The notes below the pieces were generated by a model. The model worked only from the letters and a program-made list of their open reading frames with translations, had not been told where the DNA came from and did no database searches. From contig NZ_JACHFJ010000006.1 in NCBI RefSeq assembly GCF_014201825.1, positions 83,262 through 147,261 on the forward strand: 64,000 bases of DNA. The letters run 5' to 3'. Origin of the DNA: Acidocella aromatica (GTDB lineage: Bacteria > Pseudomonadota > Alphaproteobacteria > Acetobacterales > Acetobacteraceae). Of the stretch, positions 1 through 64,000 are shown in pieces (within the stretch, counting starts at the first letter, position 1; the number at the start of each line of letters is the position of its first letter). The translations under genes and the position numbers were made by a program.

Positions 1-389
1 GCATGGATGAGGAGGTTTTCGGCCCAGTCCTGCCCATCCTCCCCTATGAGCATCTGACCGAGGCGGTCAATTTCGTATGCAACCACCCAGCCCCGTTGGC
101 GCTGTACTGGTTCGATGCCGACCTCCTGCGCGCCCGGCGGGAGACCGCGCGCATCCCCGCCGGAAGCGTTGGCATCAACGCCGCGCTATTCCAGGCCGCG
201 CAACCGGCACTGCCTTTTGGCGGTGTTGGCGAGAGCGGCATCGGTCAGTATCGCGGCCGTTACGGGTTCGAGCGCCTCTCGCACATGCAGGGCGCGTACA
301 GGCAGGCTTCCCGGGCCACGCGCTGGGTGCAACCGCCCTATGGCACGTGGACACGCTGGCTCATGGCGCAGCTCTTGCGACGGGGCTAA
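1..389 (+). CDS. Aldehyde dehydrogenase, C-terminal part (5' end outside window)
   Basis: This is the last ~128 residues of an NAD(P)-dependent aldehyde dehydrogenase, an enzyme that oxidises aldehydes to carboxylic acids. The frame is already open at the window edge, so the Met at base 3 is internal. Visible family marks are EEVFGPVLPI near the start and the PFGGVGESGIGQYRG segment that closes the fold. The catalytic Cys and most of the cofactor domain lie upstream of the window. The long tail with no typical tetramer-arm ending resembles coniferyl-aldehyde-dehydrogenase-type members, but the substrate cannot be decided. The next gene follows after 9 bp, so the two are probably co-transcribed. 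Confidence 0.9.
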   Translation, partial: MDEEVFGPVLPILPYEHLTEAVNFVCNHPAPLALYWFDADLLRARRETARIPAGSVGINAALFQAAQPALPFGGVGESGIGQYRGRYGFERLSHMQGAYRQASRATRWVQPPYGTWTRWLMAQLLRRG

Positions 390-398
390 GGAAAAGCC

Positions 399-1649
399 AT
401 GCGAAGTGACGACGCGCTCATCGTTGGCAGCGGTCCGGCGGGCGCCATGGCGGCGCGGGAACTGGCGCAAGCGGGCCTGAAAGTCCGGGTGCTGGAACAA
501 GGCGGCGCGGCCCCGGCTGCGGTGCCCAGCCTGTGGCGGCTGTGGCGGCGGCGCGAAATGCTCTGCATCGCCCCCGGCGTGGCCCTGCTGCGCGGCGTGC
601 GGGTGGGCGGAAGTTCCTCGGCGTTTTTCCACACGGCCATCGCACCGCCATTGGCGATGTTCACGCGGCATGACGTCGATCTGGCCGCACATGTGCAGGC
701 CGTCCTGGCGGAAGTGCCGCATGAGCCACTGGCCGAGCCATTGCTCGGGGCTGGCGCGCGCGCCCTGAACCACGCGGCGGAACAGCTTGGGCTGCCCTGG
801 GCGAAGCTGCCGAAGATGATCGCGCAACGGCTCTGCCAAGACGGCGTCTGCCCACCCGAGGCATTCTGGTCGGCAACCGGGCTGCTGGCCGAGGCGCAAA
901 CGCATGGCGCTGTGCTGGAGACCCGCGTGGCGGTGCGGCGCGTGCAGCTGGAAGCAGGGCGCGCCACGGGTGTGGAAACACAGGACGGACGGGTGCTGAA
1001 AGCCGGACGGGTGATCCTCGCGGCGGGCGGGATCGGCACGCCCGCGATCCTGCGGCGCAGCGGCATTGCCGGGGCGGGCGCGGGGTTTTTTTGTGATCCG
1101 CTGCGGATCGTCATGGCCCGCGCGCCCTATACGCCCGAGGCCGCGCCCGCCCTGCCGATGGCGGCCGGGCTGATCGACCACGACGCTGGCTACATGCTCT
1201 CAGACATCACCGTGCCTGATGCTTTGTACCGCACCTTCGCGCTGGGGGCCGGGCGGCTGGACATGCTCGGCCAAGACCGGCGCACCATGATGGTGATGGT
1301 GAAAATCCGCGACGATATCATGGGCGAAGTCCGCGCCGATGGCACCGCCTGGCGGCATTTCTCCGCCGCCGACAAGGCGCGGATGCAAAACGGCGCAACC
1401 CTGGCCCGCAAGCTGTTGCGCGCGGCGGGCGGCGGACGCCCGTTCCTCTCACCCTGGGTGGCGGCGCATCCGGGCGGCAGCGCGCGCTTGGGGGAGGTGC
1501 TGGATGCGCGCCTCGCCTGCCGCGCGGTATCCAACCTGCATGTGTGCGATGCCGCCGCCCTGCCCGAGCCCTGGGGCCTTCCGCCCACCGTCACCATCCT
1601 CGCCCTGGCCCGGTACCTGTCGCATATCGTTCTGGAGCAAACGCCTTGA
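399..1649 (+). CDS. GMC-type FAD-dependent oxidoreductase
   Basis: A 416-residue flavoprotein. The N-terminus has the dinucleotide-binding fingerprint GSGPAGAMAARELAQAG, followed by VRVLEQGG, where an acidic residue would bind FAD ribose. The C-terminal block HPGGSARLGEV, then NLHVCDAAALPEP and PPTVTILALARYLS, is the usual GMC oxidoreductase ending, with the His that takes part in substrate oxidation. At 416 residues it is shorter than the 500-550 of many GMC alcohol oxidases. It lies between an aldehyde dehydrogenase and a CopD-like protein, so an alcohol-to-aldehyde-to-acid path is plausible; the substrate is unknown. Its stop codon is 5 bp before the next ATG. Confidence 0.85.
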   Translation: MRSDDALIVGSGPAGAMAARELAQAGLKVRVLEQGGAAPAAVPSLWRLWRRREMLCIAPGVALLRGVRVGGSSSAFFHTAIAPPLAMFTRHDVDLAAHVQAVLAEVPHEPLAEPLLGAGARALNHAAEQLGLPWAKLPKMIAQRLCQDGVCPPEAFWSATGLLAEAQTHGAVLETRVAVRRVQLEAGRATGVETQDGRVLKAGRVILAAGGIGTPAILRRSGIAGAGAGFFCDPLRIVMARAPYTPEAAPALPMAAGLIDHDAGYMLSDITVPDALYRTFALGAGRLDMLGQDRRTMMVMVKIRDDIMGEVRADGTAWRHFSAADKARMQNGATLARKLLRAAGGGRPFLSPWVAAHPGGSARLGEVLDARLACRAVSNLHVCDAAALPEPWGLPPTVTILALARYLSHIVLEQTP

Positions 1650-1654
1650 GCCTG

Positions 1655-2110
1655 ATGTCGCTGTTGCTGTCCCTGCATGTCATCGCCGCGATCACCTGGA
1701 TTGGCGGCATCTTTCTCATCGACCTGTTCCTGGCCCCGGTGCTGAGGCGGCATCTGACCGACCCGGCAGCGCGGCTGAGCATCATCCACGCGCTGTTTCG
1801 CGGCTTCTTCGCCTGGGTGTGGCTGGCGGGCGCGGCGCTGCTGAGCAGCGGCTACTGGGCCGTGTTCCGCTTTGGCGGCTTCGCCGCGCTCAGCCCCGCC
1901 ATGTGGGTGATGGTGGCGGGCGGCAGCTTCATGGTGCTGCTGGCGCTGTATGTGTTCTTCTTCCCGTTCCTGGCGCTGCACCGGGCGGTCCGCGCCGCCG
2001 ACTGGCCGGGCGCCGCCAAGGCCGCCGGGCAAATCCGCTGGCTCTCCAGCGTCAATCTGGTGCTGGCGGTTCCGGTTGTGCTCGCGGGCGTGCGGGCATT
2101 CCATGGCTGA
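1655..2110 (+). CDS. CopD-like integral membrane protein
   Basis: A 151-residue protein with four predicted membrane helices. It opens with MSLLLSLHVIAAITWIGG; the His and the TWIGG turn are typical of CopD/DUF2214-type membrane proteins that may bind copper or heme. The ATG at 1655 follows the preceding stop by 5 bp. A TTG at 1646 overlapping that stop (TTGA) is the alternative start. Co-transcription with the GMC oxidoreductase suggests a role as a membrane partner, for example electron transfer, but that is inference. Confidence 0.7.
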   Translation: MSLLLSLHVIAAITWIGGIFLIDLFLAPVLRRHLTDPAARLSIIHALFRGFFAWVWLAGAALLSSGYWAVFRFGGFAALSPAMWVMVAGGSFMVLLALYVFFFPFLALHRAVRAADWPGAAKAAGQIRWLSSVNLVLAVPVVLAGVRAFHG

Positions 2111-2213
2111 GCGGAGAAGAAACAGCGCAATACATCCGGGGGGCCGCAATGGCAGCGGGGGAAATGTCCACGGCACACACCCCCGCCAGAAACAAACACA
2201 TCAACGGCTTCAT
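2052..2213 (-). CDS. Possible 53-residue secreted peptide
   Basis: A short leftward frame beginning MKPLMCLFLAGVCAVDIS. It has a hydrophobic core and an AIAA cleavage-like site, so it reads as a Sec signal peptide followed by only ~30 residues. The main support is a full Shine-Dalgarno sequence, AAAGGAG, 7 bases before the ATG, and an AT-rich inverted repeat further upstream (2293-2341) where a promoter would sit. It overlaps the end of the CopD-like gene on the other strand. It may be the truncated front of a longer lost gene. No family is recognised. Confidence 0.35.
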   Translation of the reverse strand: MKPLMCLFLAGVCAVDISPAAIAAPRMYCAVSSPLSHGMPARPRAQPEPPAPD

Positions 2214-2292
2214 GGATTATCTCCTTTAACATCCGACGCTGCGGTTTCGTTGTTAAGCAGCCTCCGGGTGAGGCAGGGATAAAGCCTCCAAT

Positions 2293-2341
2293 CATTCGTA
2301 TAATGGATAATTTATTTTGTATTGATGGATTATGCGAATGA
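2293..2341. promoter_or_regulatory. AT-rich inverted repeat, candidate operator
   Basis: The arm CATTCGTATAATGGAT (2293-2308) recurs inverted at 2326-2341 with 13 of 16 positions matching. The first arm matches 15 of 16 positions of a site upstream of the TDT exporter (11656-11671, other strand) and shares ATTCGTATA with the ArsR promoter at 14.3 kb. The spacing ATTC-N8-GATA is close to the ATTC-N8-GAAT pattern known for SqrR-type repressors. It lies upstream of the small frame at 2052-2213 and downstream of the LysR gene. Confidence 0.45.
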
Positions 2342-2374
2342 TCAATTCTCCAGCGGATCAGGCGCCCGCCATAT

Positions 2375-3262
2375 TTACGCTTTGCCCTCGCGGATGAGCT
2401 TCAGCAGCGCCGCCACCGCACGGGAGCGGTAACGCTCCACATGCTGGACAGCATTGAACTCCCGGCCCGGAAGTGTGACACCGACCTTGACGAGCCGCCC
2501 CGCCGCGAGGCTTTCGGCACAGACCAGCGAGGACAACGCCGCCGGACCGGCTCCGCCTTCAGCCGCCGCACGCACAGCTTCGTTCGAGGGCAAGGCAATG
2601 GCGATACGTAAATCCTCATGCGCCAGGCCGAGGGCATGCAACGCTTCGGTAAATACCGCGCGCGTGCCGGAGCCGTCTTCGCGCAGCACCCAGCTTGCCT
2701 CGGCCAACGCCGCTGGCGACAAGGACATCTTTCCAGCCCAGGGATGCCCTGGTGAGACCACGACGATCATCTGATCGGTGCCAACGAGTTCCGTCGCCAA
2801 CTGCGGGTGGCTGACCGGGCCTTCCACAAACCCAAGCTCGGCATCGCCCTGGGCAACGGCGCGCACGACCTGCGCCGTGTTGCCAACCGCAACTGATAAT
2901 TCAATCCCGGGAAATCTGGCGTGAAACCGAACCAGCCAGTCGGGCAGAAAGTAGCTGGCAATGGTCTGGCTGGCATGAATGGTCAGACGCCCGCGCGCCA
3001 TCCCTGAAAATTCCGCCATGGCCGCCTCGGCCGAGTGCACGCGGGCGAGAATGGCTTTCGCCTCGTTGAAAAAGCAACGCCCCGCCTCCGTAAGCGTGAT
3101 GTTACGCCCGACACGGTGGAACAGCTTCAGCCCGAATTGCTGTTCGAGGGCCGAGATCGCAGACGATGCGGCGGATTGCGTCAGATTTAGCGCTTCCGCC
3201 GCGCGCGTGACATGCTCGCGCTCGGCTACGGCGGCGAAAATCCTCAGCTGTTCAAACGTCAT
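2375..3262 (-). CDS. LysR-family transcriptional regulator
   Basis: A 295-residue LysR-type activator. Residues ~1-60 form the winged helix-turn-helix (MTFEQLRIFAAVAE, then AAEALNLTQSAASSAISALE). The rest is the substrate-binding-like effector domain, with RLTIHASQTIASYFLPDWL at its start. The ATG at 3262 is preferred to the in-frame start 21 bp upstream because family members begin MTFEQLRIF. Its closest relative in the window is a broken copy at ~59.5-59.7 kb. Both share the same upstream DNA, so this protein probably regulates itself and divergent sulfur genes. A transposon now starts 97 bp upstream of the ATG and separates it from its former divergent partner, the TDT exporter at 11723. 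Confidence 0.9.
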   Translation of the reverse strand: MTFEQLRIFAAVAEREHVTRAAEALNLTQSAASSAISALEQQFGLKLFHRVGRNITLTEAGRCFFNEAKAILARVHSAEAAMAEFSGMARGRLTIHASQTIASYFLPDWLVRFHARFPGIELSVAVGNTAQVVRAVAQGDAELGFVEGPVSHPQLATELVGTDQMIVVVSPGHPWAGKMSLSPAALAEASWVLREDGSGTRAVFTEALHALGLAHEDLRIAIALPSNEAVRAAAEGGAGPAALSSLVCAESLAAGRLVKVGVTLPGREFNAVQHVERYRSRAVAALLKLIREGKA

Positions 3263-3358
3263 GCGCCGCCATGCTCCTGCCACAGGACATCAGGAAATAT
3301 TACACAAATCAATAATCCAGACAGATCGTTTTGAGAAGAACAATCAATTACTAAAATG
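3260..3358. repeat. Left half of duplicated LysR control region
   Basis: This stretch aligns without gaps to 59731-59829, upstream of the broken LysR copy. The alignment continues on the far side of the transposon (11458-11492 against 59830-59864). The two copies differ only by scattered substitutions. The repeat is thus a shared regulatory region, interrupted here by the insertion at base 3358/3359. Confidence 0.85.
3351..3358. repeat. Target-site duplication, left copy
   Basis: CTAATTTG-like AT-rich target; the actual octamer is CTAAAATG. It is repeated exactly at 11450-11457 on the other side of the element. Eight-bp duplications are usual for ISL3-family transposition. Confidence 0.9.
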
Positions 3359-3386
3359 GGCTATTTGCATTCTGAGGGTGGAATCG
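3359..3386 (+). repeat. Terminal inverted repeat, left
   Basis: It starts GGCTATTTGCA and ends GGAATCG. It matches the reverse complement of 11422-11449 at 23 of 28 positions; the outer 11 and the inner 8 bases are identical. Confidence 0.9.
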
Positions 3387-3405
3387 TAAAACCGTCACTT
3401 AGCCC

Positions 3406-3472
3406 GTTTCGTGCATAACTTGGTTGACTGGCACTACAATTCTGGTATGCTGTTTCGTGCATAACTTGGTTG
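3406..3472 (+). promoter_or_regulatory. hsd-tnp operon promoter bracketed by 21-bp direct repeats
   Basis: A sigma-70-like promoter, TTGACT (3424-3429), 16-bp spacer, TATGCT (3446-3451), precedes hsdM. Two identical 21-bp repeats flank it: 3406-3426 reaches into the -35 box and 3452-3472 begins just after the -10 box, covering the likely start of transcription. Both begin GTTTCGTGCATAAC. Such an arrangement suits a repressor that occludes the promoter. Each repeat ends in GGTTG, part of a GGTTGGA-like motif that also recurs near both transposon ends, so the transposase itself is a candidate binder. Confidence 0.6.
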
Positions 3473-3481
3473 GAGCGTGAA

Positions 3482-5500
3482 ATGGCAGAGTTGGCAGGTT
3501 CGGCGGCATCACTTGCGGATTTCATTTGGAAAAACGCCGAAGACTTATGGGGTGACTTCAAGCACACCGACTTTGGCAAGATCATCCTGCCATTCACATT
3601 GCTTCGCCGTCTGGAATGCGTACTGGAGGCGACTCGACAGGATGTCCGTGACGCTCATGTCGCGCATAAGGAATCCGGCATCGACATAGACCTGATCCTG
3701 CGCCAGACCACGCGCTACCCGTTCTACAACACGTCCGAGTATGAATTGAGTACGCTGGGCGGCAACAAGACCCGGCAAAACCTCCAGGACTACATCGCGC
3801 ACTTCTCGGACAACGCTCGCGTCATCTTCGAGCAGTTCGACTTCTCCAATACCGTGATCCGGCTCGATAAGGCCGGCGTGCTGTACAAGATTTGCAAGAA
3901 CTTCGCCGGCGTCGATCTGCATCCTGACGCGGTGCCGGATCGGGTCATGAGCAACCTCTACGAGCACTTGATCCGTCGCTTTGGTGCCGAGGTCAATGAA
4001 GGCGCTGAAGACTTCATGACACCCCGCGACGTGGTGCATCTCGCCACCGCGCTCCTGCTTGACCCGGATGACGCCCTGTTCGAGGCCAATCCCGGCCTGA
4101 TCCGCACCCTATACGACCCCACCTGCGGCACGGGCGGCTTTCTTTCCGACGCCATGAATCACGTTGCCGAATACGGCACTCGATTCAAGGTGCCGCCAGT
4201 GTTGATCCCTTACGGGCAGGAACTGGAACCTGAAACCCATGCCGTCTGCCTGACTGGCATGCTTCTACGTACTCTAGAGTCCGATCCTGGCAGGGACTTG
4301 TCCAAGAACATCAAGCTTGGCAGCACCCTGTCCAACGATCAGTTCGCTGGAGAGCGATTCCATTATGGACTTTCCAATCCGCCCTTCGGCAAGAAGTGGG
4401 AGAAAGATGCGGCGGCCATCAATGCAGAGCATGCCGAGAAGGGCTACGATGGGCGCTTCGGGCCTGGTTTACCGCGCATCAATGACGGCTCCATGCTGTT
4501 CCTCCTTCACTTGGCCAGCAAGCTGGAGCTGCGTGAAAACGGCGGAGGACGGGCGGCGATCGTTCTGTCCGGCTCTCCCCTCTTCAATGGCGGGGCTGGA
4601 TCTGGGGAGTCAGAAATTCGCCGTTGGCTTTTGGAGCACGATCTGGTCGACGTAATCGTGGCGTTGCCTACGGAAATCTTCTTCCGGACTGGCATCGGCA
4701 CGTATCTTTGGGTGCTTTCCAACAAGAAGCCTGAGCATCGCCGAGGCAAGGTGCAACTGATCAACGCGACCAGTCTGTGGACCTCGATCAAGAATGAGGG
4801 AAATAAGCGGCGGGCGATCAGTGACGATCAGTTGCGGCAGGTATTGGAAGTGTACGGGTCGACAGAGGACAGCGAATTCAGCCGAATGGTCGATTATCGA
4901 GTCTTCGGCTATCGGCGCATCAAGGTCCTTCGTCCGTTGCGGATGGCTCTCCACATCAACGAGGAAACGCTGGCCAAACTAAATGATGAAAAAGCCTTGG
5001 CCAAATTCTCGGACGCGCAGCGGGAGATATGGACGGAAGCCTTGCAGCCATATCTTGGCACCATTCAGCAGGTGTCCTGGGCGGAGTCTTTCGCGGCTGT
5101 AGTCGCTCGCACGTCACCCGTTGTCGGCAAGGTCGCAAAGCCGATCCTCAAGGCAATGGTCAATGCTTTCGGTACGCGTGATCCGGAAGGTGAACCGGTA
5201 CTAGACGCTGATGGTGAAACAGTTTCAGATCCCGATCTGACGGATTATGAGAATGTGCCACTTCTGGATGACGTCGATGAGTACCTGGCATGCGAGGTAC
5301 TTCCACATGTCGAAGACGCCTATATCGACCTCAGCTTTCGTGACAATAAAGACGGTGAAGTTGGCCGGGTCGGCTATGAGATCAATTTCAATAGGTTCTT
5401 CTACAAATACGTCCCACCGCGCGCCCTGCGTGAAATCGATGCCGATCTGAAGGCGGTCGAAGCGGACATCGCTGATTTGCTCAACGAGGTCACGGAATGA
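3482..5500 (+). CDS. hsdM: Type I restriction-modification methyltransferase subunit HsdM
   Basis: A 672-residue N6-adenine methyltransferase subunit. With HsdS it methylates the host recognition sites, and it is also part of the restriction complex. The N-terminal HsdM_N helical domain is followed by SAM motif I (DPTCGTGGFL, near residue 211) and catalytic motif IV (NPPFGKKW, near residue 299). The C-terminal ~180 residues are an acidic extension. The ATG at 3482 has GGAG 6 bases upstream; an in-frame TTG at 3470 lies inside the upstream direct repeat and is less likely. The stop overlaps the hsdS start (ATGA). Its base composition is visibly less GC-rich than the flanking chromosome, in line with acquisition on the transposon. 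Confidence 0.95.
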   Translation: MAELAGSAASLADFIWKNAEDLWGDFKHTDFGKIILPFTLLRRLECVLEATRQDVRDAHVAHKESGIDIDLILRQTTRYPFYNTSEYELSTLGGNKTRQNLQDYIAHFSDNARVIFEQFDFSNTVIRLDKAGVLYKICKNFAGVDLHPDAVPDRVMSNLYEHLIRRFGAEVNEGAEDFMTPRDVVHLATALLLDPDDALFEANPGLIRTLYDPTCGTGGFLSDAMNHVAEYGTRFKVPPVLIPYGQELEPETHAVCLTGMLLRTLESDPGRDLSKNIKLGSTLSNDQFAGERFHYGLSNPPFGKKWEKDAAAINAEHAEKGYDGRFGPGLPRINDGSMLFLLHLASKLELRENGGGRAAIVLSGSPLFNGGAGSGESEIRRWLLEHDLVDVIVALPTEIFFRTGIGTYLWVLSNKKPEHRRGKVQLINATSLWTSIKNEGNKRRAISDDQLRQVLEVYGSTEDSEFSRMVDYRVFGYRRIKVLRPLRMALHINEETLAKLNDEKALAKFSDAQREIWTEALQPYLGTIQQVSWAESFAAVVARTSPVVGKVAKPILKAMVNAFGTRDPEGEPVLDADGETVSDPDLTDYENVPLLDDVDEYLACEVLPHVEDAYIDLSFRDNKDGEVGRVGYEINFNRFFYKYVPPRALREIDADLKAVEADIADLLNEVTE

Positions 5501-6741
5501 GCCACTACAAGCCATATCCGGCCTACAAGGATTCCGGCGTCGACTGGATCGGGAATATGCCGCAGCACTGGGGCGTCAAGCCTATCAAGGTAATCGCCTC
5601 TTGCAATGACGACAGCCTGCCGGAGGCAATACCATTGGACATGCCGATTCGCTATGTCGATATCTCCGCAGTTAGCCACGATGGAGGTATTTCCGGCGCG
5701 GAGCCGATGGTATTTGGAGAAGCGCCTTCCCGCGCACGTCGCATGGCCAAGCTCGGCGATGTGGTCGTGTCTACCGTTAGGACATACTTGAAGGCGGTGG
5801 CGTCCGTTGATGAGGCGCACGCTGATTGCGTATATTCGACAGGATTTGCCGTTCTGCGCGCCCGCAGCGAGCAATTGGCTCCTGAGTTCCTCAAGTGGCT
5901 GGCGCTCAATGACTTGCTCATCCAAGCCGTTGAGTCACATTCCGAGGGGCTCAGTTATCCGGCGATCAATTCATCGGATCTGGTAAACCTCAAGGCAGTG
6001 GTGCCGGGATTGCCTGAACAAAAGCGCATTGCTGCAATTCTTGACCGCGAAACCGCCCGCATCGACGCGCTTATCGCGAAGAAAACGGAATTCATCGAAC
6101 TCCTTAAGAAAAAGATTGCCGCTTTGGCTTCTCAACCTCCGGATTCGCCCAATCTCAAGTGGGTTCGACTTTCACATGTCTGTGAGGTAGTTTCGCGCCC
6201 AGTGCTCCAGCAAGTTGGTAGTAGCTACACAAAACTTGGACTGTTCAATAGAGGGCGCGGAATTTTCAAACGGGACGAAACCGATACCGAAGATATGGGC
6301 GATTCTGAATTCTTTTGGATTCAGCCTGGCGACTTGATCCTTAGCGGTCAGTTCGCATGGGAGGGAGCAGTAGCATTGGCAAATGAAGATCATGCCGGAT
6401 GCGTTGTCTCTCATCGTTTCCCCGTCATCAGAGGGCGCAATAATGAAGCGCTTACCGAATACCTGCTCGCCTACTTCTTGACCGCCCACGGTGATTTTGT
6501 GCTGAACGACTGCTCCCGTGGTTCAGCCGGGCGCAACCGCCCCCTGAACATGAACCTGTTGCTAGGGTGGAAAATTCCAATTCCGGCGATGCCGATCCAA
6601 TGTGAGATTGCACGGCTCGTTCAACTGGAAAGGCGAATCGGGGAAAGGGTAAGCAAGAGCATTACTCTCCTAAAAGAGCGGCGTTCCGCCTTCATCACCG
6701 CTGCCGTCACAGGCCAAATCGACCTCCGGGGATCACCATGA
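5497..6741 (+). CDS. hsdS: Type I restriction-modification specificity subunit HsdS
   Basis: A 414-residue DNA-recognition subunit. It begins YKDSGVDWIGNMPQHW, a frequent HsdS opening. It has two target-recognition domains (roughly residues 20-180 and 220-385), each followed by a long helix: LPEQKRIAAILDRETARID with a Lys-rich coil in the middle, and VQLERRIGERVSKSI at the end. The two recognition domains read the two halves of a split target. The sequence of that target cannot be told from the protein alone. The gene is intact and overlaps both neighbours by 4 bp (ATGA), indicating translational coupling and fixed subunit ratios. Confidence 0.93.
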   Translation: MSHYKPYPAYKDSGVDWIGNMPQHWGVKPIKVIASCNDDSLPEAIPLDMPIRYVDISAVSHDGGISGAEPMVFGEAPSRARRMAKLGDVVVSTVRTYLKAVASVDEAHADCVYSTGFAVLRARSEQLAPEFLKWLALNDLLIQAVESHSEGLSYPAINSSDLVNLKAVVPGLPEQKRIAAILDRETARIDALIAKKTEFIELLKKKIAALASQPPDSPNLKWVRLSHVCEVVSRPVLQQVGSSYTKLGLFNRGRGIFKRDETDTEDMGDSEFFWIQPGDLILSGQFAWEGAVALANEDHAGCVVSHRFPVIRGRNNEALTEYLLAYFLTAHGDFVLNDCSRGSAGRNRPLNMNLLLGWKIPIPAMPIQCEIARLVQLERRIGERVSKSITLLKERRSAFITAAVTGQIDLRGSP

Positions 6742-9700
6742 GCGACACCGCCCATCAAGAAAAGCACTTTGAAGCCTATGTCGTTTCCAAGCTGGAGGCT
6801 CAAGGCTGGAAGGTCGGTAACACGCTTCAATATGATACTGAGCGCGCGCTTTATGCGGACGATCTCATCGCATGGCTAGAGGCTACCCAGCCAGAGAAGT
6901 GGACCAAGCTCCAGAAGGACAACGGCGAGCGTGCCCGAGACATATTGATGGACCGGCTGGCCAAGGCACTGGAACAACACGGCACCATGCATGTCATCCG
7001 CAATGGATTCTCGATTGCGGGTTGCGGCCATATCGACCTCACCGAAGCGGCCCCGGAAGACAAGCGCAACGACAAGGTATTGAAGCGCTACGCGGCCAAT
7101 ATCCTGCGCGTGGTGCCGCAGCTTGAATACCACCCAACCCGCAAGCTGGCGATTGACCTGGTGCTGTTCATCAACGGCATCCCGGTCGCTACCGTGGAAC
7201 TGAAGACCGACTTCACTCAGTCCGCAGAAGCGGCGATGGAGCAGTACAAGACCGACCGGCTGCCGTATGACCCCAAGACCAAGCGCCGCGAGCCACTGCT
7301 GACCTTCAAACGGGGCGCCGTGGTCCATTTCGCCATGTCCGATTCCGACATCCAGATGGCGACCAAGCTTGATGGCGAGAACACCACCTTCCTGCCGTTC
7401 AACCAGGGCAATGACGGCCATGCCGGCAACCCACCGCGCGAAGACAAGGAATACCCGGTCGCGTACTTCTGGGAGTCGATCTGCCAGCGGGATGCCTGGC
7501 TGCGCATCTTCCACAGCTTCGTCTATGTGGAAAAGAAGGATGTCGTCGACCTGAAAGGCAACTGGTCCAAGAAGGAAACCCTGATCTTCCCGCGCTACCA
7601 CCAGTGGGAATCGGTCAACGCCATGATCGCTGACTCCCGCGCCAATGGCCCTGGTATGCAGTATCTAGCAGACCAAAGTGCCGGCTCAGGAAAGACCAGT
7701 ACGATTTCATGGATGGCCCATGATCTGGTCAAGCTGCGCCGGGACAATGGCGAGGCAATCTTCAACAGCGTCATCATCGTCACCGACCGAAACGTGCTGG
7801 ACAGCCAGCTTCAGGATGCGGTCAAGCAGATCGATCATCAGTTCGGGGTGATCGCCGCCATCGACCGCCAGAAATCATCCAAGTCGAAAAGCAAGCAATT
7901 GGCGGAAGCGCTGCTGGCCAACACGCCGATTATCGTGGTCACTATCCAGACCTTCCCCTACGCGATGGAAGCTATCGTCACGGAGAAATCCCTGAAGGAC
8001 AAGAGCTTTGCGGTGATCATCGATGAGGCGCATGCCTCGCAAACGGGATCGACGGCTGCCAAACTCCAGACGGCACTCTCCATGAGCGGCAAGGGCAAGA
8101 TGTCCACGCTGACCGTGGAAGAACTGCTGGAAGAATTGCAAAAGTCGCGGGCACGGCCGAAGAACATTAGCTACTTCGCCTTTACAGGCACGCCTAAGCA
8201 TTCCACGCTCATGCTGTTCGGCCGTCCGGCTGATCCGTCACGCCCGGCCTCCAAGACCAACCTGCCGGAGCCGTTCCGACGGTATCCCATGCGCCAGGCC
8301 ATCGAAGAGGGCTTCATTCTCGATGTGCTCAAGGGCTACGTGCCCTACAAGACCGCTTTCAATCTTGCTAAGCAGATTGGTGATAGAAAGCGTGTCAGCG
8401 GCAAACATGCCAAACGGGCACTGGCACAGTGGATGTCCTTGCACCCGACCAATGTAACCCAGAAAGTACAGTTCATTATCGAGCATTTCCATAAGAACGT
8501 GGAATATCGCCTGGATGGCAAGGCTAAGGCGATGGTTGTCACCAGTTCTCGTGCCGCGGCCGTGCGCTACAAGAAAGGGTTCGACAAGTACATTGAGAAA
8601 CACCCGGAATACGCCGGCATTCACTCGCTGGTGGCCTTCTCCGGCAAGCTGACCGGCAAGCAGGTCATGCACTCCGATGATGAACGCATCGCCGGTGAGG
8701 TCTTCGTGGTTGACGAGATTGAGGAATTCACCGAGGTCAGCATGAATCCCGGTGTGACCCAGGATTTGCGGCTAGCCTTCGAGCGTCCGGAATATCGGGT
8801 GATGCTGGTAGCCGACAAGTTCCAGACCGGCTTTGATCAGCCAAAACTTGTTGCGATGTACGTGGACAAGAAGATCGCCAACGACGTGGAAATCGTTCAG
8901 ACCTTCTCGCGACTGAACCGCATCGCCCCCGGTAAGGATGAAATCTTCATCATTGATTTCGTCAACGATCCCGCCAATGTGCGGCGGGCATTCGCCATGT
9001 ACGACGATGGCGCCCAGATCGACGACATGCAAGACCTGAACGTGGTCTACGAGATCAAGGAATCGCTCGATGGCCAGGGGCTATACGAGGCGGAAGACCT
9101 TGCTGCCTTCAAGGAAGCTCGCTTCAAGACCATTCGTGACATCACCCAGGCGCAGGAGCCGCAGCACAAGGCGCTCTATGCCGCCACGGAGCGGCCAACG
9201 CGACTGTTCAATCAACGCCTGAAGATGCTGCGCGAAGCGGTGAATACGTGGGAATCCGCGTATGAGAAGGCGCACAGACAAGGCGACCAGGCAGGCATGA
9301 AGACGGCCGATCATCACCGCCGGGAGCATGCGGACCAGATCAAGAGCATCATGACGTTCAAGTCCGGTCTGGGCCGCTTCTGCCGCACGTACGCCTATAT
9401 CGCCCAGTTGATCGACTTCGGCGATCCTGAACTGGAAAATTATGCCTCGTTCGCCAAGCTGCTCCAGAAGCGGCTTAATGGTGAACCACCGGAGAGCGTC
9501 GACCTCAAGGGGCTCGTGCTGACTGGGTTCGACATCAAAGGTAAGGACGATGCCGCTGGTGACGAAGATGAGCCTCCGGTATTGAAGCCTGTCGGCCCCG
9601 GCACAGGCGGCGGAAAAAGTGACGATCCGCACTACCTTAACGAAATTATCGACCGACTGAACCACCTGTTTGGTGATGCGACTCCGCTGCGTGACCAAGC

Positions 9701-9965
9701 GACTTTCGTCAATCACATCGTCTCGATTGCTCGTGAAAACGATGTCGTGATGGCGCAGGTGGAAAACAACTCCCGCGAGCAGGCACTGAAGGGAAACTTG
9801 CCCGGAGCGGTGCAGCAGGGAGTGGTTCGAGCGCTGACATCCCATCAAAAACTGGCGACCTTGGTGCTGAAGTCCGACCGCCAAGCCATGTCCGGCCTGA
9901 CCGACGTAATTTACGAGTTGATCAGGGAGCGCCGCGACATCGATTTGGACGACATCGGTGCTTGA
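6738..9965 (+). CDS. hsdR: Type I restriction enzyme subunit HsdR
   Basis: A 1,075-residue restriction and translocation subunit. The N-terminal PD-(D/E)xK nuclease shows IDLVLFINGIPVATVELK near residues 138-155. The helicase-like motor follows, with Walker A (QSAGSGKTS, near 312), the DEAH box (VIIDEAHASQ, near 427) and FAFTGTPK (near 479). The C-terminus is an all-helical region that docks on the methyltransferase. All catalytic motifs appear intact, so the system should be restriction-competent if assembled. The last 8 bp overlap the start of the transposase gene, which is unusual for restriction operons and ties mobility to the defence genes. Confidence 0.95.
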   Translation: MSDTAHQEKHFEAYVVSKLEAQGWKVGNTLQYDTERALYADDLIAWLEATQPEKWTKLQKDNGERARDILMDRLAKALEQHGTMHVIRNGFSIAGCGHIDLTEAAPEDKRNDKVLKRYAANILRVVPQLEYHPTRKLAIDLVLFINGIPVATVELKTDFTQSAEAAMEQYKTDRLPYDPKTKRREPLLTFKRGAVVHFAMSDSDIQMATKLDGENTTFLPFNQGNDGHAGNPPREDKEYPVAYFWESICQRDAWLRIFHSFVYVEKKDVVDLKGNWSKKETLIFPRYHQWESVNAMIADSRANGPGMQYLADQSAGSGKTSTISWMAHDLVKLRRDNGEAIFNSVIIVTDRNVLDSQLQDAVKQIDHQFGVIAAIDRQKSSKSKSKQLAEALLANTPIIVVTIQTFPYAMEAIVTEKSLKDKSFAVIIDEAHASQTGSTAAKLQTALSMSGKGKMSTLTVEELLEELQKSRARPKNISYFAFTGTPKHSTLMLFGRPADPSRPASKTNLPEPFRRYPMRQAIEEGFILDVLKGYVPYKTAFNLAKQIGDRKRVSGKHAKRALAQWMSLHPTNVTQKVQFIIEHFHKNVEYRLDGKAKAMVVTSSRAAAVRYKKGFDKYIEKHPEYAGIHSLVAFSGKLTGKQVMHSDDERIAGEVFVVDEIEEFTEVSMNPGVTQDLRLAFERPEYRVMLVADKFQTGFDQPKLVAMYVDKKIANDVEIVQTFSRLNRIAPGKDEIFIIDFVNDPANVRRAFAMYDDGAQIDDMQDLNVVYEIKESLDGQGLYEAEDLAAFKEARFKTIRDITQAQEPQHKALYAATERPTRLFNQRLKMLREAVNTWESAYEKAHRQGDQAGMKTADHHRREHADQIKSIMTFKSGLGRFCRTYAYIAQLIDFGDPELENYASFAKLLQKRLNGEPPESVDLKGLVLTGFDIKGKDDAAGDEDEPPVLKPVGPGTGGGKSDDPHYLNEIIDRLNHLFGDATPLRDQATFVNHIVSIARENDVVMAQVENNSREQALKGNLPGAVQQGVVRALTSHQKLATLVLKSDRQAMSGLTDVIYELIRERRDIDLDDIGA

Positions 9966-11238
9966 TCTACTGAATCTTCCGGGCGTTGTTCCTGTCGATC
10001 TTCGTACAGGCAACAAGTGCATCATCGTTGTCGCCAACGTGGACGATGGTGATTTGCAGCAATGCCCTGATTGCAACAAACCCATGTACCGGCATGGACG
10101 CAGAACGAATGTGTTCGCAGATACGCCGATGCAAATGCAGCCGGTACGTTTGGAAATCTCCCGGCCACGCTATCGCTGCACAAGCTGCGGAGCAATGGTC
10201 ACCCCTGAATTGACGTTTCTGGATGAAAAGCGCCGGGCGACAAAACGGTTGGTGGACGCCATTCGGGAGCGCTGCCTTGGAATGACCTTCCATGCGCTCG
10301 CCGAGCAAACCGGTTTGGCAGTCAATACCATCAAGAGCATCGCCCAAGACTTGATCGCGGATTTGGAGCGCACGGTTCTCTATGAAACGCCCGTCATCAT
10401 GGGTATCGATGAAGTCAATCTGGCAGGTGAGATGCGGTGCGTCATCACCAATCTAGCGACGAACAACGCCTTTCAGATGCTTGAGTTTCGGACCCAAGAG
10501 CATCTGAAGCCATTCTTCAAGAACCTGCCCGACAGGGAAAAGGTGGAATGGGTCTGCACGGACATGTGGCGGCCGTTCAAGCGATCATTCAGCAAATACT
10601 TGCCCAATGCTCGCCTGGTCATCGACAAGTTCCATGTGGTTGCAATGGCATCAGAAGCGCTGGAAACGGTGCGCAAGAAGCACCAAGCTACGCTGGACAA
10701 GACGGAACGTATCAAGGTCAAGAAGTCGATCCGGTGGCTTACCTTGAAGCGACCCCACAACCTCTCGTCGGCCGAAGTTGAAGCGTTGGCGGTTGTCCGG
10801 CAAGTGATCCCTGACCTTGCTTTGGCCTATGACTTCAAGGAGGCTTTCTACCGAATTTACGATGATCCGGTCAAGGAGTCGGCCATGCGGGCGTTCGAGG
10901 CTTGGGAAAACTCATTGCCGGATGAGCTAGATGGTTTCCGTAGTCTGGCCAAGACAGTCCACAATCATTATGACGACATCTTTGCCTACTGGGACTCGCC
11001 AAGCCGAATCACGAACGCATACACAGAAGGCTTGAATGGGCTGACCAAGGTCGCTAACCGCATGGGGCGGGGATATAGCTACGAGATCATTCGGGCGAAG
11101 ATGCTGTATGCCAAGTATGCACGGAGGGTCGGGAGCGGTGTTCGAGTAGCGGAGAAGACGGGCGGCTCTGAAACCGTCGAGTACGGCCCGCATATTCCAA
11201 CCTTGGTTGAGATGGCGGAATCTGGTGGCCTGGATTAG
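9958..11238 (+). CDS. ISL3-family transposase
   Basis: A 426-residue transposase starting at GTG 9958, inside the end of hsdR. The N-terminal zinc ribbon uses C36-x2-C39 and C74-x2-C77. A helix-turn-helix follows (FHALAEQTGLAVNTIKSIAQ). The DDE catalytic triad is visible as D151 (IMGIDEV), D202 (VCTDMW) and E357 (NAYTEGLNG, then KVANRMGRGYSYEII), as expected for the ISL3 family. There is no Shine-Dalgarno sequence beyond what lies in hsdR, so its translation likely depends on ribosomes finishing hsdR. That would keep transposase low and co-expressed with the cargo. Confidence 0.95.
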   Translation: MLDLLNLPGVVPVDLRTGNKCIIVVANVDDGDLQQCPDCNKPMYRHGRRTNVFADTPMQMQPVRLEISRPRYRCTSCGAMVTPELTFLDEKRRATKRLVDAIRERCLGMTFHALAEQTGLAVNTIKSIAQDLIADLERTVLYETPVIMGIDEVNLAGEMRCVITNLATNNAFQMLEFRTQEHLKPFFKNLPDREKVEWVCTDMWRPFKRSFSKYLPNARLVIDKFHVVAMASEALETVRKKHQATLDKTERIKVKKSIRWLTLKRPHNLSSAEVEALAVVRQVIPDLALAYDFKEAFYRIYDDPVKESAMRAFEAWENSLPDELDGFRSLAKTVHNHYDDIFAYWDSPSRITNAYTEGLNGLTKVANRMGRGYSYEIIRAKMLYAKYARRVGSGVRVAEKTGGSETVEYGPHIPTLVEMAESGGLD

Positions 11239-11449
11239 GCGGCGATAAGAGTTCCTACCTCGCTTCGCTGCGGGATCGAGCCGAGGCTGCGTTTTATTGG
11301 AAAACCGGGCCATATGGACATGAATTCCAACCAACAACACCTTGCGTTTGATCTGGCTTGATTGGCAATTTCCAACCAGCAGGCTGGCAGAACTTCAGGC
11401 CGATTCAACTGCAAAATTGCTCGATTCCAACCCTAGTTTGCAAATAGCC
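11239..11449. repeat. Right end of the transposon with subterminal repeats and inverted repeat
   Basis: This non-coding 211 bp holds three copies of TTCCAACC (11325-11332, 11370-11377, 11425-11432), spaced 45 and 55 bp. The last lies inside the right terminal inverted repeat (11422-11449). On the left end, in the opposite orientation as expected, are GGTGGAA (3377), GGTTGAC (3422) and GGTTGGA (3468), spaced 45 and 46 bp. These look like ordered transposase-binding sites at both ends. Confidence 0.6.
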
Positions 11450-11457
11450 CTAAAATG
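11450..11457. repeat. Target-site duplication, right copy
   Basis: CTAAAATG, identical to 3351-3358. Joining the two flanks with a single copy restores the uninterrupted sequence whose homologue is at 59.8 kb. Confidence 0.9.
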
Positions 11458-11469
11458 GTAAGACCCCAC

Positions 11470-11488
11470 CTAATGTCCTGGGCATTAG
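11470..11488. promoter_or_regulatory. Candidate LysR-binding dyad upstream of the TDT exporter
   Basis: CTAATG-N7-CATTAG is a perfect 6-bp dyad containing the T-N11-A pattern of LysR sites. It is conserved at 59842-59860 as CTAATG-N7-CGTTAG, upstream of the thiosulfate operon. It lies 235 bp before the exporter start. Before the transposon inserted it was within ~220 bp of the LysR gene. Confidence 0.55.
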
Positions 11489-11655
11489 AAAGGAGGCGGC
11501 AGGCTACCGCCTACGCCAGACATCCGTGACACCTTGCCGCTCCCCTCACCGCTCCTCAAGTGTAAACAACCCATTGGCAGGGGGCACGGCGCGTTGCGCG
11601 CCATATTCCCACCGCCCAAAAATCATCAATTTTAAAAATGATAACAAGAGATACA

Positions 11656-11671
11656 ATCCATTATACAAATG
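11656..11671 (-). promoter_or_regulatory. Candidate operator shared with 2293-2341
   Basis: Read leftward this is CATTTGTATAATGGAT, 15 of 16 bases like the arm at 2293-2308. It sits 51 bp before the exporter ATG, where a repressor could block transcription. The SqrR/BigR-like regulator at 14.3 kb is the natural candidate. Confidence 0.45.
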
Positions 11672-11722
11672 GCTTTATACTCTCTAGATCTCCGCCCAGC
11701 CACCGGCAGAAAGGATCAGGTC

Positions 11723-12901
11723 ATGTTCGGTATCAGCAGACCCTTTGCCCATCACGACCATCCGAGCGAGATCGTCCGGCAATTCACGCCGAACTGGTTC
11801 ACCGTGACGATGGGAACCGGCGTCTTGGCTCTGGCGCTCAACCAGTTTCCGCTGGCGCAACCGGCGCTGCACAGGCTGGGGGCGATCATCTGGCAGGCGA
11901 ATATCGGTCTCTTCACCCTTTGCACCGTTCTGTATGTGGCGCGCTGGATCTTCTACCCCCATTCAGCGGTAAAGATCTTCAGCCATCCGGTCATGCCGAT
12001 GTTCCTCGGCGCGATCCCGATGGGGCTTGCGACTATCGTCAACGGCTTCCTCGCCTTTGGCATCGGCGCCTATGGGGCGCAGGCGATCGCCATCGCCCAG
12101 GCTTTATGGTGGGTGGATGCCGGGCTTGCCGCCGGCATCGGGCTGCTGGTGCCGTACATGATGTTCACGCGGCAGGAACACAGCATCGAAAACATGACCG
12201 CCGTCTGGCTGCTGCCGATCGTGGCCTGCGAAGTGACCTCGGCAAGCGGCGGGCTGCTCGCGCCGCACTTGGCGGACCACATCGCCGCCGCGCATCTGCT
12301 GTTCACCTGTTATCTGTTCTGGGCGCTCTCGGTGCCGCTGGCCATGGGTATTCTGGTCATCCTGTTCCTGCGCCTGGTGCTGCATAAGCTGCCGCGGCGG
12401 GATATGGCGGTTTCCACATGGCTGGCCCTGGGCCCGCTTGGCACCGGCGCCCTGGCGCTGCTTGTGCTGGGGCATGACGCCCCGTCCATTCTGGGCGCTG
12501 TCGGCATGGCGGACATCGGCACCGTGGCGCAGGGGATCGGCCTGATCGGCGGGCTGGTGATCTGGGGTTACGGCGCTTGGTGGCTCGTGATGGCCGTGGC
12601 CATAACCTTCTCCTATCTGCGCGAGGGACTGCCCTTCAACATGGGCTGGTGGGGCTTCACCTTCCCGCTGGGTGTGTTCACTCTGGCGACATTGAGCCTA
12701 GGGGGGCAGACCGGCATGAGCTTCTTCACCGTCCTCGGGGCAGTGCTGGTCGTCGCCCTCGTGGGGTTCTGGCTGATCGTCGCTACCCAGACCTTCATCG
12801 GCGCTTACAAGGGACATCTGTTCGCCGCCCCCTGCCTGAACAGCGCTTCCAGACTCTCAAAGGAAACAGGGCTGCCGGCAGCAACGGCCTCCGCGCGTTG
12901 A
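11723..12901 (+). CDS. TDT-family (TehA/SLAC1/Ssu1-like) anion exporter
   Basis: A 392-residue membrane protein with about ten helices. The stretch FTPNWFTVTMGTG near residue 20 is the hallmark of tellurite-resistance/dicarboxylate transporters, a family that includes the sulfite exporter Ssu1 and plant anion channels. The ATG at 11723 has AAAGGA 7 bases upstream and is preferred to an in-frame ATG 54 bp earlier. Next to sulfide:quinone oxidoreductase, sulfite or another sulfur oxyanion is a reasonable substrate, but the sequence alone does not prove it. It was formerly divergent from the LysR gene at 3262. Confidence 0.8.
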   Translation: MFGISRPFAHHDHPSEIVRQFTPNWFTVTMGTGVLALALNQFPLAQPALHRLGAIIWQANIGLFTLCTVLYVARWIFYPHSAVKIFSHPVMPMFLGAIPMGLATIVNGFLAFGIGAYGAQAIAIAQALWWVDAGLAAGIGLLVPYMMFTRQEHSIENMTAVWLLPIVACEVTSASGGLLAPHLADHIAAAHLLFTCYLFWALSVPLAMGILVILFLRLVLHKLPRRDMAVSTWLALGPLGTGALALLVLGHDAPSILGAVGMADIGTVAQGIGLIGGLVIWGYGAWWLVMAVAITFSYLREGLPFNMGWWGFTFPLGVFTLATLSLGGQTGMSFFTVLGAVLVVALVGFWLIVATQTFIGAYKGHLFAAPCLNSASRLSKETGLPAATASAR

Positions 12902-12937
12902 GGTGATGCTTAAAATGCCGGGCAGCGCATCAAGCCG

Positions 12938-12966
12938 TGACGGGGAGGCTACGCACCTCCCCGTCA
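12938..12966. terminator. Bidirectional terminator
   Basis: A perfect 11-bp stem (TGACGGGGAGG pairing with CCTCCCCGTCA) with a 7-base loop sits between the convergent exporter and sqr genes. There is no strong T-run, so strength is uncertain. Confidence 0.7.
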
Positions 12967-12975
12967 ACCATTTGT

Positions 12976-14262
12976 TTACGGCGTGCCGCTCTCATCCTCG
13001 AACTTATGAATATGAAGTTGATTCAGAAGATAGCGCTCATAGAACGGCTCGCTCTTGCCGACCCTGATCTTGTGCAGGAAGTATTTCTCGAACCCGACCT
13101 TCGCCATATGCACCCATTTGCCGCGCGCCGCCCAGTTGGCGTTGCGCGGCGGAATCTGCGGCTGCGCCACGAAAACAACACCGCCATCGCCAAAATCGGC
13201 CAAGCATACGGCATTCCAGCTCGGCTTGGTATGAACCTCGTCACCGCGCAGCAGCGCGCCGATATTGCGCACCGTCGCCGTTACCATGGATTCGATCATG
13301 AAGCCGGTTTTGGGCACACCAACCGGCACGGGCGTTTTGCCCGTGGGCGGAATGGCGACGCAAACGCCGATTGAGAACACGTTGGGGAATTTCGGGTTAC
13401 GCTGGTACGCATCGGCCTGGATGAAACCGCGCGGATTGGTCAGCCCCTCGATGCCGAACACCGCCTTCACACCACGGAACGCGGGCATCATCATCGAGTA
13501 GCTGAACGGCAGCTCATGGGCTGCCTTCAGGCTGGCGTCCTCGTTCAATTCCTCCACCACCATCTTGCCTTCGGTGATCTCCTTCACCCGGGCATTAGTG
13601 ATCCATTTGATGTGGCGCTCGCGCAGTTCGCTCTCCATCAGGCCCTTGGTGTCGCCCACACCGTCCAGGCCAAGATGCCCGATATACGGTTCCGGGGTCA
13701 CGAAGGTCATCGGCACCTTGTGGCGGAGTTTTCGTTTTTTCAGTTCCGTATCAAGGATAAAGGCAAACTCATAGGCCGGGCCGAAGCAGGACGCGCCCTG
13801 CACCGCGCCGATCACGATCGGCCCCGGATTTTCGCAGAATTTCTCGAAGGAGGCATGGGCCTGCTCGGCATGGCCGGTCTCGCAGATGGATTGGGTAAAT
13901 GCCTGCGGTCCGAGGCCTGGCACTTCGTCGAAGGCGAGTTCCGGCCCCGTGGCGATGACCAGATAGTCGTAAGCCACTGACCCGCCACCATTGAGCTCCA
14001 CCCGATTTTCCTCGGGGCTTAGGCGCTTCGCCCCCTCGGTGACGAAGCGGATCTGCTTCTTCTCCATCACCTTGGTCAGGTCCACCTCGATATCCTTGCG
14101 CTGGCGCCAACCGATCGCGACCCAAGGATTGGAGGGATAGAACTGATAAGATGGCGCCTTGCCGATGACGGTGATATGATCCTCCGCTCGCAGATGTTCG
14201 GACATTTCATACGCCATCAGGGTTCCGCCCAACCCTGCGCCCAGTATCGCAATCTCTGCCAT
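12976..14262 (-). CDS. sqr: Sulfide:quinone oxidoreductase
   Basis: A 428-residue membrane-attached flavoprotein that oxidises sulfide to polysulfide or persulfide and passes electrons to quinone. The FAD fingerprint GAGLGGTLMAYEM opens the chain. The three redox cysteines of the family are present: C127 (QSICETG), C159 (GAVQGASCFGPAYEF) and C353 (NAVCLADFGDGG). They match positions 128, 160 and 356 of the Acidithiobacillus ferrooxidans enzyme (434 residues). AAGGAAAC precedes the ATG. It is divergent from the persulfide-sensor-like ArsR gene, and the shared 64-bp intergenic region carries candidate operators. It ends at the common terminator with the TDT exporter. Confidence 0.92.
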   Translation of the reverse strand: MAEIAILGAGLGGTLMAYEMSEHLRAEDHITVIGKAPSYQFYPSNPWVAIGWRQRKDIEVDLTKVMEKKQIRFVTEGAKRLSPEENRVELNGGGSVAYDYLVIATGPELAFDEVPGLGPQAFTQSICETGHAEQAHASFEKFCENPGPIVIGAVQGASCFGPAYEFAFILDTELKKRKLRHKVPMTFVTPEPYIGHLGLDGVGDTKGLMESELRERHIKWITNARVKEITEGKMVVEELNEDASLKAAHELPFSYSMMMPAFRGVKAVFGIEGLTNPRGFIQADAYQRNPKFPNVFSIGVCVAIPPTGKTPVPVGVPKTGFMIESMVTATVRNIGALLRGDEVHTKPSWNAVCLADFGDGGVVFVAQPQIPPRNANWAARGKWVHMAKVGFEKYFLHKIRVGKSEPFYERYLLNQLHIHKFEDESGTP

Positions 14263-14299
14263 TGGTTCGTTTCCTTGTTATATTTTCGTATTGCAGTTA

Positions 14300-14332
14300 T
14301 ATTCTAAAATTCGTATATTCGCAATAATGAAT
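14300..14332. promoter_or_regulatory. Candidate SqrR/BigR operator between sqr and arsR-type gene
   Basis: The sequence contains ATTCGTATA (14309-14317), then ATTC-N8-GAAT (14317-14332), which fits the pattern described for SqrR-type repressors. The second site overlaps the regulator's ATG at 14327, so binding would block its own expression and probably sqr in the other direction. An extra ATTC half-site lies at 14301. Confidence 0.55.
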
Positions 14333-14671
14333 ATTGATCCAAAAGTCATGCACAATGCCGCCGGCCAGGCGAGTGAACTGCTGAAGTCACTCTCCAATCC
14401 ACATCGGCTGATGATCCTTTGCCAACTGCTGGAAGGGGAGCGTTCAGTCGGCGAGTTGGCGGCGTTTTTGGATCTGCGCAGCTCCACGGTATCGCAGCAT
14501 CTGGCGCTGCTGCGGCGGGAAGGGCTAGTTGCCGCCAGGCGCGAGGCCCAGACGATCTATTACGGCATCGTCAGCCCCCCTGCCCGGCGGATTTTGATAA
14601 CGCTGTTCGAGTTTTTCTGCGTGCCGGATGCACTGTGCGGCGGCGAGGCGGCTCCCACCAACGAGCAATAA
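14327..14671 (+). CDS. ArsR-family repressor of the BigR/SqrR persulfide-sensor type
   Basis: A 114-residue winged-helix repressor (LKSLSNPHRLMILCQLLEGE, then SSTVSQHLALLRREGLV). Two cysteines, C32 and C98, are 66 residues apart, exactly the spacing of the C41/C107 pair that forms a sulfur bridge in SqrR and of the pair in BigR. A metal-binding ELCVCDL motif is absent. With sqr divergent and a rhodanese directly downstream, a role in sensing sulfide-derived persulfides is likely. The ATG at 14327 fits the family length; no clear Shine-Dalgarno is present, so the start is less certain than the frame. Confidence 0.85.
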   Translation: MNIDPKVMHNAAGQASELLKSLSNPHRLMILCQLLEGERSVGELAAFLDLRSSTVSQHLALLRREGLVAARREAQTIYYGIVSPPARRILITLFEFFCVPDALCGGEAAPTNEQ

Positions 14672-14682
14672 AGGAAACGGAA

Positions 14683-15015
14683 ATGCTGTTCTTTACCGGG
14701 AAAAAGAAAGATCTGCGCGACTTCACGCCCAAGGAGCTGGAAACAGCTCTGGCCAAGGGCGAGGTGATTCTGGTGGATGTGCGCGAGCACGCCGAGCATC
14801 AGGCCGCATGCATCGAGGGCGCGATCTGCCATCCGCTCTCCAGCTTCGACCCCAACACTCTGCCCGAGGGCGATATCGTGCTGCATTGCGGCGTGGGCAA
14901 GCGCTCGGCCATGGCGGCGGAGAAATGCGCCAAGGCGGGCGTGAAGATCGCCGGGCATCTGGCGGGTGGCCTTAACGCCTGGGCTCAGGCGGGCCTGCCC
15001 GTCAAACGCCGCTAA
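14683..15015 (+). CDS. Single-domain rhodanese (sulfurtransferase)
   Basis: A 110-residue rhodanese. The active-site loop CGVGKRS holds the catalytic cysteine and closing basic residue; DVREHAEHQAACIEGA and GHLAGGLNAWAQAGLPV are the other family signatures. It probably moves persulfide sulfur produced by SQR. AAAGGAAA lies before the ATG and the gene starts 11 bp after the ArsR stop, so the two form one operon, continuing into the efflux genes 18 bp later. The start is placed at the Met that gives the usual short-rhodanese length. Confidence 0.9.
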   Translation: MLFFTGKKKDLRDFTPKELETALAKGEVILVDVREHAEHQAACIEGAICHPLSSFDPNTLPEGDIVLHCGVGKRSAMAAEKCAKAGVKIAGHLAGGLNAWAQAGLPVKRR

Positions 15016-15033
15016 AACTTCACGGGAGTCGCC

Positions 15034-16023
15034 ATGTCCATCTTGCGCTGGGCCTTTGCCCTGGGCGTGTGCGCCGCTGCGTCGGCGCAGGCGCAGCCAG
15101 CCAGCTTTACCGTCGCCACGGCCAGCATCGCCGACCAGAAAGCCGTGTTTGCCACGGTGGAGGCGGCGCATGTTGTCCCGGCGCGGGCACGCATTGGCGG
15201 CACCCTTACCTCTTACGAGGTGAAGTATGGCGACAGCGTACAGGCAGGCCAGCGGATCGCCATGATTGCCGACCCGGCCATGATCCAGCAACTTCAGACG
15301 CTGGATGCCGGCATCGCCGCCGCCAGGGCGCAACTCGCCCAGGCCAATATCGATTTCGCCCGCGCGCAGAAGCTGATCCTGACGGGCGCTGTATCGCGCG
15401 CGGTGTACGACCAGGCGCAGACAGGCGTTTCCGTCGCCACTTCCACGCTGAAGGCGAAGCGAGCGGAACGCGACACGCTGGCGCAGCAGATCAATGAAGG
15501 TGCCGTGTACGCCCCGGTGGCGGGGCGTGTGCTGCTTACCCCGCTGACCCAGGGCACGGTGGTGCAGGCGGGTGACAGCGTGGCGAGCATCGCCGAACAG
15601 GATTACGTGCTACGGCTCGATGTACCCGAGCATCATATCGATTACCTGCATGTGGGCGATATGGTGCGCGTGGCTGGAGACAAGCCGCTCTTTGCCAAAA
15701 TCGTGCTGGTCTATCCGCAGGTGGCCAACGGCCGGGTGGAAGCCGACGCCATCGCGCCCGATGTCGGCGATTATTTCGTCGGCCAGCGCATTGAGGTGTG
15801 GGTTTATGTTGGCTCACGCCCTGGCGTCGTCGTTCCCGCCAGCTTCATCGATACGCGCTTCGGCCTGGACTATGCCGATCTGCGCGCGCCTGATGGTCAT
15901 GCCATCGCCGTGCCCGTTCAGCGCGGCATGCCACAACCCACGCCGGAGTTGCCGGACGGCGTGGAAATCCTCTCCGGGCTGAAGACTGGCGATGTCCTGC
16001 TGCCGCCGGGCAGCGCACCATGA
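15034..16023 (+). CDS. RND efflux periplasmic adaptor subunit
   Basis: A 329-residue membrane-fusion protein. An N-terminal signal peptide (ending ASAQA) is followed by a lipoyl half (VVPARARIGGTLTSYEVKYGDSVQAGQ), a helical hairpin of Ala/Gln-rich heptads, the second lipoyl half (GAVYAPVAGRVL) and a beta-barrel domain. It bridges the inner-membrane pump encoded next to an outer-membrane channel; no channel gene is in this operon. Its stop overlaps the pump start (ATGA). Cotranscription with the persulfide-sensor repressor and rhodanese suggests it is induced by sulfur stress. Confidence 0.88.
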   Translation: MSILRWAFALGVCAAASAQAQPASFTVATASIADQKAVFATVEAAHVVPARARIGGTLTSYEVKYGDSVQAGQRIAMIADPAMIQQLQTLDAGIAAARAQLAQANIDFARAQKLILTGAVSRAVYDQAQTGVSVATSTLKAKRAERDTLAQQINEGAVYAPVAGRVLLTPLTQGTVVQAGDSVASIAEQDYVLRLDVPEHHIDYLHVGDMVRVAGDKPLFAKIVLVYPQVANGRVEADAIAPDVGDYFVGQRIEVWVYVGSRPGVVVPASFIDTRFGLDYADLRAPDGHAIAVPVQRGMPQPTPELPDGVEILSGLKTGDVLLPPGSAP

Positions 16024-19000
16024 GCCTTGGCATTTCCGGCGCGCTCACCCAGCGCTTCATCCGCTCGCCGCTCACGCCGCTCTTCCTTATTGCGGCGGTG
16101 ATCTGCGGGCTGATCGCCCTGGCCACCATCCCGCGCGAGGAAGACCCGCAAATCCACGTCCCGATGGTGGACGTAATGGTGAACACCGACGGGCTGAAAG
16201 CCTCGGACGCGGTGGAGCTGGTGACCAAGCCGCTGGAGGTGGTGCTGCGCGGCGTGCCAGGCATTGAGCATATCTACTCCTACACGGTGGATAACCACGT
16301 CACCGTCGTGGCGCGCTTCGTCGTCGGCACCAATGAGGACAAGGCGGTTCTGCTGGTCAACGACAAGATCCGCGACAATATGAACCGCATTCCCGTCGGT
16401 ATCCCCGCGCCGATGATCGTGGGGCGCGGGATCGACGACGTCGCCATCCTCACCTTAACGCTCACCCCCAAGCCCGAGGCCGCCAATCGCTGGGATGCGG
16501 GTGCGCTGACCCAGCTGGCCCAGAAACTGCAAGGCGAGCTGATCAAGATCCCCAATGTCGGGATCACCTATATCTCGGGTGAGGACCCGGAACAGATCCG
16601 CATCGAGCCCGACCCGGAAAAACTGGCGCTGTATGGCGTAACGCTGCAACAGCTCGTGGCGCGGGTGCAGGAGGCGAATGACGTGTTCTCCGCCGGTGCG
16701 CTGCGCGATGCCGGGCGGATGCAGGGCGTGGATGCCGGGCAAACGCTGGACGGCATCCCGGATATCGGGTTGCTGCTCGTCACCACGCGCGACGACCGCC
16801 CGGTTTATGTGCGCGACGTGGCGCAGGTGGTGTTCGGCCCCGCGCCGCAGGAGGAACGCGTCTGGGCCTTCAACCGTGACAAAGCAGGCTGGGGCCGCGC
16901 CCCCGCCGTCACCCTGGCCGTGGCCAAGATCGCGGGCTCCAACGCTGTGAATGTGGCCAATGCCGTGCTGGCGCAGGTGAAGACGCTGCAAGGCCAGCTG
17001 ATCCCCGGCGACATCCGCGTGGAGGTGACGCGCGATTACGGCCAGACGGCGACACAGAAAGCCAATGAGCTGCTGTTCCATCTGGCACTCGCCACCATCT
17101 CCATCATCCTGCTGATCGGCTTTGCCCTTGGCTGGCGCGAAGCCGCGGTGACGGCGGTGGTGATTCCCTCCACCATCCTGCTTACACTCTTCGGCGCCGA
17201 GATGATGGGCTACACCATCAACCGCGTCTCGCTCTTCGCGCTGATCTTCGCCATCGGTATCCTGGTGGATGACGCCATCGTCGTGATTGAGAACATCACC
17301 CGCCATTGGGCGATGCAGGATGGCCGCCCGCGCATGCAGGCGGCCATCGAGGCAGTGGCGGAAGTCGGCAACCCCACTATCGTCGCCACGCTCACCGTCA
17401 TCACCGCGCTGCTGCCGATGCTGTTCGTGAGCGGGCTGATGGGGCCGTATATGTCGCCGATTCCGGCGGTGGCCTCGGTGGCCATGGCGTTCTCGTTTTT
17501 CGTCGCCATGATCATCGCGCCCTGGCTGACACTGAAATTCGCCGGCGGCTTCTCCGCCAAGCCGGGACACGATGCGCACGAACACGGCCTGCTGGGGCGG
17601 CTGTATCTGCGCGCCGCCATGCCGCTGCTGAAAACCCGAAAGCGGGCCCTGCGTTTTCTGCTGCTGGTCGGCGGCGCCACCATCCTGGCCTGCTCGCTGT
17701 TCTATTTCGATCTGGTCAAGGTCAAGCTTCTGCCGTTTGACAACAAGTCAGAGCTGGACGTGGTGTTGGACCTGCCTCCAGGTGCGGCGCTGGAGGATAC
17801 CGAGCGCACGCTACTCGCGGCCGCGCGCATCGCGGGCCAGATGAAGGAAGTGACCTCAATGCAGGTCTATGCCGGCACCTCGGCGCCATTCGACTTCAAC
17901 GGCTTGGTCCGCCATTACTATGCGCGCCAGTCGCCCGATCAGGGCGAGTTGCACATCGTGCTGGTCAACAAGGATGACCGCTCGCGCCAGAGCCATGCCA
18001 TTGCCGTCGCGTTGCGCCAGGCGCTGGACAAGGAGATTCCGCTGCCACCCGGCGGGGTGATCAAGGTGGTCGAGGTGCCACCCGGCCCGCCGGTCTTCGC
18101 CTCGCTGCTGGCGGAGATCTACGGCCCGACGCTGGAGATGCGCCGCGCCGAGGCGGAGCGCGTGAAGGCGGTGTTCAAATCCATCCCATTCATTGTGGAT
18201 GTGGATGACAGCTACCACCTGCCGCCGCCGCGCTTGCAGATCACCGTCAACCAGGACGAGCTGGAATATTTCCGCGTGCAGCAGGCCGATGTGAACCAGA
18301 CCCTGCGCGATCTCTTTCTGGGTGAGAGCATCGGCTACTCCTATCGCGGCACAGACCGGCCGCCGCTGAACATTACCATCGGTCTTCCCAAGACCGGCCT
18401 GACCTGGAACCAGGCCGTGGCCGATACACCGGTGCCCGCCAACACCCTGCCCGGCGCGCGCGGCGTAGTGGAGTTGGGCGAGATCGTCTCGGCGCAAAAT
18501 ACGCAAGGCTCGCCCCTGATCTTCCGCCGCGACGGGCATTTTACCGAGATGGTCACCGCCGAGCTTGCGGGTAAATTCGAAGCGCCGATCTACGGCATGT
18601 TCGCCGTGGATTCCGCCATCGAGAAATCCGCCTGGACAGGCCTGCCCAAACCCAAGATCCGCTTCTTCAGCCAGCCAAAGAATGAAGCCAAACCCTCCCT
18701 GCTATGGGATGGCGAATGGCAGATCACCTACGTCACCTTCCGCGATATGGGGCTGGCCTTTGGCGTCGCCATTCTGGGCATCTATGTTCTTGTGGTGGCG
18801 CAGTTCGGCAGCTTCAAGCTGCCACTGGTGGTGCTCACGCCAATCCCGCTGACGCTGATCGGCATCATGCTCGGCCATTGGCTGCTGGGGGCGGATTTCA
18901 CCGCCACATCGATGATTGGCTTCATCGCGCTTGCGGGCATAATCGTGCGCAACTCCATCCTGCTGGTGGATTTCATCCGCCACCGCATGAGCCCCGAGCG

Positions 19001-19244
19001 CCCCCTGCGTGACGTGCTGCTGGAAGCAGGGGCAATCCGCATCAAGCCGATCTTCCTCACCGCGCTCGCCGCCATTATCAGCGCCTCCACCATTCTCTCG
19101 GACCCGATCTTCCAAGGGCTGGCAACGGCGCTGTTGTTCGGCCTGATCTCCTCTACATTGCTGACCGTGCTCGTCATCCCGGCGATCTATGTGGTGCTAC
19201 GCGATGACGGCCGTCCCGCCACTCCATCACATCAGGACGGTTAA
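16020..19244 (+). CDS. RND efflux pump inner-membrane transporter (AcrB-like)
   Basis: A 1,074-residue proton-driven exporter with twelve membrane helices and two large periplasmic loops. Features include the N-terminal helix then IPREEDPQIHVPMVDVMV, and the helix-4 stretch FAIGILVDDAIVVIENI, whose paired Asp residues carry protons. The second half repeats the pattern (GFIALAGIIVRNSILLVDFI). The length is normal. Substrate is unknown; the sequence resembles hydrophobic-compound and multidrug pumps more than the CusA metal class. It is the last gene of the arsR-rhodanese-efflux operon. Confidence 0.92.
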   Translation: MSLGISGALTQRFIRSPLTPLFLIAAVICGLIALATIPREEDPQIHVPMVDVMVNTDGLKASDAVELVTKPLEVVLRGVPGIEHIYSYTVDNHVTVVARFVVGTNEDKAVLLVNDKIRDNMNRIPVGIPAPMIVGRGIDDVAILTLTLTPKPEAANRWDAGALTQLAQKLQGELIKIPNVGITYISGEDPEQIRIEPDPEKLALYGVTLQQLVARVQEANDVFSAGALRDAGRMQGVDAGQTLDGIPDIGLLLVTTRDDRPVYVRDVAQVVFGPAPQEERVWAFNRDKAGWGRAPAVTLAVAKIAGSNAVNVANAVLAQVKTLQGQLIPGDIRVEVTRDYGQTATQKANELLFHLALATISIILLIGFALGWREAAVTAVVIPSTILLTLFGAEMMGYTINRVSLFALIFAIGILVDDAIVVIENITRHWAMQDGRPRMQAAIEAVAEVGNPTIVATLTVITALLPMLFVSGLMGPYMSPIPAVASVAMAFSFFVAMIIAPWLTLKFAGGFSAKPGHDAHEHGLLGRLYLRAAMPLLKTRKRALRFLLLVGGATILACSLFYFDLVKVKLLPFDNKSELDVVLDLPPGAALEDTERTLLAAARIAGQMKEVTSMQVYAGTSAPFDFNGLVRHYYARQSPDQGELHIVLVNKDDRSRQSHAIAVALRQALDKEIPLPPGGVIKVVEVPPGPPVFASLLAEIYGPTLEMRRAEAERVKAVFKSIPFIVDVDDSYHLPPPRLQITVNQDELEYFRVQQADVNQTLRDLFLGESIGYSYRGTDRPPLNITIGLPKTGLTWNQAVADTPVPANTLPGARGVVELGEIVSAQNTQGSPLIFRRDGHFTEMVTAELAGKFEAPIYGMFAVDSAIEKSAWTGLPKPKIRFFSQPKNEAKPSLLWDGEWQITYVTFRDMGLAFGVAILGIYVLVVAQFGSFKLPLVVLTPIPLTLIGIMLGHWLLGADFTATSMIGFIALAGIIVRNSILLVDFIRHRMSPERPLRDVLLEAGAIRIKPIFLTALAAIISASTILSDPIFQGLATALLFGLISSTLLTVLVIPAIYVVLRDDGRPATPSHQDG

Positions 19245-19966
19245 CCTGCCATAGCACCGGTGTGCATGCGACTTGCCGGAACGCAAACTGTCGAGGCCAG
19301 CCGATCCCTCAGCATAGCCATCCGCCACCAAGATCGACAAGGCAATATAAGCCATATATGTGCTTTGCATCGGGCCGTAGAACGGGAGCTCTCAGCAGCC
19401 GCAGCAACACAGCTCGGGACATCAGGGCTGGGCTTCTTGTCCAGCCCTGATCGTGAATCACACCCCGGACACATCAAGAAAGCGCTAAAACCATACCTGT
19501 AGCGCGTATGCCAACGGGAAGTTTGATAAGCCAACGCAGTTAATTGCGAAGTGATTGGCCTGATTTTTCTGTAACCGTTCTTCGAAAAGCTATCCTGCGC
19601 ACCATAGACGGCCTGGGTACCCATGACGGCAATTCACGCCCGCCTGGGCCGAGCGGATCGTCAACTGTATTTTCATATATCCCAACTGACAAACATCATG
19701 ATTGCCATGAAACTTTTATCAGAAGCTGGGAGCCATGATTTTTGACTATCTAGGATCGACATCAGTTGGACAATCTTCATGCCACATAGACGAAAAAGTT
19801 GCCACCCTGGCTTTAGCAAGGTGGCACACCAAGCTTCCCCAGCCCGGCAATTGCACCTCTCACGTTAATTCTCAGCACGAATCAACAAAATTGATCCCGC
19901 GCAACGCGTCTCTCGCAATGCTCTGATATTAAAACGCTTACGGTCGTTTTCCTTACGGAGAAGCCA
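19245..19966. other. 722-bp non-coding stretch with two hairpins
   Basis: No convincing gene is visible. A perfect 11-bp hairpin at 19421-19451 (ATCAGGGCTGG, 9-base loop, CCAGCCCTGAT) may terminate the efflux operon. A smaller hairpin (GCCACC/GGTGGC) lies at 19801-19825. The last ~60 bases are more AT-rich and should contain the promoter of the next gene. Confidence 0.5.
19421..19451. terminator. Perfect 11-bp hairpin after the RND operon
   Basis: ATCAGGGCTGG pairs fully with CCAGCCCTGAT around a 9-base loop. It lies ~180 bp after the pump gene and lacks a T-run, so it may be a terminator or an RNA 3'-end stabiliser. Confidence 0.45.
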
Positions 19967-20575
19967 ATGAAGTCCTTTCCGCTCAATCGGGCTTTTACTT
20001 TGCTTGAACCTGGGCCTGTTGTCTTGGTCACGACGCATGACGGGCATCGCGACAACGTGATGACCATCAGCTGGACGATGGTCCTCGATTTCGCGCCCCG
20101 TTTCGCGATCACCACCGGTCCGTGGAATTATTCATGGAACGCTCTCGAGAAGACGCGCGAATGCGTCCTCGCGGTTCCACCTGCAGACATGCTCGACACG
20201 GTGGTCGGCATAGGTCTGTGTTCCGGCAAGGATACCGACAAGTTCGTTAAATTCGGCCTCACACGGGTGAAAGCCAGCCATGTGGGCGCCCCCCTTATCG
20301 GTGATTGTCTGGCGAATATCGAATGCCGTGTGGTCGAGATCATCGACCAGTATGGCATCGTCATCCTTGAAGGGGTTGCTGCCCATATTGATCTGAAACG
20401 CAAGGACCGGCGAATTCTTCATGCAATTGGCGATGGCACCTTCACAACCGACGGACAGGTACTGGACCGGCGGAAGATGATGCGTCCCAAACTACCTGAT
20501 AGTGTCCTGTCCCCAACGAGGGTGCCGGTCTACGGCGTCGGCCAACCTGCCCCACCATCCAGCGGAGGAAGATAG
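19967..20575 (+). CDS. Flavin reductase-like (flavoredoxin) FMN-binding protein
   Basis: A 202-residue split-barrel flavoprotein of the flavin reductase-like family. GPVVLVTTHDGHRDNVMTISWTM near the start is the typical FMN-binding strand-loop, followed by FAITTGPWNYSWNALEKTRECVLAVP. Members reduce flavins or act as small electron carriers (flavoredoxin). ACGGAGAA precedes the ATG. It stands alone between a long non-coding stretch and a convergent outer-membrane protein gene, so its physiological partner is unclear. Confidence 0.85.
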   Translation: MKSFPLNRAFTLLEPGPVVLVTTHDGHRDNVMTISWTMVLDFAPRFAITTGPWNYSWNALEKTRECVLAVPPADMLDTVVGIGLCSGKDTDKFVKFGLTRVKASHVGAPLIGDCLANIECRVVEIIDQYGIVILEGVAAHIDLKRKDRRILHAIGDGTFTTDGQVLDRRKMMRPKLPDSVLSPTRVPVYGVGQPAPPSSGGR

Positions 20576-20707
20576 GGCACACGTTGAAGGCAAGATCGCG
20601 GTCGTCAGCAGGGAGATTTTTATACCAGCGACGCGAACAATTCTATGATGCCATGCAATGGCTCTACGGTTGGCGTGCGGAGGACCGCCTGAGAACGGCA
20701 GCATCGT

Positions 20708-21655
20708 TTAGAACGCCGTGAGGAAGCGGAAATCGACAAAGTCACCACCCACGTCGTTGTGTACTCCATAACAATGGTTCCAGATCGCGGTGACACTCAT
20801 ACCCCCCGGGAACTCGTAGCCCACAATCGGCCCGACGCTATAGTTGGTGAAGCGGGTTCCCGGCACGGGGGTGCCATTCAAAGTATCGTTGCTGAACTGG
20901 TTCTCTTGGCTGGCGCCAACACCCATCGTCCAGCGGCCGATGGTTTTGGTGACGGTATAATCAGCGGAGAACTCCGTGGTGGAGTGATAACTGTTGCCAT
21001 GGACACCACCGTAATTGTCGTCTGAGCCGATATTGAAGCTGACATGCCCAGCGGCGGACACGTTCCAGCCATTCCATAGCCAGCTGATGCCGAAATCCGG
21101 CTGTAAAGTACTGAATGCGTTGCCTGAAGGTGCACCGCCATTCTTCACATTGCCCTTGAAGTAATCGCTCATCGTATTTGTCGCGGTGGGCAGCAGCACG
21201 GTCAAGCCAACGCGCGCAAACAGATTATGCGGCAGTGACCAGGACAGCGCACCCGGGATCAGCACGGTGTTGTACAGGCCGAGATTGCCACCGCCGGGCG
21301 TCTGCCTCTGGAACGGCGTGAAGGAGGTATAGTCGAACGGCAGGCCGATCGCCATGCCATAGGTGGCACCGAGAACCTTGAAGTTGGGGATGTAGACCAG
21401 CACGGGCATCTCGACCAAGACGGTCAGATGCGTGCCGGGAATCCGGTTGCCATTATTGTCAAACTGGCTGTAATCCGCATAGTAGTTGTCAAGTTCTCCA
21501 TAAAATCCTGGCGGCGCCAATGCGCCCGAGGGAATACCTTCACCAGACCCGCGCAGATACGGATCCCAAAGTTCCTCGGCCTTGGCAGCGGTGAATGTGA
21601 ACATGGAACCGACTACAGCCAACGCAGCGGCACTCGTTAGAAACTTCACCGACAT
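20708..21655 (-). CDS. Outer-membrane channel, SphA / phenol-degradation MetA-like family
   Basis: A 315-residue beta-barrel protein with a signal peptide (cleavage after TAAKA). Alternating aromatic strands and the terminal FRFLTAF are typical of outer-membrane insertion. The pattern of YNTVLIPGALSW, then LFARVGLTVLLPTA, then DFGISWLWNGWNVSA resembles the MetA/SphA family of putative hydrophobic-compound channels linked to aromatic degradation. No catabolic genes are adjacent, so the substrate is unknown. AGGGAGA lies before the ATG. It is convergent with the flavin reductase gene; between them (20576-20707) is a short stretch with no gene. Confidence 0.75.
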   Translation of the reverse strand: MSVKFLTSAAALAVVGSMFTFTAAKAEELWDPYLRGSGEGIPSGALAPPGFYGELDNYYADYSQFDNNGNRIPGTHLTVLVEMPVLVYIPNFKVLGATYGMAIGLPFDYTSFTPFQRQTPGGGNLGLYNTVLIPGALSWSLPHNLFARVGLTVLLPTATNTMSDYFKGNVKNGGAPSGNAFSTLQPDFGISWLWNGWNVSAAGHVSFNIGSDDNYGGVHGNSYHSTTEFSADYTVTKTIGRWTMGVGASQENQFSNDTLNGTPVPGTRFTNYSVGPIVGYEFPGGMSVTAIWNHCYGVHNDVGGDFVDFRFLTAF

Positions 21656-22191
21656 TTCTGTTCTCTCCCTGTCTTCAGGCGCACGTCTTTATGGAGCGCG
21701 CACCTCTTAACGATCCCGTTTTTGAGCACTCCGGCTGTCAGCATCGCAAAGCTGAACAGGAAAGCACAAACCATAAAGGGAATGGCTCTGATGAACGAGA
21801 CGCAGCCCATCGAGCCTCAAGCGGATGGCGGGCCTATGCGGCCCTGGCTGCTCCAGCCAACGGCTCAAGGCAACTCATCATCCCAACTGATGGAGGAATT
21901 ATCCTCCAAGGGAGAAATACAATACATCGTCCAGCATACACTGCGTTTCCTTAGTTTCTCTTGTTGTACGAAGAACCGGGATTTTCCTAGAACTCAAAAC
22001 TCGGATAGAATTGTGAGATTTTCAAATCAAACACTTGCTATATATATTTCAATACCTGCCGGGTATAACAGTCAGTGAATGACTGGACATCGCCCTATAT
22101 CGGCATCTACCAGAACAAGCTCAAATAAAACCTTCAACAGGACTGCGCGCGCCGCAGTGAGCGACAACTTGTGAGGACTGCCTTGGCTTCT
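21656..22191. other. 536-bp non-coding stretch
   Basis: It holds the promoter region of the leftward channel gene (ribosome site at its left edge) and an AT-rich patch at 21990-22070. An open frame of ~118 codons (21722-22078, rightward) has no recognisable domain and an unlikely composition. Nothing else is seen. Confidence 0.4.
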
Positions 22192-22860
22192 TCAAGTGGC
22201 GTTGTTATTCTTCCATGGGGCCACCGGAGCGCGCCAGCCTCGATAAATTGCCATTAGCCTCAAAAAAATGCAGAGCGCAGCTCCAAGCAGCATCGGGACC
22301 AGCGGCGGCGAGCCGATAACATGCCCAACGGATACGGCAGCTCCGGCCGCCAGCGCGGCAATCGCATATAGGTCGGCGCGTAGCACGAAGGGAACCTCAC
22401 CAGCCAGAACGTCGCGTGCCATTCCGCCGCCAATGCCTGTCAGCATGCCCATGATGGCCGCCATTAATGGGTTAATGCCGTAGTCCAGCGCTTTCTGGGC
22501 ACCAATAACGGCAAACAAGGCAAGACCAACCATGTCGAACAGCAATATCTGGTGCTGTAGCGAGGCAACCCGTGGATACCAGTAGAAGGTCAGCAGCCCG
22601 GCGCCAATTGAGATCATGAAGTAGTGCGTATCGGTGATCGCGGCGGGGGGAAGTGCGCTAATCAGAATATCGCGCATCATGCCACCTGCAACCGCCACCA
22701 CGAAGGACAGAAACAAGACGCCGAACAGGTCAAACTGCTTGCGGACACCAAGCAGACCACCGCTCAGGGCGAATGCTAAGGTTCCCACCCAATCCAGCAC
22801 CTGGATCAGATTTTTCAGGATTGCACTGTGCACGGTCGGGATCATGGCTGGGGCAATCAT
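22192..22860 (-). CDS. TRIC/YadS-family (UPF0126) membrane protein
   Basis: A 222-residue protein with seven predicted helices in two similar halves, each with a Gly-rich GG-x-x-RD signature: AVAGGMMRDILI and GIGGGMARDVLAG. This is the bacterial relative of trimeric intracellular cation channels, and some members affect glycine uptake. The start is placed at Met 22860, 8 bp after the preceding amidohydrolase stop; a longer reading would overlap that gene by 34 bp. The two genes are probably co-transcribed. Confidence 0.85.
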   Translation of the reverse strand: MIAPAMIPTVHSAILKNLIQVLDWVGTLAFALSGGLLGVRKQFDLFGVLFLSFVVAVAGGMMRDILISALPPAAITDTHYFMISIGAGLLTFYWYPRVASLQHQILLFDMVGLALFAVIGAQKALDYGINPLMAAIMGMLTGIGGGMARDVLAGEVPFVLRADLYAIAALAAGAAVSVGHVIGSPPLVPMLLGAALCIFLRLMAIYRGWRAPVAPWKNNNAT

Positions 22861-22868
22861 GCTTATTG

Positions 22869-24149
22869 TCAAACCGCGCCGGTGCCGCCGCGGCAAAGCC
22901 ATGCGCTGGCGGCGGTCAGCATGGCCTCGATCCCGGTGCGCAGTGTTGGGTCAATCACGGGCGCGAAATCCGGTGCATGGTTGGCGGGAAGCTCATCCAC
23001 TTTGCCCGCCTTAACGGCTTCCTCGTATCTGACCGGGTCTATGCCGCCAATCATCCAAAATACAGACGGCGTATTCCAGGCGGTGCCAAACAAGCCAAAA
23101 TCCTCACTCGCCGTGGCGGGGGAGATCTCGCTTACACGATCAGCGCCAAAATGCTGTTCGAGCGCGGCCACCACCTTGCGCGTGGCGGCTTCATCGTTGC
23201 GGGTCAGGGGAAACTCGCTCAGCACCGAAAATTCGGGGGGCTTTGGCGCGCCGGAAGCCTGCGCCTCCGCTTCCAAAATCCTCTTGACGGCCGCGAGCAC
23301 GCGCGTGCGCACCTCGGTTTTAAAGGTCCGGACATTCAGGCGCAACAAAGCCCGGTCCGGGATCACATTCTCACTCATGCCGGCCCGCAATGTGCCGACA
23401 GTCACCACGGCGGCCTCCGTCATCGCCACCTCGCGCGAAACCACTGTTTGCAGGCGCATCACCGCCGAGGCCGCCATCACCACCGGATCAATGCTCTTTT
23501 GCGGCATCGAACCATGGGCGCCGCGGCCGAACATGGTGACCTCCCAGCTATCCCCGGCCGAAAGTATAGTGCCTGTACGCCAGCCGATCTGTCCGGCCGA
23601 AAGCGGCATCACATGCTGCCCCAGAGTCACATCCGGCCTGGGGAAGCGCTTGACCATGCCATCTTCGATCATGGCGCGGGCACCCTGCCCAGTCTCTTCG
23701 CCTGGCTGGAAGACGGCCATGACCGTGCCGCGCCAAGCCGGCCTGTTCTCGGCCAGGATGCAGGCCACCCCCATCAACCAGGCCACATGCATGTCGTGCC
23801 CGCAGGAATGAGCAATCGATGTGGCCTGACCAAAACGGTCGGTTCCAGTTTTATCGCTCGCATACGGCAGGCCGGTACTTTCCTGGATCGGCAGCGCATC
23901 CATGTCGGCACGCAGCAGGACGACAGGCCCATCGCCATTGCGCAGCACCCCAACAACGCCCGTACCGCCGACGCCTTCGGTTACCTCATAGCCTTGTTGG
24001 CGCAGCCACGCCGCCGCGATGGCCGCCGTGCGATGCTCTTGCATGGAGAGTTCTGGATTGGCGTGCAAATCCTGGTAGATGTGCTCAAGCTGAGCAAGCA
24101 GGTCAGCCGATGGCCTGGGTAGAAAGCCGGCTTGTGTCTCCATGGTCAT
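22869..24149 (-). CDS. M20-family metal-dependent amidohydrolase
   Basis: A 426-residue hydrolase of the M20D class (hippurate, N-acyl amino acid or related amide hydrolysis). Visible marks: HANPELSMQEHRTA near residue 30, LLRADMDALPIQE, SCGHDMHVAWLMG with metal/catalytic Cys-His-Asp-His, FQPGEETGQGA with the general-base Glu, and PATASEDFGLFG near the end. Between ~190 and 300 lies the dimerisation insert (AHGSMPQKSIDPVVMAA). The substrate cannot be fixed. A small Cys-containing protein gene lies 6 bp upstream and the TRIC-like gene follows, forming a three-gene leftward operon. Confidence 0.92.
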   Translation of the reverse strand: MTMETQAGFLPRPSADLLAQLEHIYQDLHANPELSMQEHRTAAIAAAWLRQQGYEVTEGVGGTGVVGVLRNGDGPVVLLRADMDALPIQESTGLPYASDKTGTDRFGQATSIAHSCGHDMHVAWLMGVACILAENRPAWRGTVMAVFQPGEETGQGARAMIEDGMVKRFPRPDVTLGQHVMPLSAGQIGWRTGTILSAGDSWEVTMFGRGAHGSMPQKSIDPVVMAASAVMRLQTVVSREVAMTEAAVVTVGTLRAGMSENVIPDRALLRLNVRTFKTEVRTRVLAAVKRILEAEAQASGAPKPPEFSVLSEFPLTRNDEAATRKVVAALEQHFGADRVSEISPATASEDFGLFGTAWNTPSVFWMIGGIDPVRYEEAVKAGKVDELPANHAPDFAPVIDPTLRTGIEAMLTAASAWLCRGGTGAV

Positions 24150-24155
24150 ACCCCT

Positions 24156-24365
24156 TTAAGCCGCCAGGCCGACGGCATGTGCGGCCACCTGTTCACACCT
24201 GAATCCCAGCTCCTCTTTCCCAGCCCAGGCCAGAAGCTCCCCGGCGATACGCAAGGCGTCATCCGCCGGGAGCGCGTCGGGATGTTCGATCAGGGCGAGA
24301 AGATGCGAGATCCGCGCCCAATGAGCGTGCAAAGGACCGGAACCGTCAGCGCAATGCGGGCACAT
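24156..24365 (-). CDS. Small CxxC protein
   Basis: A 69-residue protein beginning MCPHCADGSG, with a possible zinc- or thiol-type CPHC pair, then an amphipathic helical body. AGGAG lies 8 bases before this ATG, which decides it over an in-frame start 15 bp upstream. It is 6 bp ahead of the M20 amidohydrolase gene and so likely co-expressed. No family is recognised. Confidence 0.6.
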   Translation of the reverse strand: MCPHCADGSGPLHAHWARISHLLALIEHPDALPADDALRIAGELLAWAGKEELGFRCEQVAAHAVGLAA

Positions 24366-24542
24366 GATGTTTCTCCTCATTTTTCCTCAGGCCGGTTTTA
24401 CCTGCGGTTGTTACGCCACGTCAAATACCGTATATCACCAGTCCTTCGATTTTGATGTTAGGTCGCAGTATTTCAATCCCGTCTGCGGTTTGATCGTGCA
24501 GCAATACGACGACCGACCAGGAGCCCTGAATTTTGAAGCTGT

Positions 24543-24851
24543 TCAACCAGGATGAACGACAGCTTTCGGATCACGCCGCGTGAGCTGAACGCCCTGGTTA
24601 TGAGGCCAAAACCATAAATCGGGGGAGCATTTGCCCTTGACCAGCTCAAGCCCCCAATACCCCCCGCAACAATGGAAGAGCCCCACCAATTCGCTCTCAC
24701 TTTTAAGGTGCAATTGCCTGCAAGTCTGCCAAGGCTGGCCATGAGCATCATAGATCAAGCGGCAATAGGCCACCCCCGCCCATCCGCGCGGACAACAAAT
24801 GTACGAGACCCGCCGCAGATCCTGATCTTCAGGGCAAGGTATTTCAACCAT
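24543..24851 (-). CDS. Possible Cys-rich hypothetical protein
   Basis: A 102-residue leftward frame with eight cysteines, several paired (YICCPRGWAG, LFHCCGGYWGLEL). Its residue pattern (GVAYCRLIYDAHGQPWQTCRQLHL) looks protein-like, unlike a random shadow of high-GC DNA, and nothing is coded opposite it. The ribosome site is weak and no family is recognised. The rest of 24366-24928 holds only the promoter region of the small CxxC gene and no other gene. Confidence 0.35.
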   Translation of the reverse strand: MVEIPCPEDQDLRRVSYICCPRGWAGVAYCRLIYDAHGQPWQTCRQLHLKSESELVGLFHCCGGYWGLELVKGKCSPDLWFWPHNQGVQLTRRDPKAVVHPG

Positions 24852-24928
24852 CTATCAGGCGTTTCCAGGCCGCATAGGAATGCGGGGCACGTCATTCTGC
24901 GCAGTCAGCGGTTCAGATACAGCAAGCT

Positions 24929-25130
24929 CTACTTTACCTTCCAGGGGAGCGTGCTCTGCATGATCTTGTGCAGGTGTTCATTCGGCTGCGGCGGGGCATC
25001 CAACCGCGCGAGAAAGGTGGCATAAGCGTCCGGCGTGGCTCGAATCACGGTCTGGCCGAGCAAGGCATCTTCCGCGGTCGATCGGGCCGCTTCCAGCGCA
25101 AAATCGGAGCAACAAGAGCCGCAAAATTTA
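24929..25130 (-). pseudogene. Remnant of a TacA-type (DUF1778) antitoxin
   Basis: The last ~60 residues look like the toxin-binding tail of a DUF1778 antitoxin: DFALEAARSTAEDALLGQTVI, then AYATFLARLDAPPQPNEHL and a closing PW. The DNA-binding N-terminus is missing: upstream the frame runs into the 3' end of the neighbouring small membrane gene. No GNAT toxin (TacT) gene follows, though it normally does. It is probably a decayed leftover. Confidence 0.55.
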
Positions 25131-25298
25131 TTAGTGCCGCGCGAGATATGCCGCACCGGCGAGCAGACTGACCGGCAGCGCCAGCCCTGCAGCAAGCTCA
25201 GCGGGTGAATGCAGCACCACCACAGCCACCAGAATGGACAGCCCCACGACGCTCAACGTGCGCTGGTCGCCAAACAAGGTCTTGATAAAGCCTCGCAT
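25131..25298 (-). CDS. Small two-helix membrane protein
   Basis: A 55-residue protein, MRGFIKTLFGDQRTLSVVG and then two hydrophobic stretches (LSILVAVVVL; LALPVSLLAGAAYLA). Its ATG overlaps the stop of the preceding gene by one base (TGATG), so it is translationally coupled to the FTR1/COG4280-like membrane protein. It could be an accessory subunit; no family is recognised. Confidence 0.55.
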   Translation of the reverse strand: MRGFIKTLFGDQRTLSVVGLSILVAVVVLHSPAELAAGLALPVSLLAGAAYLARH

Positions 25299-26020
25299 CA
25301 AATCACCTTCACATCGCCGATTGCCACCGCATAGAACCGCACAAGCGCCAACCCGCCCGCGCTGTAGAAGATGAACAGCGCAGGCAGCGTGGCGTCTCCC
25401 AGCGGCCAATGGTAGCCAAGCGCTTCCAGGACCCAGAAACTGCCAAAGCTCAGCATGGCGGCGCCTACTGTAAACTTGATAACATTCTCCGGCACTCGCG
25501 CCAGCGGCTTGCGCAGCAGCACGCCTGCGGCGGCGACCACGCCAAGAGCGAGCAGGGCTGCACCGGCGGCGGCCAGCGTATGGTGCATCTGCACGCCGAG
25601 CGCCACCACGATCAGCCATACCTCCAGCCCTTCCAATAGCGTGCCGTTAAAGGCGATGAACCACGCGGCGCGGCGGTCATGAATATCAGACCGGGCCCGT
25701 AGCGCGGCGAATTCGGCATCCTCGTCATGGAGCTGTTTCAGCCCAGCCCCGCGCGCTACCGCCTTGCCCAGCCAGCGTACGCCAAACAGCGTGAGCAAAA
25801 TACCGACGACTAATTGCAGGATATACAGATCATTGATGCGCGTAAGTATGAAACTTCCTGCCCCCGTGAGGACAGCCAGCACCAGTAAGGCGCCCCCCGC
25901 CGCCGCTAGCGCCCGGCGCCAGCCGATGGAAAGCGCCACGGCAAGGATAATTGTATAGGCCTCCACCCATTCCACCAAAGCGGCAAGGAACGTGGCGATC
26001 AGACTGGCGATCACGGGCAA
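25298..26020 (-). CDS. Polytopic membrane protein resembling COG4280 / iron permease FTR1
   Basis: A 240-residue protein with about seven helices in two halves. Each half has an acidic pair inside a helix: FLAALVEWVEAYTIIL near the start and NGTLLEGLEVWLIVV in the middle. This arrangement recalls the REGLE-type motifs of the FTR1 iron permease. It overlaps the ABC ATPase gene by 10 bp at the downstream end of the iron cluster, which supports a metal-transport role, but the identification is by resemblance only. Confidence 0.6.
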   Translation of the reverse strand: MPVIASLIATFLAALVEWVEAYTIILAVALSIGWRRALAAAGGALLVLAVLTGAGSFILTRINDLYILQLVVGILLTLFGVRWLGKAVARGAGLKQLHDEDAEFAALRARSDIHDRRAAWFIAFNGTLLEGLEVWLIVVALGVQMHHTLAAAGAALLALGVVAAAGVLLRKPLARVPENVIKFTVGAAMLSFGSFWVLEALGYHWPLGDATLPALFIFYSAGGLALVRFYAVAIGDVKVI

Positions 26021-27063
26021 TGGTCTCCGGAAACGTCGAACAGGAAAATCTTGGCGGGGTCGATGCTGATACGTTGCGCCCCCAGCGGCACCGGCGCGGC
26101 GGCATACCCGCTCAACGGCTGCGCAAGCCCAGGCACGCGCCAGCGGACCCGGAAACGTCCAGCCTCAAAATTGACCGAGACCACCTCCGCGGCAATCCCC
26201 CCTTCCCCGGCGGGACAAATCGCATCGTCGCGCCAGAACAGCCGGGCCTTTTCCGGCGGTGCGCCAGGCAACACGATAACCTCTCCCCCCAACACCAGCG
26301 CCGCCTGGCCGCAGCGCGCCATCACCGGCACCGGAATGCCGCCATGCGCGCCGGTAAAGCGGGCGATATAGGGGGAGGCAGGCGCTTCCCACAGCGCCTG
26401 AGGCGTGCCCTGCTGGCGGATCGCGCCGTTCTCCAGCACCGCCACCTGGTCGGCCAGCTTCCAGCAATCTTCCGGGTCGTGGCTTACCAGCACGGCGGAA
26501 ACACCCGTGGCGCGCAGGCTTTCGCGCAATTCTTCGCGCAGGCGCTCGCGGGTTTCCAGGTCCAGGCTGGAGAGCGGTTCATCCAGCAGCAGCAGGCTAG
26601 GCCGGGTAGCAAGAGCGCGGGCAATGCCGACGCGCTGCTGCTGGCCGCCTGAAAGCTGTGCCGGGCGACGCCGGGCCACCGCCGCAACGCCGAGCCGGTC
26701 CAGCAGGGCCATGGCGGCCTCGTTACGTTTTGGCGTGACGGGGGGCAGCGCGAGCGCCACATTCTCCAGGCAGCTCAGATGCGGCCACAGGGCAAAATCC
26801 TGAAACACCATGCCAAGTCCGCGGCGTTCGGCAGGAATGAACACGCGCCCGGCATCGTCCATCACCGTGCCGTTAATTTCGACAATGCCTGCATCAGCGC
26901 GGTCGAGCCCGGCGATCATTCGCAGCATGGTGGTTTTACCTGAACCAGACTCCCCCGCGAGCACCAGGAAGTCTCCATCGTTCAAGGCAAGATCAATGCC
27001 TCGCAGCACAACCCGTCCGCCCAGGCGGCGGCTGGCGCCAAGAATACGCAGGCTGCGCCTCAT
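26011..27063 (-). CDS. ABC importer ATPase, ferric iron (FbpC-like) type
   Basis: A 350-residue nucleotide-binding subunit. Walker A (GESGSGKTTM, near residue 40), Q-loop (MVFQDFALWPHLSCLENVA), signature (LSGGQQQRVGIARAL), Walker B (LLLLDEPLSSLD) and the H-loop (VLVSHDPED) are all intact. A ~100-residue C-terminal regulatory domain follows. The ATG overlaps the permease stop (ATGA). Order with binding protein and permease fits the ferric/Fe3+ family, and the TonB cluster upstream supports iron as substrate. Confidence 0.88.
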   Translation of the reverse strand: MRRSLRILGASRRLGGRVVLRGIDLALNDGDFLVLAGESGSGKTTMLRMIAGLDRADAGIVEINGTVMDDAGRVFIPAERRGLGMVFQDFALWPHLSCLENVALALPPVTPKRNEAAMALLDRLGVAAVARRRPAQLSGGQQQRVGIARALATRPSLLLLDEPLSSLDLETRERLREELRESLRATGVSAVLVSHDPEDCWKLADQVAVLENGAIRQQGTPQALWEAPASPYIARFTGAHGGIPVPVMARCGQAALVLGGEVIVLPGAPPEKARLFWRDDAICPAGEGGIAAEVVSVNFEAGRFRVRWRVPGLAQPLSGYAAAPVPLGAQRISIDPAKIFLFDVSGDHCP

Positions 27064-28612
27064 ACCGCCTTCCCTTCCAGCGAACGCGGCATTCCGCCCA
27101 ACCGCAGCGCCAGGCACAGCGCGGCTGCGAGCCCTGCCAACACGGCCATGCCCAGCAGCGCGAGCCGCGCCGCTACGTCGTAACGCGCCATCATATCCGC
27201 CGAGACGATGGCAACGCCGAGGGGCATCTCTCCTGGCACATAGAGCAGTTCCGAGACCGGCAATTCGAACATCACCGCCGCAGCCACAAGCAGCCAAGCA
27301 TGGAGGCCGGGGCGGGCCAGCAACGCCGCCTCGATATCAATGAGACGGGTAGAAAGCGGGAGCGCAAAAATCCGCGCGGCCTCATCGAGCTTCATGTCGA
27401 GTTGGGCGGTGGCGGTGCCTAGCAGGCGGACAGCCACCGGCAGCGCTCCGGCCGCATAGGCGACGATCAGCAGCAGCGCCGTGCCGTAGAGCGGCAGGAC
27501 ATTGTTGTTGAAGGCGATGACATAGCCGGCGCCTAGAACCAGCCCCGGCACGGCCATATTCGTGGCGAGAAGCCCCTGCATTCCCGCGGCAAACCAGAGC
27601 GAACGCCCATGTTGGAGTTTGAGCACGGCGATACCCGTTGCCAGCGCCAATGTGGCGGCGATCACACCGTAACCCAGCGAACGCGGCACTGCGTCCAGGC
27701 TGTCAGTATCCGCCCATGTTCCACCCAGCGCGACGGCGACCAGCGCCAGCAGCGGCGCCGCCAGCCCCCCCCCCCCCAGAGCAGCACCGCCCCCGCCGCC
27801 AGCCATGCGCGCTCTCCGTTATGGGGCAGATGGCGATCTACGCGCCGTGCCTTTCCGTGCACAAGTGCAGCCTGGTGGCGCCGTTGCACCGCCATCTGCA
27901 GAAGCGCGAGCAGCGCGGCGCTGACGATCAGCCACCAGCATAGCTGCGCGGCCCCGGTGAAATCGGTGGGCGTGGTGTTGAGACGCTGGTAGATGGCATA
28001 GGTGAGAATCGGGATTTTCGTGGTCACGCCGAGCGTGGCGGGAATACCGAATTCCTGCATCGTCTCGATGGCGGCGACGGTGAAGGCCGCAGCCATGGCC
28101 GGAAGTGCAAGGCGCAGGTCCAGAAGCCGCCGCCGCCAAGCGGTGATGCCCAGCACCAGGGCGGCCTCGTGCAGCGTGGCCCCGGCCTCGGCGAAGGTCG
28201 CGCGGGCGACAAACACGGCAAAAGGCAAAGCCTTGAGCGCATAGAGAAAAACCAGTCCCATCGGACCGAGGAAGAGCTGGCCGAACACCCCGTTGCGGAC
28301 CACGGGGTTGGTGAGGATGACCAGCCAGCCCGTGGTGAGCACATAGCCGGGCGTGAGGAAGAGCAGCCACAGCCCGAGGCCCAGCGCCCCGACCGTCCGG
28401 CCTGTTCTTGTCTCCAAGGACTGTGCCAGCATCGCCCCCAGCGGTGCCACAATGCTCCCCACCAGCAGCGCGAAACCAGCGGAATTGATGAAGGCCCGCC
28501 AGCTATCCACCGTGCTGCCAGCCCCAACCAGTGGCAAGACCAGCAGCCGCGCCAGCGGATAGACGAACAGGAAAGCCAGCAGAGCCAGCACGAAACCGCG
28601 CATAAACCTCAT
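27060..28612 (-). pseudogene. ABC importer permease (FbpB-like), split by a frameshift in a 13-bp G-tract
   Basis: The sequence encodes a two-halved permease of ~515 residues. The first half starts at ATG 28612 (MRFMRGFVLALLAFLFVYP; overlapping the binding-protein stop), and includes EAGATLHEAALVLGI, a coupling helix. The second half is in another frame and includes MKLDEAARIFALPLSTR. The frames meet at a run of 13 C on the + strand (27765-27777; G in the gene). Adding one or removing two bases would restore a single frame through LLWGGGGLAAPLL. Both halves otherwise look intact, so this may be phase variation, recent inactivation or a sequencing error. Confidence 0.75.
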
Positions 28613-29625
28613 GCGCCGGTCATCACCTTGGCGAACCAGGCGTTGATGTCGCTTTCCAGATGCCCCCAAACCGTGGGTTCGAGTGTAACGGTCTTGGCAT
28701 GAGAAATATCCGGCAAACCGGGCGGTGGCGCTGGGGCATTGATGGTGATGGGCCAGTAATCGCCATCCGTTTCGCCCTGGGCTTGGCGCAACCTCTGGAT
28801 GTCGGGGCGCATGACGAACGCCATGAAGCGTGCGGCCTCGGCCTGGCGTTTGGCCGACAACCCGGCGGCCTCCACCATCACGTTGGGCAACACGTAGGCG
28901 GGGCTCGGGATGGTAACCCGCAAGCCTGGATGATGCGCGGCATAAAAGGCGGCGGCCGAGGACTGCACGATGGCGAGGCTGATCGCCTGCGACTGGAGGG
29001 CGGAGAGCGTGGCGTCATTCTTGTCGAATATATGCAGCCCATTGGCCTTGAGTGCCCGCACGAAGCCCTGGCCCTGCGGCCAGCCGCCGGCATTGTCCAG
29101 CATCCCGGCCAGCATCGGGTAGCTGGGGCCGGAAATCGAGGGATCGTTCATCCCCACCTGTCCCTTATACGCCGGCGCCAAGAGGTCGTTCCATGTCGCG
29201 GGCAGCGCGGGCAGGCGCGCCGGGTCCGAGATGAACACGCCCGCCAGGGTGAAGCCGGTGGGGATGTAAGCGCCATCGGCACTGAGCATGGACTGCCCCA
29301 CAGCCGTAAGACCGGCTGGCGCGGGCAGGCCGGTCGCCAGCAGATGATCCGCATCCAGCGCGGCGGCGGCGGTCGCGCCGTCGAACCAGGCGAGAGCCCA
29401 GTCCGGGTGATTACCCTGCGCCACCATGCGCGCCAGCAGGCTACCGGTGGCTAGGCGCACGACGCGGATCTTGATGCCGGTCTCCTGGGTGAAGGCGTCG
29501 GCCACGGCTGGGCCGTAATCGAGCCCCGAATAGAGCACGAGCCCGTGGTCCGCCGATGGCCACAGCAGCACGGCGGCGATGGCGGCAATGATAACGGCAA
29601 AGGCACCGGCAATAAGCTTGCGCAT
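28609..29625 (-). CDS. ABC importer periplasmic binding protein, ferric iron (FbpA-like) type
   Basis: A 338-residue extracytoplasmic binding protein. The N-terminal hydrophobic anchor or signal (MRKLIAGAFAVIIAAIAAVLL) is followed by LVLYSGLDYGPAVADAFTQETGIKI, the usual start of the iron/thiamine/putrescine-type fold. The C-terminal lobe contains AARFMAFVMRPDIQRL. The cluster context favours ferric iron. It starts 16 bp after tonB and overlaps the permease start. No lipobox Cys is seen, so it is either free in the periplasm or membrane-anchored. Confidence 0.82.
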   Translation of the reverse strand: MRKLIAGAFAVIIAAIAAVLLWPSADHGLVLYSGLDYGPAVADAFTQETGIKIRVVRLATGSLLARMVAQGNHPDWALAWFDGATAAAALDADHLLATGLPAPAGLTAVGQSMLSADGAYIPTGFTLAGVFISDPARLPALPATWNDLLAPAYKGQVGMNDPSISGPSYPMLAGMLDNAGGWPQGQGFVRALKANGLHIFDKNDATLSALQSQAISLAIVQSSAAAFYAAHHPGLRVTIPSPAYVLPNVMVEAAGLSAKRQAEAARFMAFVMRPDIQRLRQAQGETDGDYWPITINAPAPPPGLPDISHAKTVTLEPTVWGHLESDINAWFAKVMTGA

Positions 29626-29641
29626 GGTCTTTTATCCGTTC

Positions 29642-30364
29642 TTAATCGCCATCAACGCTCGGTGCCGCCATCTGGAAAATGACCTCGACCGTGACCGTGT
29701 AGGTCCGCCCGGCAAAGCCGGAGGGTGGCGGCGGGTAATGGGCGATGCGCGCGGCCTGTATCGCCGCCTGGTCGAGCAGCGGGAAACCGCTCGAATGCGC
29801 GAGGGCGATGTTGGTAACGGCACCATTGTAATAGGTGAACGTCACTTCCGGTGCGCCCGTCTCATGCGCCATCTGCGCGGCCTGAGGATACACCTCATTC
29901 GCCACGCTCTGCACGGCGCTGCGCATGGCGGAGCGGAACTGGTCCACCTCGCCCAGCGAAGGGGCCGGGGGCATGGGGGGCGTGGGCGGCGTTTGCGGCA
30001 CCGGAGGCGCGGCCTTGGGCGGCGGCGGCGGTGCTGGGTGCGGCGGCACGCTGTGGTGAACGACATGTTGCGGCGCCGGACGCGGCGGCGGAGTCGGCAC
30101 CGGCTTGGGCGGTGTGACCGGCTGAGGCGGTTGCGGCGTTGGCGGGGGCGGTTTGGGGGTGGGTGGCAGGGGCTTCGGCGCCTGCGGCGGGGCCTGGATG
30201 GAAATCTTGACCACCGATTGCTGCCGCGCGGGCGGTTGCTGCTGGCTCATCACCGGTAGCAACAGCGCCAGAGCCGCCAGCTCCACCAGCAGGCCGATGC
30301 CGATGGCCGCCATGAAACGGCGGCCATCCTGCGCCGGGACCAACCATGTTTCCGAAGAGTTCAT
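29642..30364 (-). CDS. tonB: TonB energy-transducing protein
   Basis: A 240-residue inner-membrane protein linking ExbBD proton flow to outer-membrane receptors. It has one N-terminal helix, then a long Pro/Lys-rich periplasm-spanning segment (residues ~55-135), then the folded C-terminal domain (EVTFTYYNGAVTNIALAHSSG; TYTVTVEVIF). The Met at 30364 is chosen because it starts 1 bp after the exbD stop; the longer reading would extend into exbD. The exbB-exbD-tonB order is standard. Confidence 0.9.
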   Translation of the reverse strand: MNSSETWLVPAQDGRRFMAAIGIGLLVELAALALLLPVMSQQQPPARQQSVVKISIQAPPQAPKPLPPTPKPPPPTPQPPQPVTPPKPVPTPPPRPAPQHVVHHSVPPHPAPPPPPKAAPPVPQTPPTPPMPPAPSLGEVDQFRSAMRSAVQSVANEVYPQAAQMAHETGAPEVTFTYYNGAVTNIALAHSSGFPLLDQAAIQAARIAHYPPPPSGFAGRTYTVTVEVIFQMAAPSVDGD

Positions 30365-30365
30365 C

Positions 30366-30776
30366 TTACGGACTATCCGCCCCGGGCTGGGCGGCAATGC
30401 CGATATCGGTGACATTCGCCTTCCGCGCCGCGTCGATCACGGTCATGAAATGCTGGAACGCCGCGGTCTTGTCGGCGGCAATGGTCACCTCGGTCTTGTC
30501 CGGCGCGCCATCGGCCTGGAACATCGCGGTCAGCTGGTCCGGCGTCATCACCTGATCCTTCACCTTGATCGTGCCGTCAGGCAGCACGTTCACGATGAAT
30601 TTCGGGTGCGGCAGCTGGTCGGTCTGCGAGGCTGTCGGCAACTGCATGCTTACCCCGGCATCGGGGATCATCTGCAGCGTGACGATGATGAAGAACACCA
30701 GCAGGAACAACATCACGTCGATCATCGGGATGATCTCGATGCGCGCCTTGCGGCGTTCGAAATAGCGCATGGTCAT
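30366..30776 (-). CDS. exbD: ExbD proton-channel subunit
   Basis: A 136-residue subunit of the TonB motor. A single helix carries the proton-binding Asp in IEIIPMIDVMLFLLVFFIIV (near residue 19). The rest is the periplasmic domain. It starts 6 bp after exbB and ends 1 bp before tonB. Confidence 0.93.
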   Translation of the reverse strand: MTMRYFERRKARIEIIPMIDVMLFLLVFFIIVTLQMIPDAGVSMQLPTASQTDQLPHPKFIVNVLPDGTIKVKDQVMTPDQLTAMFQADGAPDKTEVTIAADKTAAFQHFMTVIDAARKANVTDIGIAAQPGADSP

Positions 30777-30782
30777 GGCGCG

Positions 30783-31460
30783 TTACGCGGTCACGAGTTC
30801 GGGCGCACCCTGCGCCGCGACAGCGCGATGGGCAGCCGCCACGGGCGAGCCGTCGGTTCGGTTGACGATCATCATCTTCAGCGTGTCGAGCTGATGCACG
30901 ACCAGACGCACCTGATTGGAAAGCGCGTTGAAACCGGCAAGCCCCAGCATGGCGATGAACAGGCCAAAAGCGGTGGCGACCAGCGCGTCGGCCACGCCGC
31001 CAGTCACTTCCGCCGGCGCGTGACCCGGCTGTGCCAGCACGTTGAAGGCGTGGAACATGCCGATGATGGTACCGAACAAGCCAAGCAGTGGCGCCAGGGT
31101 GGTCACAGTGTCCAAAATCCACAGGCGGCGGTCCAGCGACGGCGCGATCAGCATGATCGTCTCATCCAGCCGGTTGGTCATGGCATCGGTGCCGGAGGTG
31201 CCCAGATGGCGAATGGCCGCGTCGAGCAGCGCGGCCTCCGGCAGGCTCCCGGCTGAGGCCAGAAGCGATGACAACTCTCCATGACGCAGCGCGGAAAACG
31301 CCGCGGTGGAACGGATCACGGACTGACCATGCAGGATGGTGCTGCGCAAGGACCAGAAACGGTCGATGATGACGGCCAGTGCCGCGAGCAGCAGCAGGGC
31401 CAGGACGTAAAGTACCCCATCGGAATAGTTCGCGAGGTAGACAACATAGGAAAAGCTCAA
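30783..31460 (-). CDS. exbB: ExbB proton-channel subunit
   Basis: A 225-residue subunit with three helices that forms the pentameric channel around ExbD. The conserved middle segment LDTVTTLAPLLGLFGTIIGM and the following GVADALVATAFGLFIAM are present. It uses a TTG start with AGGAG 7-8 bases upstream; no ATG fits. An odd 15-bp palindrome, TCAGGCC-A-GGCCTGA (31475-31489), lies directly upstream of the ribosome site. The gene begins the exbB-exbD-tonB-iron ABC operon, 75 bp after the receptor gene's terminator hairpin. Confidence 0.92.
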   Translation of the reverse strand: MSFSYVVYLANYSDGVLYVLALLLLAALAVIIDRFWSLRSTILHGQSVIRSTAAFSALRHGELSSLLASAGSLPEAALLDAAIRHLGTSGTDAMTNRLDETIMLIAPSLDRRLWILDTVTTLAPLLGLFGTIIGMFHAFNVLAQPGHAPAEVTGGVADALVATAFGLFIAMLGLAGFNALSNQVRLVVHQLDTLKMMIVNRTDGSPVAAAHRAVAAQGAPELVTA

Positions 31461-31534
31461 CGCCGGTCTCCTGTTCAGGCCAGGCCTGATACATCAAGTT
31501 ACATAATCGTTGTGTGACAGATTTGCGTCTTTAC

Positions 31535-31560
31535 AAGAGGCCGGCTTGCGCCGGCCTCTT
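31535..31560. terminator. Hairpin terminator after TonB-dependent receptor gene
   Basis: A perfect 11-bp stem (AAGAGGCCGGC with GCCGGCCTCTT) and TTGC loop, placed 9 bp after the receptor stop. It has little T-run, so partial read-through into exbB is possible. Confidence 0.75.
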
Positions 31561-31569
31561 GCGCACGGC

Positions 31570-33909
31570 CTAGAAATTGATGGGCACGGAAATGCTCACG
31601 AAGGCCGCGACACCCGGCAGCGTATAGTACCAGAGTTGCCCGGCGGCATCCGTGCCGTTATCAAAGACCACCTTCTGGTTATTGGTGATGTTATCCACGT
31701 TCAGCTTCAGCTTCACCTGGTTCAGGTTCTGGCTGAGATGATTGAATGTGTACCCAGCCGCGAGGTTGACGACGTTATACGGATCGTACCACCCCCCCGG
31801 AGAATGACCGCCCGCAGGGCTGTTGGCATAGGTGCCAATGCCAGTGTTGCCGGAGTATTCGCCACCGGTCCACTGGTCGATGATGGAGGCGTAGATGCCA
31901 TCGCGGTCGTAGATCAGGCCAAAATTGGCCGTGCCCTGCGGCGCCTGGGTTATGCTGATATTGCTAGATGTGCGGAACGCCTCATTATACCCGGCATTGG
32001 CAAAGGCTGTCAGACCGAAATCGAAGCTGTACGCCGCCTCCGCCTCGACACCGCGATAGATCGCGCCGCCGACATTGGTATAGTACTTATTCGCGCCCGA
32101 TCCCACAGATTCCATGAAGTTCTGGAAGTGGATGGTGTAGAGGTCGCCTGAAAGAGCGACATGCTGATCCTGATACGCCATGCCGGTCTGGAAGTTGATC
32201 GTGCTTTCCGGTTTGAAGGTCGTCGAATTCAAGTTTTGGATATAAAAAGTGTTGAGGTTCGGCGCGAGGAAACCTTCCGCCCCCTGCACATAGGCGGATA
32301 GGTTGGGAGTGAAGCTGTACTGCGCCTCAAAAGAAGGCAGCGCCTTGCCCCAGGTATGATCAAACCCCTGCGCAAGCCCCGTCCCCTGGTTCACCGGGGC
32401 ATTCAAGGCGCGGCGGAACATGGCGTATTTCACACCGAAGGTCAGCGTCAGAGCGTCGATCGGCTTCCAGTCGAACTGGCCATAGGGCTGGAAGGTGTAA
32501 AGTTGGTTGTGTTGCAGCCTGTCGATGGGGTTATAGGTCGAATCATAGGTCGAGCCACTCCAACCGCCGATATAGTTAGTCGCGTTATTTGCATTCATGA
32601 TCGCCTCCTTCTGGAAGCGAGTATTCACCTGATGGTCAAACCAGAAGCCAACCTTGACATCACCAAAGGACAAATCTTTTTGAAGGCGCTGGATCGTACC
32701 GACAGAGCGGTAATCCATCTCCATTTGCTGCCCAGGCACGCCGGTTACCTGCGCCCCATTCGGCGCATAAGTCACAAGATTCTGCACGGCATTCGTAGGC
32801 AGCGCTTCTCCAGGCAGCCCCTGACCATTGGCATCCAGACCATTCAGGCCACGATGGTAATAACCATAGGTATAGACCTTGCCGTCATACAAGACGCCAT
32901 CCCCGAGACTCGACTGAAGGTCGATATATTCCATATCGTTTGTGATATGGTCTGTATTGTACTTATAGTAAGCTTGGCTGGTAGGGTCGAGATTATTACC
33001 GTAATCTGGACCGAACAGCGCGATCTGGTCCGAGGTCGCTCCCGTATCGAAGCTCTGGTACAACCTATTGTAGTCGGCCAACAGCGTGATCGTGGTGCCG
33101 GTGTTGACTGGGATCACTACCTTGCCGAAGAAATTTGTACGCTCCTGCGGCGTGTTGGTCTTGCCGCCATTGCTGGCCATGTGCTCGGCATCGACCACGG
33201 CGGTCGTGCCGTTAGCACTCTGGATCGAGCCGGTATTCAGCGTCGCTCCGCCGATGGTGGTGCCCCAGCTGCCCCACTCGCCATAAGGCGTGATGCTGCG
33301 CTGTGCGGTGGGATCGATGGTGCGGATCGACATCGTGCCGCCAAACGTTGCATTACCCACCGTGGAAGCCGTGCCTGGACCACGATCGACAATCATCTGG
33401 CCGATCTGCTGGTTGGTGAAAAACGAAGTCGAATGCGTTGTAAAATCGTTCGAGTCGCCAATGGGGATGCCATCGAAGGTGACGTTGTATTGACCATTCT
33501 GGAAACCGCGCAGCACCGGACCATTGGCCTCTTGCAGGCCGGGGCCGTTCGGGCTGATGGCCGAGACCGACGGCGTGAGCTTGGCGATATCGACCCAGCT
33601 TTGCGTGCCGGTGGTCAGGGTGGAGATGGTGTTCTTCGTTACCAGCGAGGTCGGCTGGCTGGCGTTCAGCGGCGCCTTGGAGGGTGCCTCATACGGCGCG
33701 GTGCCAGGCGTGCTGACAAGATCGGCGGCGCTCCCTGTACCCGTGGAAAGCACGGAGCCGAGATCCAGGTTCACCGGGGCATTGGCCGTCTGTGCCAAAG
33801 CGGGTGCCGCGCCAAAACCGATGGCGCCACCAAGACCAAGATAAAGACAACGCGCCGAACAGAAGCTGCGCAGCGCCTGTCGAAAGCGGATCCCCTTAAG
33901 ACCAGACAT
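31570..33909 (-). CDS. TonB-dependent outer-membrane receptor
   Basis: A 779-residue receptor with an N-terminal signal (ending APALAQ). The plug domain includes PVLRGFQNGQYNVTFDGIPIGDSND and MIVDRGPGTASTVGNATFGG. The 22-strand barrel ends in VSISVPINF, with the terminal Phe needed for membrane insertion. No clear TonB box is seen near the mature N-terminus, and the segment before the plug is short. Adjacent ExbBD-TonB and ABC importer genes imply uptake of an iron chelate. GGAAGG precedes the ATG. Confidence 0.9.
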   Translation of the reverse strand: MSGLKGIRFRQALRSFCSARCLYLGLGGAIGFGAAPALAQTANAPVNLDLGSVLSTGTGSAADLVSTPGTAPYEAPSKAPLNASQPTSLVTKNTISTLTTGTQSWVDIAKLTPSVSAISPNGPGLQEANGPVLRGFQNGQYNVTFDGIPIGDSNDFTTHSTSFFTNQQIGQMIVDRGPGTASTVGNATFGGTMSIRTIDPTAQRSITPYGEWGSWGTTIGGATLNTGSIQSANGTTAVVDAEHMASNGGKTNTPQERTNFFGKVVIPVNTGTTITLLADYNRLYQSFDTGATSDQIALFGPDYGNNLDPTSQAYYKYNTDHITNDMEYIDLQSSLGDGVLYDGKVYTYGYYHRGLNGLDANGQGLPGEALPTNAVQNLVTYAPNGAQVTGVPGQQMEMDYRSVGTIQRLQKDLSFGDVKVGFWFDHQVNTRFQKEAIMNANNATNYIGGWSGSTYDSTYNPIDRLQHNQLYTFQPYGQFDWKPIDALTLTFGVKYAMFRRALNAPVNQGTGLAQGFDHTWGKALPSFEAQYSFTPNLSAYVQGAEGFLAPNLNTFYIQNLNSTTFKPESTINFQTGMAYQDQHVALSGDLYTIHFQNFMESVGSGANKYYTNVGGAIYRGVEAEAAYSFDFGLTAFANAGYNEAFRTSSNISITQAPQGTANFGLIYDRDGIYASIIDQWTGGEYSGNTGIGTYANSPAGGHSPGGWYDPYNVVNLAAGYTFNHLSQNLNQVKLKLNVDNITNNQKVVFDNGTDAAGQLWYYTLPGVAAFVSISVPINF

Positions 33910-33969
33910 TACAATCTACCTTCCTGTTTTATGTGTTTGCGTAGCGCCCACTACCAAACTTATCAGAAG

Positions 33970-34011
33970 GATTGTTTTACTACTTCGTGATTGTTTTATT
34001 TCAACACGAAG
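33970..34011. promoter_or_regulatory. Repeats upstream of the receptor gene
   Basis: GATTGTTTTA occurs at 33970-33979 and 33989-33998 (19 bp apart), and CTTCGTG at 33983-33989 is mirrored by CACGAAG at 34005-34011. They lie 60-100 bp ahead of the receptor ATG, a plausible regulator site. They do not match a standard Fur box. Confidence 0.35.
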
Positions 34012-34039
34012 ACAAATAGATATAACCCGCCACACTCTC

Positions 34040-34837
34040 CTACCGGGTTCGCAGCAAATCCAGACGCAGGCGGTCACGATGATCGGTGAGGCGGAAGATC
34101 GAAAAATAGACGGCGGCAAATGCGCCTAGGCAATTGCCCCCGACAATCAGAAACATCAGCAATATCTGATATTTGGCGGCACCGACCGGATCCATGCCTG
34201 CCAGCAGCTGGCCGGTCATGATCCCGGGCATGGTGATGACGCCGGCAGCACTCATGACGTTGATCGTCGGGATCAGCGCCGTGCGGACCGCCTGGGCGGA
34301 GACGTCCCGCAAAGCCCCGTAGCGGCTGCTACCAAGTGCTAATCGCGCCTCAATCGCGGCACGCTCACGGCGGATGGTATTGAAAAAAGTGTCCAGGGAC
34401 AGGCTAACCGCGTTCATCACATTCCCTAGGATGATGCCTGTCAGCGGCAGAGCCTCGCGCGAATTATACCAAGGCTCCGGCCGCAGCGCCGTTGTCAACG
34501 CGAGTACAGTGATCGTCACCGTCGCCAGCACGGTCGCGCCCCCGCCAGTGACGAACTGCCACGGCGCAGGCAGCCTGTGCTCCTGCCTGGCGCCAACCTC
34601 GTATGTGGCGGCGCCAGCCATGACGGCCGCCACCAGAAGCGTGACCCAGGGGTTTGAGAGTTGGAAGACAATACGCAGAACGAAACCGACCAGCAGCAGC
34701 TGAACCACCATCCGGACCGCCGCCAGCAATAGCGCCCGATGTACCCGCAGCGACAGAATGAGCGACAGCACCGCGCAGAGCAGCACGAGCGAGGACGCGA
34801 TGGCGAGATCGGCGGGGGTAAGGTTGATCGGTGTCAT
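34040..34837 (-). CDS. fetB: FetB-type ABC exporter permease
   Basis: A 265-residue membrane protein with about seven helices (UPF0014 family). The conserved cytoplasmic stretch RRERAAIEARLALGSSRYGALRD and ALIPTINVMSAAGVITMPGIMTGQLL are diagnostic. In Escherichia coli FetAB exports iron and eases oxidative stress. The start overlaps the FetA stop (ATGA). Location just upstream of the iron-uptake receptor suggests a balance between import and efflux. Confidence 0.88.
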   Translation of the reverse strand: MTPINLTPADLAIASSLVLLCAVLSLILSLRVHRALLLAAVRMVVQLLLVGFVLRIVFQLSNPWVTLLVAAVMAGAATYEVGARQEHRLPAPWQFVTGGGATVLATVTITVLALTTALRPEPWYNSREALPLTGIILGNVMNAVSLSLDTFFNTIRRERAAIEARLALGSSRYGALRDVSAQAVRTALIPTINVMSAAGVITMPGIMTGQLLAGMDPVGAAKYQILLMFLIVGGNCLGAFAAVYFSIFRLTDHRDRLRLDLLRTR

Positions 34838-35433
34838 GCGGATATCTCGGTAAGCTGGCCGGATGTCATGTGATAACGCCGCGTAGCCATGCGATGTGCC
34901 TGCTGCTCATTATGCGTGACCATGACGATGCCGGTCCCGGAGGCCATAAGGTCTTTGAGCAGGGCTTCCACGCGCAGCACCGTTTTTTCGTCGAGCGCCG
35001 AAGTTGGCTCGTCCAGCAGCAGAACCCGCGGCTTGCGGATGACCGCACGGATCAGCGCGAGGCGCTGCCGCTCGCCGGTCGAGAGCTGGCTGACGGACGC
35101 ATCGAGCAACTGCTCGCCCAGGCCAAGCTGTGACAGAAATGGCAGGGCGCTCTGCGCCGGATGCATATGCTCGCGCACATTTGCCGCCCACCAGCCGGAC
35201 TCCGCTGCGACATAGGTAACCTGGCGGCGCCATTGAGGTGCTGGCATGGCGTTGCGGGACGCGCCACTCAGCAAAACTGAACCCTCGTTTTCATCGAGAT
35301 CCGCGATCATCCGCAACAGCAGGCTTTTCCCGATGCCGGACGGGCCGGATATGACGACGCATTCGCCGGCATCGACCTCAAGCCGGAAAGGTCCGCCGGG
35401 CGTTCCGGTCAGGCCATTGATCTCAAGCAGCAT
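34834..35433 (-). CDS. fetA: FetA-type ABC exporter ATPase
   Basis: A 199-residue ATPase. Walker A (SGPSGIGKSLLLRM), signature (LSTGERQRLALIRA), Walker B (VLLLDEPTSALD) and H-loop (VMVTHN) are intact; the chain has no extra domain, as usual for FetA. It is the first gene of the leftward iron cluster and diverges from the RpiR-type regulator, with a 174-bp intergenic region between them. Confidence 0.88.
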   Translation of the reverse strand: MLLEINGLTGTPGGPFRLEVDAGECVVISGPSGIGKSLLLRMIADLDENEGSVLLSGASRNAMPAPQWRRQVTYVAAESGWWAANVREHMHPAQSALPFLSQLGLGEQLLDASVSQLSTGERQRLALIRAVIRKPRVLLLDEPTSALDEKTVLRVEALLKDLMASGTGIVMVTHNEQQAHRMATRRYHMTSGQLTEISA

Positions 35434-35607
35434 GGCTGGTCATGTCCTTCTGGCAGGAGAAGCCTGGCCAGGGCAGGCGATGGCTTCTGGTGCAACCGTT
35501 GGCGGAAAAAATGAACATGATTAAAGTAGTGGTCATTACAAAACTTTCCCATGCGGCTGCAATCGCTACCGGCATGACAGTTTTAGGACGAATTGAGGGA
35601 GACTCCT

Positions 35608-36531
35608 TTGGAGCGGAAGGTAAAGAACCCACACGGCAAACTGGAAACGCCCGTTACAGGCGGGAGCGAGGCTAACCGCCTCTCGGCGCAATTAGCCGCC
35701 CTGGAGGCTGAATTGCCCCCCGCCGTATTGCGGGTGGCGCATTACCTCAACCGGAATCGGGTAGCCGTATTGGCCAATTCAGCGGCCGAACTGGCGGCCA
35801 TGATCGGGACCTCCGACGCCACAGTGGTGAGAACCGTGCAAGCCCTTGGTTTCCAGGGGCTTGGTGACCTGCGTCAATCCATTGCCACCTCGCTCGGTGG
35901 CGATTCCGCGCCGCTGCACCACATGCATCAGACAATGGAGGAACTAACCGGAAAAGCCGAGGAGGCCGCGACCACGGCTGCCGATCTGGTGATCGACACC
36001 CATGCCGAATCGCTGCTCCAGTTGCAAAAGGCCGAAGCGCGCGCCCAAATCCACGCCGCCATCGCCAAACTGCATCCGGTGGAGAGAATCGTCATCTACG
36101 CCGCCGGACCTTCAAAGCCGCTGGCTGAGTATCTGGAGATTTTGCTCGGCCGGCACGGTCAGCCCGCGAAGGTGATCGGCCAAAGCGGACTGAGCCTCGC
36201 CGATGACCTTCTGGATCTTTCGGAGCGTGACGGGCTGCTGATGCTGTCTTACGGCAAACCATACCGGGAAGTTCTGCTGGCAGCAGCCGAGGCTGGAAAA
36301 ATCGGCATTCCCATCGTTCTGGTGACCGATGCGCCCAACACAAAATTTGCCCGCACGGCGAACGCGGTCATCGCGGCCCGGCGCGGCAGGGCGGAAAGGG
36401 TCGCCCTGCACGGCACGACACTGATTGCGCTGGAGGCACTGGTCATGGGGCTGGCCGTGGCCAACCGTAGCCAGACGATGCGCACACTCGCGCGCCTCGG
36501 CTCGTTGCGCGCGGCCTTGGGCCGGGAGTGA
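35608..36531 (+). CDS. RpiR-family transcriptional regulator with SIS domain
   Basis: A 307-residue regulator. The N-terminal helix-turn-helix (AAELAAMIGTSDATVVRTVQALGFQGLGDLRQ) is followed by a sugar-phosphate-isomerase (SIS) domain (IVIYAAGPSKPLAEYLEILL; LLMLSYGKPYREVLLAA). A TTG at 35608 with GGGAG 6 bases upstream is the best start; an earlier in-frame TTG (35593) has none. RpiR proteins often bind sugar phosphates. It is divergent from fetA, so control of the iron genes cannot be excluded. Confidence 0.82.
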   Translation: MERKVKNPHGKLETPVTGGSEANRLSAQLAALEAELPPAVLRVAHYLNRNRVAVLANSAAELAAMIGTSDATVVRTVQALGFQGLGDLRQSIATSLGGDSAPLHHMHQTMEELTGKAEEAATTAADLVIDTHAESLLQLQKAEARAQIHAAIAKLHPVERIVIYAAGPSKPLAEYLEILLGRHGQPAKVIGQSGLSLADDLLDLSERDGLLMLSYGKPYREVLLAAAEAGKIGIPIVLVTDAPNTKFARTANAVIAARRGRAERVALHGTTLIALEALVMGLAVANRSQTMRTLARLGSLRAALGRE

Positions 36532-36539
36532 TCAGCTGT

Positions 36540-37583
36540 TCAAGGCGCCCCCATACTGGCCGGCTGATACACGAGGAGCTTCGCCGTACCCGGCTTGAAG
36601 CTGTACCGGGGCGGCTTATTCGGCGCTGGGGGCGGAAGGATGGAGAGAACATCGGCCGTCACGAGAAACACATCGCCGCTCACCGGGTCGATCTCCATCG
36701 TCCGCGCCCCCGGCGCCGTTTGCAGCGGAGGCATTACGATGAAATGATCGGCGCCAAGTTCGCGGATCATGGAAAGACTGCCATCGCGGTTGGAGCTGAA
36801 GACGAGTTTCCTACCAGCGTCGAAGCGCGCGGCATCGCTGCCCTTGCCAATCGGCAGCAGCGCGACGACCTCGCCGTTTCGTGCATCAACAACAGCCATC
36901 TTCGCGTTCTCACAGCTTGAGAACAGGCGTTGCGAGACCGGATCGATGGCCAGCCCTGTCGGGCCGTCGCAGCCCGGCAGCGTCCATCGTGCGGTAACCG
37001 TATCCGTCTTTGTATCGATCCGTACGATCTGGTTCCTGTCCTTGATGTTCACGAACAGATCGCCCTCGGCGTCCACGACCAGGAATTCGGGTGCACCGCC
37101 AAGCGGGATGAGCTTCCCGGCCTGATTCTTGGCGGCATCGATGGGGAGCACGGCATTGGCATCTCCGCCCGCGATAAAAACCTGGCGGCTGGCAGGGTCA
37201 TATACCATGCCATCGGCGTCTTCCAGCGCGGGGAGTTCCTTGGCAACCTGAAGCGATTTAACATTGAACACGCTGACGGTCTGCGTCTTGGCGCTATCGG
37301 CATAGCCAAGACCGGTTTCCGGATCGATGGCGATGCCATGACTCCCTTGCAGACCAGCAACGTGGCCAATCACCTCACCCGCCTTGGGGTCAACAACGGT
37401 CAACTCGGAACCGTGGGAAATGAAGAGATGACCAGAAGACGGGTCACGATACAGGTAATCCCATTTTACATCGCCGCCGAGCGGTATGGTTTCCGCCAGA
37501 TGGTAGGCCGGCGCCGCCGTGGCTGCCGAGGCGCCAGCCAGCAGGGACGCCGCAAGCAGCATGGCAAATGATGATTTTTGCAT
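36540..37583 (-). CDS. Periplasmic YncE-like beta-propeller protein
   Basis: A 347-residue secreted protein: signal peptide (cleavage near ATAAPA), then repeated blades with DP-x-TG or DP-x-SG turns (YRDPSSGHLFIS, IDPETGLGY, YDPASRQVFIAGG, IDPVSQRLF, IDPVSGDVFLV). This is the YVTN/NHL-type propeller seen in YncE. Such proteins bind ligands or DNA rather than catalyse, and the role here is unknown. It faces the RpiR-type gene tail to tail with 8 bp between. Confidence 0.78.
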   Translation of the reverse strand: MQKSSFAMLLAASLLAGASAATAAPAYHLAETIPLGGDVKWDYLYRDPSSGHLFISHGSELTVVDPKAGEVIGHVAGLQGSHGIAIDPETGLGYADSAKTQTVSVFNVKSLQVAKELPALEDADGMVYDPASRQVFIAGGDANAVLPIDAAKNQAGKLIPLGGAPEFLVVDAEGDLFVNIKDRNQIVRIDTKTDTVTARWTLPGCDGPTGLAIDPVSQRLFSSCENAKMAVVDARNGEVVALLPIGKGSDAARFDAGRKLVFSSNRDGSLSMIRELGADHFIVMPPLQTAPGARTMEIDPVSGDVFLVTADVLSILPPPAPNKPPRYSFKPGTAKLLVYQPASMGAP

Positions 37584-38201
37584 GATATGGCCTTAAGAAT
37601 TGGAAAGGACTGGATCAGCCTTCAGCGCACCCAAAATGAGAGCATGACCGCCAGCGCCAGTAGCACGAGCGAAAACTTCACCGGCACCCCCGAAATAACG
37701 ACGACAGCAAGTGGCCGCCGCATCCTGGCACCAGCAGAGTTAGAATAGCTGCCGGTGCGGTCATTGCAATCGGCTTCAGGCTATTGGTGCCCGCTGTCAT
37801 CAAGGCTTCATACAGATTTGCGCGCCCCCTTAGAAACGCCCCACCTTTTCTGAAGTTTTATTTTGCATTGATTAGCGCCTTCAATTCCACGGCCGGATCA
37901 GCCAGCGCTACCGGATCGATGGGCGTTTTTCTGTCACCATTTTTTCACCACGTTAAACTCGGCCACTGCGTTCACACAATCAGCCGCGACAACCTTATCT
38001 CCCTACAGGTAAAAGACGATGAATCCCTCCTGATTGAGTACCACATCGCTTGCCTTGCCGACGCGGGCGAGGCTGAGCTGATGGCCCCGCACGGGGAAGA
38101 GACGGGTCATGCGAAGAGGTCTCTGGACACGGGCAAGACCGGATTACACTTGCGGCGCGGCGGCGGGCGCTTACGATCGCGCTTGCACCAGACGATCCGC
38201 G
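37584..38201. other. 618-bp region without a firm gene
   Basis: It contains the upstream region of the beta-propeller gene. A 33-codon leftward frame (37622-37723; MRRPLAVVVISGVPVKFSLV then hydrophobic) could encode a one-helix peptide but has no clear ribosome site. An AT-rich patch lies at 37850-37960. A rightward frame through 37784-38353 overlaps the neighbouring gene and looks like chance. Confidence 0.4.
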
Positions 38202-38981
38202 TCATCGGCGCATTGGCCGGCGCGGCCACATGGCGCTGGTGCGGGCCTGATAGGCGCGATACGCCTCGCCCCTGCGGGCCAGCATGGCGGCTTCCAGCGG
38301 GGGTACGCCCGTCAAGTAGCGCAGAACGGCGAACATCAGCGCCGGCGCGATGAACGAGAGCCATGTGAGCGGCTGCCCCGGTACCAGCGCGATGACCGGA
38401 TACGCCAGCCAGAGCAGTGCCTCGCACAAGTAGTTGGGGTGGCGGCAGAACGCCCACAGTCCCGCCTCGCAAATGCCGCCCCGGTTGGCCGGATCGGCCC
38501 GCCAGGCGCGCAATTGCTGGTCGGCCAGGGCTTCGCCCGCCAGGGCGATGAGCAGCACGGCGACGCCGGCAATATCGGCGGCGCGAAGCCCCTGTGCGGG
38601 CTGCGCGGCGGCCAGATACACCGAGACCGCCAGCAGCCCGGTTACCGGCCCCTGCCCCGCAATAAGGCGGAACATCCGCGCCTGAAAGCGCGCCCCCGCC
38701 GCCGCGCGCATCAGAGCATAGCGCGTATCCTCGGGGGACGTGACCACCCGCCAAGCGATGTGCCCGCCCAACCGCCCCGCCCATAGCACCGCCAGCACCG
38801 CCAGCAGAACGTGACGCCACACCGCTCCCGGCGCCGCGAGCGCCACCAGGGCGAACGCCAAGCCTGAGGAGAACGTCCAGAACACGTCGATCCACCCGGC
38901 ATTGCCCGCCGCGCGCTGCACCAGCCAGGCAAGCACCATGGCCAGCGTCACGCCCAGCCCGGCATAGAGGCAGAGGATCAC
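38202..38981 (-). CDS. DUF1295 membrane protein (steroid-reductase-like fold)
   Basis: A 259-residue integral membrane protein of the DUF1295 family. The C-terminal core GLWAFCRHPNYLCEALLWLAYP, then GEAYRAYQARTSAMWP, is the signature shared with steroid 5-alpha-reductases and isoprenylcysteine methyltransferases. The GTG at 38981 overlaps the methyltransferase stop (GTGA), which decides the start. It is the last gene of the sigma-factor operon and probably acts on lipids, perhaps as a reductase. Confidence 0.82.
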   Translation of the reverse strand: MILCLYAGLGVTLAMVLAWLVQRAAGNAGWIDVFWTFSSGLAFALVALAAPGAVWRHVLLAVLAVLWAGRLGGHIAWRVVTSPEDTRYALMRAAAGARFQARMFRLIAGQGPVTGLLAVSVYLAAAQPAQGLRAADIAGVAVLLIALAGEALADQQLRAWRADPANRGGICEAGLWAFCRHPNYLCEALLWLAYPVIALVPGQPLTWLSFIAPALMFAVLRYLTGVPPLEAAMLARRGEAYRAYQARTSAMWPRRPMRR

Positions 38982-40003
38982 GGCACCGGCGCCAGCAGAT
39001 AGTGACTCACCCCCCAGGGCTCTCCGCCGCCATGCCCGAACAGCCCCGCCGTGGCCAGGAAGAACAGTCGCCAACGGCGACTCCACAACGGTGCTTCCGC
39101 TCCGTAAACACGTTGCAGGATGGGCAGGATCTCCGCCCGGCGGGCCGTGTAGTTGCGCAGCCAGTCCAAGGCGGTGCGCTGATAATGCGCCCCACTCCAG
39201 CGCCAGTCCCGTTCCAGGGTGAAAAGATCGGGGAAGCCGCCGGCCAGATCATGGCTCGGCATGATACCGCCAGTGAAGAAATGCCGGGCGATCCAGTCGG
39301 CCTCGTCGTCGTGGTTGAAACGGTAGGGGCTCTCGGCATGGGCGAACACATGGATGAACAGCCTGCCCTCCGGGCGCAGCCAGCAGCGCACACGCTCAAA
39401 CAGCGCGCGCCAATTGGCCATGTGCTCGAACATCTCCACCGAGACGATGCGGTCGAACCGGCCATCGGGGGCAAAATCGTTCATGTCCGCGGTAATAACC
39501 CGCAGATTGCGCAGCCCCAGCAACCGGGCCCGCGCCTCGATATACCCACGCTGCGGCGCCGAGTTGGAGACCGCAGTAATGCGCGCGCCGGGAAAACGCT
39601 GCGCCATGAACAGGCTGAGCGAGCCCCAACCGCAGCCGAGTTCAAGGATATCCTGCCCATCGGCCAGGGCGGCATGCGCCACGGTCTCCTCCAGCGCATG
39701 CAGCTCAGCCTGCTCCAGGCTCTCGGTGCCGGTGGGATAGAGGCAGCAGGAATATTTGCGCCGCGGGCCCAGGATCATGCCGAAGAACTCCGGCGGCAGC
39801 TCGTAATGCTGGCGGTTGGCATCGTCGGTGTGCAGGGCGATGGGGTAAGCGGCCATCTCCGAGGCAAACTGCACCGGATCGGCGGGCTGGCGGGCCAGGG
39901 CGCGGCGCGTGCGTCCCACCAATTGCCCGATGCCGAAGCGTAACAGGCTGTCGGGTAGAGGGTAGCGCTCTGCGGCGCTGGCCATTTGGACGGCAAGGCT
40001 CAT
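38978..40003 (-). CDS. Cyclopropane-fatty-acid-synthase-like SAM methyltransferase (leftward operon)
   Basis: A 341-residue class I methyltransferase. ANRQHYELPPEFFGMILGPRRKYSCCLYP matches the substrate-entry region of cyclopropane synthases, and ILELGCGWGSLSLFMAQRFP binds S-adenosylmethionine. SVEMFEHMANW is close to the family's active-site segment. It is shorter than E. coli Cfa (382 residues). It overlaps both neighbours (ATGA, GTGA). A related but distinct enzyme is encoded in the divergent operon at 44292. Action on unsaturated lipid chains during stress is likely. Confidence 0.85.
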   Translation of the reverse strand: MSLAVQMASAAERYPLPDSLLRFGIGQLVGRTRRALARQPADPVQFASEMAAYPIALHTDDANRQHYELPPEFFGMILGPRRKYSCCLYPTGTESLEQAELHALEETVAHAALADGQDILELGCGWGSLSLFMAQRFPGARITAVSNSAPQRGYIEARARLLGLRNLRVITADMNDFAPDGRFDRIVSVEMFEHMANWRALFERVRCWLRPEGRLFIHVFAHAESPYRFNHDDEADWIARHFFTGGIMPSHDLAGGFPDLFTLERDWRWSGAHYQRTALDWLRNYTARRAEILPILQRVYGAEAPLWSRRWRLFFLATAGLFGHGGGEPWGVSHYLLAPVP

Positions 40004-40881
40004 GCGGCACTCCTGAGGCTTTGGGGTTTGGTGTGGGTGATGAAATCCAGGCTGTCGGCCAGCACCGGGGCCAAGCCGCGCAGCAGCGGCGAGAAGGCGC
40101 CGATGAGGCGGCGATGGTCGATGCCGGGATAGAGTTTCAGCTCCACCGCATCGCCCGACTGTGCCAACCGGCGCGCCAGGCGGGCGCTGTTGCCGGGGTC
40201 AACGGTGGCATCCCGCGTGCCCGCGGCAAGAAAGGCCGGCGGCGCGCCGGAGGCCACGAAGTTAATCGGCTGGGTGCGGGCAAGCTGGCCGGGCGGGCCG
40301 AAAATCGTCTTCAGCGCCGGGTCGGTAAGGGGTAGAAAATCATACGGTCCCGCGAGGCCGATGAGACCGGCGACATCTCGCCCCGGCGAGAGGCCGTACG
40401 GCGCCAGCCATTCCGGGGCTAACGCCAGCATGGCGGCGTTATAGGCCCCGGCCGAATGGCCCATCACGAAGATCCGGCCAGGATCGCCGCCATACGCGCC
40501 GGCGTGGCTGTGCGCCCAGGCAAAGGCGGCGGCGCAATCCTGCAAAAACCCGGGAAAGCGGGCCTGCGGGTAAACCCGGTAATCGGGGATGACGGCGACA
40601 ACCCCGCGCGAGGCCAACGCCGCGCCGACGAAGCGGTACATCGCCTTGTCGCCGCTCTGCCAGCTGCCACCGTAATAGAACACCACCACCGGGGCGTTGC
40701 GGGCGTGCAGGGGCGCGTAAACATCCAGCCCGCCGCGCGGGCCTGGAGCGTAGGGGATGTTCTGCGTGAGCGCGTACGGGCCATAGGCGAGGCTGTTGAG
40801 CACCGTGACCGGCGAGATCAGCTCCGGCCCGGCATAGCCCACCACCAGCAGCGCGGCGCAGAGGGCGAGAATCGCGCGCAT
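40000..40881 (-). CDS. Alpha/beta hydrolase, secreted or anchored esterase
   Basis: A 293-residue hydrolase with an N-terminal hydrophobic anchor (MRAILALCAALLVVGYAG). The oxyanion segment FYYGGSWQSGDK, nucleophile elbow GHSAGAYNA, an acid in AAGTRDATVDPGNSARL and a His in YPGIDHRRLIG form the carboxylesterase triad. The stop overlaps the methyltransferase start. Its position between ChrR and a lipid methyltransferase suggests a lipase or esterase role in membrane remodelling; that is inference. Confidence 0.83.
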   Translation of the reverse strand: MRAILALCAALLVVGYAGPELISPVTVLNSLAYGPYALTQNIPYAPGPRGGLDVYAPLHARNAPVVVFYYGGSWQSGDKAMYRFVGAALASRGVVAVIPDYRVYPQARFPGFLQDCAAAFAWAHSHAGAYGGDPGRIFVMGHSAGAYNAAMLALAPEWLAPYGLSPGRDVAGLIGLAGPYDFLPLTDPALKTIFGPPGQLARTQPINFVASGAPPAFLAAGTRDATVDPGNSARLARRLAQSGDAVELKLYPGIDHRRLIGAFSPLLRGLAPVLADSLDFITHTKPQSLRSAA

Positions 40882-40887
40882 CGCGCC

Positions 40888-41520
40888 TCACCCGCCCAGC
40901 AGACGGGTTAGCCAAGGAAGCCGCAACCCGCCTTCCAACGCGGCCAAGCAGATGCACCCTTCCGGGTCGGCCACCGGTTGGTGCGCCAGGGTCTCATCCG
41001 CCTCGCCGATATCGCCGGGGCCGTAATGCCCCGTCTCATCGCGGAAGCCGCCCCACAGCACCTGGGTGAACTCAGCCCCGCCATGGCTATGGTGAATGAC
41101 CCTGCGCCCCCCAGCCACGCGCAGCAGCATCACATTCTGCTCCGGCGCCCAGGGCAGGCGCACGCGGCTGTAGCGCACGCCAGTGCCGATCCACAGCCAA
41201 CGGCCGATCTCGGCCCTGCGCAGGGCGGCGGGCAAGCGCAGTCCATGTGGCAAGCTCAAATCGGCTTGGCGCGGCGGGGGCGGCGGGGCGGGCGGAGGTT
41301 CATCCAGCCGTGCCAGCACCTGGGCGAACGCCTCGGCGGCCAGCGTCTCGGGCGGCAGATCCTCCAGCAGCGCGCCACCCGCCGCCTCCAGCGCGGCCAG
41401 CTCGGCCCGGCACCGGGCACAGCCCTGCAGATGCGCCGCCACGACCAAACCATGCCCGGCCGGCAACGTACCCGCGGCATGGGCCAGCAGCGTCTCGGGT
41501 GTGGGATGGTGGCGGATCAC
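40888..41520 (-). CDS. chrR: ChrR-type zinc anti-sigma factor with cupin domain
   Basis: A 210-residue two-domain anti-sigma factor. The N-terminal zinc site has H5, H30, C34 and C37 (HLQGCARC), matching H6, H31, C35 and C38 of Rhodobacter sphaeroides ChrR. A Pro-rich linker follows, then a cupin domain with HHSHGGAEF and ETLAHQPV, which in ChrR is needed for the response to singlet oxygen. The GTG start overlaps the sigma-factor stop (GTGA), so both are made together. It should hold the sigma factor inactive until oxidative stress. Confidence 0.9.
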   Translation of the reverse strand: MIRHHPTPETLLAHAAGTLPAGHGLVVAAHLQGCARCRAELAALEAAGGALLEDLPPETLAAEAFAQVLARLDEPPPAPPPPPRQADLSLPHGLRLPAALRRAEIGRWLWIGTGVRYSRVRLPWAPEQNVMLLRVAGGRRVIHHSHGGAEFTQVLWGGFRDETGHYGPGDIGEADETLAHQPVADPEGCICLAALEGGLRLPWLTRLLGG

Positions 41521-42146
41521 GGCGCGTCCTCCAGCAGGGCGCGGAGTTTGCTTAAGCCAAGGCGGATACGCGACTTCACGGTGCCCAGCGGCAGGTTGAG
41601 CGCGCTGGCGATGGCCGCGTGCGGGGTTTCGGAGAAAAAGGAAAGCTGCACGATCTGTTGCTGTTCGGGGGTAAGAGCGCCGAGCGCGCCGCGCAGGCGG
41701 GCCTCGCGCTCGGCGCTGAGGGTGAGGGATTCGGCGGAGGGCGCATGGCCCTCCTCCTCCGGCGCGTTATCCGGGAAGCTGACCTCCCGGCGACGGCGGG
41801 CATGGTCGATGCGCGCGTTGCGGGCGATGGCGAACACCCAGGTGGCGGCCCCGGCGCGGGCGGGGTCGAAACTCTCTGCCTTGCGCCAAAGGGAGAGCAT
41901 CACCTCCTGGGCCAGCTCCTCGGCCTCGGCGCCGCCCATTCCGGCGCGGCGGAGATACGCCTTCACCCGCGGGGCGAAATGCTTGAACAGCGTCGCGTAA
42001 GCCGTGCGGTCGCGCGATGCCGCCACCCGTCCGATGAGCGCGGCGAGGGCGCTGGCGTCCGGGGCCGGATAGTCCAGCGCCGTCACCGGCGGCACGCGGG
42101 CCTGGCTGTCAGCCTGGCAGGGGGAGAGAGGATCAAGCGCATTCAC
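41517..42146 (-). CDS. rpoE: ECF sigma factor of the RpoE/ChrR (photo-oxidative stress) class
   Basis: A 209-residue sigma factor. Region 2 is visible as LFKHFAPRVKAYLRRAGM and ELAQEVMLSLWRKAESFDP, ending WVFAIARNARIDHARRR. Region 4 is LTPEQQQIVQLSFFSETPHAAIASALNLPLGTVKSRIRLGLSKLR. The GTG start at 42146 falls about where transcription from the predicted promoter (-10 TATAGT, 42157-42152) would begin, so the message may be leaderless. It likely transcribes its own operon and the divergent one. Confidence 0.9.
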   Translation of the reverse strand: MNALDPLSPCQADSQARVPPVTALDYPAPDASALAALIGRVAASRDRTAYATLFKHFAPRVKAYLRRAGMGGAEAEELAQEVMLSLWRKAESFDPARAGAATWVFAIARNARIDHARRRREVSFPDNAPEEEGHAPSAESLTLSAEREARLRGALGALTPEQQQIVQLSFFSETPHAAIASALNLPLGTVKSRIRLGLSKLRALLEDAP

Positions 42147-42151
42147 GTCCG

Positions 42152-42215
42152 ACTATACGCGCTGGCGCGCGGTGTGGATCACCGGTGATCCAAAATAGGC
42201 TGACGCCCGTATTAA
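42152..42215. promoter_or_regulatory. Divergent ECF promoters sharing an 18-bp palindrome
   Basis: TGGATCACCGGTGATCCA (42175-42192) is a perfect palindrome that supplies a TGATCC -35 box in each direction. Leftward: TGATCC (42181-42176), 18-bp spacer, TATAGT (42157-42152). Rightward: TGATCC (42186-42191), 18-bp spacer, TATTAA (42210-42215). TGATCC with an ~18-bp spacer fits known RpoE promoters of the ChrR class. Because the two -35 boxes are only 4 bp apart, polymerases for the two directions should compete. Confidence 0.8.
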
Positions 42216-42244
42216 AAGCATCAAATACGGAGGCGACGGCCAGC

Positions 42245-43531
42245 ATGGAGCAGATGACGGAGCGGCGGCGCATTGCCGTGGTGGGGGCGGGGATCTCGGG
42301 CCTTGCCTGCGCCTGGCTGCTGAGCCAGCGCCATGACGTGACGCTGTTCGAGGCTGAGCCACGCCTGGGCGGACACAGCCACACCGTGGAGGTGGACGGC
42401 GTGCCGGTGGATACCGGCTTCATCGTCTATAACGAGCCCGCCTACCCCAACCTCACGGCGCTATTCGCGCATCTGGGCGTGGCGACGAGGGGAACTGACA
42501 TGTCCTTCTCCGTGTCGCTGCGCGACGGCGCTCTGGAATATGCCGGCTCAAACCTCGCCGGGCTGTTCGCGCAGCCCGCCAACGCGCTACGCCCTCGCTT
42601 CTGGGCCATGCTGCGCGACTTGCTGCGCTTCTACCGCGCTGCCCCCGGGCATGCCGGGGCGCTGGGGGAGATGAGCCTGGGCGCGTATCTGCGCCAGGGC
42701 GACTATGGCGAGGCGTTTCTGCGCGATCACCTCTACCCGATGGTCGCGGCCATCTGGTCCTGCCCGGCGGGGGCGGCTGCCGAGCTGCCCGCCATGGCGT
42801 TCATCCGCTTCTGCGAGACTCACGGGCTGCTGCAGCTGGCCAACCGGCCCCAATGGCGCACCGTGCGGGGCGGCTCGCGCGAATATGTGGCGCGGCTGCG
42901 AGAGGCGTTCCAGGGGCGGGTCCGCATGGGGGAAGAGGTGCAGGCCGTGCGCCGCCAGGCCGACGGCGTCGAGCTCCTGACCAGCACCGGCCCCTGGCGG
43001 TTCGACGATGTGGTGCTCGCCTGCCATGCCGACGACGCCTTCGCCCTGCTCGCCGACCCGAGCCCGGCCGAGAGGGAGGTCATCGGGGCCTTCCGCACCA
43101 CGCGCAACGAGACGGTACTGCACACGGACCAAACTGCCATGCCCCGCCGGCGCGCGGCCTGGGCGGCCTGGAACTATACCGGCGGCAAGGAGGATGTGGC
43201 GGTAACCTACTGGATGAACCGCCTGCAACACCTGCCCGGCGACCGGCAGTGGTTCGTCACGCTCAATTCGCCCCGCCCCCTGAGCTGCGCGGTGCTGCGC
43301 CAGAGTTTCACGCATCCGGTGTTCGATGTGGCGGCCCTGCGCGCCCAGGCCCGGCTGTGGGAGGTGCAGGGCGTGTGCCGCACATGGTTCTGCGGGGCGT
43401 GGTGGGGGGCTGGGTTCCACGAGGACGGGCTGCAAGCGGGGCTGGCCGTGGCCGAGGCGCTGGGCGGCATGCGCCGCCCCTGGACCGTGGCCAACGCATC
43501 CGGCCGTATCCCCCAGCGGGCGGCGGAATGA
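42245..43531 (+). CDS. FAD/NAD(P)-binding oxidoreductase (amine-oxidase fold)
   Basis: A 428-residue flavoprotein. The FAD fingerprint VVGAGISGLACAWLLSQRHDVTLFE is at the N-terminus, followed by GGHSHTVEVDGVPVDTGFIVYNEPAYPNL; the C-terminus has TWFCGAWWGAGFHEDGLQAG. The Met at 42245 has GGAGG 11 bases upstream; an ATG at 42254 with GGAG 5 bases upstream is equally possible. Homologues next to DUF1365 and cyclopropane-synthase-like genes occur in RpoE regulons, and in Rhodobacter such genes are tied to unusual fatty-acid synthesis. It may desaturate or oxidise lipid chains. Confidence 0.83.
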   Translation: MEQMTERRRIAVVGAGISGLACAWLLSQRHDVTLFEAEPRLGGHSHTVEVDGVPVDTGFIVYNEPAYPNLTALFAHLGVATRGTDMSFSVSLRDGALEYAGSNLAGLFAQPANALRPRFWAMLRDLLRFYRAAPGHAGALGEMSLGAYLRQGDYGEAFLRDHLYPMVAAIWSCPAGAAAELPAMAFIRFCETHGLLQLANRPQWRTVRGGSREYVARLREAFQGRVRMGEEVQAVRRQADGVELLTSTGPWRFDDVVLACHADDAFALLADPSPAEREVIGAFRTTRNETVLHTDQTAMPRRRAAWAAWNYTGGKEDVAVTYWMNRLQHLPGDRQWFVTLNSPRPLSCAVLRQSFTHPVFDVAALRAQARLWEVQGVCRTWFCGAWWGAGFHEDGLQAGLAVAEALGGMRRPWTVANASGRIPQRAAE

Positions 43532-44295
43532 ACGCGCTCTACGCCACGCAGGTGACGCATAGCCGTACCCGGCCGCGCCGCCACAAACTGGCCTACCGGC
43601 TGCCCTATCTGCTGCTGGACCTTGCCTCTCCTCCCGCCGCGCGGCTGTTCTCGCGCAACCGCTTCAACCTGTTCAGCCTGTATGAGCGCGACCATGGCGA
43701 CGGCCATACGCCCCTGCGCGCCTGGGTGGAGGCCCGGCTGGCCGAGGCGGGGCTCGCCGAGGCTGGCGCGCGGATCAGCCTGTTCACCCTGCCCCGCTTT
43801 CTGGGCCTCGGCTTCAACCCGCTCAGCCTGTTCTTCTGCCACGATGCGGCGGGCGATCTGCGGGCGGTGCTGTACGAGGTGAACAACACCTTCGGGCAGC
43901 GCCATTTCTATCTGTGCCCCGTGTCACCGGGGGCGCGCGCGCCCCTGCGCCAGGAGGCCGAGAAAGCGTTCTACGTCTCGCCTTTCATGGACATGGGGCT
44001 GCACTACCGTTTCACCCTCCGCCCGCCCGGTGAGTCCGTGGGGCTGCATATCGCTGTGGAGGACGCCGAAGGCGTCGTGCTGCGCGCCACGCTGGCCGGG
44101 CCGCGCCAGCCCCTAACCGACGCCACCCTGCTGCGCGCAGCCCTGATGCATCCCCTGCTGGGGGTGAAGGTGCTGGCGGCGATCCATTGGGAGGCGCTGC
44201 TGATCTGGCTGAAGGGCGTTGGCCTGCGCCCGCGTCCGCCCGCACCCGCCACGCCGGTCACCCCCGGCCGTGACCTGACGAGGAGACCCGCATGA
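43528..44295 (+). CDS. DUF1365 family protein
   Basis: A 255-residue protein of the DUF1365 family, which nearly always sits between an FAD oxidoreductase and a cyclopropane-synthase-like gene, as here. Family traits: THSRTRPRRHKLAYRLPYLLLDL at the start, FLGLGFNPLSLFFCHD, LYEVNNTFGQRHFYL, and KAFYVSPFMDMGLHYRF. It overlaps both neighbours by 4 bp (ATGA). Biochemical activity is unknown; context implies lipid modification. Confidence 0.87.
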   Translation: MNALYATQVTHSRTRPRRHKLAYRLPYLLLDLASPPAARLFSRNRFNLFSLYERDHGDGHTPLRAWVEARLAEAGLAEAGARISLFTLPRFLGLGFNPLSLFFCHDAAGDLRAVLYEVNNTFGQRHFYLCPVSPGARAPLRQEAEKAFYVSPFMDMGLHYRFTLRPPGESVGLHIAVEDAEGVVLRATLAGPRQPLTDATLLRAALMHPLLGVKVLAAIHWEALLIWLKGVGLRPRPPAPATPVTPGRDLTRRPA

Positions 44296-45512
44296 GCGAC
44301 ATCGTCCGCCCCCTGCCCCCCGCAACGCTGCCCTTGCCCCCCCTGGCTACGCCAGACGAGGCCATACTGCGCCGCCTGCTGGGCGGGCTGCGGCACGGAC
44401 GGCTGTTGTGCCTCCTGCCCGATGGCCGGCGGCTGGAGCAGCGCGGCCCCCTGCCTGGCCCCGACGCCGTGCTGGAACTGCGCGATTCCCGCCTGCCACG
44501 CGCCTTGCTGCTCCATGGCGCCAACGGCCTCCATGAAAGCTACATCGCCGGCGCCTGGACCAGCCCGGACCTGACCGCGCTGCTCACACTGGCGGCGCTG
44601 AACGCTCCGGCCACCGCGCCGCGCGGGCTGCTTGCCGGGCCGATGCGCCTGCTCAACCGCCTGCGCCACGCCGCCAACGCCAACACCCGCGCTGGGGCCA
44701 GGCGCAACATCATGGCGCATTACGACCTGGGCAACGAATTCTACGCCGCCTGGCTGGACCCGCTGATGCTTTATTCCTCGGGCCTGTACGCAACCCCGGC
44801 GGACACGCTGGACACCGCCCAAGCCCGCAAGCTGGCGCTGATCGCCGACTGGCTGACTGTGCCGAAGGACGGCTCCGTGCTTGAGATCGGTTGCGGCTGG
44901 GGCGCGCTGGCGCGGCATCTGGGCACGGCGGGGGCCAAGGTGACGGGGGTGACGATCTCCCCGGCCCAGCTCGAGCATGCACGGGCGGCCATCGACAAGG
45001 CCGGGCTGGGGGAACGGGTGGACCTCGCCCTGCGCGACTACCGCGACGAAACCGGGCTGTATGACCGCATCGTCTCCGTGGAGATGCTGGAGGCGGTGGG
45101 CGAAGCTTATTGGCCAACCTATTTCCGCACCCTGCGCGCGCGGCTCAAACCGGGCGGGCGGGCGGTGCTGCAGATCATCACCATCGCTGCCGAACGCTAC
45201 GCCGATTACCGGCGCAACCCGGACTTCATCCAGCGCCATGTGTTTCCCGGCGGGATGCTGCCCACCAAAGCGGAGATCGGCGCGCAGGCCGCTGCGGCTG
45301 GGCTGGAACCAGGGCGGGTACACCATTTTGGACCGAGCTACGCCCGCACCCTGGCCGACTGGCGGGTACGCTTCAGCGCCGCTTGGCCGCGCATCGAGGC
45401 GATGGGCTTCGACGCCCGATTCCGGCGGCTATGGGAGTATTATCTTTGCTACTGCGAGGCGGGCTTCGCCACCTGCTGCGTCGATGTCGGGCTCTATGAG
45501 CTGAAGGGATAA
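44292..45512 (+). CDS. Cyclopropane-fatty-acid-synthase-like SAM methyltransferase (rightward operon)
   Basis: A 406-residue methyltransferase with a ~130-residue N-terminal lipid-binding domain and a class I core: NIMAHYDLGNEFYAAWLDPLMLYSSGLY, SAM site VLEIGCGWGALARHLG and SVEMLEAVGEAYWPTYF. It is nearer to the full-length Cfa family than its relative at 38978. Methylation of unsaturated phospholipid chains, perhaps to branched or furan precursors, is expected. It starts within the DUF1365 stop (ATGA). Confidence 0.88.
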   Translation: MSDIVRPLPPATLPLPPLATPDEAILRRLLGGLRHGRLLCLLPDGRRLEQRGPLPGPDAVLELRDSRLPRALLLHGANGLHESYIAGAWTSPDLTALLTLAALNAPATAPRGLLAGPMRLLNRLRHAANANTRAGARRNIMAHYDLGNEFYAAWLDPLMLYSSGLYATPADTLDTAQARKLALIADWLTVPKDGSVLEIGCGWGALARHLGTAGAKVTGVTISPAQLEHARAAIDKAGLGERVDLALRDYRDETGLYDRIVSVEMLEAVGEAYWPTYFRTLRARLKPGGRAVLQIITIAAERYADYRRNPDFIQRHVFPGGMLPTKAEIGAQAAAAGLEPGRVHHFGPSYARTLADWRVRFSAAWPRIEAMGFDARFRRLWEYYLCYCEAGFATCCVDVGLYELKG

Positions 45513-45517
45513 CAACA

Positions 45518-45916
45518 ATGAAACTAATTCTTACCGCCTATATCTCCACCGCGCTGACCTTCCTGGGGCTTGATGCCGTGTGGCTCAGCACGATGAGCGC
45601 GCGCCTTTACAAACCCGCTTTGCAGGGGCTGCTGGCCGAGAACTTCCGCCCAGTACCGGCGCTGCTGTTCTATGCCCTGTATATCGGCGGCGTGGTGGCA
45701 TTCGCGGTGCTGCCGTCCGACAAGCCCGGCATGGCGCTGCTGCGCGGCGCGGGACTGGGGCTCGTGGCCTATGCCACCTACGACCTGACCAACCAGGCGA
45801 CGCTGCGCCGCTGGTCCGTGCTGGTGACCTCCGCCGACCTCGCCTGGGGCTCGCTGGCCACCGGCATCGCGGCGGCGATCGCCTGCGCCATCTGCAGCGC
45901 CTTGGCCAAACCGTGA
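45518..45916 (+). CDS. DUF2177 family membrane protein
   Basis: A 132-residue protein with four helices: FLGLDAVWLSTMSARLYKPALQGLL near the start and GLVAYATYDLTNQATLRRWS in the middle, both DUF2177 hallmarks. It follows the methyltransferase by 5 bp and its stop overlaps the next start (GTGA). Function unknown; it is a regular member of RpoE/ChrR-type operons. Confidence 0.85.
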   Translation: MKLILTAYISTALTFLGLDAVWLSTMSARLYKPALQGLLAENFRPVPALLFYALYIGGVVAFAVLPSDKPGMALLRGAGLGLVAYATYDLTNQATLRRWSVLVTSADLAWGSLATGIAAAIACAICSALAKP

Positions 45917-46638
45917 CCCAACTTGGCTCCCGCGCTGCGGTGTTCGGCGCAACCGGCGCCATCGGCGGGGCGTTGGTGCGCGAACTCGCGGCGCGCGGCG
46001 TGGAACGGATCTACGCGCTTTCACGCCGTCCGCCCCCACAGGATGAAGGCGTTGTGGTAACAGGCTTTGCCGACATCCTCGACGATGCCTCCCTGGCGGC
46101 GGCGGCGGAACGGATCGGGCGGGACGGCGCGCTGGATACCGTCATCATCGCAACCGGCATTCTGCATGCACCCGGCATCATGCCGGAAAAGGCATTGCGA
46201 GACATCCAGGCGAAAGCCTTCGCCGAGATCTTTGCGGTAAACTGCACAGGACCCGCGCTGGTGATGAAACACTTCATTCCGCTGCTGCCCCGTCATCGCC
46301 CGGCGCGGCTGGCGGTGCTCTCGGCCAGGGTGGGCAGTATCTCCGACAACCGAAAAGGCGGCTGGTACGCCTACCGGGCCTCCAAGGCGGCGCTGAACAT
46401 GGTGGTGCGCAGCGCGGCGATCGAAACCGCCCGACGGGCGCCGCTAGCGGCTATTGTGGCACTGCATCCAGGCACGGTGGATACACCGCTCTCGCAACCA
46501 TTTCAGTCTTTTGTGCCCCCTGGACAACTCACAACGCGCCAGCAGGCAGCACAGCGTTTACTTGATGTTCTGGGCAGCGCTGGACCAACGGATTCCGGGA
46601 AAATAATTGGTTATGACGGCAAGGAAATACCGGCGTGA
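45913..46638 (+). CDS. Short-chain dehydrogenase/reductase
   Basis: A 241-residue SDR. The NAD(P) motif GATGAIGGALVREL lies near residue 12; TGILHAPG, LSARVGSIS (catalytic Ser region) and GWYAYRASKAALNMVV (Tyr-x3-Lys) give the active site. The C-terminal HPGTVDTPLSQPF is typical of C-factor-like SDRs. GTG 45913 overlaps the DUF2177 stop. It closes the five-gene rightward operon controlled by the palindromic promoter. Confidence 0.88.
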   Translation: MTQLGSRAAVFGATGAIGGALVRELAARGVERIYALSRRPPPQDEGVVVTGFADILDDASLAAAAERIGRDGALDTVIIATGILHAPGIMPEKALRDIQAKAFAEIFAVNCTGPALVMKHFIPLLPRHRPARLAVLSARVGSISDNRKGGWYAYRASKAALNMVVRSAAIETARRAPLAAIVALHPGTVDTPLSQPFQSFVPPGQLTTRQQAAQRLLDVLGSAGPTDSGKIIGYDGKEIPA

Positions 46639-46884
46639 GGCGAGACTACCGATCACGTGGTCAAGCTTGATCGGGAGATCGCAAAGCGCGCGAAGGAAGA
46701 GGACATACCGGCGCGGCTGATGACAATCCCCGGTGTCGACGCGATTACTGCGACGGCGATCGCAGCTCTCGCCTCACCGATTGAGGCCTTTCGCAAGGGA
46801 CGCGACTTCACCGCCTGGCTCGGCCCAACCCCAGTTCAGCGATCCACAGGTGGCAAGCAGAAGCTGGGAGCCACGTCGAAACCG
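46639..46884 (+). pseudogene. IS110-family transposase remnant
   Basis: The segment LDREIAKRAKEEDIPARLMTI, PGVDAITATAIAALASPIEAFRKG and DFTAWLGPTPVQRSTGGKQKLGATSK is the C-terminal (IS116/IS110/IS902) region of an IS110 transposase. Both the catalytic N-terminus and the final ~50 residues are missing. The scar lies between the stress operon and the copper operon. The next ~200 bp (to the CsoR operator) show no gene. Confidence 0.8.
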
Positions 46885-47099
46885 TTTGCCTCCGGCCCAA
46901 GATTAGACTTGCAGGCGGTGCTGGGGGCTCTTTTGTGCAAGCCAGTCCACTCTTCCTCACGCCTGTTCGTGATCCTTCTCTCCGCCTGTAACCGGCGTGG
47001 CGAGGTGATGAGTATGATTCTGATGTTCAGACATGGCAGGAACGCCATTCTGGGGCGGCGAGCCCATGAATGGCTTGGCAGTCAGCCGGTATCCCTCTA

Positions 47100-47118
47100 T
47101 ATACCCACCATGGGTATA
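47100..47118. promoter_or_regulatory. CsoR-type copper operator
   Basis: TATACCC-N5-GGGTATA is a perfect 7-bp dyad with the GC tract and TA flanks expected for CsoR. It lies 20 bp before the csoR ATG, so it would autorepress the copper operon. Confidence 0.8.
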
Positions 47119-47137
47119 GTATTAAGGCTGGACCGCG

Positions 47138-47413
47138 ATGCATGAAGTGACCAGACAGAAAGTAACCCAACGGCTAAAGCGGATTGAAGGTCAGGTCGGC
47201 GGCCTCCTGCGCATGATCGAGGAAAACCGCTACTGCATCGACATGCTGACGCAGATCAGCGCTGTGCGCGCGGCCCTGCATAAGGTCGAGGAAGAGGTTC
47301 TGCGCGACCATCTGAATCACTGCGTCGCCAATGCCTTCTCTTCTGGCGACGTCACGGATCAGCGCCACAAAGTCGAGGAACTGGTGCAGACTTTGGCCCG
47401 AATGACAAGATAA
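47138..47413 (+). CDS. csoR: CsoR-type copper-sensing repressor
   Basis: A 91-residue all-helical repressor. C33, H58 and C62 (RYCIDML; RDHLNHC) reproduce the Cys-His-Cys copper site of CsoR (C36, H61, C65 in Mycobacterium). It should leave its operator (47100-47118) when Cu(I) binds. It starts the operon with the secreted protein, multicopper oxidase and SHOCT protein; its stop overlaps the next start (TAATG). Confidence 0.88.
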   Translation: MHEVTRQKVTQRLKRIEGQVGGLLRMIEENRYCIDMLTQISAVRAALHKVEEEVLRDHLNHCVANAFSSGDVTDQRHKVEELVQTLARMTR

Positions 47414-47802
47414 TGCTCAATCTTCGGGCACAAACCGGCGGCAGACAGCTGATGCGCAATTTGGCCCGCCTGGCCGTGGCGCTGATGTTTCTGCTCGGCC
47501 CGGCACCCGGAGCGGCGGCACCTTCATGCCCCACAACTCCATCGGCGCAGGCGGCGGACATGCCAATGGCGATGCCTCTGGCCGCGCTACACGCGATGCC
47601 AGCATCCGCCCACACCTGTTGCCCGGGTGCGGGCCACCTATGCAATCCATGCGCACTGGGTGTTTTGGGCGTCTTGCCGCCCGCCCCGGCCGCGCTCGCC
47701 ATCATGTCACCGGTCAGCGCCCTCTACCCGCGTCCGGCACACTCCCTTTTGCATGGCCTGCCCTCGCGGCCCGTGCCGCCACCGCCACGCCGCGTCTCGT
47801 AA
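47413..47802 (+). CDS. Hypothetical secreted Met/Cys-containing protein of the copper operon
   Basis: A 129-residue protein with a signal peptide (ending PGAAA). After it come DMPMAMPLAALHAMP and HTCCPGAGHLCNPC, i.e. Met, His and Cys able to bind Cu(I), then a hydrophobic helix and a Pro-rich tail. It is coupled to csoR (one-base overlap). It is probably a periplasmic copper-related protein; family not recognised. Confidence 0.6.
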   Translation: MLNLRAQTGGRQLMRNLARLAVALMFLLGPAPGAAAPSCPTTPSAQAADMPMAMPLAALHAMPASAHTCCPGAGHLCNPCALGVLGVLPPAPAALAIMSPVSALYPRPAHSLLHGLPSRPVPPPPRRVS

Positions 47803-47882
47803 CCTTGGGGGGAATGACCCCGCCACGTCTCCCGGGGGCTCAGCGCCCTCGACAAGCATAGACAATTTTGAAGGTTAAAACG

Positions 47883-49292
47883 ATGACACCGATTTTTTCA
47901 CGCCGCCGCGTGCTGATGGCGGGCGCCGCCACAGGCGCGCTTGGCTTGCTGCCAAATACCCCGGCCTTTGCCGGACCCACGCGGCAATTACGGGCAACCA
48001 CACGCGTCATCGAGGTAAACGGCAAATCAGCTTCCATGTTCGCCATCACGGGAGCTGACGGGCGCGACGGCGCCAGCCTCGCCCCGGGCGAGCGCTTTGC
48101 CGTCACGCTCGAAAATACCTGCGGCGCGCCGACCATCATCCATTGGCACGGCCAAACGCCACCGGTGGCCCAGGATGGCGTAACGGCCACCGGCTACGAA
48201 CAGCCGATCGCCAGCGGCGCCGCGGCTTCATACGATTACATTCCCCGCCCCGGCACGCACTGGATGCATTCGCATCTCGGCCTGCAGGAACAGCAGCTGA
48301 TGGCCGCGCCGCTGATCGTGCACACGCCTGACGACCTGCGCGCCGACACGCAGGAAGTGACGCTGCTTCTGCACGACTTCACCTTCAAAGACCCCGCCGA
48401 GATTCTCGCCGGCCTGACGGGTGGCACCGCCTCGGGCGGCATGAGCATGATGGGCAATGGTTCGACGATGAGGGGCATGGGCCCCGACCTCAACGATGTC
48501 GTTTTCGACGCCTATCTCGCCAACGGCCACACGCTCGACGACCCGCAAGTCACGCGCGTCGAGCGTGGCGGGCGGGTGCGCCTGCGCCTGATCAACGGCG
48601 CAACCGCCACGGCATTCTGGATCGACACGGGCGGCGTCCCCGCACAGGTGATTGCCGTCGATGGCGACGCGGTGCAGCCGCTCGACATTTCCGCCCCCCT
48701 GCCGATAGCGCAAGGGCAGCGGCTCGATCTGCTTCTCATCCTGCCGCCAGGCGAAGGCACCTACCCGATCCTGGCCCAGCGCGAAGGCGATGTCGCCCGC
48801 ACAGGGCTGATCCTCGCGACACCTTCCGCCAAAATTTTCAAATTCGCCAACCAGGCCGCCACACCGGCAGGCGCGTGCGACACAACGCTGGAGGCCAATC
48901 TGCGCGCCCAGACGCCGCTGGCCGAACGGCCGATCGACCGGGTGTACCAAGTGCTCTTGGCAGGCAGCATGGCGAAGTATGATTGGACGATCAACGGACA
49001 GACATGGCAGACTCATGCTCCCCTGCTGGTGAAGCAGGGCGAGCGTGTCGCACTCGATATCTTCAATCACAGCATGATGTCACACCCCATGCATCTGCAC
49101 GGTCATCATTTCCAGGTCATCGCCATCAATGGCACAGCGTTCGCGGGCGCCATGCGCGACACGGTTCTGGTGCCCCCCAAAAGCAGTATGCGCATCGCGT
49201 TCGATGCCGCCAATCCTGGCCGCTGGCTGTTCCACTGCCACAATCTCTACCACATGGCCGCAGGCATGATGACGGAGGTGCGCTATGCCTGA
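47883..49292 (+). CDS. Multicopper oxidase (copper-detoxifying type)
   Basis: A 469-residue Tat-exported oxidase (SRRRVLMAGAATGALG). The copper ligands are in the expected four motifs: HWHGQTPP, GTHWMHSHLG, HPMHLHGHHFQV and WLFHCHNLYHMAAGM. A Met-rich loop (GGMSMMGNGSTMRGMG) in the middle resembles CueO/CopA-type cuprous oxidases. It should oxidise Cu(I) to the less toxic Cu(II) in the periplasm. The ATG at 47883 with GAAGG 8-10 bases upstream is preferred to a TTG 15 bp earlier. Confidence 0.9.
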   Translation: MTPIFSRRRVLMAGAATGALGLLPNTPAFAGPTRQLRATTRVIEVNGKSASMFAITGADGRDGASLAPGERFAVTLENTCGAPTIIHWHGQTPPVAQDGVTATGYEQPIASGAAASYDYIPRPGTHWMHSHLGLQEQQLMAAPLIVHTPDDLRADTQEVTLLLHDFTFKDPAEILAGLTGGTASGGMSMMGNGSTMRGMGPDLNDVVFDAYLANGHTLDDPQVTRVERGGRVRLRLINGATATAFWIDTGGVPAQVIAVDGDAVQPLDISAPLPIAQGQRLDLLLILPPGEGTYPILAQREGDVARTGLILATPSAKIFKFANQAATPAGACDTTLEANLRAQTPLAERPIDRVYQVLLAGSMAKYDWTINGQTWQTHAPLLVKQGERVALDIFNHSMMSHPMHLHGHHFQVIAINGTAFAGAMRDTVLVPPKSSMRIAFDAANPGRWLFHCHNLYHMAAGMMTEVRYA

Positions 49293-49401
49293 CGCCGAGA
49301 CCAACAACTCATACGCCAGATCAATACTCTTCAAAACATGCCCTGGCATCTTTTCGTCCGAGACATCGTCATCCGTTCAGCACAAACAAGGAGTGTGCTT
49401 A

Positions 49402-49800
49402 ATGATCAACACAATTCGTAAAACCGCCGTATCAGCTTTGACGCTCACCCTAACCGCCGCTCCAGCCTGGGCGGATTCGACAGCCAGCACCCCGGTCACC
49501 GTGCCCGGCCCTTTTCAGGGGCCAGGATGGGGCGGCTACGGCCCAGGCCCGTGGATGATGAACGGCTGGGGCGGTTATGGCGGAGGTTGGATTATGATGA
49601 TCTTCGGGGCTGTTATTATCGTTGCGCTTCTCGTGTTCATCTTCCGCTCGCTGGCCTGGACGGCGCACCCCCCTCAGCAGCCAACGCCCCATAACCGGAG
49701 CAACTCGGCGGGGCTGCACGCTCTCGATGAGCGCTATGCCCGCGGGGAGATCAATCGCGAGGAGTATCTGCAAAAGAAGCACGATATTCTCAAAGGATAA
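49402..49800 (+). CDS. SHOCT-domain membrane protein of the copper operon
   Basis: A 132-residue protein. It has a signal peptide (ending PAWA), a Gly/Trp/Tyr-rich stretch (GPGWGGYGPGPWMMNGWGG), one membrane helix and a C-terminal SHOCT motif (LDERYARGEINREEYLQKKHDIL). AAGGAG 8 bases before the ATG decides the start over an earlier frame. SHOCT proteins often accompany metal efflux systems; here it ends the copper operon. Confidence 0.75.
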   Translation: MINTIRKTAVSALTLTLTAAPAWADSTASTPVTVPGPFQGPGWGGYGPGPWMMNGWGGYGGGWIMMIFGAVIIVALLVFIFRSLAWTAHPPQQPTPHNRSNSAGLHALDERYARGEINREEYLQKKHDILKG

Positions 49801-50148
49801 AGCACTCCAAAAAAGCTGCCGTCCATACGGACGGCAGCTTCATACGGGTGCAGCAAATATACGAAACGGAAAACAAGCAAATGCGCCCGAAAGTTCTTTC
49901 TTCCGCACCACAGCAATACGGGCGTGAGGATGCTCCAACTGATTAGTTGGCCCACAAATATCGCGAACGCCTAGGCAACCATATTCAGGCGTTAGGACAA
50001 CGATTCATAAACAGTCTTATATCCGCCTGAGCGTACAAGAGCTGTGACCGTCCATGGCGTATTCAATGCGCCCACAACGGTTGCCCTCCGGTTCACCTTG
50101 GCTGGGGTGAACAAATGATACAGTCGTTCATGCGGGCTGCCTGCCGTA
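49801..50148. other. Intergenic stretch after the copper operon
   Basis: It contains the copper-operon terminator (49813-49840) and a small CCAACT/AGTTGG hairpin (~49935-49950). No gene is visible. Confidence 0.5.
49813..49840. terminator. Terminator hairpin of the copper operon
   Basis: A perfect 12-bp stem, AAGCTGCCGTCC with GGACGGCAGCTT, around an ATAC loop, 13 bp after the SHOCT gene stop. Confidence 0.75.
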
Positions 50149-52707
50149 TCAGGCCTTACGGCGTTGAATTTTTCTGACTATCCAGGCGAGCGCCTCATTC
50201 ACGAGGAAGCTGCCGGTGGCAGCCAATACCGCGATCGTAACCTGCAATGGGCGTAATGACGCGAAGCCAAAGAGGTGGCGCAGTTCAGGAATGACGAGCG
50301 CCAGCGCCAAAGCCGGGAGCACTATCGCAACAACAACCCACAATGCGCGGTTGGGCTTCAACAAAGCCCGGATAGCGCCGGACTCCAGCCCCTTATTCGT
50401 TAGCACCAGTCCCAGATTTCCCAGCACAAGCGTGACAAAGGCCATGGCACGGGCAGCGGCTTCACCGCCAGGTCCGTTGGCATTGGCCAAAAACACCAAC
50501 AGCGCTGCCGCCAAAACCATAATGCCTTGGACCAGCCCCCTCAGCAGCAGCGCCAGGGCGAACAGCGGCGCGCCGGGTGGACGCGGCGGCCTGGACATGA
50601 TCCCCGCGTCCTCCGGCTCTGTCTCGAAAACAATCGAGGAGGCGGGGTCAATAATCATTTCGAGGAACACCACATGAACCGGCCCTAGCAGCAACGGCCA
50701 GCCCAGCAGCACTGGAATCAGAGACATTCCCGCGATCGGCACATGCACGGCTAGTATATAGGCGAAAGCCTTGCGCAGATTATCATCGATCCGCCGGCCG
50801 AGACGGATGGCGGTGACTAGGCTTGTGAAATCATCATCCAGCAGCACCAATGCGGCAGCCTCACGCGCGACATCCGTGCCGCGCCCGCCCATGGCTACAC
50901 CGATATGCGCGGCCTTGAGCGAGGGGGCGTCGTTGACACCGTCCCCCGTCATCGTCACAACCTCGCCATTGGCGGCAAAGGCCTGCACAAGGCGTAGTTT
51001 TTGTTCTGGCATGATCCGTGCAAACACCCGTGCATCCGCGACACGCTGGCACAGGGCCGTATCATCAAGCTCGGCCATCTCCTGGCCGGTGAGCACATTG
51101 CCACTGGCAATTCCGGCCTGCCTGGCAATGGCCAGAGCCGTCACGGGGTGGTCACCCGTGATCATGGCAACGCCGATACCCGCCGTCCGGCACGCGGCAA
51201 CGGCCTCGCGCACACCAGGGCGCAGCGGGTCGGCAAGACCAACCAGCCCCAGGAAAGTGAAATCGAAATCATGTTGTGAGTCCGGCCACCCCGGCTTGGT
51301 ATGCATGCCTTTGGCGACGGCCAGCACGCGCAGCCCCTCCGCAGCCATTCTTGCCACGTCTTGCCGGATGGCCTCCAGCTCCCCCGCGCCCAAATGACAT
51401 AAATCGGCGACCGCCTCGGGCGCGCCCTTAGCGGCGATAACATGGCTCCCATCAGCTCCGGTCCGCCATGCCTGGGACATCGCCAGCAATTCAGGCTGCA
51501 GTGGATAATTATGCACCAACTCCCACCCCTGGTGCAGATGCTCCGTACCGGCTAGGTGCGTCTGGCCCAGGCGGTGAAAGGCCCGCTCCATCGGGTCGAA
51601 CGGATCCGGCCGGCTTGCCAGGATGGCAAACTCAACAAGCTCATGAAACGGCTCGGGCAGGAGCGGCATTTGCTCACCGATGGCTAACGCGCTTCCCTCA
51701 GCCTCGAGCGCCGCGACAGACATGCGGTTCTGGGTCAGAGTGCCCGTTTTGTCTGTGCAAAGCAGCGTCGCGGTGCCAAGCGCCTCGATCGCCGCAGAGC
51801 GGCGGGCCAGCACATGATGCCACGACAGCCGCCAAGCGCCGAGCACAAGAAAGATCGTCAGAACAAGAGGAAACTCCTCCGGCAGCGTCGCCATGGCGAG
51901 AGTGATGCCGGCTAAAATGGCTTTCAGCCATTGGCCGTGCAACAAACCATAGGCAACTGCCAATATAACGGAAGCGCCAGTACCTACCCCGGCGAAGAGC
52001 CAAACAAGGCGGCGCATTTGCCGCTGCAACGGTGCCGATGCCGCTTCTACCGTGCCTAAGGACTTGCCAATCCGGCCGATGGCGGTACGCGGCCCCGTGG
52101 ACGTGACCAGCGCCGTGCCGCTGCCGCCGACAATAAGGCTGCCGGCCCAGATATGGGGGCTGTCATCGCCGCCCGGGACCACGTCCACCGCATCGGCGGC
52201 ACCGGCACATTTGCGGACGGGGACAGATTCGCCGGTAAGCAGGGATTCGTCCGCCTGCATGGATGTGGCGTCGAGCAACATCGCGTCGGCTGGCACACGT
52301 TCCCCCTCGGCGATGGAGATCATATCACCCTGCACGAGATCCTTGGCGGGAAGGCGCACCCGCTTGCCATCGCGCCAAACCTGCGCCTGGGGGCTGGCAA
52401 GGTCACGCAGGGCGGCCAGCGCGGTCTCGGTACGGGCTTCCTGCACCACAACCATGACCACGTTGAGCACTGCGAAGCCCAGAAGGATTAACGCCTCCGA
52501 CAGATTGCCCAGGAACAGATAAATGACACCCGCGGCGAGCAGGAGTTGCAGCATGGGCTCCCGCACCGCATCCCAAGCGATGCGCGGCAAATGGCGTCGC
52601 TGGTCCTGCGGCAGCTCGTTCGGTCCATCCCGCCCCAGCCGTTCCGCCGCTTCGGCGGTTGAGAGACCTTGGCGTGGCAGGGCTGGCTCTGGAGTATCAA
52701 TGAACAT
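50149..52707 (-). CDS. Cation-transporting P-type ATPase (Ca2+-ATPase-like, type II)
   Basis: An 852-residue ion pump. An N-terminal cation-ATPase domain (GLSTAEAAERLGRDGPNEL) is followed by the actuator LTGES, the ion-site helix ATLPEEFPLVLTIF, phosphorylation site LLCTDKTGTLTQNRMSV and hinge MTGDGVNDAPSLKAAHIGVAM. The PEEFP helix and length suggest a Ca2+/Mn2+-type exporter, though the ion is not certain. The Met at 52707 overlaps the permease gene by 11 bp; an in-frame start 48 bp upstream would overlap more. Confidence 0.85.
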   Translation of the reverse strand: MFIDTPEPALPRQGLSTAEAAERLGRDGPNELPQDQRRHLPRIAWDAVREPMLQLLLAAGVIYLFLGNLSEALILLGFAVLNVVMVVVQEARTETALAALRDLASPQAQVWRDGKRVRLPAKDLVQGDMISIAEGERVPADAMLLDATSMQADESLLTGESVPVRKCAGAADAVDVVPGGDDSPHIWAGSLIVGGSGTALVTSTGPRTAIGRIGKSLGTVEAASAPLQRQMRRLVWLFAGVGTGASVILAVAYGLLHGQWLKAILAGITLAMATLPEEFPLVLTIFLVLGAWRLSWHHVLARRSAAIEALGTATLLCTDKTGTLTQNRMSVAALEAEGSALAIGEQMPLLPEPFHELVEFAILASRPDPFDPMERAFHRLGQTHLAGTEHLHQGWELVHNYPLQPELLAMSQAWRTGADGSHVIAAKGAPEAVADLCHLGAGELEAIRQDVARMAAEGLRVLAVAKGMHTKPGWPDSQHDFDFTFLGLVGLADPLRPGVREAVAACRTAGIGVAMITGDHPVTALAIARQAGIASGNVLTGQEMAELDDTALCQRVADARVFARIMPEQKLRLVQAFAANGEVVTMTGDGVNDAPSLKAAHIGVAMGGRGTDVAREAAALVLLDDDFTSLVTAIRLGRRIDDNLRKAFAYILAVHVPIAGMSLIPVLLGWPLLLGPVHVVFLEMIIDPASSIVFETEPEDAGIMSRPPRPPGAPLFALALLLRGLVQGIMVLAAALLVFLANANGPGGEAAARAMAFVTLVLGNLGLVLTNKGLESGAIRALLKPNRALWVVVAIVLPALALALVIPELRHLFGFASLRPLQVTIAVLAATGSFLVNEALAWIVRKIQRRKA

Positions 52708-53821
52708 CGACCAAGCGCTCCGCGGTTTTAGCTGTGCCCCCCAATGTGCCGCCAACGTAAAGCAGCTCCATCGCCACCAGAAGGAACAGAGTTAGCGGCG
52801 TGGCCAGCAGCACGGCAGACAGGCCGAACAGGATACTGAAAGCCACGGTCGATAGCAGCGACAGAACCGGTGGCAGAGAAGTGGCCTCGGCCTGCACGAT
52901 GGGCGTGACGAAATTGCCCTCGATAAAATGCACCCCGGCATACATGGCAATAACCAAAACAGCGTTGAGCGGCCCCTGGGTAAGCGCAACGAGTGTGGCG
53001 GGAACCGCCGCCAGAACAGCGCCGAAATAGGGAATGAAGGTCAATAATCCGCCAACCAGCCCGAGCGCAAAAGGTGCCTCAATGCCCAGCGCCCATAGGC
53101 CGAGCCCGGACAGACTGCCAATGATGAGCATCACGATAAACTGCCCCAACAGCCAGTGCAGCAGTACGTCGCCGGTCCGCTCCAGCAGACGATCCGCTGT
53201 GGCCCGATGGGCCGGCGGCACCAGCCGAAGGCAGAGCTGTCGGTAGAGCTGTGGCTGCGCGGCAAGATAAATGGCAACCAGAAATGTGAGGATGCCATAG
53301 CCGAGCGTGCTCGCCACAACTTGCATTCCCAACGTCACCGCGCGGCCGGCCGCACTGGTGAGTTCCGCTGGCGCGATCCCGCGCGCCTGTGCCAAGACAT
53401 AAGGACCATATGGTTGCGCCTGAAGCCAGGCGAGCGCTATGCGCAGACCCTGCGGCACCTGTTGAACAAGCTCGTTGAATTGCCCCGCGGCGACGGTGCC
53501 AAAAAATGTAAGGGAGGCCGCCAGGGCCGCCACAAACAGCAGGACGACCAGCGCGAGCCCGGCCGCCGTACCGATCCTGGCGCGGCGCCCGAGCGACTCG
53601 GCGGCCCGGCGCAGCCCGATCGAGATCAACACCGCGCCGAAAAGCAGCATGCCTAGATCGGCCAGCCGCCAAGCCGCCAAAGCCAGGGCCAGCACAAGGA
53701 GCGTAATGAGCAGCTTTTTAATAAAGCGCGCCAAGCCGGCATCTCCGGTTTGCTCTGTCGCAGGATTTACCGGCGCGGTAACCACAGCTCTATGTGCCTC
53801 TCCGATACAGCCAGTATCCAT
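52697..53821 (-). CDS. AI-2E family (PerM/TqsA-like) membrane transporter
   Basis: A 374-residue polytopic protein. TFIPYFGAVLAAVPATLVAL and HFIEGNFVTPIVQAEATSLPPVLSLLS are the diagnostic conserved segments of the AI-2E transporter family, which includes quorum-signal exporters and Na+/H+ antiporters. Adjacent P-type ATPase makes an ion-related role plausible. Start at ATG 53821; a GTG 9 bp upstream is possible. It is divergent from the cytochrome b561 gene over ~280 bp without another gene. Confidence 0.83.
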   Translation of the reverse strand: MDTGCIGEAHRAVVTAPVNPATEQTGDAGLARFIKKLLITLLVLALALAAWRLADLGMLLFGAVLISIGLRRAAESLGRRARIGTAAGLALVVLLFVAALAASLTFFGTVAAGQFNELVQQVPQGLRIALAWLQAQPYGPYVLAQARGIAPAELTSAAGRAVTLGMQVVASTLGYGILTFLVAIYLAAQPQLYRQLCLRLVPPAHRATADRLLERTGDVLLHWLLGQFIVMLIIGSLSGLGLWALGIEAPFALGLVGGLLTFIPYFGAVLAAVPATLVALTQGPLNAVLVIAMYAGVHFIEGNFVTPIVQAEATSLPPVLSLLSTVAFSILFGLSAVLLATPLTLFLLVAMELLYVGGTLGGTAKTAERLVDVH

Positions 53822-54100
53822 ATGATACACTTTAGAGTATTGTACCTTGACCTAGCGCAATAGAAGTTCATGGCGGCGGAATAAAAATTATCGCCGGTTA
53901 CGAAAGGCGCTCGAAACAATGAGATATAGCCGCGCGGAAAACCATCTGCTCGAACAGCCCAGGCTGGGGACCCCCGTACTCGTCGCATTGGTCGTGAGGC
54001 GAACGCTGGTGTCACCTCCTGCGGGCAATGGTCATGGCAGCGACAACCGCCATAGGCCGACTGCCCGGCTCGGTGGCTTGAACAAAGGAGACGGGACAGA

Positions 54101-54679
54101 ATGAATAACTCAACCGATCCGGCTAGAGCGGCAGCCGCCCCATTGGATAGTCCCGTGCGCTATGACAGCCTGACAATAGCGCTCCACTGGGTCACGGCGG
54201 CGCTGGTGCTGTTGCTCTTCGCCCTGGCGGAAACCTGGGATTTTTTTCCAAAACCCATACACCACTTGATGATAACCGGGCACATGTCGTTAGGCCTCGT
54301 GCTCGCCGCGGTGATCGCGCTGCGCATCCTCTGGCGCCTGCTGTCCCGCAGCAAAGCGTTCGCATCCAACCAAGGAATACTCGAGCAAGCGGCTAAGGCT
54401 CTGCACTATGTTCTATACGTGCTCATCACGGCGGAGGCGGTGCTCGGCTTCTTCACCCGGTGGACCGACAACCACGGTCTGAGCTTCTTTGGCCTGCTCA
54501 TCCCCTCGCCGTTCGGCACATTCTCCAAGGCGACAGGCGGCTTTGTTGAAGAAATTCACGACCTCAACGCCTGGCTGATCATCATTCTGGTTGGCGGCCA
54601 CACCCTGGCAGCACTCGGCCACCATTATTTGCTCAAGGATGACGTACTGCGCCGCATGTTGCCGCGGCGTGGAAGATAG
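54101..54679 (+). CDS. Cytochrome b561-type diheme membrane protein
   Basis: A 192-residue protein with four helices. Heme-ligand histidines sit in LTIALHWVTAALVLLLF, MITGHMSLGLVLAAVIALRILWR, ALHYVLYVLI and LVGGHTLAALGHHYL. The family transfers electrons between quinols and periplasmic acceptors, some as superoxide oxidase. AAAGGAG precedes the ATG by ~10 bases. It converges on phaC. Confidence 0.88.
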   Translation: MNNSTDPARAAAAPLDSPVRYDSLTIALHWVTAALVLLLFALAETWDFFPKPIHHLMITGHMSLGLVLAAVIALRILWRLLSRSKAFASNQGILEQAAKALHYVLYVLITAEAVLGFFTRWTDNHGLSFFGLLIPSPFGTFSKATGGFVEEIHDLNAWLIIILVGGHTLAALGHHYLLKDDVLRRMLPRRGR

Positions 54680-54710
54680 CCAGCCTACCACATGTCAGCG
54701 GCAATAGTTG

Positions 54711-56585
54711 TTACGGCATTAGCACGTATGTCCCCGGCGCGTCGCCGAGCGGGGGCATCCCATGCTCTGGCGCGCCCATCCCGGGCGGAGGCGCGCGTTC
54801 AGCCGCGCTTAACTCCTCAAGCCAAGCCTGCCAGGCCACCCACCACGATCCAGTTCGCCGCTCCGCCCCGACTGCCCAGCTATCCGGATCCCTGTACCGT
54901 TGCCCCTGTCGGCGCCGGTCGATCAGGTAAGAGCCAAACCCGGAATTCGGCGGATTAACAATCCCGACATTATGCCCACCCGTCGCGAGCACGAAGGTCA
55001 TATCCGTGTCCGTGAACAGCGCAACCTTGTAAACCGACCGCCAGGGAGCGATGTGGTCCCGCTCTGTCGCCACGACAAAGAATGGAGTGCCAATGTCGCG
55101 CAGCGCGACGACGCGGCCATTCACGGCAAACCGGCCAGCGGTAAGCCTGTTTTCCAGGAACAATCCGCGCAGATACTCGCTGTGCATACGCGCCGGCATG
55201 CGCGTCTGATCCGCGTTCCAGGCCCCAAGATCCGTCATCTGGTCACGTTCGCCGAGAATGTAATTGCGCACGAGCCTGGACCAGATCAGTTCGTTCGAAC
55301 GCAGGACCTGAAAAGCCGCGGACATGTGGCGTGTATCGAGATATCCCTGGTCCCACATTAAATCCTCCAGCAAGCCGATCTGCCGTTCGTCGAGAAACAG
55401 CAGCATCTCGCCGGCCTCGGCAAAATCGGTCTGGGCAGCGAACAGGGTAACGCTCGCGAGCCGCTCATCATGCTCACGGGCCATTGCCGCCGCCGCGATC
55501 GCAAGGATCGTCCCGCCCAGACAATAGCCACAGGCGTGGATCTTGCGGTCGGGTAGGACGCGCCCGACCGCTTCGAGCGCAGCCATAACACCGGCCTGCC
55601 GATAGTCGTCCAGGCTGATGTCACGGTCCCGATGACCCGGGTTTTTCCAGGAGATCATGAAAACGGTATGTCCGCGCGCGATCAGCCATTGCACCAAGGA
55701 GTTCTCCCGGGACAGATCCAGGATGTAGTATTTCATGATCCAGGCAGGAACAATCAGGACCGGTTCGGCAAACACCGTTTCGGTTACCGGTGTGTACTGG
55801 ATCAGCTCCATCAGATCATTACGTAAAATTACCTTGCCTTTTGCCGTCGCGACAGTGCTGCCGATCACAAACGCCTCGGTGCCGGCCGGCGGTGCGCCCG
55901 ATAGCAGCCGATCCAAATCCTCCCACCAGTTTTTTATCCCCTGGAGAAAGTTGAACCCGCCCGATTGAACCGTTCTCGAGATGACGGTCGGGTTAAGCCA
56001 GGGAATGTTTGCTGGGGACCATGTGTCGGCCATTTGACGAATCAGGAACTGCATCTCGTCCTCTGTTCGCTTGGGTACCCCTGGCACATTCCGCGCCGCC
56101 TCTAGCCACCAATCCTCGGCAACCATATGAGCGCGGGCAAAAGCGTTGAACGGCCATGCCGCCCAGTCCGCGCTGGAGAAGCGCCGATCCTCCGTTGGCT
56201 TCGAAAGCCATGAATCACCCTCGCCAACCATCGCGCCAGGCAATCTAAGCGTGAAGCTGACCATGCCACTGCCCGCCAGCGCGGCGAGTTCCGTCTGCTT
56301 TCCGGGGGAGATGGCAAGCTGCGTTACCCACTCCATCCAGGCATCGAAAATGAGACGATAAGATACCCCTTGCGTCATACGCGCCGCTATGGCGCGCAGG
56401 ACACGATCGAAATTATGAAAGTAATAAAAAGCAGCAAGATCAGCCTCCCGGCTTATCGCTGCCTCGCCGGATGCAACTCCTTTTCCTGGTCTTTGAGCAA
56501 TGGGGGGCGAAGTCCTCGCAGGGCTTGTTGCAGGCTCGCGTGATGATGGATGCATGTAAGCATCTCCAACCGAAGAGGGTTGCAT
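54711..56585 (-). CDS. phaC: Polyhydroxyalkanoate synthase, class I
   Basis: A 624-residue enzyme that polymerises 3-hydroxyacyl-CoA into storage polyester. The lipase-like box HACGYCLGGT carries the catalytic Cys (near residue 350). The acid is in FVVATERDHIAPWRSVYK and the His in LATGGHNVGIVNPP. The PhaC N-terminal domain is present (VSRTVQSGGFNFLQGIKNWWED). Length fits class I (~590-630). No phaA, phaB or phasin gene is adjacent, so it is an isolated copy. Confidence 0.92.
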   Translation of the reverse strand: MQPSSVGDAYMHPSSREPATSPARTSPPIAQRPGKGVASGEAAISREADLAAFYYFHNFDRVLRAIAARMTQGVSYRLIFDAWMEWVTQLAISPGKQTELAALAGSGMVSFTLRLPGAMVGEGDSWLSKPTEDRRFSSADWAAWPFNAFARAHMVAEDWWLEAARNVPGVPKRTEDEMQFLIRQMADTWSPANIPWLNPTVISRTVQSGGFNFLQGIKNWWEDLDRLLSGAPPAGTEAFVIGSTVATAKGKVILRNDLMELIQYTPVTETVFAEPVLIVPAWIMKYYILDLSRENSLVQWLIARGHTVFMISWKNPGHRDRDISLDDYRQAGVMAALEAVGRVLPDRKIHACGYCLGGTILAIAAAAMAREHDERLASVTLFAAQTDFAEAGEMLLFLDERQIGLLEDLMWDQGYLDTRHMSAAFQVLRSNELIWSRLVRNYILGERDQMTDLGAWNADQTRMPARMHSEYLRGLFLENRLTAGRFAVNGRVVALRDIGTPFFVVATERDHIAPWRSVYKVALFTDTDMTFVLATGGHNVGIVNPPNSGFGSYLIDRRRQGQRYRDPDSWAVGAERRTGSWWVAWQAWLEELSAAERAPPPGMGAPEHGMPPLGDAPGTYVLMP

Positions 56586-56819
56586 ATTAGCCTCCGGGAA
56601 CGACGGCTGTCATTGACAGCGATCAAACATACGCGGCTTGTTGATGAAGACCGTGGCGCGGGAGAGGTCCACAGCTTTCGTGAAGCTCAACCCTCCCCTG
56701 AATGAAGGTGTCCTCTCACCGCTAGGCGAGGACGTCACCTAGGTACTGGAGAAAATTCTCGCCTGGCTGAAGATGATCCGCATGGCACCTTTGAGATATA
56801 CCGTTGCAAAGTTCACCTC

Positions 56820-59129
56820 TCAGATATGGAGTACAACCTGGGCCACGATATGTTTCAGCAGGTCGAGTAACAACATGAAAAGCAAAACGCCGCCAATGAT
56901 TGCCCCCAGAATATTCCAACCAAGCGGCGCCATTAGTATACCGCAACCAGCAACCAAGAGACTGAAGGAAACCATAACAACCGTCGCGCCCGCCAACCAA
57001 ATGCTCGGGGCAGACGACCAGAACCAGCGCTCCTCGCGTATGACATAGATACTCGCCTGAATCGCCAGCATGAGCGTCATAAACGAAAGTGTACGAATTT
57101 GCGCCAGCGGCAAATGCCAGAGGCCTCGGCCGATTTGCAGCATCAGGGTGGCATAGCCGAGCGTTGCCAGCCCGTAAATTCCACCCTCGCCGATGATCCG
57201 GCCAATCCGCCAATGCCGTGGATGGGAGGAGGGCAACGCACGATCCGTGGTGATCGCCATGGTCAGGAAATCATTGACGATCAGCAGCAAGACCATCAGC
57301 AGCGGCGTCAAAACCGCATGCCCCGTGATCACTAATCCCAGCGCGAGATAGAACACAAACGCGATTTTTCGAACCACCATTGAGAGTGTATAGGTTCTAA
57401 TGCGTTGGAAGGCCGCGCGCCCCTCGCGGATCGCGTCAAGGATGCCTGCAAGCCCAGGCGATGTCAGCACTAGCCCCGCCGCCGCCTTAGCGACATCGGT
57501 TGCCGTTGAGACCGCGATACCCATTTGCGCCTGACGCAGCGCCGGAGCGTCATTGGTGCCATCGCCGCACATGCCAACCACATGGCCATCGCGTTGAAAC
57601 AGCTTTACCAGACGGAATTTCTGTTCCGGAAACACCCCGGCAAATACGCCGTAATCGCCTGGCGCAGTGAGCTTTTCCAACATAGCCGACTCACAGACTT
57701 CGCCAGTTATTCCAACAGATTTGGCAATAACAGCTGCGGTCTCCGGCGCATCTCCCGTCACCATGACCACATGCACGCCGAGACTGTGCAAGGTGGCGAT
57801 CAGGCTTGCTGCATCCTCGCGAGGTGGGTCGGCGAGGCCGAGCAATCCGAGTAGAACAGTCGTGGTGCCACTGGTCCGGGTGACGGCCAGAACCCGGCAG
57901 CCTGCCTCGGTGAGATGCTTGTGGGCATTCTCTTGTTCAGCAGATAGCGGCACCGAGACCAGTGCCCCGAGTGCTCCTTTGCGGAGCAGATCGCCATCCG
58001 CAAGCCGCGCTTGGGCATATTTGCGGGCAGGATCGAAAGGCTCAAAACTTATAGCGGTTGGCACAGCCACGCCTCGCGCCCGGGCGGCATCGATAAGAAC
58101 TTGATCGACCGGATCACCACCCTCAGACGATGCGGCGGCGGCGGCGGCCAACACAGCGTCCTCGGCGGTGCCACCGAAGCCCAAGATGCTGTGGATCGAT
58201 AGCGCATTCTGCGTCAATGTGCCGGTCTTGTCAGTGCAAAGCAGGCTCATGGTCGCTGCCTCGTTGATGGCCGCGAGCCGTGTAGGCAGCACGGCGCCGC
58301 GTACAAGTCGCCGCGCCGAAAGCGCGGCGGCGAGCGTGAAGGTCGAAGGCAGCGCCACTGGGATCGAGGCAAGCAGCGCGGTCAGCAGCAAGGGTACGGA
58401 TTCGTCGAATGTCCGACCAATCGCATGGGCATAGGCAAGCATCGCCAACACTACGGCGCCGTTGATCAGGGCAAGATCGCGCACCACAGATAAAACCGCG
58501 CGCTGCTCCCCACTGACCCCGTGCGCATCCTGCACCAGCGAGGCGGTCTTGCCGAAATAGGTATGCGAGCCGGTCGCCATGACAATCCCCGTTGCTTCCC
58601 CATGGCGGATCATCGCACCGGCATAGGCCAACTCTCCTGGCTTGCGCTCAACCGGCAGGGACTCCCCGGTTAACATTGATTGATCGATCAGCACGCTACC
58701 CGAGGTAAGTTTAGTGTCGGCAGGTACCACGGCCCCAAGTGCCAGTTTTATCTGATCTCCGGGAACCAGGCCGGACGCATCTATGCGCATCCAGAGACCA
58801 TCGCGCCGGACAGATGCCGTAACGGCGAGCGTCTGTCGTAGCGCCGCAACCGCGTCTTTGGCACGAGCCTCCTGCGTCATTCCAAGAACTGCATTGAAAA
58901 TCAGCAGCACCGAAATAATCATGGCTTGAGGCCCGTGGCCGAGAAACAACTCCAGCAGGATTGTTGCTTCCAGCATCCAGGGCAATGGTCCCCATAGTTT
59001 GGTTGCCAGCGCGTGCAGCCAGCTTTCCGAGATCTCGGTAACGGCATTCGCTCCAAAACGCTTCAACAGCTTTGCAGCTTCAGCAGTCGACAAACCCTGT
59101 TCGATTTTTTCGCTCATCCCGGCATCCAT
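56820..59129 (-). CDS. Plasma-membrane proton-efflux P-type ATPase (type IIIA)
   Basis: A 769-residue H+-exporting pump like those of archaea and acidophilic bacteria. GLSTAEAAKLLKRFGANAVTE, actuator LTGES, ion helix SIPVALPSTFTLAAAL, phosphorylation site LLCTDKTGTLTQNALSI and hinge GMCGDGTNDAPALRQAQMGIAV are intact. It should help hold cytoplasmic pH against acid. A TATAAT box (59139-59134) lies 4 bases before the first ATG, so either the mRNA is nearly leaderless or translation starts at the second Met (59117). Between it and phaC (56586-56819) nothing else is coded. Confidence 0.9.
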   Translation of the reverse strand: MDAGMSEKIEQGLSTAEAAKLLKRFGANAVTEISESWLHALATKLWGPLPWMLEATILLELFLGHGPQAMIISVLLIFNAVLGMTQEARAKDAVAALRQTLAVTASVRRDGLWMRIDASGLVPGDQIKLALGAVVPADTKLTSGSVLIDQSMLTGESLPVERKPGELAYAGAMIRHGEATGIVMATGSHTYFGKTASLVQDAHGVSGEQRAVLSVVRDLALINGAVVLAMLAYAHAIGRTFDESVPLLLTALLASIPVALPSTFTLAAALSARRLVRGAVLPTRLAAINEAATMSLLCTDKTGTLTQNALSIHSILGFGGTAEDAVLAAAAAASSEGGDPVDQVLIDAARARGVAVPTAISFEPFDPARKYAQARLADGDLLRKGALGALVSVPLSAEQENAHKHLTEAGCRVLAVTRTSGTTTVLLGLLGLADPPREDAASLIATLHSLGVHVVMVTGDAPETAAVIAKSVGITGEVCESAMLEKLTAPGDYGVFAGVFPEQKFRLVKLFQRDGHVVGMCGDGTNDAPALRQAQMGIAVSTATDVAKAAAGLVLTSPGLAGILDAIREGRAAFQRIRTYTLSMVVRKIAFVFYLALGLVITGHAVLTPLLMVLLLIVNDFLTMAITTDRALPSSHPRHWRIGRIIGEGGIYGLATLGYATLMLQIGRGLWHLPLAQIRTLSFMTLMLAIQASIYVIREERWFWSSAPSIWLAGATVVMVSFSLLVAGCGILMAPLGWNILGAIIGGVLLFMLLLDLLKHIVAQVVLHI

Positions 59130-59233
59130 CTGAATTATACCTTGATCTTTGTTTTTCCCCGGAGAGATACCCAGATCAGGCCATTACCTAATCTACATAT
59201 GTGTCCAGTAATTCCTCAAGGACAACGTCGCGA

Positions 59234-59733
59234 TCATGGTCGAGTAGCCAGGCCATTTGGCTTCGTCCTCACAGATCCGAGCCGGCTGCTTTCCCGCACC
59301 CGGCTCTTCCTGGAGGGAACCCGCGTCATACCACGCATGGTATCCAAGGATGCGTGATCCGAGGCTAGGGTGAACACGCGGTAACATCTTCGAACCAGCC
59401 TCAATCCATCCGCCAATTTTTCTGCCTTCACCGCCTCAGGTAGCTGAACCAAATACGTCTTGTGGGAATCCGCTGAGAGAGCGCCAGTTGTGCGACGTGC
59501 CGTAGTCCGGCTGGCATGAATGGTCAGACGCCCGCGCTCCATCCTTGAAAATTCCGTCATGAGCATGCTATCATGCCCGACACGGTGGAACAGCTTCAGC
59601 CCGAATTGCTGTCCGAGGCCAGAAATTGCGGAAGATGCGGCGGACTGGCTCAGGTTCAGCGCTTTCGCCGTGCGCGCGTGACATGCTCGTGCTCGGCCAC
59701 GGTGGCGAAAATCCTCAGCTGCTAAAATGTCAT
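59234..59733 (-). pseudogene. Broken second copy of the LysR regulator, fused to unidentified sequence
   Basis: The frame equivalent to the intact LysR gene starts at ATG 59733, but codon 4 is TAG and a frameshift follows within 30 codons. In the shifted frame the homology resumes: ALNLSQSAASSAISGLGQQF and GLKLFHRVG. It then skips ~30 residues to MTEFSRMERGRLTIHASRT (near 59510-59570). Left of that, to ~59234, the sequence (TYLVQLPEAVKAEKLADGLRLV) is not LysR; it may be an insertion-sequence remnant. The regulator copy is dead, whereas its upstream control region is preserved. Bases 59130-59233 show nothing else. Confidence 0.85.
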
Positions 59734-59866
59734 GCACCGCCATGCTCCTGCCACAGGACATCAGACAGTATTACACCAATCAATAATTCAGAGAGATCGT
59801 TCCAAGAAGAACAATAAATTATTAAAATAACAAGACTTCATCTAATGTCATGGGCGTTAGAAAAGC
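59731..59866. repeat. Uninterrupted copy of the LysR control region
   Basis: It aligns gap-free with 3260-3358 joined to 11458-11494. It includes the dyad CTAATG-N7-CGTTAG at 59842-59860. Only substitutions separate the copies. It shows the DNA as it was before the transposon entered the other copy. Confidence 0.85.
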
Positions 59867-59926
59867 GGCTCCCCGTCGCTTCATGCCCGGGCCAGCCTTT
59901 CGCAGCTTAAAGCAAGGAAAACCGCA

Positions 59927-60748
59927 ATGACGCATAATGAGGATAATGTTCGAGGCGCGAACCGCCGGGCTTTGTTGAGCGGGGCCGGACTGTCCATCGC
60001 CGCGGCGGGGCTTGCCGCCGCGGCGGCACTGCCCGCCCATGCCACTGAGCCGAGCCCCCCAAATCTGGAACCGAACACTGGAGCCACGCTCGCGGCGTTG
60101 ACGAAACAACTCGCCATCCTGCCCCGCCGCCGCCAGTTCAGTACGGTGCCGATGATTCTCACCGATCCCGCGCAATGGGACAGCGAGGCTCTGAATGCGG
60201 TTCTCGCCTATCGCGGCGGACCGAAGCAGGTGTGGGACAATACCGATCTCGCTGGCCCCTGGCTCAACCTGATGCGCAACTCGCTCAATGTCGAGATCTA
60301 CGCCTGGAAGCATCCGGACTTCCTGATCGCCTCGGCCACGCATGCCTCCGCCCATCTGGCGCTTTACGACCAGACGGCCTGGGACAAATACAAGTTGGCC
60401 GCATTCACGGGCGGAAAGTTCTCCACCAACACGCTGATCGAAACTCCGCCAGCCGCCAAGGGCGATGTGTCCAATATCCAGAACCCCGCAGGCCCGTTTT
60501 CACCGGCAGCAAACAGCATCGCAGTGCTGCAGCAGCGGGGGGTGGTGTTCCTCGCCTGCCATAACGCCATCTGGGAACTCAGCGGGGCGCTGCTGAAAGC
60601 TGGCGTTAATCCCGGCGGGCTCTCTCACGAAGCTCTGGCGGCCGACCTGACCAACCACCTGATTCCGGGCGCCATCCTCAGCCCTGGCACCGTTGGCACC
60701 ATCCCCGAATTGCAGCGTGCCGGATTCCACTACGCGGTAGCGGCATAA
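59927..60748 (+). CDS. Tat-exported DsrE-like protein of the thiosulfate operon
   Basis: A 273-residue protein with a twin-arginine signal (NRRALLSGAGLSIAAAG, ending AHA). The last ~70 residues, GVVFLACHNAIWELSGALLK and LIPGAILSPGTVGTIPELQRAGFHYAV, resemble the DsrE sulfur-relay fold, with a Cys in the position typical of family members. A periplasmic sulfur-binding or transfer role fits its place ahead of DoxDA. AAGGAAAA precedes the ATG. The upstream region carries the LysR-type dyad. Family assignment is by pattern and moderate. Confidence 0.65.
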   Translation: MTHNEDNVRGANRRALLSGAGLSIAAAGLAAAAALPAHATEPSPPNLEPNTGATLAALTKQLAILPRRRQFSTVPMILTDPAQWDSEALNAVLAYRGGPKQVWDNTDLAGPWLNLMRNSLNVEIYAWKHPDFLIASATHASAHLALYDQTAWDKYKLAAFTGGKFSTNTLIETPPAAKGDVSNIQNPAGPFSPAANSIAVLQQRGVVFLACHNAIWELSGALLKAGVNPGGLSHEALAADLTNHLIPGAILSPGTVGTIPELQRAGFHYAVAA

Positions 60749-60780
60749 CCCTCCGACCAAACAGAAACGGCTTCATATCC

Positions 60781-61767
60781 ATGAGACTCGTGAAAGACTT
60801 TAAGAAACTTCTGGTCCTGGCGGTACTTTCGGCAATGCCGCTTGCCGTCCATGCGCAAAGCCAGCCGCACGGCTATAACGATCAGGTCTTCCCTCCCTGG
60901 CAGCACGGCGCAAATAATGACGCGCTGAACAAAGGCTTCGACTTCACGGTTCCCGAGGTCGATAACATGGCCGATTTCCACGGCGATCTTTCCGATCCGA
61001 AGCTGGTTCTCTATGTCGGCGGCAATTATTACTTCGCCATGGCCCCATTGGTCGCGGCGTTCGAGGCGGCCAATCCGCAGTACAAAGGGCACATCTTCTA
61101 TGTGACCATTCCGCCGGGCATGTTGGCGAAAATCATGCAGCAAGGGGGCACCATCACATCCGGCAACATGACCTTCACTGTAAAGCCCGACGCCTATCTC
61201 GCAGGGTTGAAAAAGGTTCAATCACTGATCGATACTGGTGTTCTCAGTGCCCCTGCGGTGCCTTACGTCACCAACGATCTGACGATCATGGTCCCGAAAG
61301 GCAATCCAGCACATATCGAGAGCCTGGCAGATCTCGGCAGGCCGGGTGTCAAACTGGCCATGCCCAACCCAACCTATGAGGGAATTGGCAAGCAAATCGA
61401 AGCCTCGCTGCGCAAGGCTGGCGGCGATGCGCTGGAAACCCAAATCTACCAGACTGGCGTGCAAAATGGTACGACGATCCTGACACATATCCACCACCGC
61501 CAAACGCCCTTGCTCCTGATGCAAGGCCTGGCGGATGCCGGTGTCACCTGGAAATCCGAGGCAATCTTCCAGGAGGAAATCGGCAACCCGATCAGCGACG
61601 TGCCCATTCCTCCGGCCGAAAACTCCACGGCCATTTATGCCGGAGCCGTTGTAAAAGACGCCGCGCATCCAGATGCCGCCAAGGCGTGGCTAGCGTTTCT
61701 GCGCTCCCCCACTGCTCTGTCCATCTTCGAGCATTACGGCTTCAAACCATATACGGGACACTCTTGA
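60781..61767 (+). CDS. Periplasmic substrate-binding protein (molybdate/sulfate-binding type II fold)
   Basis: A 328-residue protein with a signal peptide (ending VHAQS). LVLYVGGNYYFAMAPLVAAFEAANP, VPYVTNDLTIMVPKGNPAHIESLADLGRPGVKLAMPNP and DAAKAWLAFLRSPTALSIFEHYGF are the standard segments of an oxyanion-binding extracellular protein. No ABC permease or ATPase is next to it, so it may feed DoxDA or act alone. It starts 32 bp after the DsrE-like gene and precedes doxDA by 32 bp. Confidence 0.8.
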   Translation: MRLVKDFKKLLVLAVLSAMPLAVHAQSQPHGYNDQVFPPWQHGANNDALNKGFDFTVPEVDNMADFHGDLSDPKLVLYVGGNYYFAMAPLVAAFEAANPQYKGHIFYVTIPPGMLAKIMQQGGTITSGNMTFTVKPDAYLAGLKKVQSLIDTGVLSAPAVPYVTNDLTIMVPKGNPAHIESLADLGRPGVKLAMPNPTYEGIGKQIEASLRKAGGDALETQIYQTGVQNGTTILTHIHHRQTPLLLMQGLADAGVTWKSEAIFQEEIGNPISDVPIPPAENSTAIYAGAVVKDAAHPDAAKAWLAFLRSPTALSIFEHYGFKPYTGHS

Positions 61768-61799
61768 GCCCATGCGCTCAACATAAAAGGATCAGCTAA

Positions 61800-62945
61800 A
61801 TGTCTGCGACCTCTCTGGCGGCGACAGCGCCGCCCACAAGCGGCACTCCCCTCTCCCTTGATGAAACCGGCTGGCGCAATGCCGCGATTGGCCTGCTGGC
61901 GGTCCGCTTTATTCAAGGGTTCATCTATTGGGGCGGCGGGTCCCGGCGCTTCATCTACGGTCCGCAGAAACTCAACCCACACGGCCACTGGATGGCCTAT
62001 AAATTCCAGACAGCCATGCCCGGCGCCCTGCTCGGCACGGGCCATGTCATCGCCTATCTGCTGAACCATTTCGTGCTGCTCTATGCCTGCGTGATCATCT
62101 TCAGCGCCGTCGAACTGATCGCGGGACTGATGCTGATCTCGGGCTTCCTCACACGGGCGGCGGCGCTGGTGACTGTTGGGCTGTCCATCTCGCTGATGCT
62201 GATGTTCGGCTGGCAGGGAGCAACTTGCATCGACGAATGGACGATGGCGGCAGCGAACCTCGCCATGGGGGCCACGCTGGCCCTGACGGGAAGCGGCGCT
62301 TATTCGCTGGACAACGCCCTGCTGCGAGCCAATCCGCATCTTTCTGACAAAGCCTGGTTCCGTTGGCTTGGCGGCAGCCTGCCGCTACCGGTTCAAGCTG
62401 CATCCTACCGCAATCTTGCACTCGCTTTGTTCGCATTCACGGTGGCGTTCAATGTCGGCACATACAGTTACTATCGCGGCTCCGTGGTGACGCCATTCCA
62501 TGGCGGCCCGGTCAGTCCCACCATTCACAGCTACGCGCTCAGCAATGGAATGCTGGCACCTGATGGCGGCGTCAGCTTCCATGCCTACCTGAACGCCGGC
62601 ACACCGGAGGCGCCCGCCCACATCGTGGAGGCAACACTGCTGCAAAATGGTACCGTCGTGGCAAGCTGGAATACGGCTACGCTGACACACCTGCCGAAAA
62701 CCGCCTTTAAGAACGATTTCCCTTACCAACAGTTCCGCGCAGGGCCTTATGGCATCGTCAGCGGCATGGGGGCGGCAGCCACCATCACCCTGCCGCCGGC
62801 CATGGCAAGCCATACACCGTTCACCGGCAGCGGCTACAGCCTACGCCTGACGTCCGTAAACGGACGGGCCTTCTCCTTGCCGCTTACCCTCGTCCCGCCC
62901 CCGACGCCTCCCCCTTCGAACCTACTACCATCAACAAGACCGTGA
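61800..62945 (+). CDS. doxDA: Thiosulfate:quinone oxidoreductase, DoxD-DoxA fusion
   Basis: A 381-residue fusion. Residues ~25-200 form the DoxD membrane domain with several helices (AVRFIQGFIYWGGGSRRFIYGPQKL; MLMFGWQGATCIDEWTMAAANLAMG). Residues ~210-370 match the DoxA-type periplasmic domain. The enzyme oxidises thiosulfate to tetrathionate and reduces quinone, as in Acidianus and Acidithiobacillus. Its stop overlaps a GTG that starts the decayed recombinase. A Pro-rich tail ends the chain. Confidence 0.88.
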   Translation: MSATSLAATAPPTSGTPLSLDETGWRNAAIGLLAVRFIQGFIYWGGGSRRFIYGPQKLNPHGHWMAYKFQTAMPGALLGTGHVIAYLLNHFVLLYACVIIFSAVELIAGLMLISGFLTRAAALVTVGLSISLMLMFGWQGATCIDEWTMAAANLAMGATLALTGSGAYSLDNALLRANPHLSDKAWFRWLGGSLPLPVQAASYRNLALALFAFTVAFNVGTYSYYRGSVVTPFHGGPVSPTIHSYALSNGMLAPDGGVSFHAYLNAGTPEAPAHIVEATLLQNGTVVASWNTATLTHLPKTAFKNDFPYQQFRAGPYGIVSGMGAAATITLPPAMASHTPFTGSGYSLRLTSVNGRAFSLPLTLVPPPTPPPSNLLPSTRP

Positions 62946-63963
62946 CCGCCACGGCCTTGCGGCGGATCATGACCTGGCCCGATCTCAGCGCCAATGAGCG
63001 GTGCGACTGGAGCAGCGCTCTCAACACGGTCACGCACGTGTCCTGCCGACATGCTGGTTTTGACCCCGTCTCGCCTATGCGCAGACGTGTTGAGCAAGTC
63101 GGCAGCCGCTTGGGGGGGAAACCTGCCACTCGCTCGAATGTTATTTGTCGCCTGCGTAAAATCCTGCACAGACTGGATGTCATCGACTCCACACTGGAGG
63201 AACTGACCATCGCCTGGACAGCCCTGTTTGAGCGAGCTTACCATAGGATGCGGCTAGAACTCTCTTGCTCCATGCGTTTCTGCACGGCCAAGGGTATCGC
63301 CCCCGAGGCGATCACCGACGAACACCTGCCTTTGTTTGAAATTGGGCTGACGGAGTGGACGCTGCAGGCCACACCGCGTCGTTTGGTGACAGGCGTGCGG
63401 CGCGCGTGGAACAAGACTGTCACCAGCAAGGTTCAAATTATCAAGGTCGCCGCGAATGCCCTTCACCGCTCTGGCCAACCAAGCGCGGAGCGACGACCGC
63501 CAAGCACGCAGCCCTGATCAACTTGCTAGTCAAATGCCCGATGCGGCTCACGAATTTGCTCGGGCTGCGGCTCGACCAGCATTTGCTGCGGCCCGATCCA
63601 CGCAAGCCGGAGATCTCCGCCATCATGATCGGCGAGGAGGAGACGAAAAATCGTGTGCCACTCATGTACCCATTATCGAGCCGGACTGCGGAAATCCTCG
63701 AAATTTGGCTGCGGGATTACCGGCCGCTGCTCGTCCAGCCCGGCAACCCGTACGTGTTCCCCGGCAAGGGAATGGGGCCGATGACGCGTGCGGGGATGCG
63801 CGACGCCGTCAAGGTTGTCACGCGTGAGAGGATTGGCGTCGAGATCAATCCCCATGCCTTCCGGCATATCGCGGCTGAGGCGTTTCTGCAGCAACCGCTA
63901 GGCGCTGACGTGCTCCCCTTTTTGTTCGCGCTCAGGCGCAGTGTCTTTCCCCTTCATGCTTGA
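62942..63963 (+). pseudogene. Decayed tyrosine-type site-specific recombinase
   Basis: Two overlapping frames together resemble a phage-type integrase. The first (to 63517) carries the N-terminal core-binding region. The second (from ~63480) has LVKCPMRLTNLLGLRLDQHLL (first catalytic Arg) and INPHAFRHIAAEAFL (His-x-x-Arg box). After this the frame runs out at 63963 without the catalytic tyrosine block. At least one frameshift near 63480 and the missing end indicate a pseudogene. No tRNA or attachment site is seen beside it. Confidence 0.75.
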
Positions 63964-64000
63964 TGGTTGAGGTGGTTTCAATGTGCCCTGGGGCATGCCC

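What the first reader, a model, noticed from the sequence alone, without database searches (positions are those of the whole stretch)
3351..11457. A single transposon that carries a complete type I restriction-modification operon
Seen: matching 28-bp ends, an exact 8-bp target duplication, and four same-strand genes (hsdM, hsdS, hsdR, ISL3 transposase) that fill the interior with overlaps of 4, 4 and 8 bp. Known: ISL3 elements make 8-bp duplications and sometimes carry passenger genes; type I systems usually move on islands or plasmids. Inference: this is a self-contained mobile defence unit in which methylation, restriction and transposition are one operon. I know of no well-described unit built this way.
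Basis: partly seen in the sequence, partly recalled or inferred. Interest (0 to 1): 0.95.

Follow-up and report, generated by a model that had tools for sequence, protein, structure and literature searches.

The report
Transposon carrying a restriction-modification operon
This is a jumping-gene element of an already catalogued but little-described kind that carries a full set of DNA-defence genes ahead of its own transposase gene, and because copies of its end repeats also overlap the predicted promoter of those genes, the transposase likely acts as their on-off switch as well.

Summary
Window 3359-11449 (8,091 bp) has inverted ends, an exact 8-bp duplication (CTAAAATG), and hsdM, hsdS, hsdR and an ISL3 transposase gene on one strand, overlapping by 4, 4 and 8 bp. 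The neighbouring LysR/SLAC1 pair lies side by side without the element in 22 of 24 sibling loci examined. That no such unit is known is wrong: ISKpn25 (8,154 bp, K. pneumoniae plasmids) has the same gene order and homologous ends, and its transposition is published. So this is a new member of a known kind. I add: 19 elements with exact duplications; hsdR upstream in 51 of 51 loci whose transposase gene keeps its 5' end; HsdM, HsdR and transposase diverging together while HsdS is exchanged; and a left-end design in 32 of 33 elements, where two further copies of the end repeat, 44-46 bp apart, hold the predicted -35 box and the hsdM Shine-Dalgarno. In a distant relative with a different end sequence the internal copies differ in step. 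I infer, untested, that the transposase represses the operon that encodes it and so controls a restriction-modification system.

The parts
3351..3358 (.). Left copy of the 8-bp target duplication, CTAAAATG
   Evidence: Exact match to 11450-11457; no equivalent ends plus duplication in 200 shuffles
3359..3386 (+). Left terminal inverted repeat (GGCTATTTGCATTCTGAGGGTGGA...)
   Evidence: homologous left ends in the 33 elements
3411..3428 (+). Internal copy 1 of the end motif (predicted transposase-binding site); its end is part of the predicted -35 box TTGACT (3424-3429)
   Evidence: Weight matrix built from terminal repeats only; promoter scan hit 3424-3451; equivalent in 32 of 33 left ends
3446..3451 (+). 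Predicted -10 box TATGCT, 16-nt spacer, TG before it
   Evidence: TAnnnT at the same fixed place in 20 of 31 distinct segments against 1.0 expected
3457..3474 (+). Internal copy 2 of the end motif, 46 bp after copy 1; GGTTGGAG (3468-3475) at its end is the predicted hsdM Shine-Dalgarno
3482..5500 (+). hsdM, type I DNA N6-adenine methyltransferase (672 aa from ATG 3482; the ORF opens at 3470)
   Evidence: PF02384 1.6e-48, PF12161 2.1e-21; NPPF motif
5497..6741 (+). hsdS, specificity subunit (414 aa)
   Evidence: PF01420 in two stretches; PADLOC Specificity_I models
6738..9965 (+). hsdR, restriction subunit (1075 aa); GSGKT and DEAH motifs; nuclease-type residues D140, E154, K156 invariant in 32 aligned members
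9958..11238 (+). tnp, ISL3-family DDE transposase (426 aa, GTG start overlapping the hsdR stop by 8 bp); D151, D202, E357 present
   Evidence: PF01610 1.4e-55; NF033550 9.3e-93; residues
11325..11332 (-). Inner right-end copy of the end-motif core (GGTTGGAA on the - strand)
   Evidence: Read; not scored against shuffles
11370..11377 (-). Second inner right-end copy of the end-motif core (GGTTGGAA on the - strand)
   Evidence: Read; not scored against shuffles
11422..11449 (-). Right terminal inverted repeat
11450..11457 (.). Right copy of the target duplication, CTAAAATG
2375..3283 (-). Target context, left: LysR-type regulator gene, directly divergent from the SLAC1 gene in siblings
11669..12901 (+). 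Target context, right: SLAC1-type anion channel gene, here 8 kb from its usual LysR neighbour

Best explanation
The 8,091-bp stretch is an ISL3-family transposon of the ISKpn25 kind that carries type I hsdM, hsdS and hsdR genes with its transposase gene last, and the transposase likely also represses this predicted operon by binding the copies of its end repeat that overlap the predicted promoter and the predicted hsdM ribosome-binding site. Shown by sequence: ends, duplication, gene order, deviating base composition, element-free sibling sites, hsdR upstream of tnp throughout the relatives examined, joint divergence of HsdM, HsdR and Tnp, exchange of HsdS, and a conserved three-site left end. 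Inferred: on arrival in a cell without transposase the promoter is open; M, S, R and, through overlapping genes, some transposase are made; as transposase accumulates it occupies the terminal repeat and both internal copies and lowers expression of the whole operon. Restriction-modification would help to keep the element in its host and block competing DNA, while transposition into A+T-rich sites would move the whole defence unit between replicons.
For: Ends plus duplication: 1 observed, 0 in 200 shuffles. 19 of the 24 loci where both ends and both flanks could be read have exact duplications, 86% A+T. hsdR upstream in 51 of 51 loci whose tnp keeps its 5' end, of 55 examined. 52 transposases of type I-bearing loci lie on one side of a branch, 100/100. 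Distance correlations Tnp-HsdM 0.95, Tnp-HsdR 0.97, Tnp-HsdS 0.34; none reached in 2000 permutations (32 elements). Two internal copies of the end motif 44-46 bp apart in 32 of 33 left ends; 0 of 6,400 control windows inside hsdR have two as good. TTG of a -35 at the end of copy 1 in 31 of 32; TAnnnT at a fixed place in 20 of 31 distinct segments against 1.0 expected; GGTTGGAG in 27 of 33. Internal copies resemble their own element's ends more than other elements' ends: mean 12.27 of 18 against 11.72 permuted, 0 of 5000 permutations as high; without L149 12.20 against 11.79, 1 of 5000. In L149, whose end motif differs, own 14.75 against a mean of 9.95 (best 12.00) for other elements' copies. 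ISKpn25 transposes (PMC8768599, passages).
Against: No binding or expression data. The internal copies could serve only assembly of the transposition complex, or resemble the ends through recombination between repeats; the covariation effect is small apart from L149. The promoter is a prediction: 11 of 31 segments, ISKpn25's included, lack TAnnnT at the fixed place, and a promoter scan of this element alone finds fewer hits (3) than shuffles do (mean 4.3). The window's own copy 1 scores 11.0, below the weakest true end (14.1). L025 lacks copy 1 and the predicted promoter, yet keeps the genes. In L149 the Shine-Dalgarno is not part of copy 2. Five loci with both ends (L009, L011, L013, L014, L085) have flanks that differ at 2-7 of 8 positions. 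Mobility of this copy is not shown.
Confidence: 0.6

Rival explanations
1. An ordinary ISKpn25-like transposon in which the internal copies of the end repeat serve only transposition (extra transposase contacts at one end), while the genes are expressed constitutively or under host control.
For: Two more distant ISL3 elements without type I genes (L089, an ISPpu12 relative, and L090) also have an internal end-like copy about 60 bp inside the left end. Right ends of several members carry extra copies too.
Against: The copies stand at fixed distances from a predicted -35 and -10 and from the hsdM start codon (copy 2 ends 7 nt before it in 27 of 33), which transposition alone does not require.
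Confidence: 0.33
2. A fixed, inactive relic: the element inserted once, is no longer mobile, and persists because the restriction system is useful or addictive.
For: Single copy in this genome; terminal repeats match at only 19 of 24; in 36 other genomes of the genus the transposase search gave only two weak hits at 29% identity. One relative, L031, keeps an open transposase frame with two catalytic aspartates replaced.
Against: D151, D202 and E357 are intact here, all four frames are open, and the duplication is exact.
Confidence: 0.05
3. A resident chromosomal type I operon that was captured locally between a simple ISL3 insertion sequence and a chance end-like sequence.
For: The same genome holds a second N6_Mtase gene on another contig, and type I systems are commonly chromosomal (recalled).
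Against: No hsd or tnp hit at the LysR/SLAC1 site in 24 sibling loci; exact duplication; the same unit with ends outside hsdM in 18 other elements with exact duplications; Tnp, HsdM and HsdR diverge together.
Confidence: 0.02

Closest known systems
ISKpn25 (ISL3 family; K. pneumoniae pKPN4, NC_009650)
   Same: Gene order hsdM-hsdS-hsdR-tnp; 8,154 bp between ends with duplication GAAATTAG; homologous ends and the same two internal copies; transposase 71% identical
   Different: hsdR and tnp do not overlap; no TAnnnT at the -10 place; too diverged to be the same named IS (naming threshold recalled)
ISSm4-family elements (Serratia, Aeromonas, Citrobacter and other plasmids)
   Same: Transposase 76-77% identical with hsdR beside it; in the two read in full (L048, L088) type I genes lie inside ends with exact 8-bp duplications
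   Different: Extra YhcG-type PDDEXK nuclease gene between hsdM and hsdS; 9.1 kb
ISPpu12 / ISPst2-type ISL3 elements with passenger genes
   Same: Passenger genes ahead of the transposase gene, ends closing in GGTTGAT; ISPst2 listed with 8-base direct repeats (PMC6305408, passages)
   Different: Metal-transport or permease cargo, transposase about 33-34% identical, no HsdM or HsdR relative found
Controller (C) proteins of type II restriction-modification systems (recalled, no call)
   Same: An autorepressor encoded with the R-M genes and acting at repeated operators over their promoter: the role inferred here for the transposase
   Different: C proteins are small helix-turn-helix regulators, not transposases, and serve type II systems; an analogy of working only, no membership claimed

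Membership tests
ISL3 family of insertion sequences | DDE transposase with the ISL3 domains | tested here: met
   PF01610, PF13542, PF14690; NF033550 311.2 bits against cut-off 180; D151, D202, E357
ISL3 family of insertion sequences | Terminal inverted repeats and an 8-bp target duplication | tested here: met
ISKpn25-like type I transposons | hsdM-hsdS-hsdR-tnp in one direction inside the ends, tnp last | tested here: met
   ISKpn25 itself
ISKpn25-like type I transposons | Transposase in the same clade and homologous ends | tested here: met
   One side of a branch, 100/100; shared end consensus
ISKpn25-like type I transposons | Observed transposition | not testable with these tools
   Published for ISKpn25 (passages), not for this copy
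Type I restriction-modification system | M, S and R subunits with catalytic motifs | tested here: met
Type I restriction-modification system | Methylation of a bipartite motif and ATP-dependent restriction | not testable with these tools
   No methylation or phage data
Transposase-autorepressed operon (analogy to controller proteins) | Transposase binds copies 1 and 2 and lowers expression | not testable with these tools
   Only indirect: position, conservation and covariation

The most novel reading that the evidence does not exclude
In this old lineage of ISL3 transposons the transposase is the controller of the restriction-modification system: its own end-binding sites were built into the promoter and ribosome-binding site, so one protein sets both how often the element moves and how strongly its host restricts foreign DNA, with a burst of modification, restriction and transposition on entry into a naive cell.
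Probability: 0.5. Interest if true: 0.75.

Novelty: new member of a known kind. Interest (0 to 1): 0.5.

Why it matters
In the relatives examined one branch of ISL3 transposases goes with one type I system: HsdM, HsdR and Tnp have diverged together, while the specificity subunit and an accessory slot (Abi_2, GmrSD, RhuM, YhcG, PIN and others) turn over. That gives defence specificity a mobile vehicle; 1,623 plasmid records have a best transposase match at 60-80% identity, many of them partial. If the transposase also represses the operon, one protein would answer two regulatory problems, how an R-M system enters a naive host without killing it and how a transposon limits itself, and this can be tested in E. 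coli K-12.

Tried and rejected
Considered and rejected: chance ends (0 in 200 shuffles); local capture of a resident operon; that the unit is unprecedented. A single origin of all type I cargo is not claimed: the sister branch (4 transposases, 100/100) mixes a type I element (L149), an MmeI-like methylase with helicase and T5orf172-type nuclease (L124, whose left end lies beyond its contig), a transposase without such cargo directly upstream (L150) and one with too little sequence upstream (L125).

Rows dropped before counts: 4 of the 46 genome loci (L042, L044, L046, L047) hold only pieces of tnp without its 5' end and are not in the 51. hsdM was seen in 37 of the 51; the other 14 hold only 0.7-6.6 kb upstream of tnp. 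Four of the 37 gave no usable left end (L003, L007, L029 cut by the contig end; L038 with a run of N), leaving 33. Of loci with both ends, L036 and L045 reach a contig end and could not be tested for duplications. L025 was left out of the -35 count, the hsdR control and the covariation test because its copy 1 is missing. L128, L130 and L131 were left out of the trees because of stops in the aligned frame, L132 out of the second tree for its very long branch. HsdS distances rest on tblastn spans, so the HsdS correlations are rough. Twenty of 38 extra ORFs of at least 110 aa (either strand) were scanned against Pfam. The right end of L122 was not sought. The absence of HsdM/HsdR in distant ISL3 loci rests on tblastn with the window's proteins (E up to 1e-3), so very diverged type I genes could be missed.

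Passages were read in eight papers; the rest were seen only in listings. None of what I saw describes the promoter-embedded repeats or control of the operon by the transposase; only open-licence full texts are held. No structure prediction was run; it would not decide the regulatory question.
Full report
What is there. The element runs from 3359 to 11449 (8,091 bp) and is flanked by CTAAAATG on both sides. Its ends match at 19 of the outer 24 positions. In the 10.5 kb around it one pair of positions has such ends plus an exact 8-bp duplication, and none in 200 shuffles. Inside, on one strand, lie hsdM, hsdS, hsdR and an ISL3 transposase gene, overlapping by 4, 4 and 8 bp. Domain searches support all four, and methylase, nuclease-type, ATPase and DDE residues are present. 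The element is 55.7% GC against 61-66% in the rest of the window. The transposase gene occurs once in the genome.

Insertion site. The element lies between a LysR-type regulator gene and a SLAC1-type channel gene. A search of the genus (38 genomes, own included) with the right flank gave 24 loci, each from another genome, that hold a SLAC1 relative. In 22 of the 24 the LysR gene lies beside it, divergent, first aligned residues 62-129 nt apart; in two (L055, L057) no LysR gene was found in the stretch held. None of the 24 has a hit to HsdM, HsdS, HsdR or the transposase. The insertion therefore split a conserved divergent pair. In 36 other genomes of the genus the transposase search gave only two weak hits at 29% identity. 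The host is probably a relative of Acidocella, judged only from names attached to 70-74% hits of the SLAC1 protein.

It is a known kind. Plasmid records annotate the nearest relatives there as ISSm4 and ISKpn25. ISKpn25 on pKPN4 has the same gene order, and my end search finds it as 8,154 bp with duplication GAAATTAG, the published length. One paper lists its four ORFs (PMC8796155, passage). One calls its hsdM a passenger gene (PMC5142620, passage). One captured it in an E. coli trap plasmid, with seven insertions listed each with an 8-base repeat (PMC8768599, passages). One reports raised copy number after colistin exposure (PMC12217459, passages).

The family. I examined 55 loci: the window, the 46 genome loci and eight plasmid stretches. 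In 51 the transposase keeps its 5' end, and all 51 have hsdR upstream; in 50 the distance, by alignment, is between an 8-nt overlap and 31 nt, in L020 it is 416 nt. Both ends and both flanks could be read in 24 loci: 19 have exact 8-bp duplications, and five (L009, L011, L013, L014, L085) differ at 2-7 of the 8 positions. The 19 duplications are 86% A+T against 51% in the left flanks. In 12 more distant ISL3 loci with at least 2 kb upstream (transposase 29-36% identical) no relative of the window's HsdM or HsdR was found. The 52 transposases of type I-bearing loci lie on one side of a branch with 100/100 support. Most come from Pseudomonadota; single records are titled Paenibacillus, Holophagaceae, Campylobacterales and Neomarinimicrobiota, the last three being metagenome bins. 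Next to this branch lies a sister branch of four. One of them, L149 on a Geoalkalibacter plasmid, also holds type I genes, with HsdM 40%, HsdR 39% and Tnp 37% identical to the window's and its own exact duplication, so the association is either very old or arose twice. Another, L124, has an MmeI-like methylase, a helicase and a T5orf172-type nuclease in front of tnp.

What is kept and what is swapped. Over 32 elements with nearly full M, R and Tnp, distance correlations are 0.97 (M-R), 0.95 (M-Tnp) and 0.97 (R-Tnp), but 0.34-0.39 with HsdS; median identities of M, R, Tnp and S are 74, 77, 72 and 33%. Elements 94-97% identical in their aligned parts, in Pantoea and Klebsiella (L022, L053rc), fail to align in two stretches inside hsdS and lie at unrelated sites. 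Two ISSm4-type copies 99.6-99.9% identical in their aligned parts (L048, L088) fail to align over about 480 bp at the start of hsdS and lie at different sites with different duplications. Of 37 loci with hsdM and hsdR both seen, 20 carry at least one further same-strand ORF of 110 aa or more between them; the window has none. Of 20 such proteins scanned (of 38 extra ORFs), 9 have Pfam hits: YhcG nuclease, RlaP, GmrSD, PIN, Abi_2, RhuM, RhuM-Fic, Schlafen AlbA_2 and a weak Clp_N.

The left end. A weight matrix built only from terminal repeats finds two further copies between the left end and hsdM in 32 of 33 elements, 44-46 bp apart (46 in 26, 45 in 5, 44 in 1); in these 32 at most 6 of 500 shuffles reach the weaker copy. 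Of 6,400 stretches of equal length taken inside hsdR of the same elements, none has two as good. Copy 1 ends in the TTG of a -35 box in 31 of 32. A TAnnnT -10 stands at a fixed place in 20 of 31 distinct segments against 1.0 expected. Copy 2 runs into GGTTGGAG, the predicted Shine-Dalgarno, in 27 of 33. L122, with a 48-49% identical transposase, shows the same layout. In L149 the end motif is different (TGGAAT...TGTTGAA) and both internal copies carry that motif, 45 bp apart; there copy 2 lies some 95 nt before the start codon and is not the Shine-Dalgarno. Over 34 elements, internal copies resemble their own ends more than others' ends: mean 12.27 of 18 against 11.72 permuted, 0 of 5000 as high; without L149 12.20 against 11.79, 1 of 5000. 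The effect is small except in L149 (own 14.75; its ends against other elements' copies, mean 9.95, best 12.00; other elements' ends against its copies, mean 11.11).

Reading. The parsimonious view is that one protein, the transposase, recognises ends and internal copies, and that its binding would block the promoter and the ribosome site. Two natural variants bear on this. L025 is shorter by exactly the distance between the copies, 46 bp, and has lost copy 1 and the predicted promoter. L031 has both catalytic aspartates of the transposase replaced while the frame stays open, and no right end met the search, as expected if binding is kept without cutting. Each is a single case and could be decay.

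Against. Nothing here shows binding or repression. Eleven of 31 segments, ISKpn25's included, lack the -10 pattern at the fixed place. A promoter scan of this element alone finds 3 hits against a mean of 4.3 in shuffles. The window's copy 1 (11.0) is weaker than the weakest true end (14.1), and those of L006 and L031 (5.6) weaker still. Two ISL3 elements without type I genes also have one internal copy near the left end. Recombination between repeats could also make copies resemble their own ends.

Verdict. A real transposon with type I cargo, a new member of the ISKpn25 kind. The new and testable part is the inferred double role of the transposase. Nothing that I saw in ten paper searches describes it; most listed papers were not opened, and only open-licence texts are held.

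Noticed in passing
L031:10001-11266 (record titled Paenibacillus sp. cl123): Open, full-length ISL3 transposase frame with both catalytic aspartates (equivalent to D151 and D202) replaced, behind open hsdM, hsdS and hsdR frames; no right end met the search. P0115 also lacks the second aspartate.
   Followed up: partly
L025:3316-3402 (Paraglaciecola polaris): Left end shorter by exactly 46 bp, the distance between internal copies 1 and 2; predicted promoter lost, perhaps by recombination between the copies.
   Followed up: partly
L124/L135:34-6569: Sister ISL3 transposase preceded by an MmeI-like methylase/target-recognition protein, a helicase and a T5orf172-type nuclease: perhaps a second kind of defence cargo with tnp last.
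   Followed up: partly
L149:1-8404 (Geoalkalibacter subterraneus pGSUB1): Deep relative with type I genes, exact duplication AAAATAAA and a different end motif that recurs in its internal copies.
   Followed up: yes
between hsdM and hsdR in 20 of 37 related loci: Accessory slot with Abi_2, GmrSD, RhuM, RhuM-Fic, YhcG nuclease, RlaP, PIN and AlbA_2 proteins; the window's element has none.
   Followed up: partly
L048 and L088 (ISSm4-type, Aeromonas plasmids): Two elements 99.6-99.9% identical except about 480 bp at the start of hsdS: an apparent exchange of one recognition domain between otherwise near-identical transposons.
   Followed up: partly
PMC8796155 Table 1a (passage): ORF functions given for ISKpn25 appear swapped: the first ORF is labelled transposase and the last methylase, opposite to the annotation of NC_009650.
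   Followed up: no
G000:C19:7069-8025: A second N6_Mtase gene, scoring higher against PF02384, in the same genome outside the window.
   Followed up: no
L122, reverse complement, just before its left end at about 3258: This 48-49% identical relative appears to lie shortly beside a tRNA-like sequence (seen by eye, not tested with a tRNA search).
   Followed up: no
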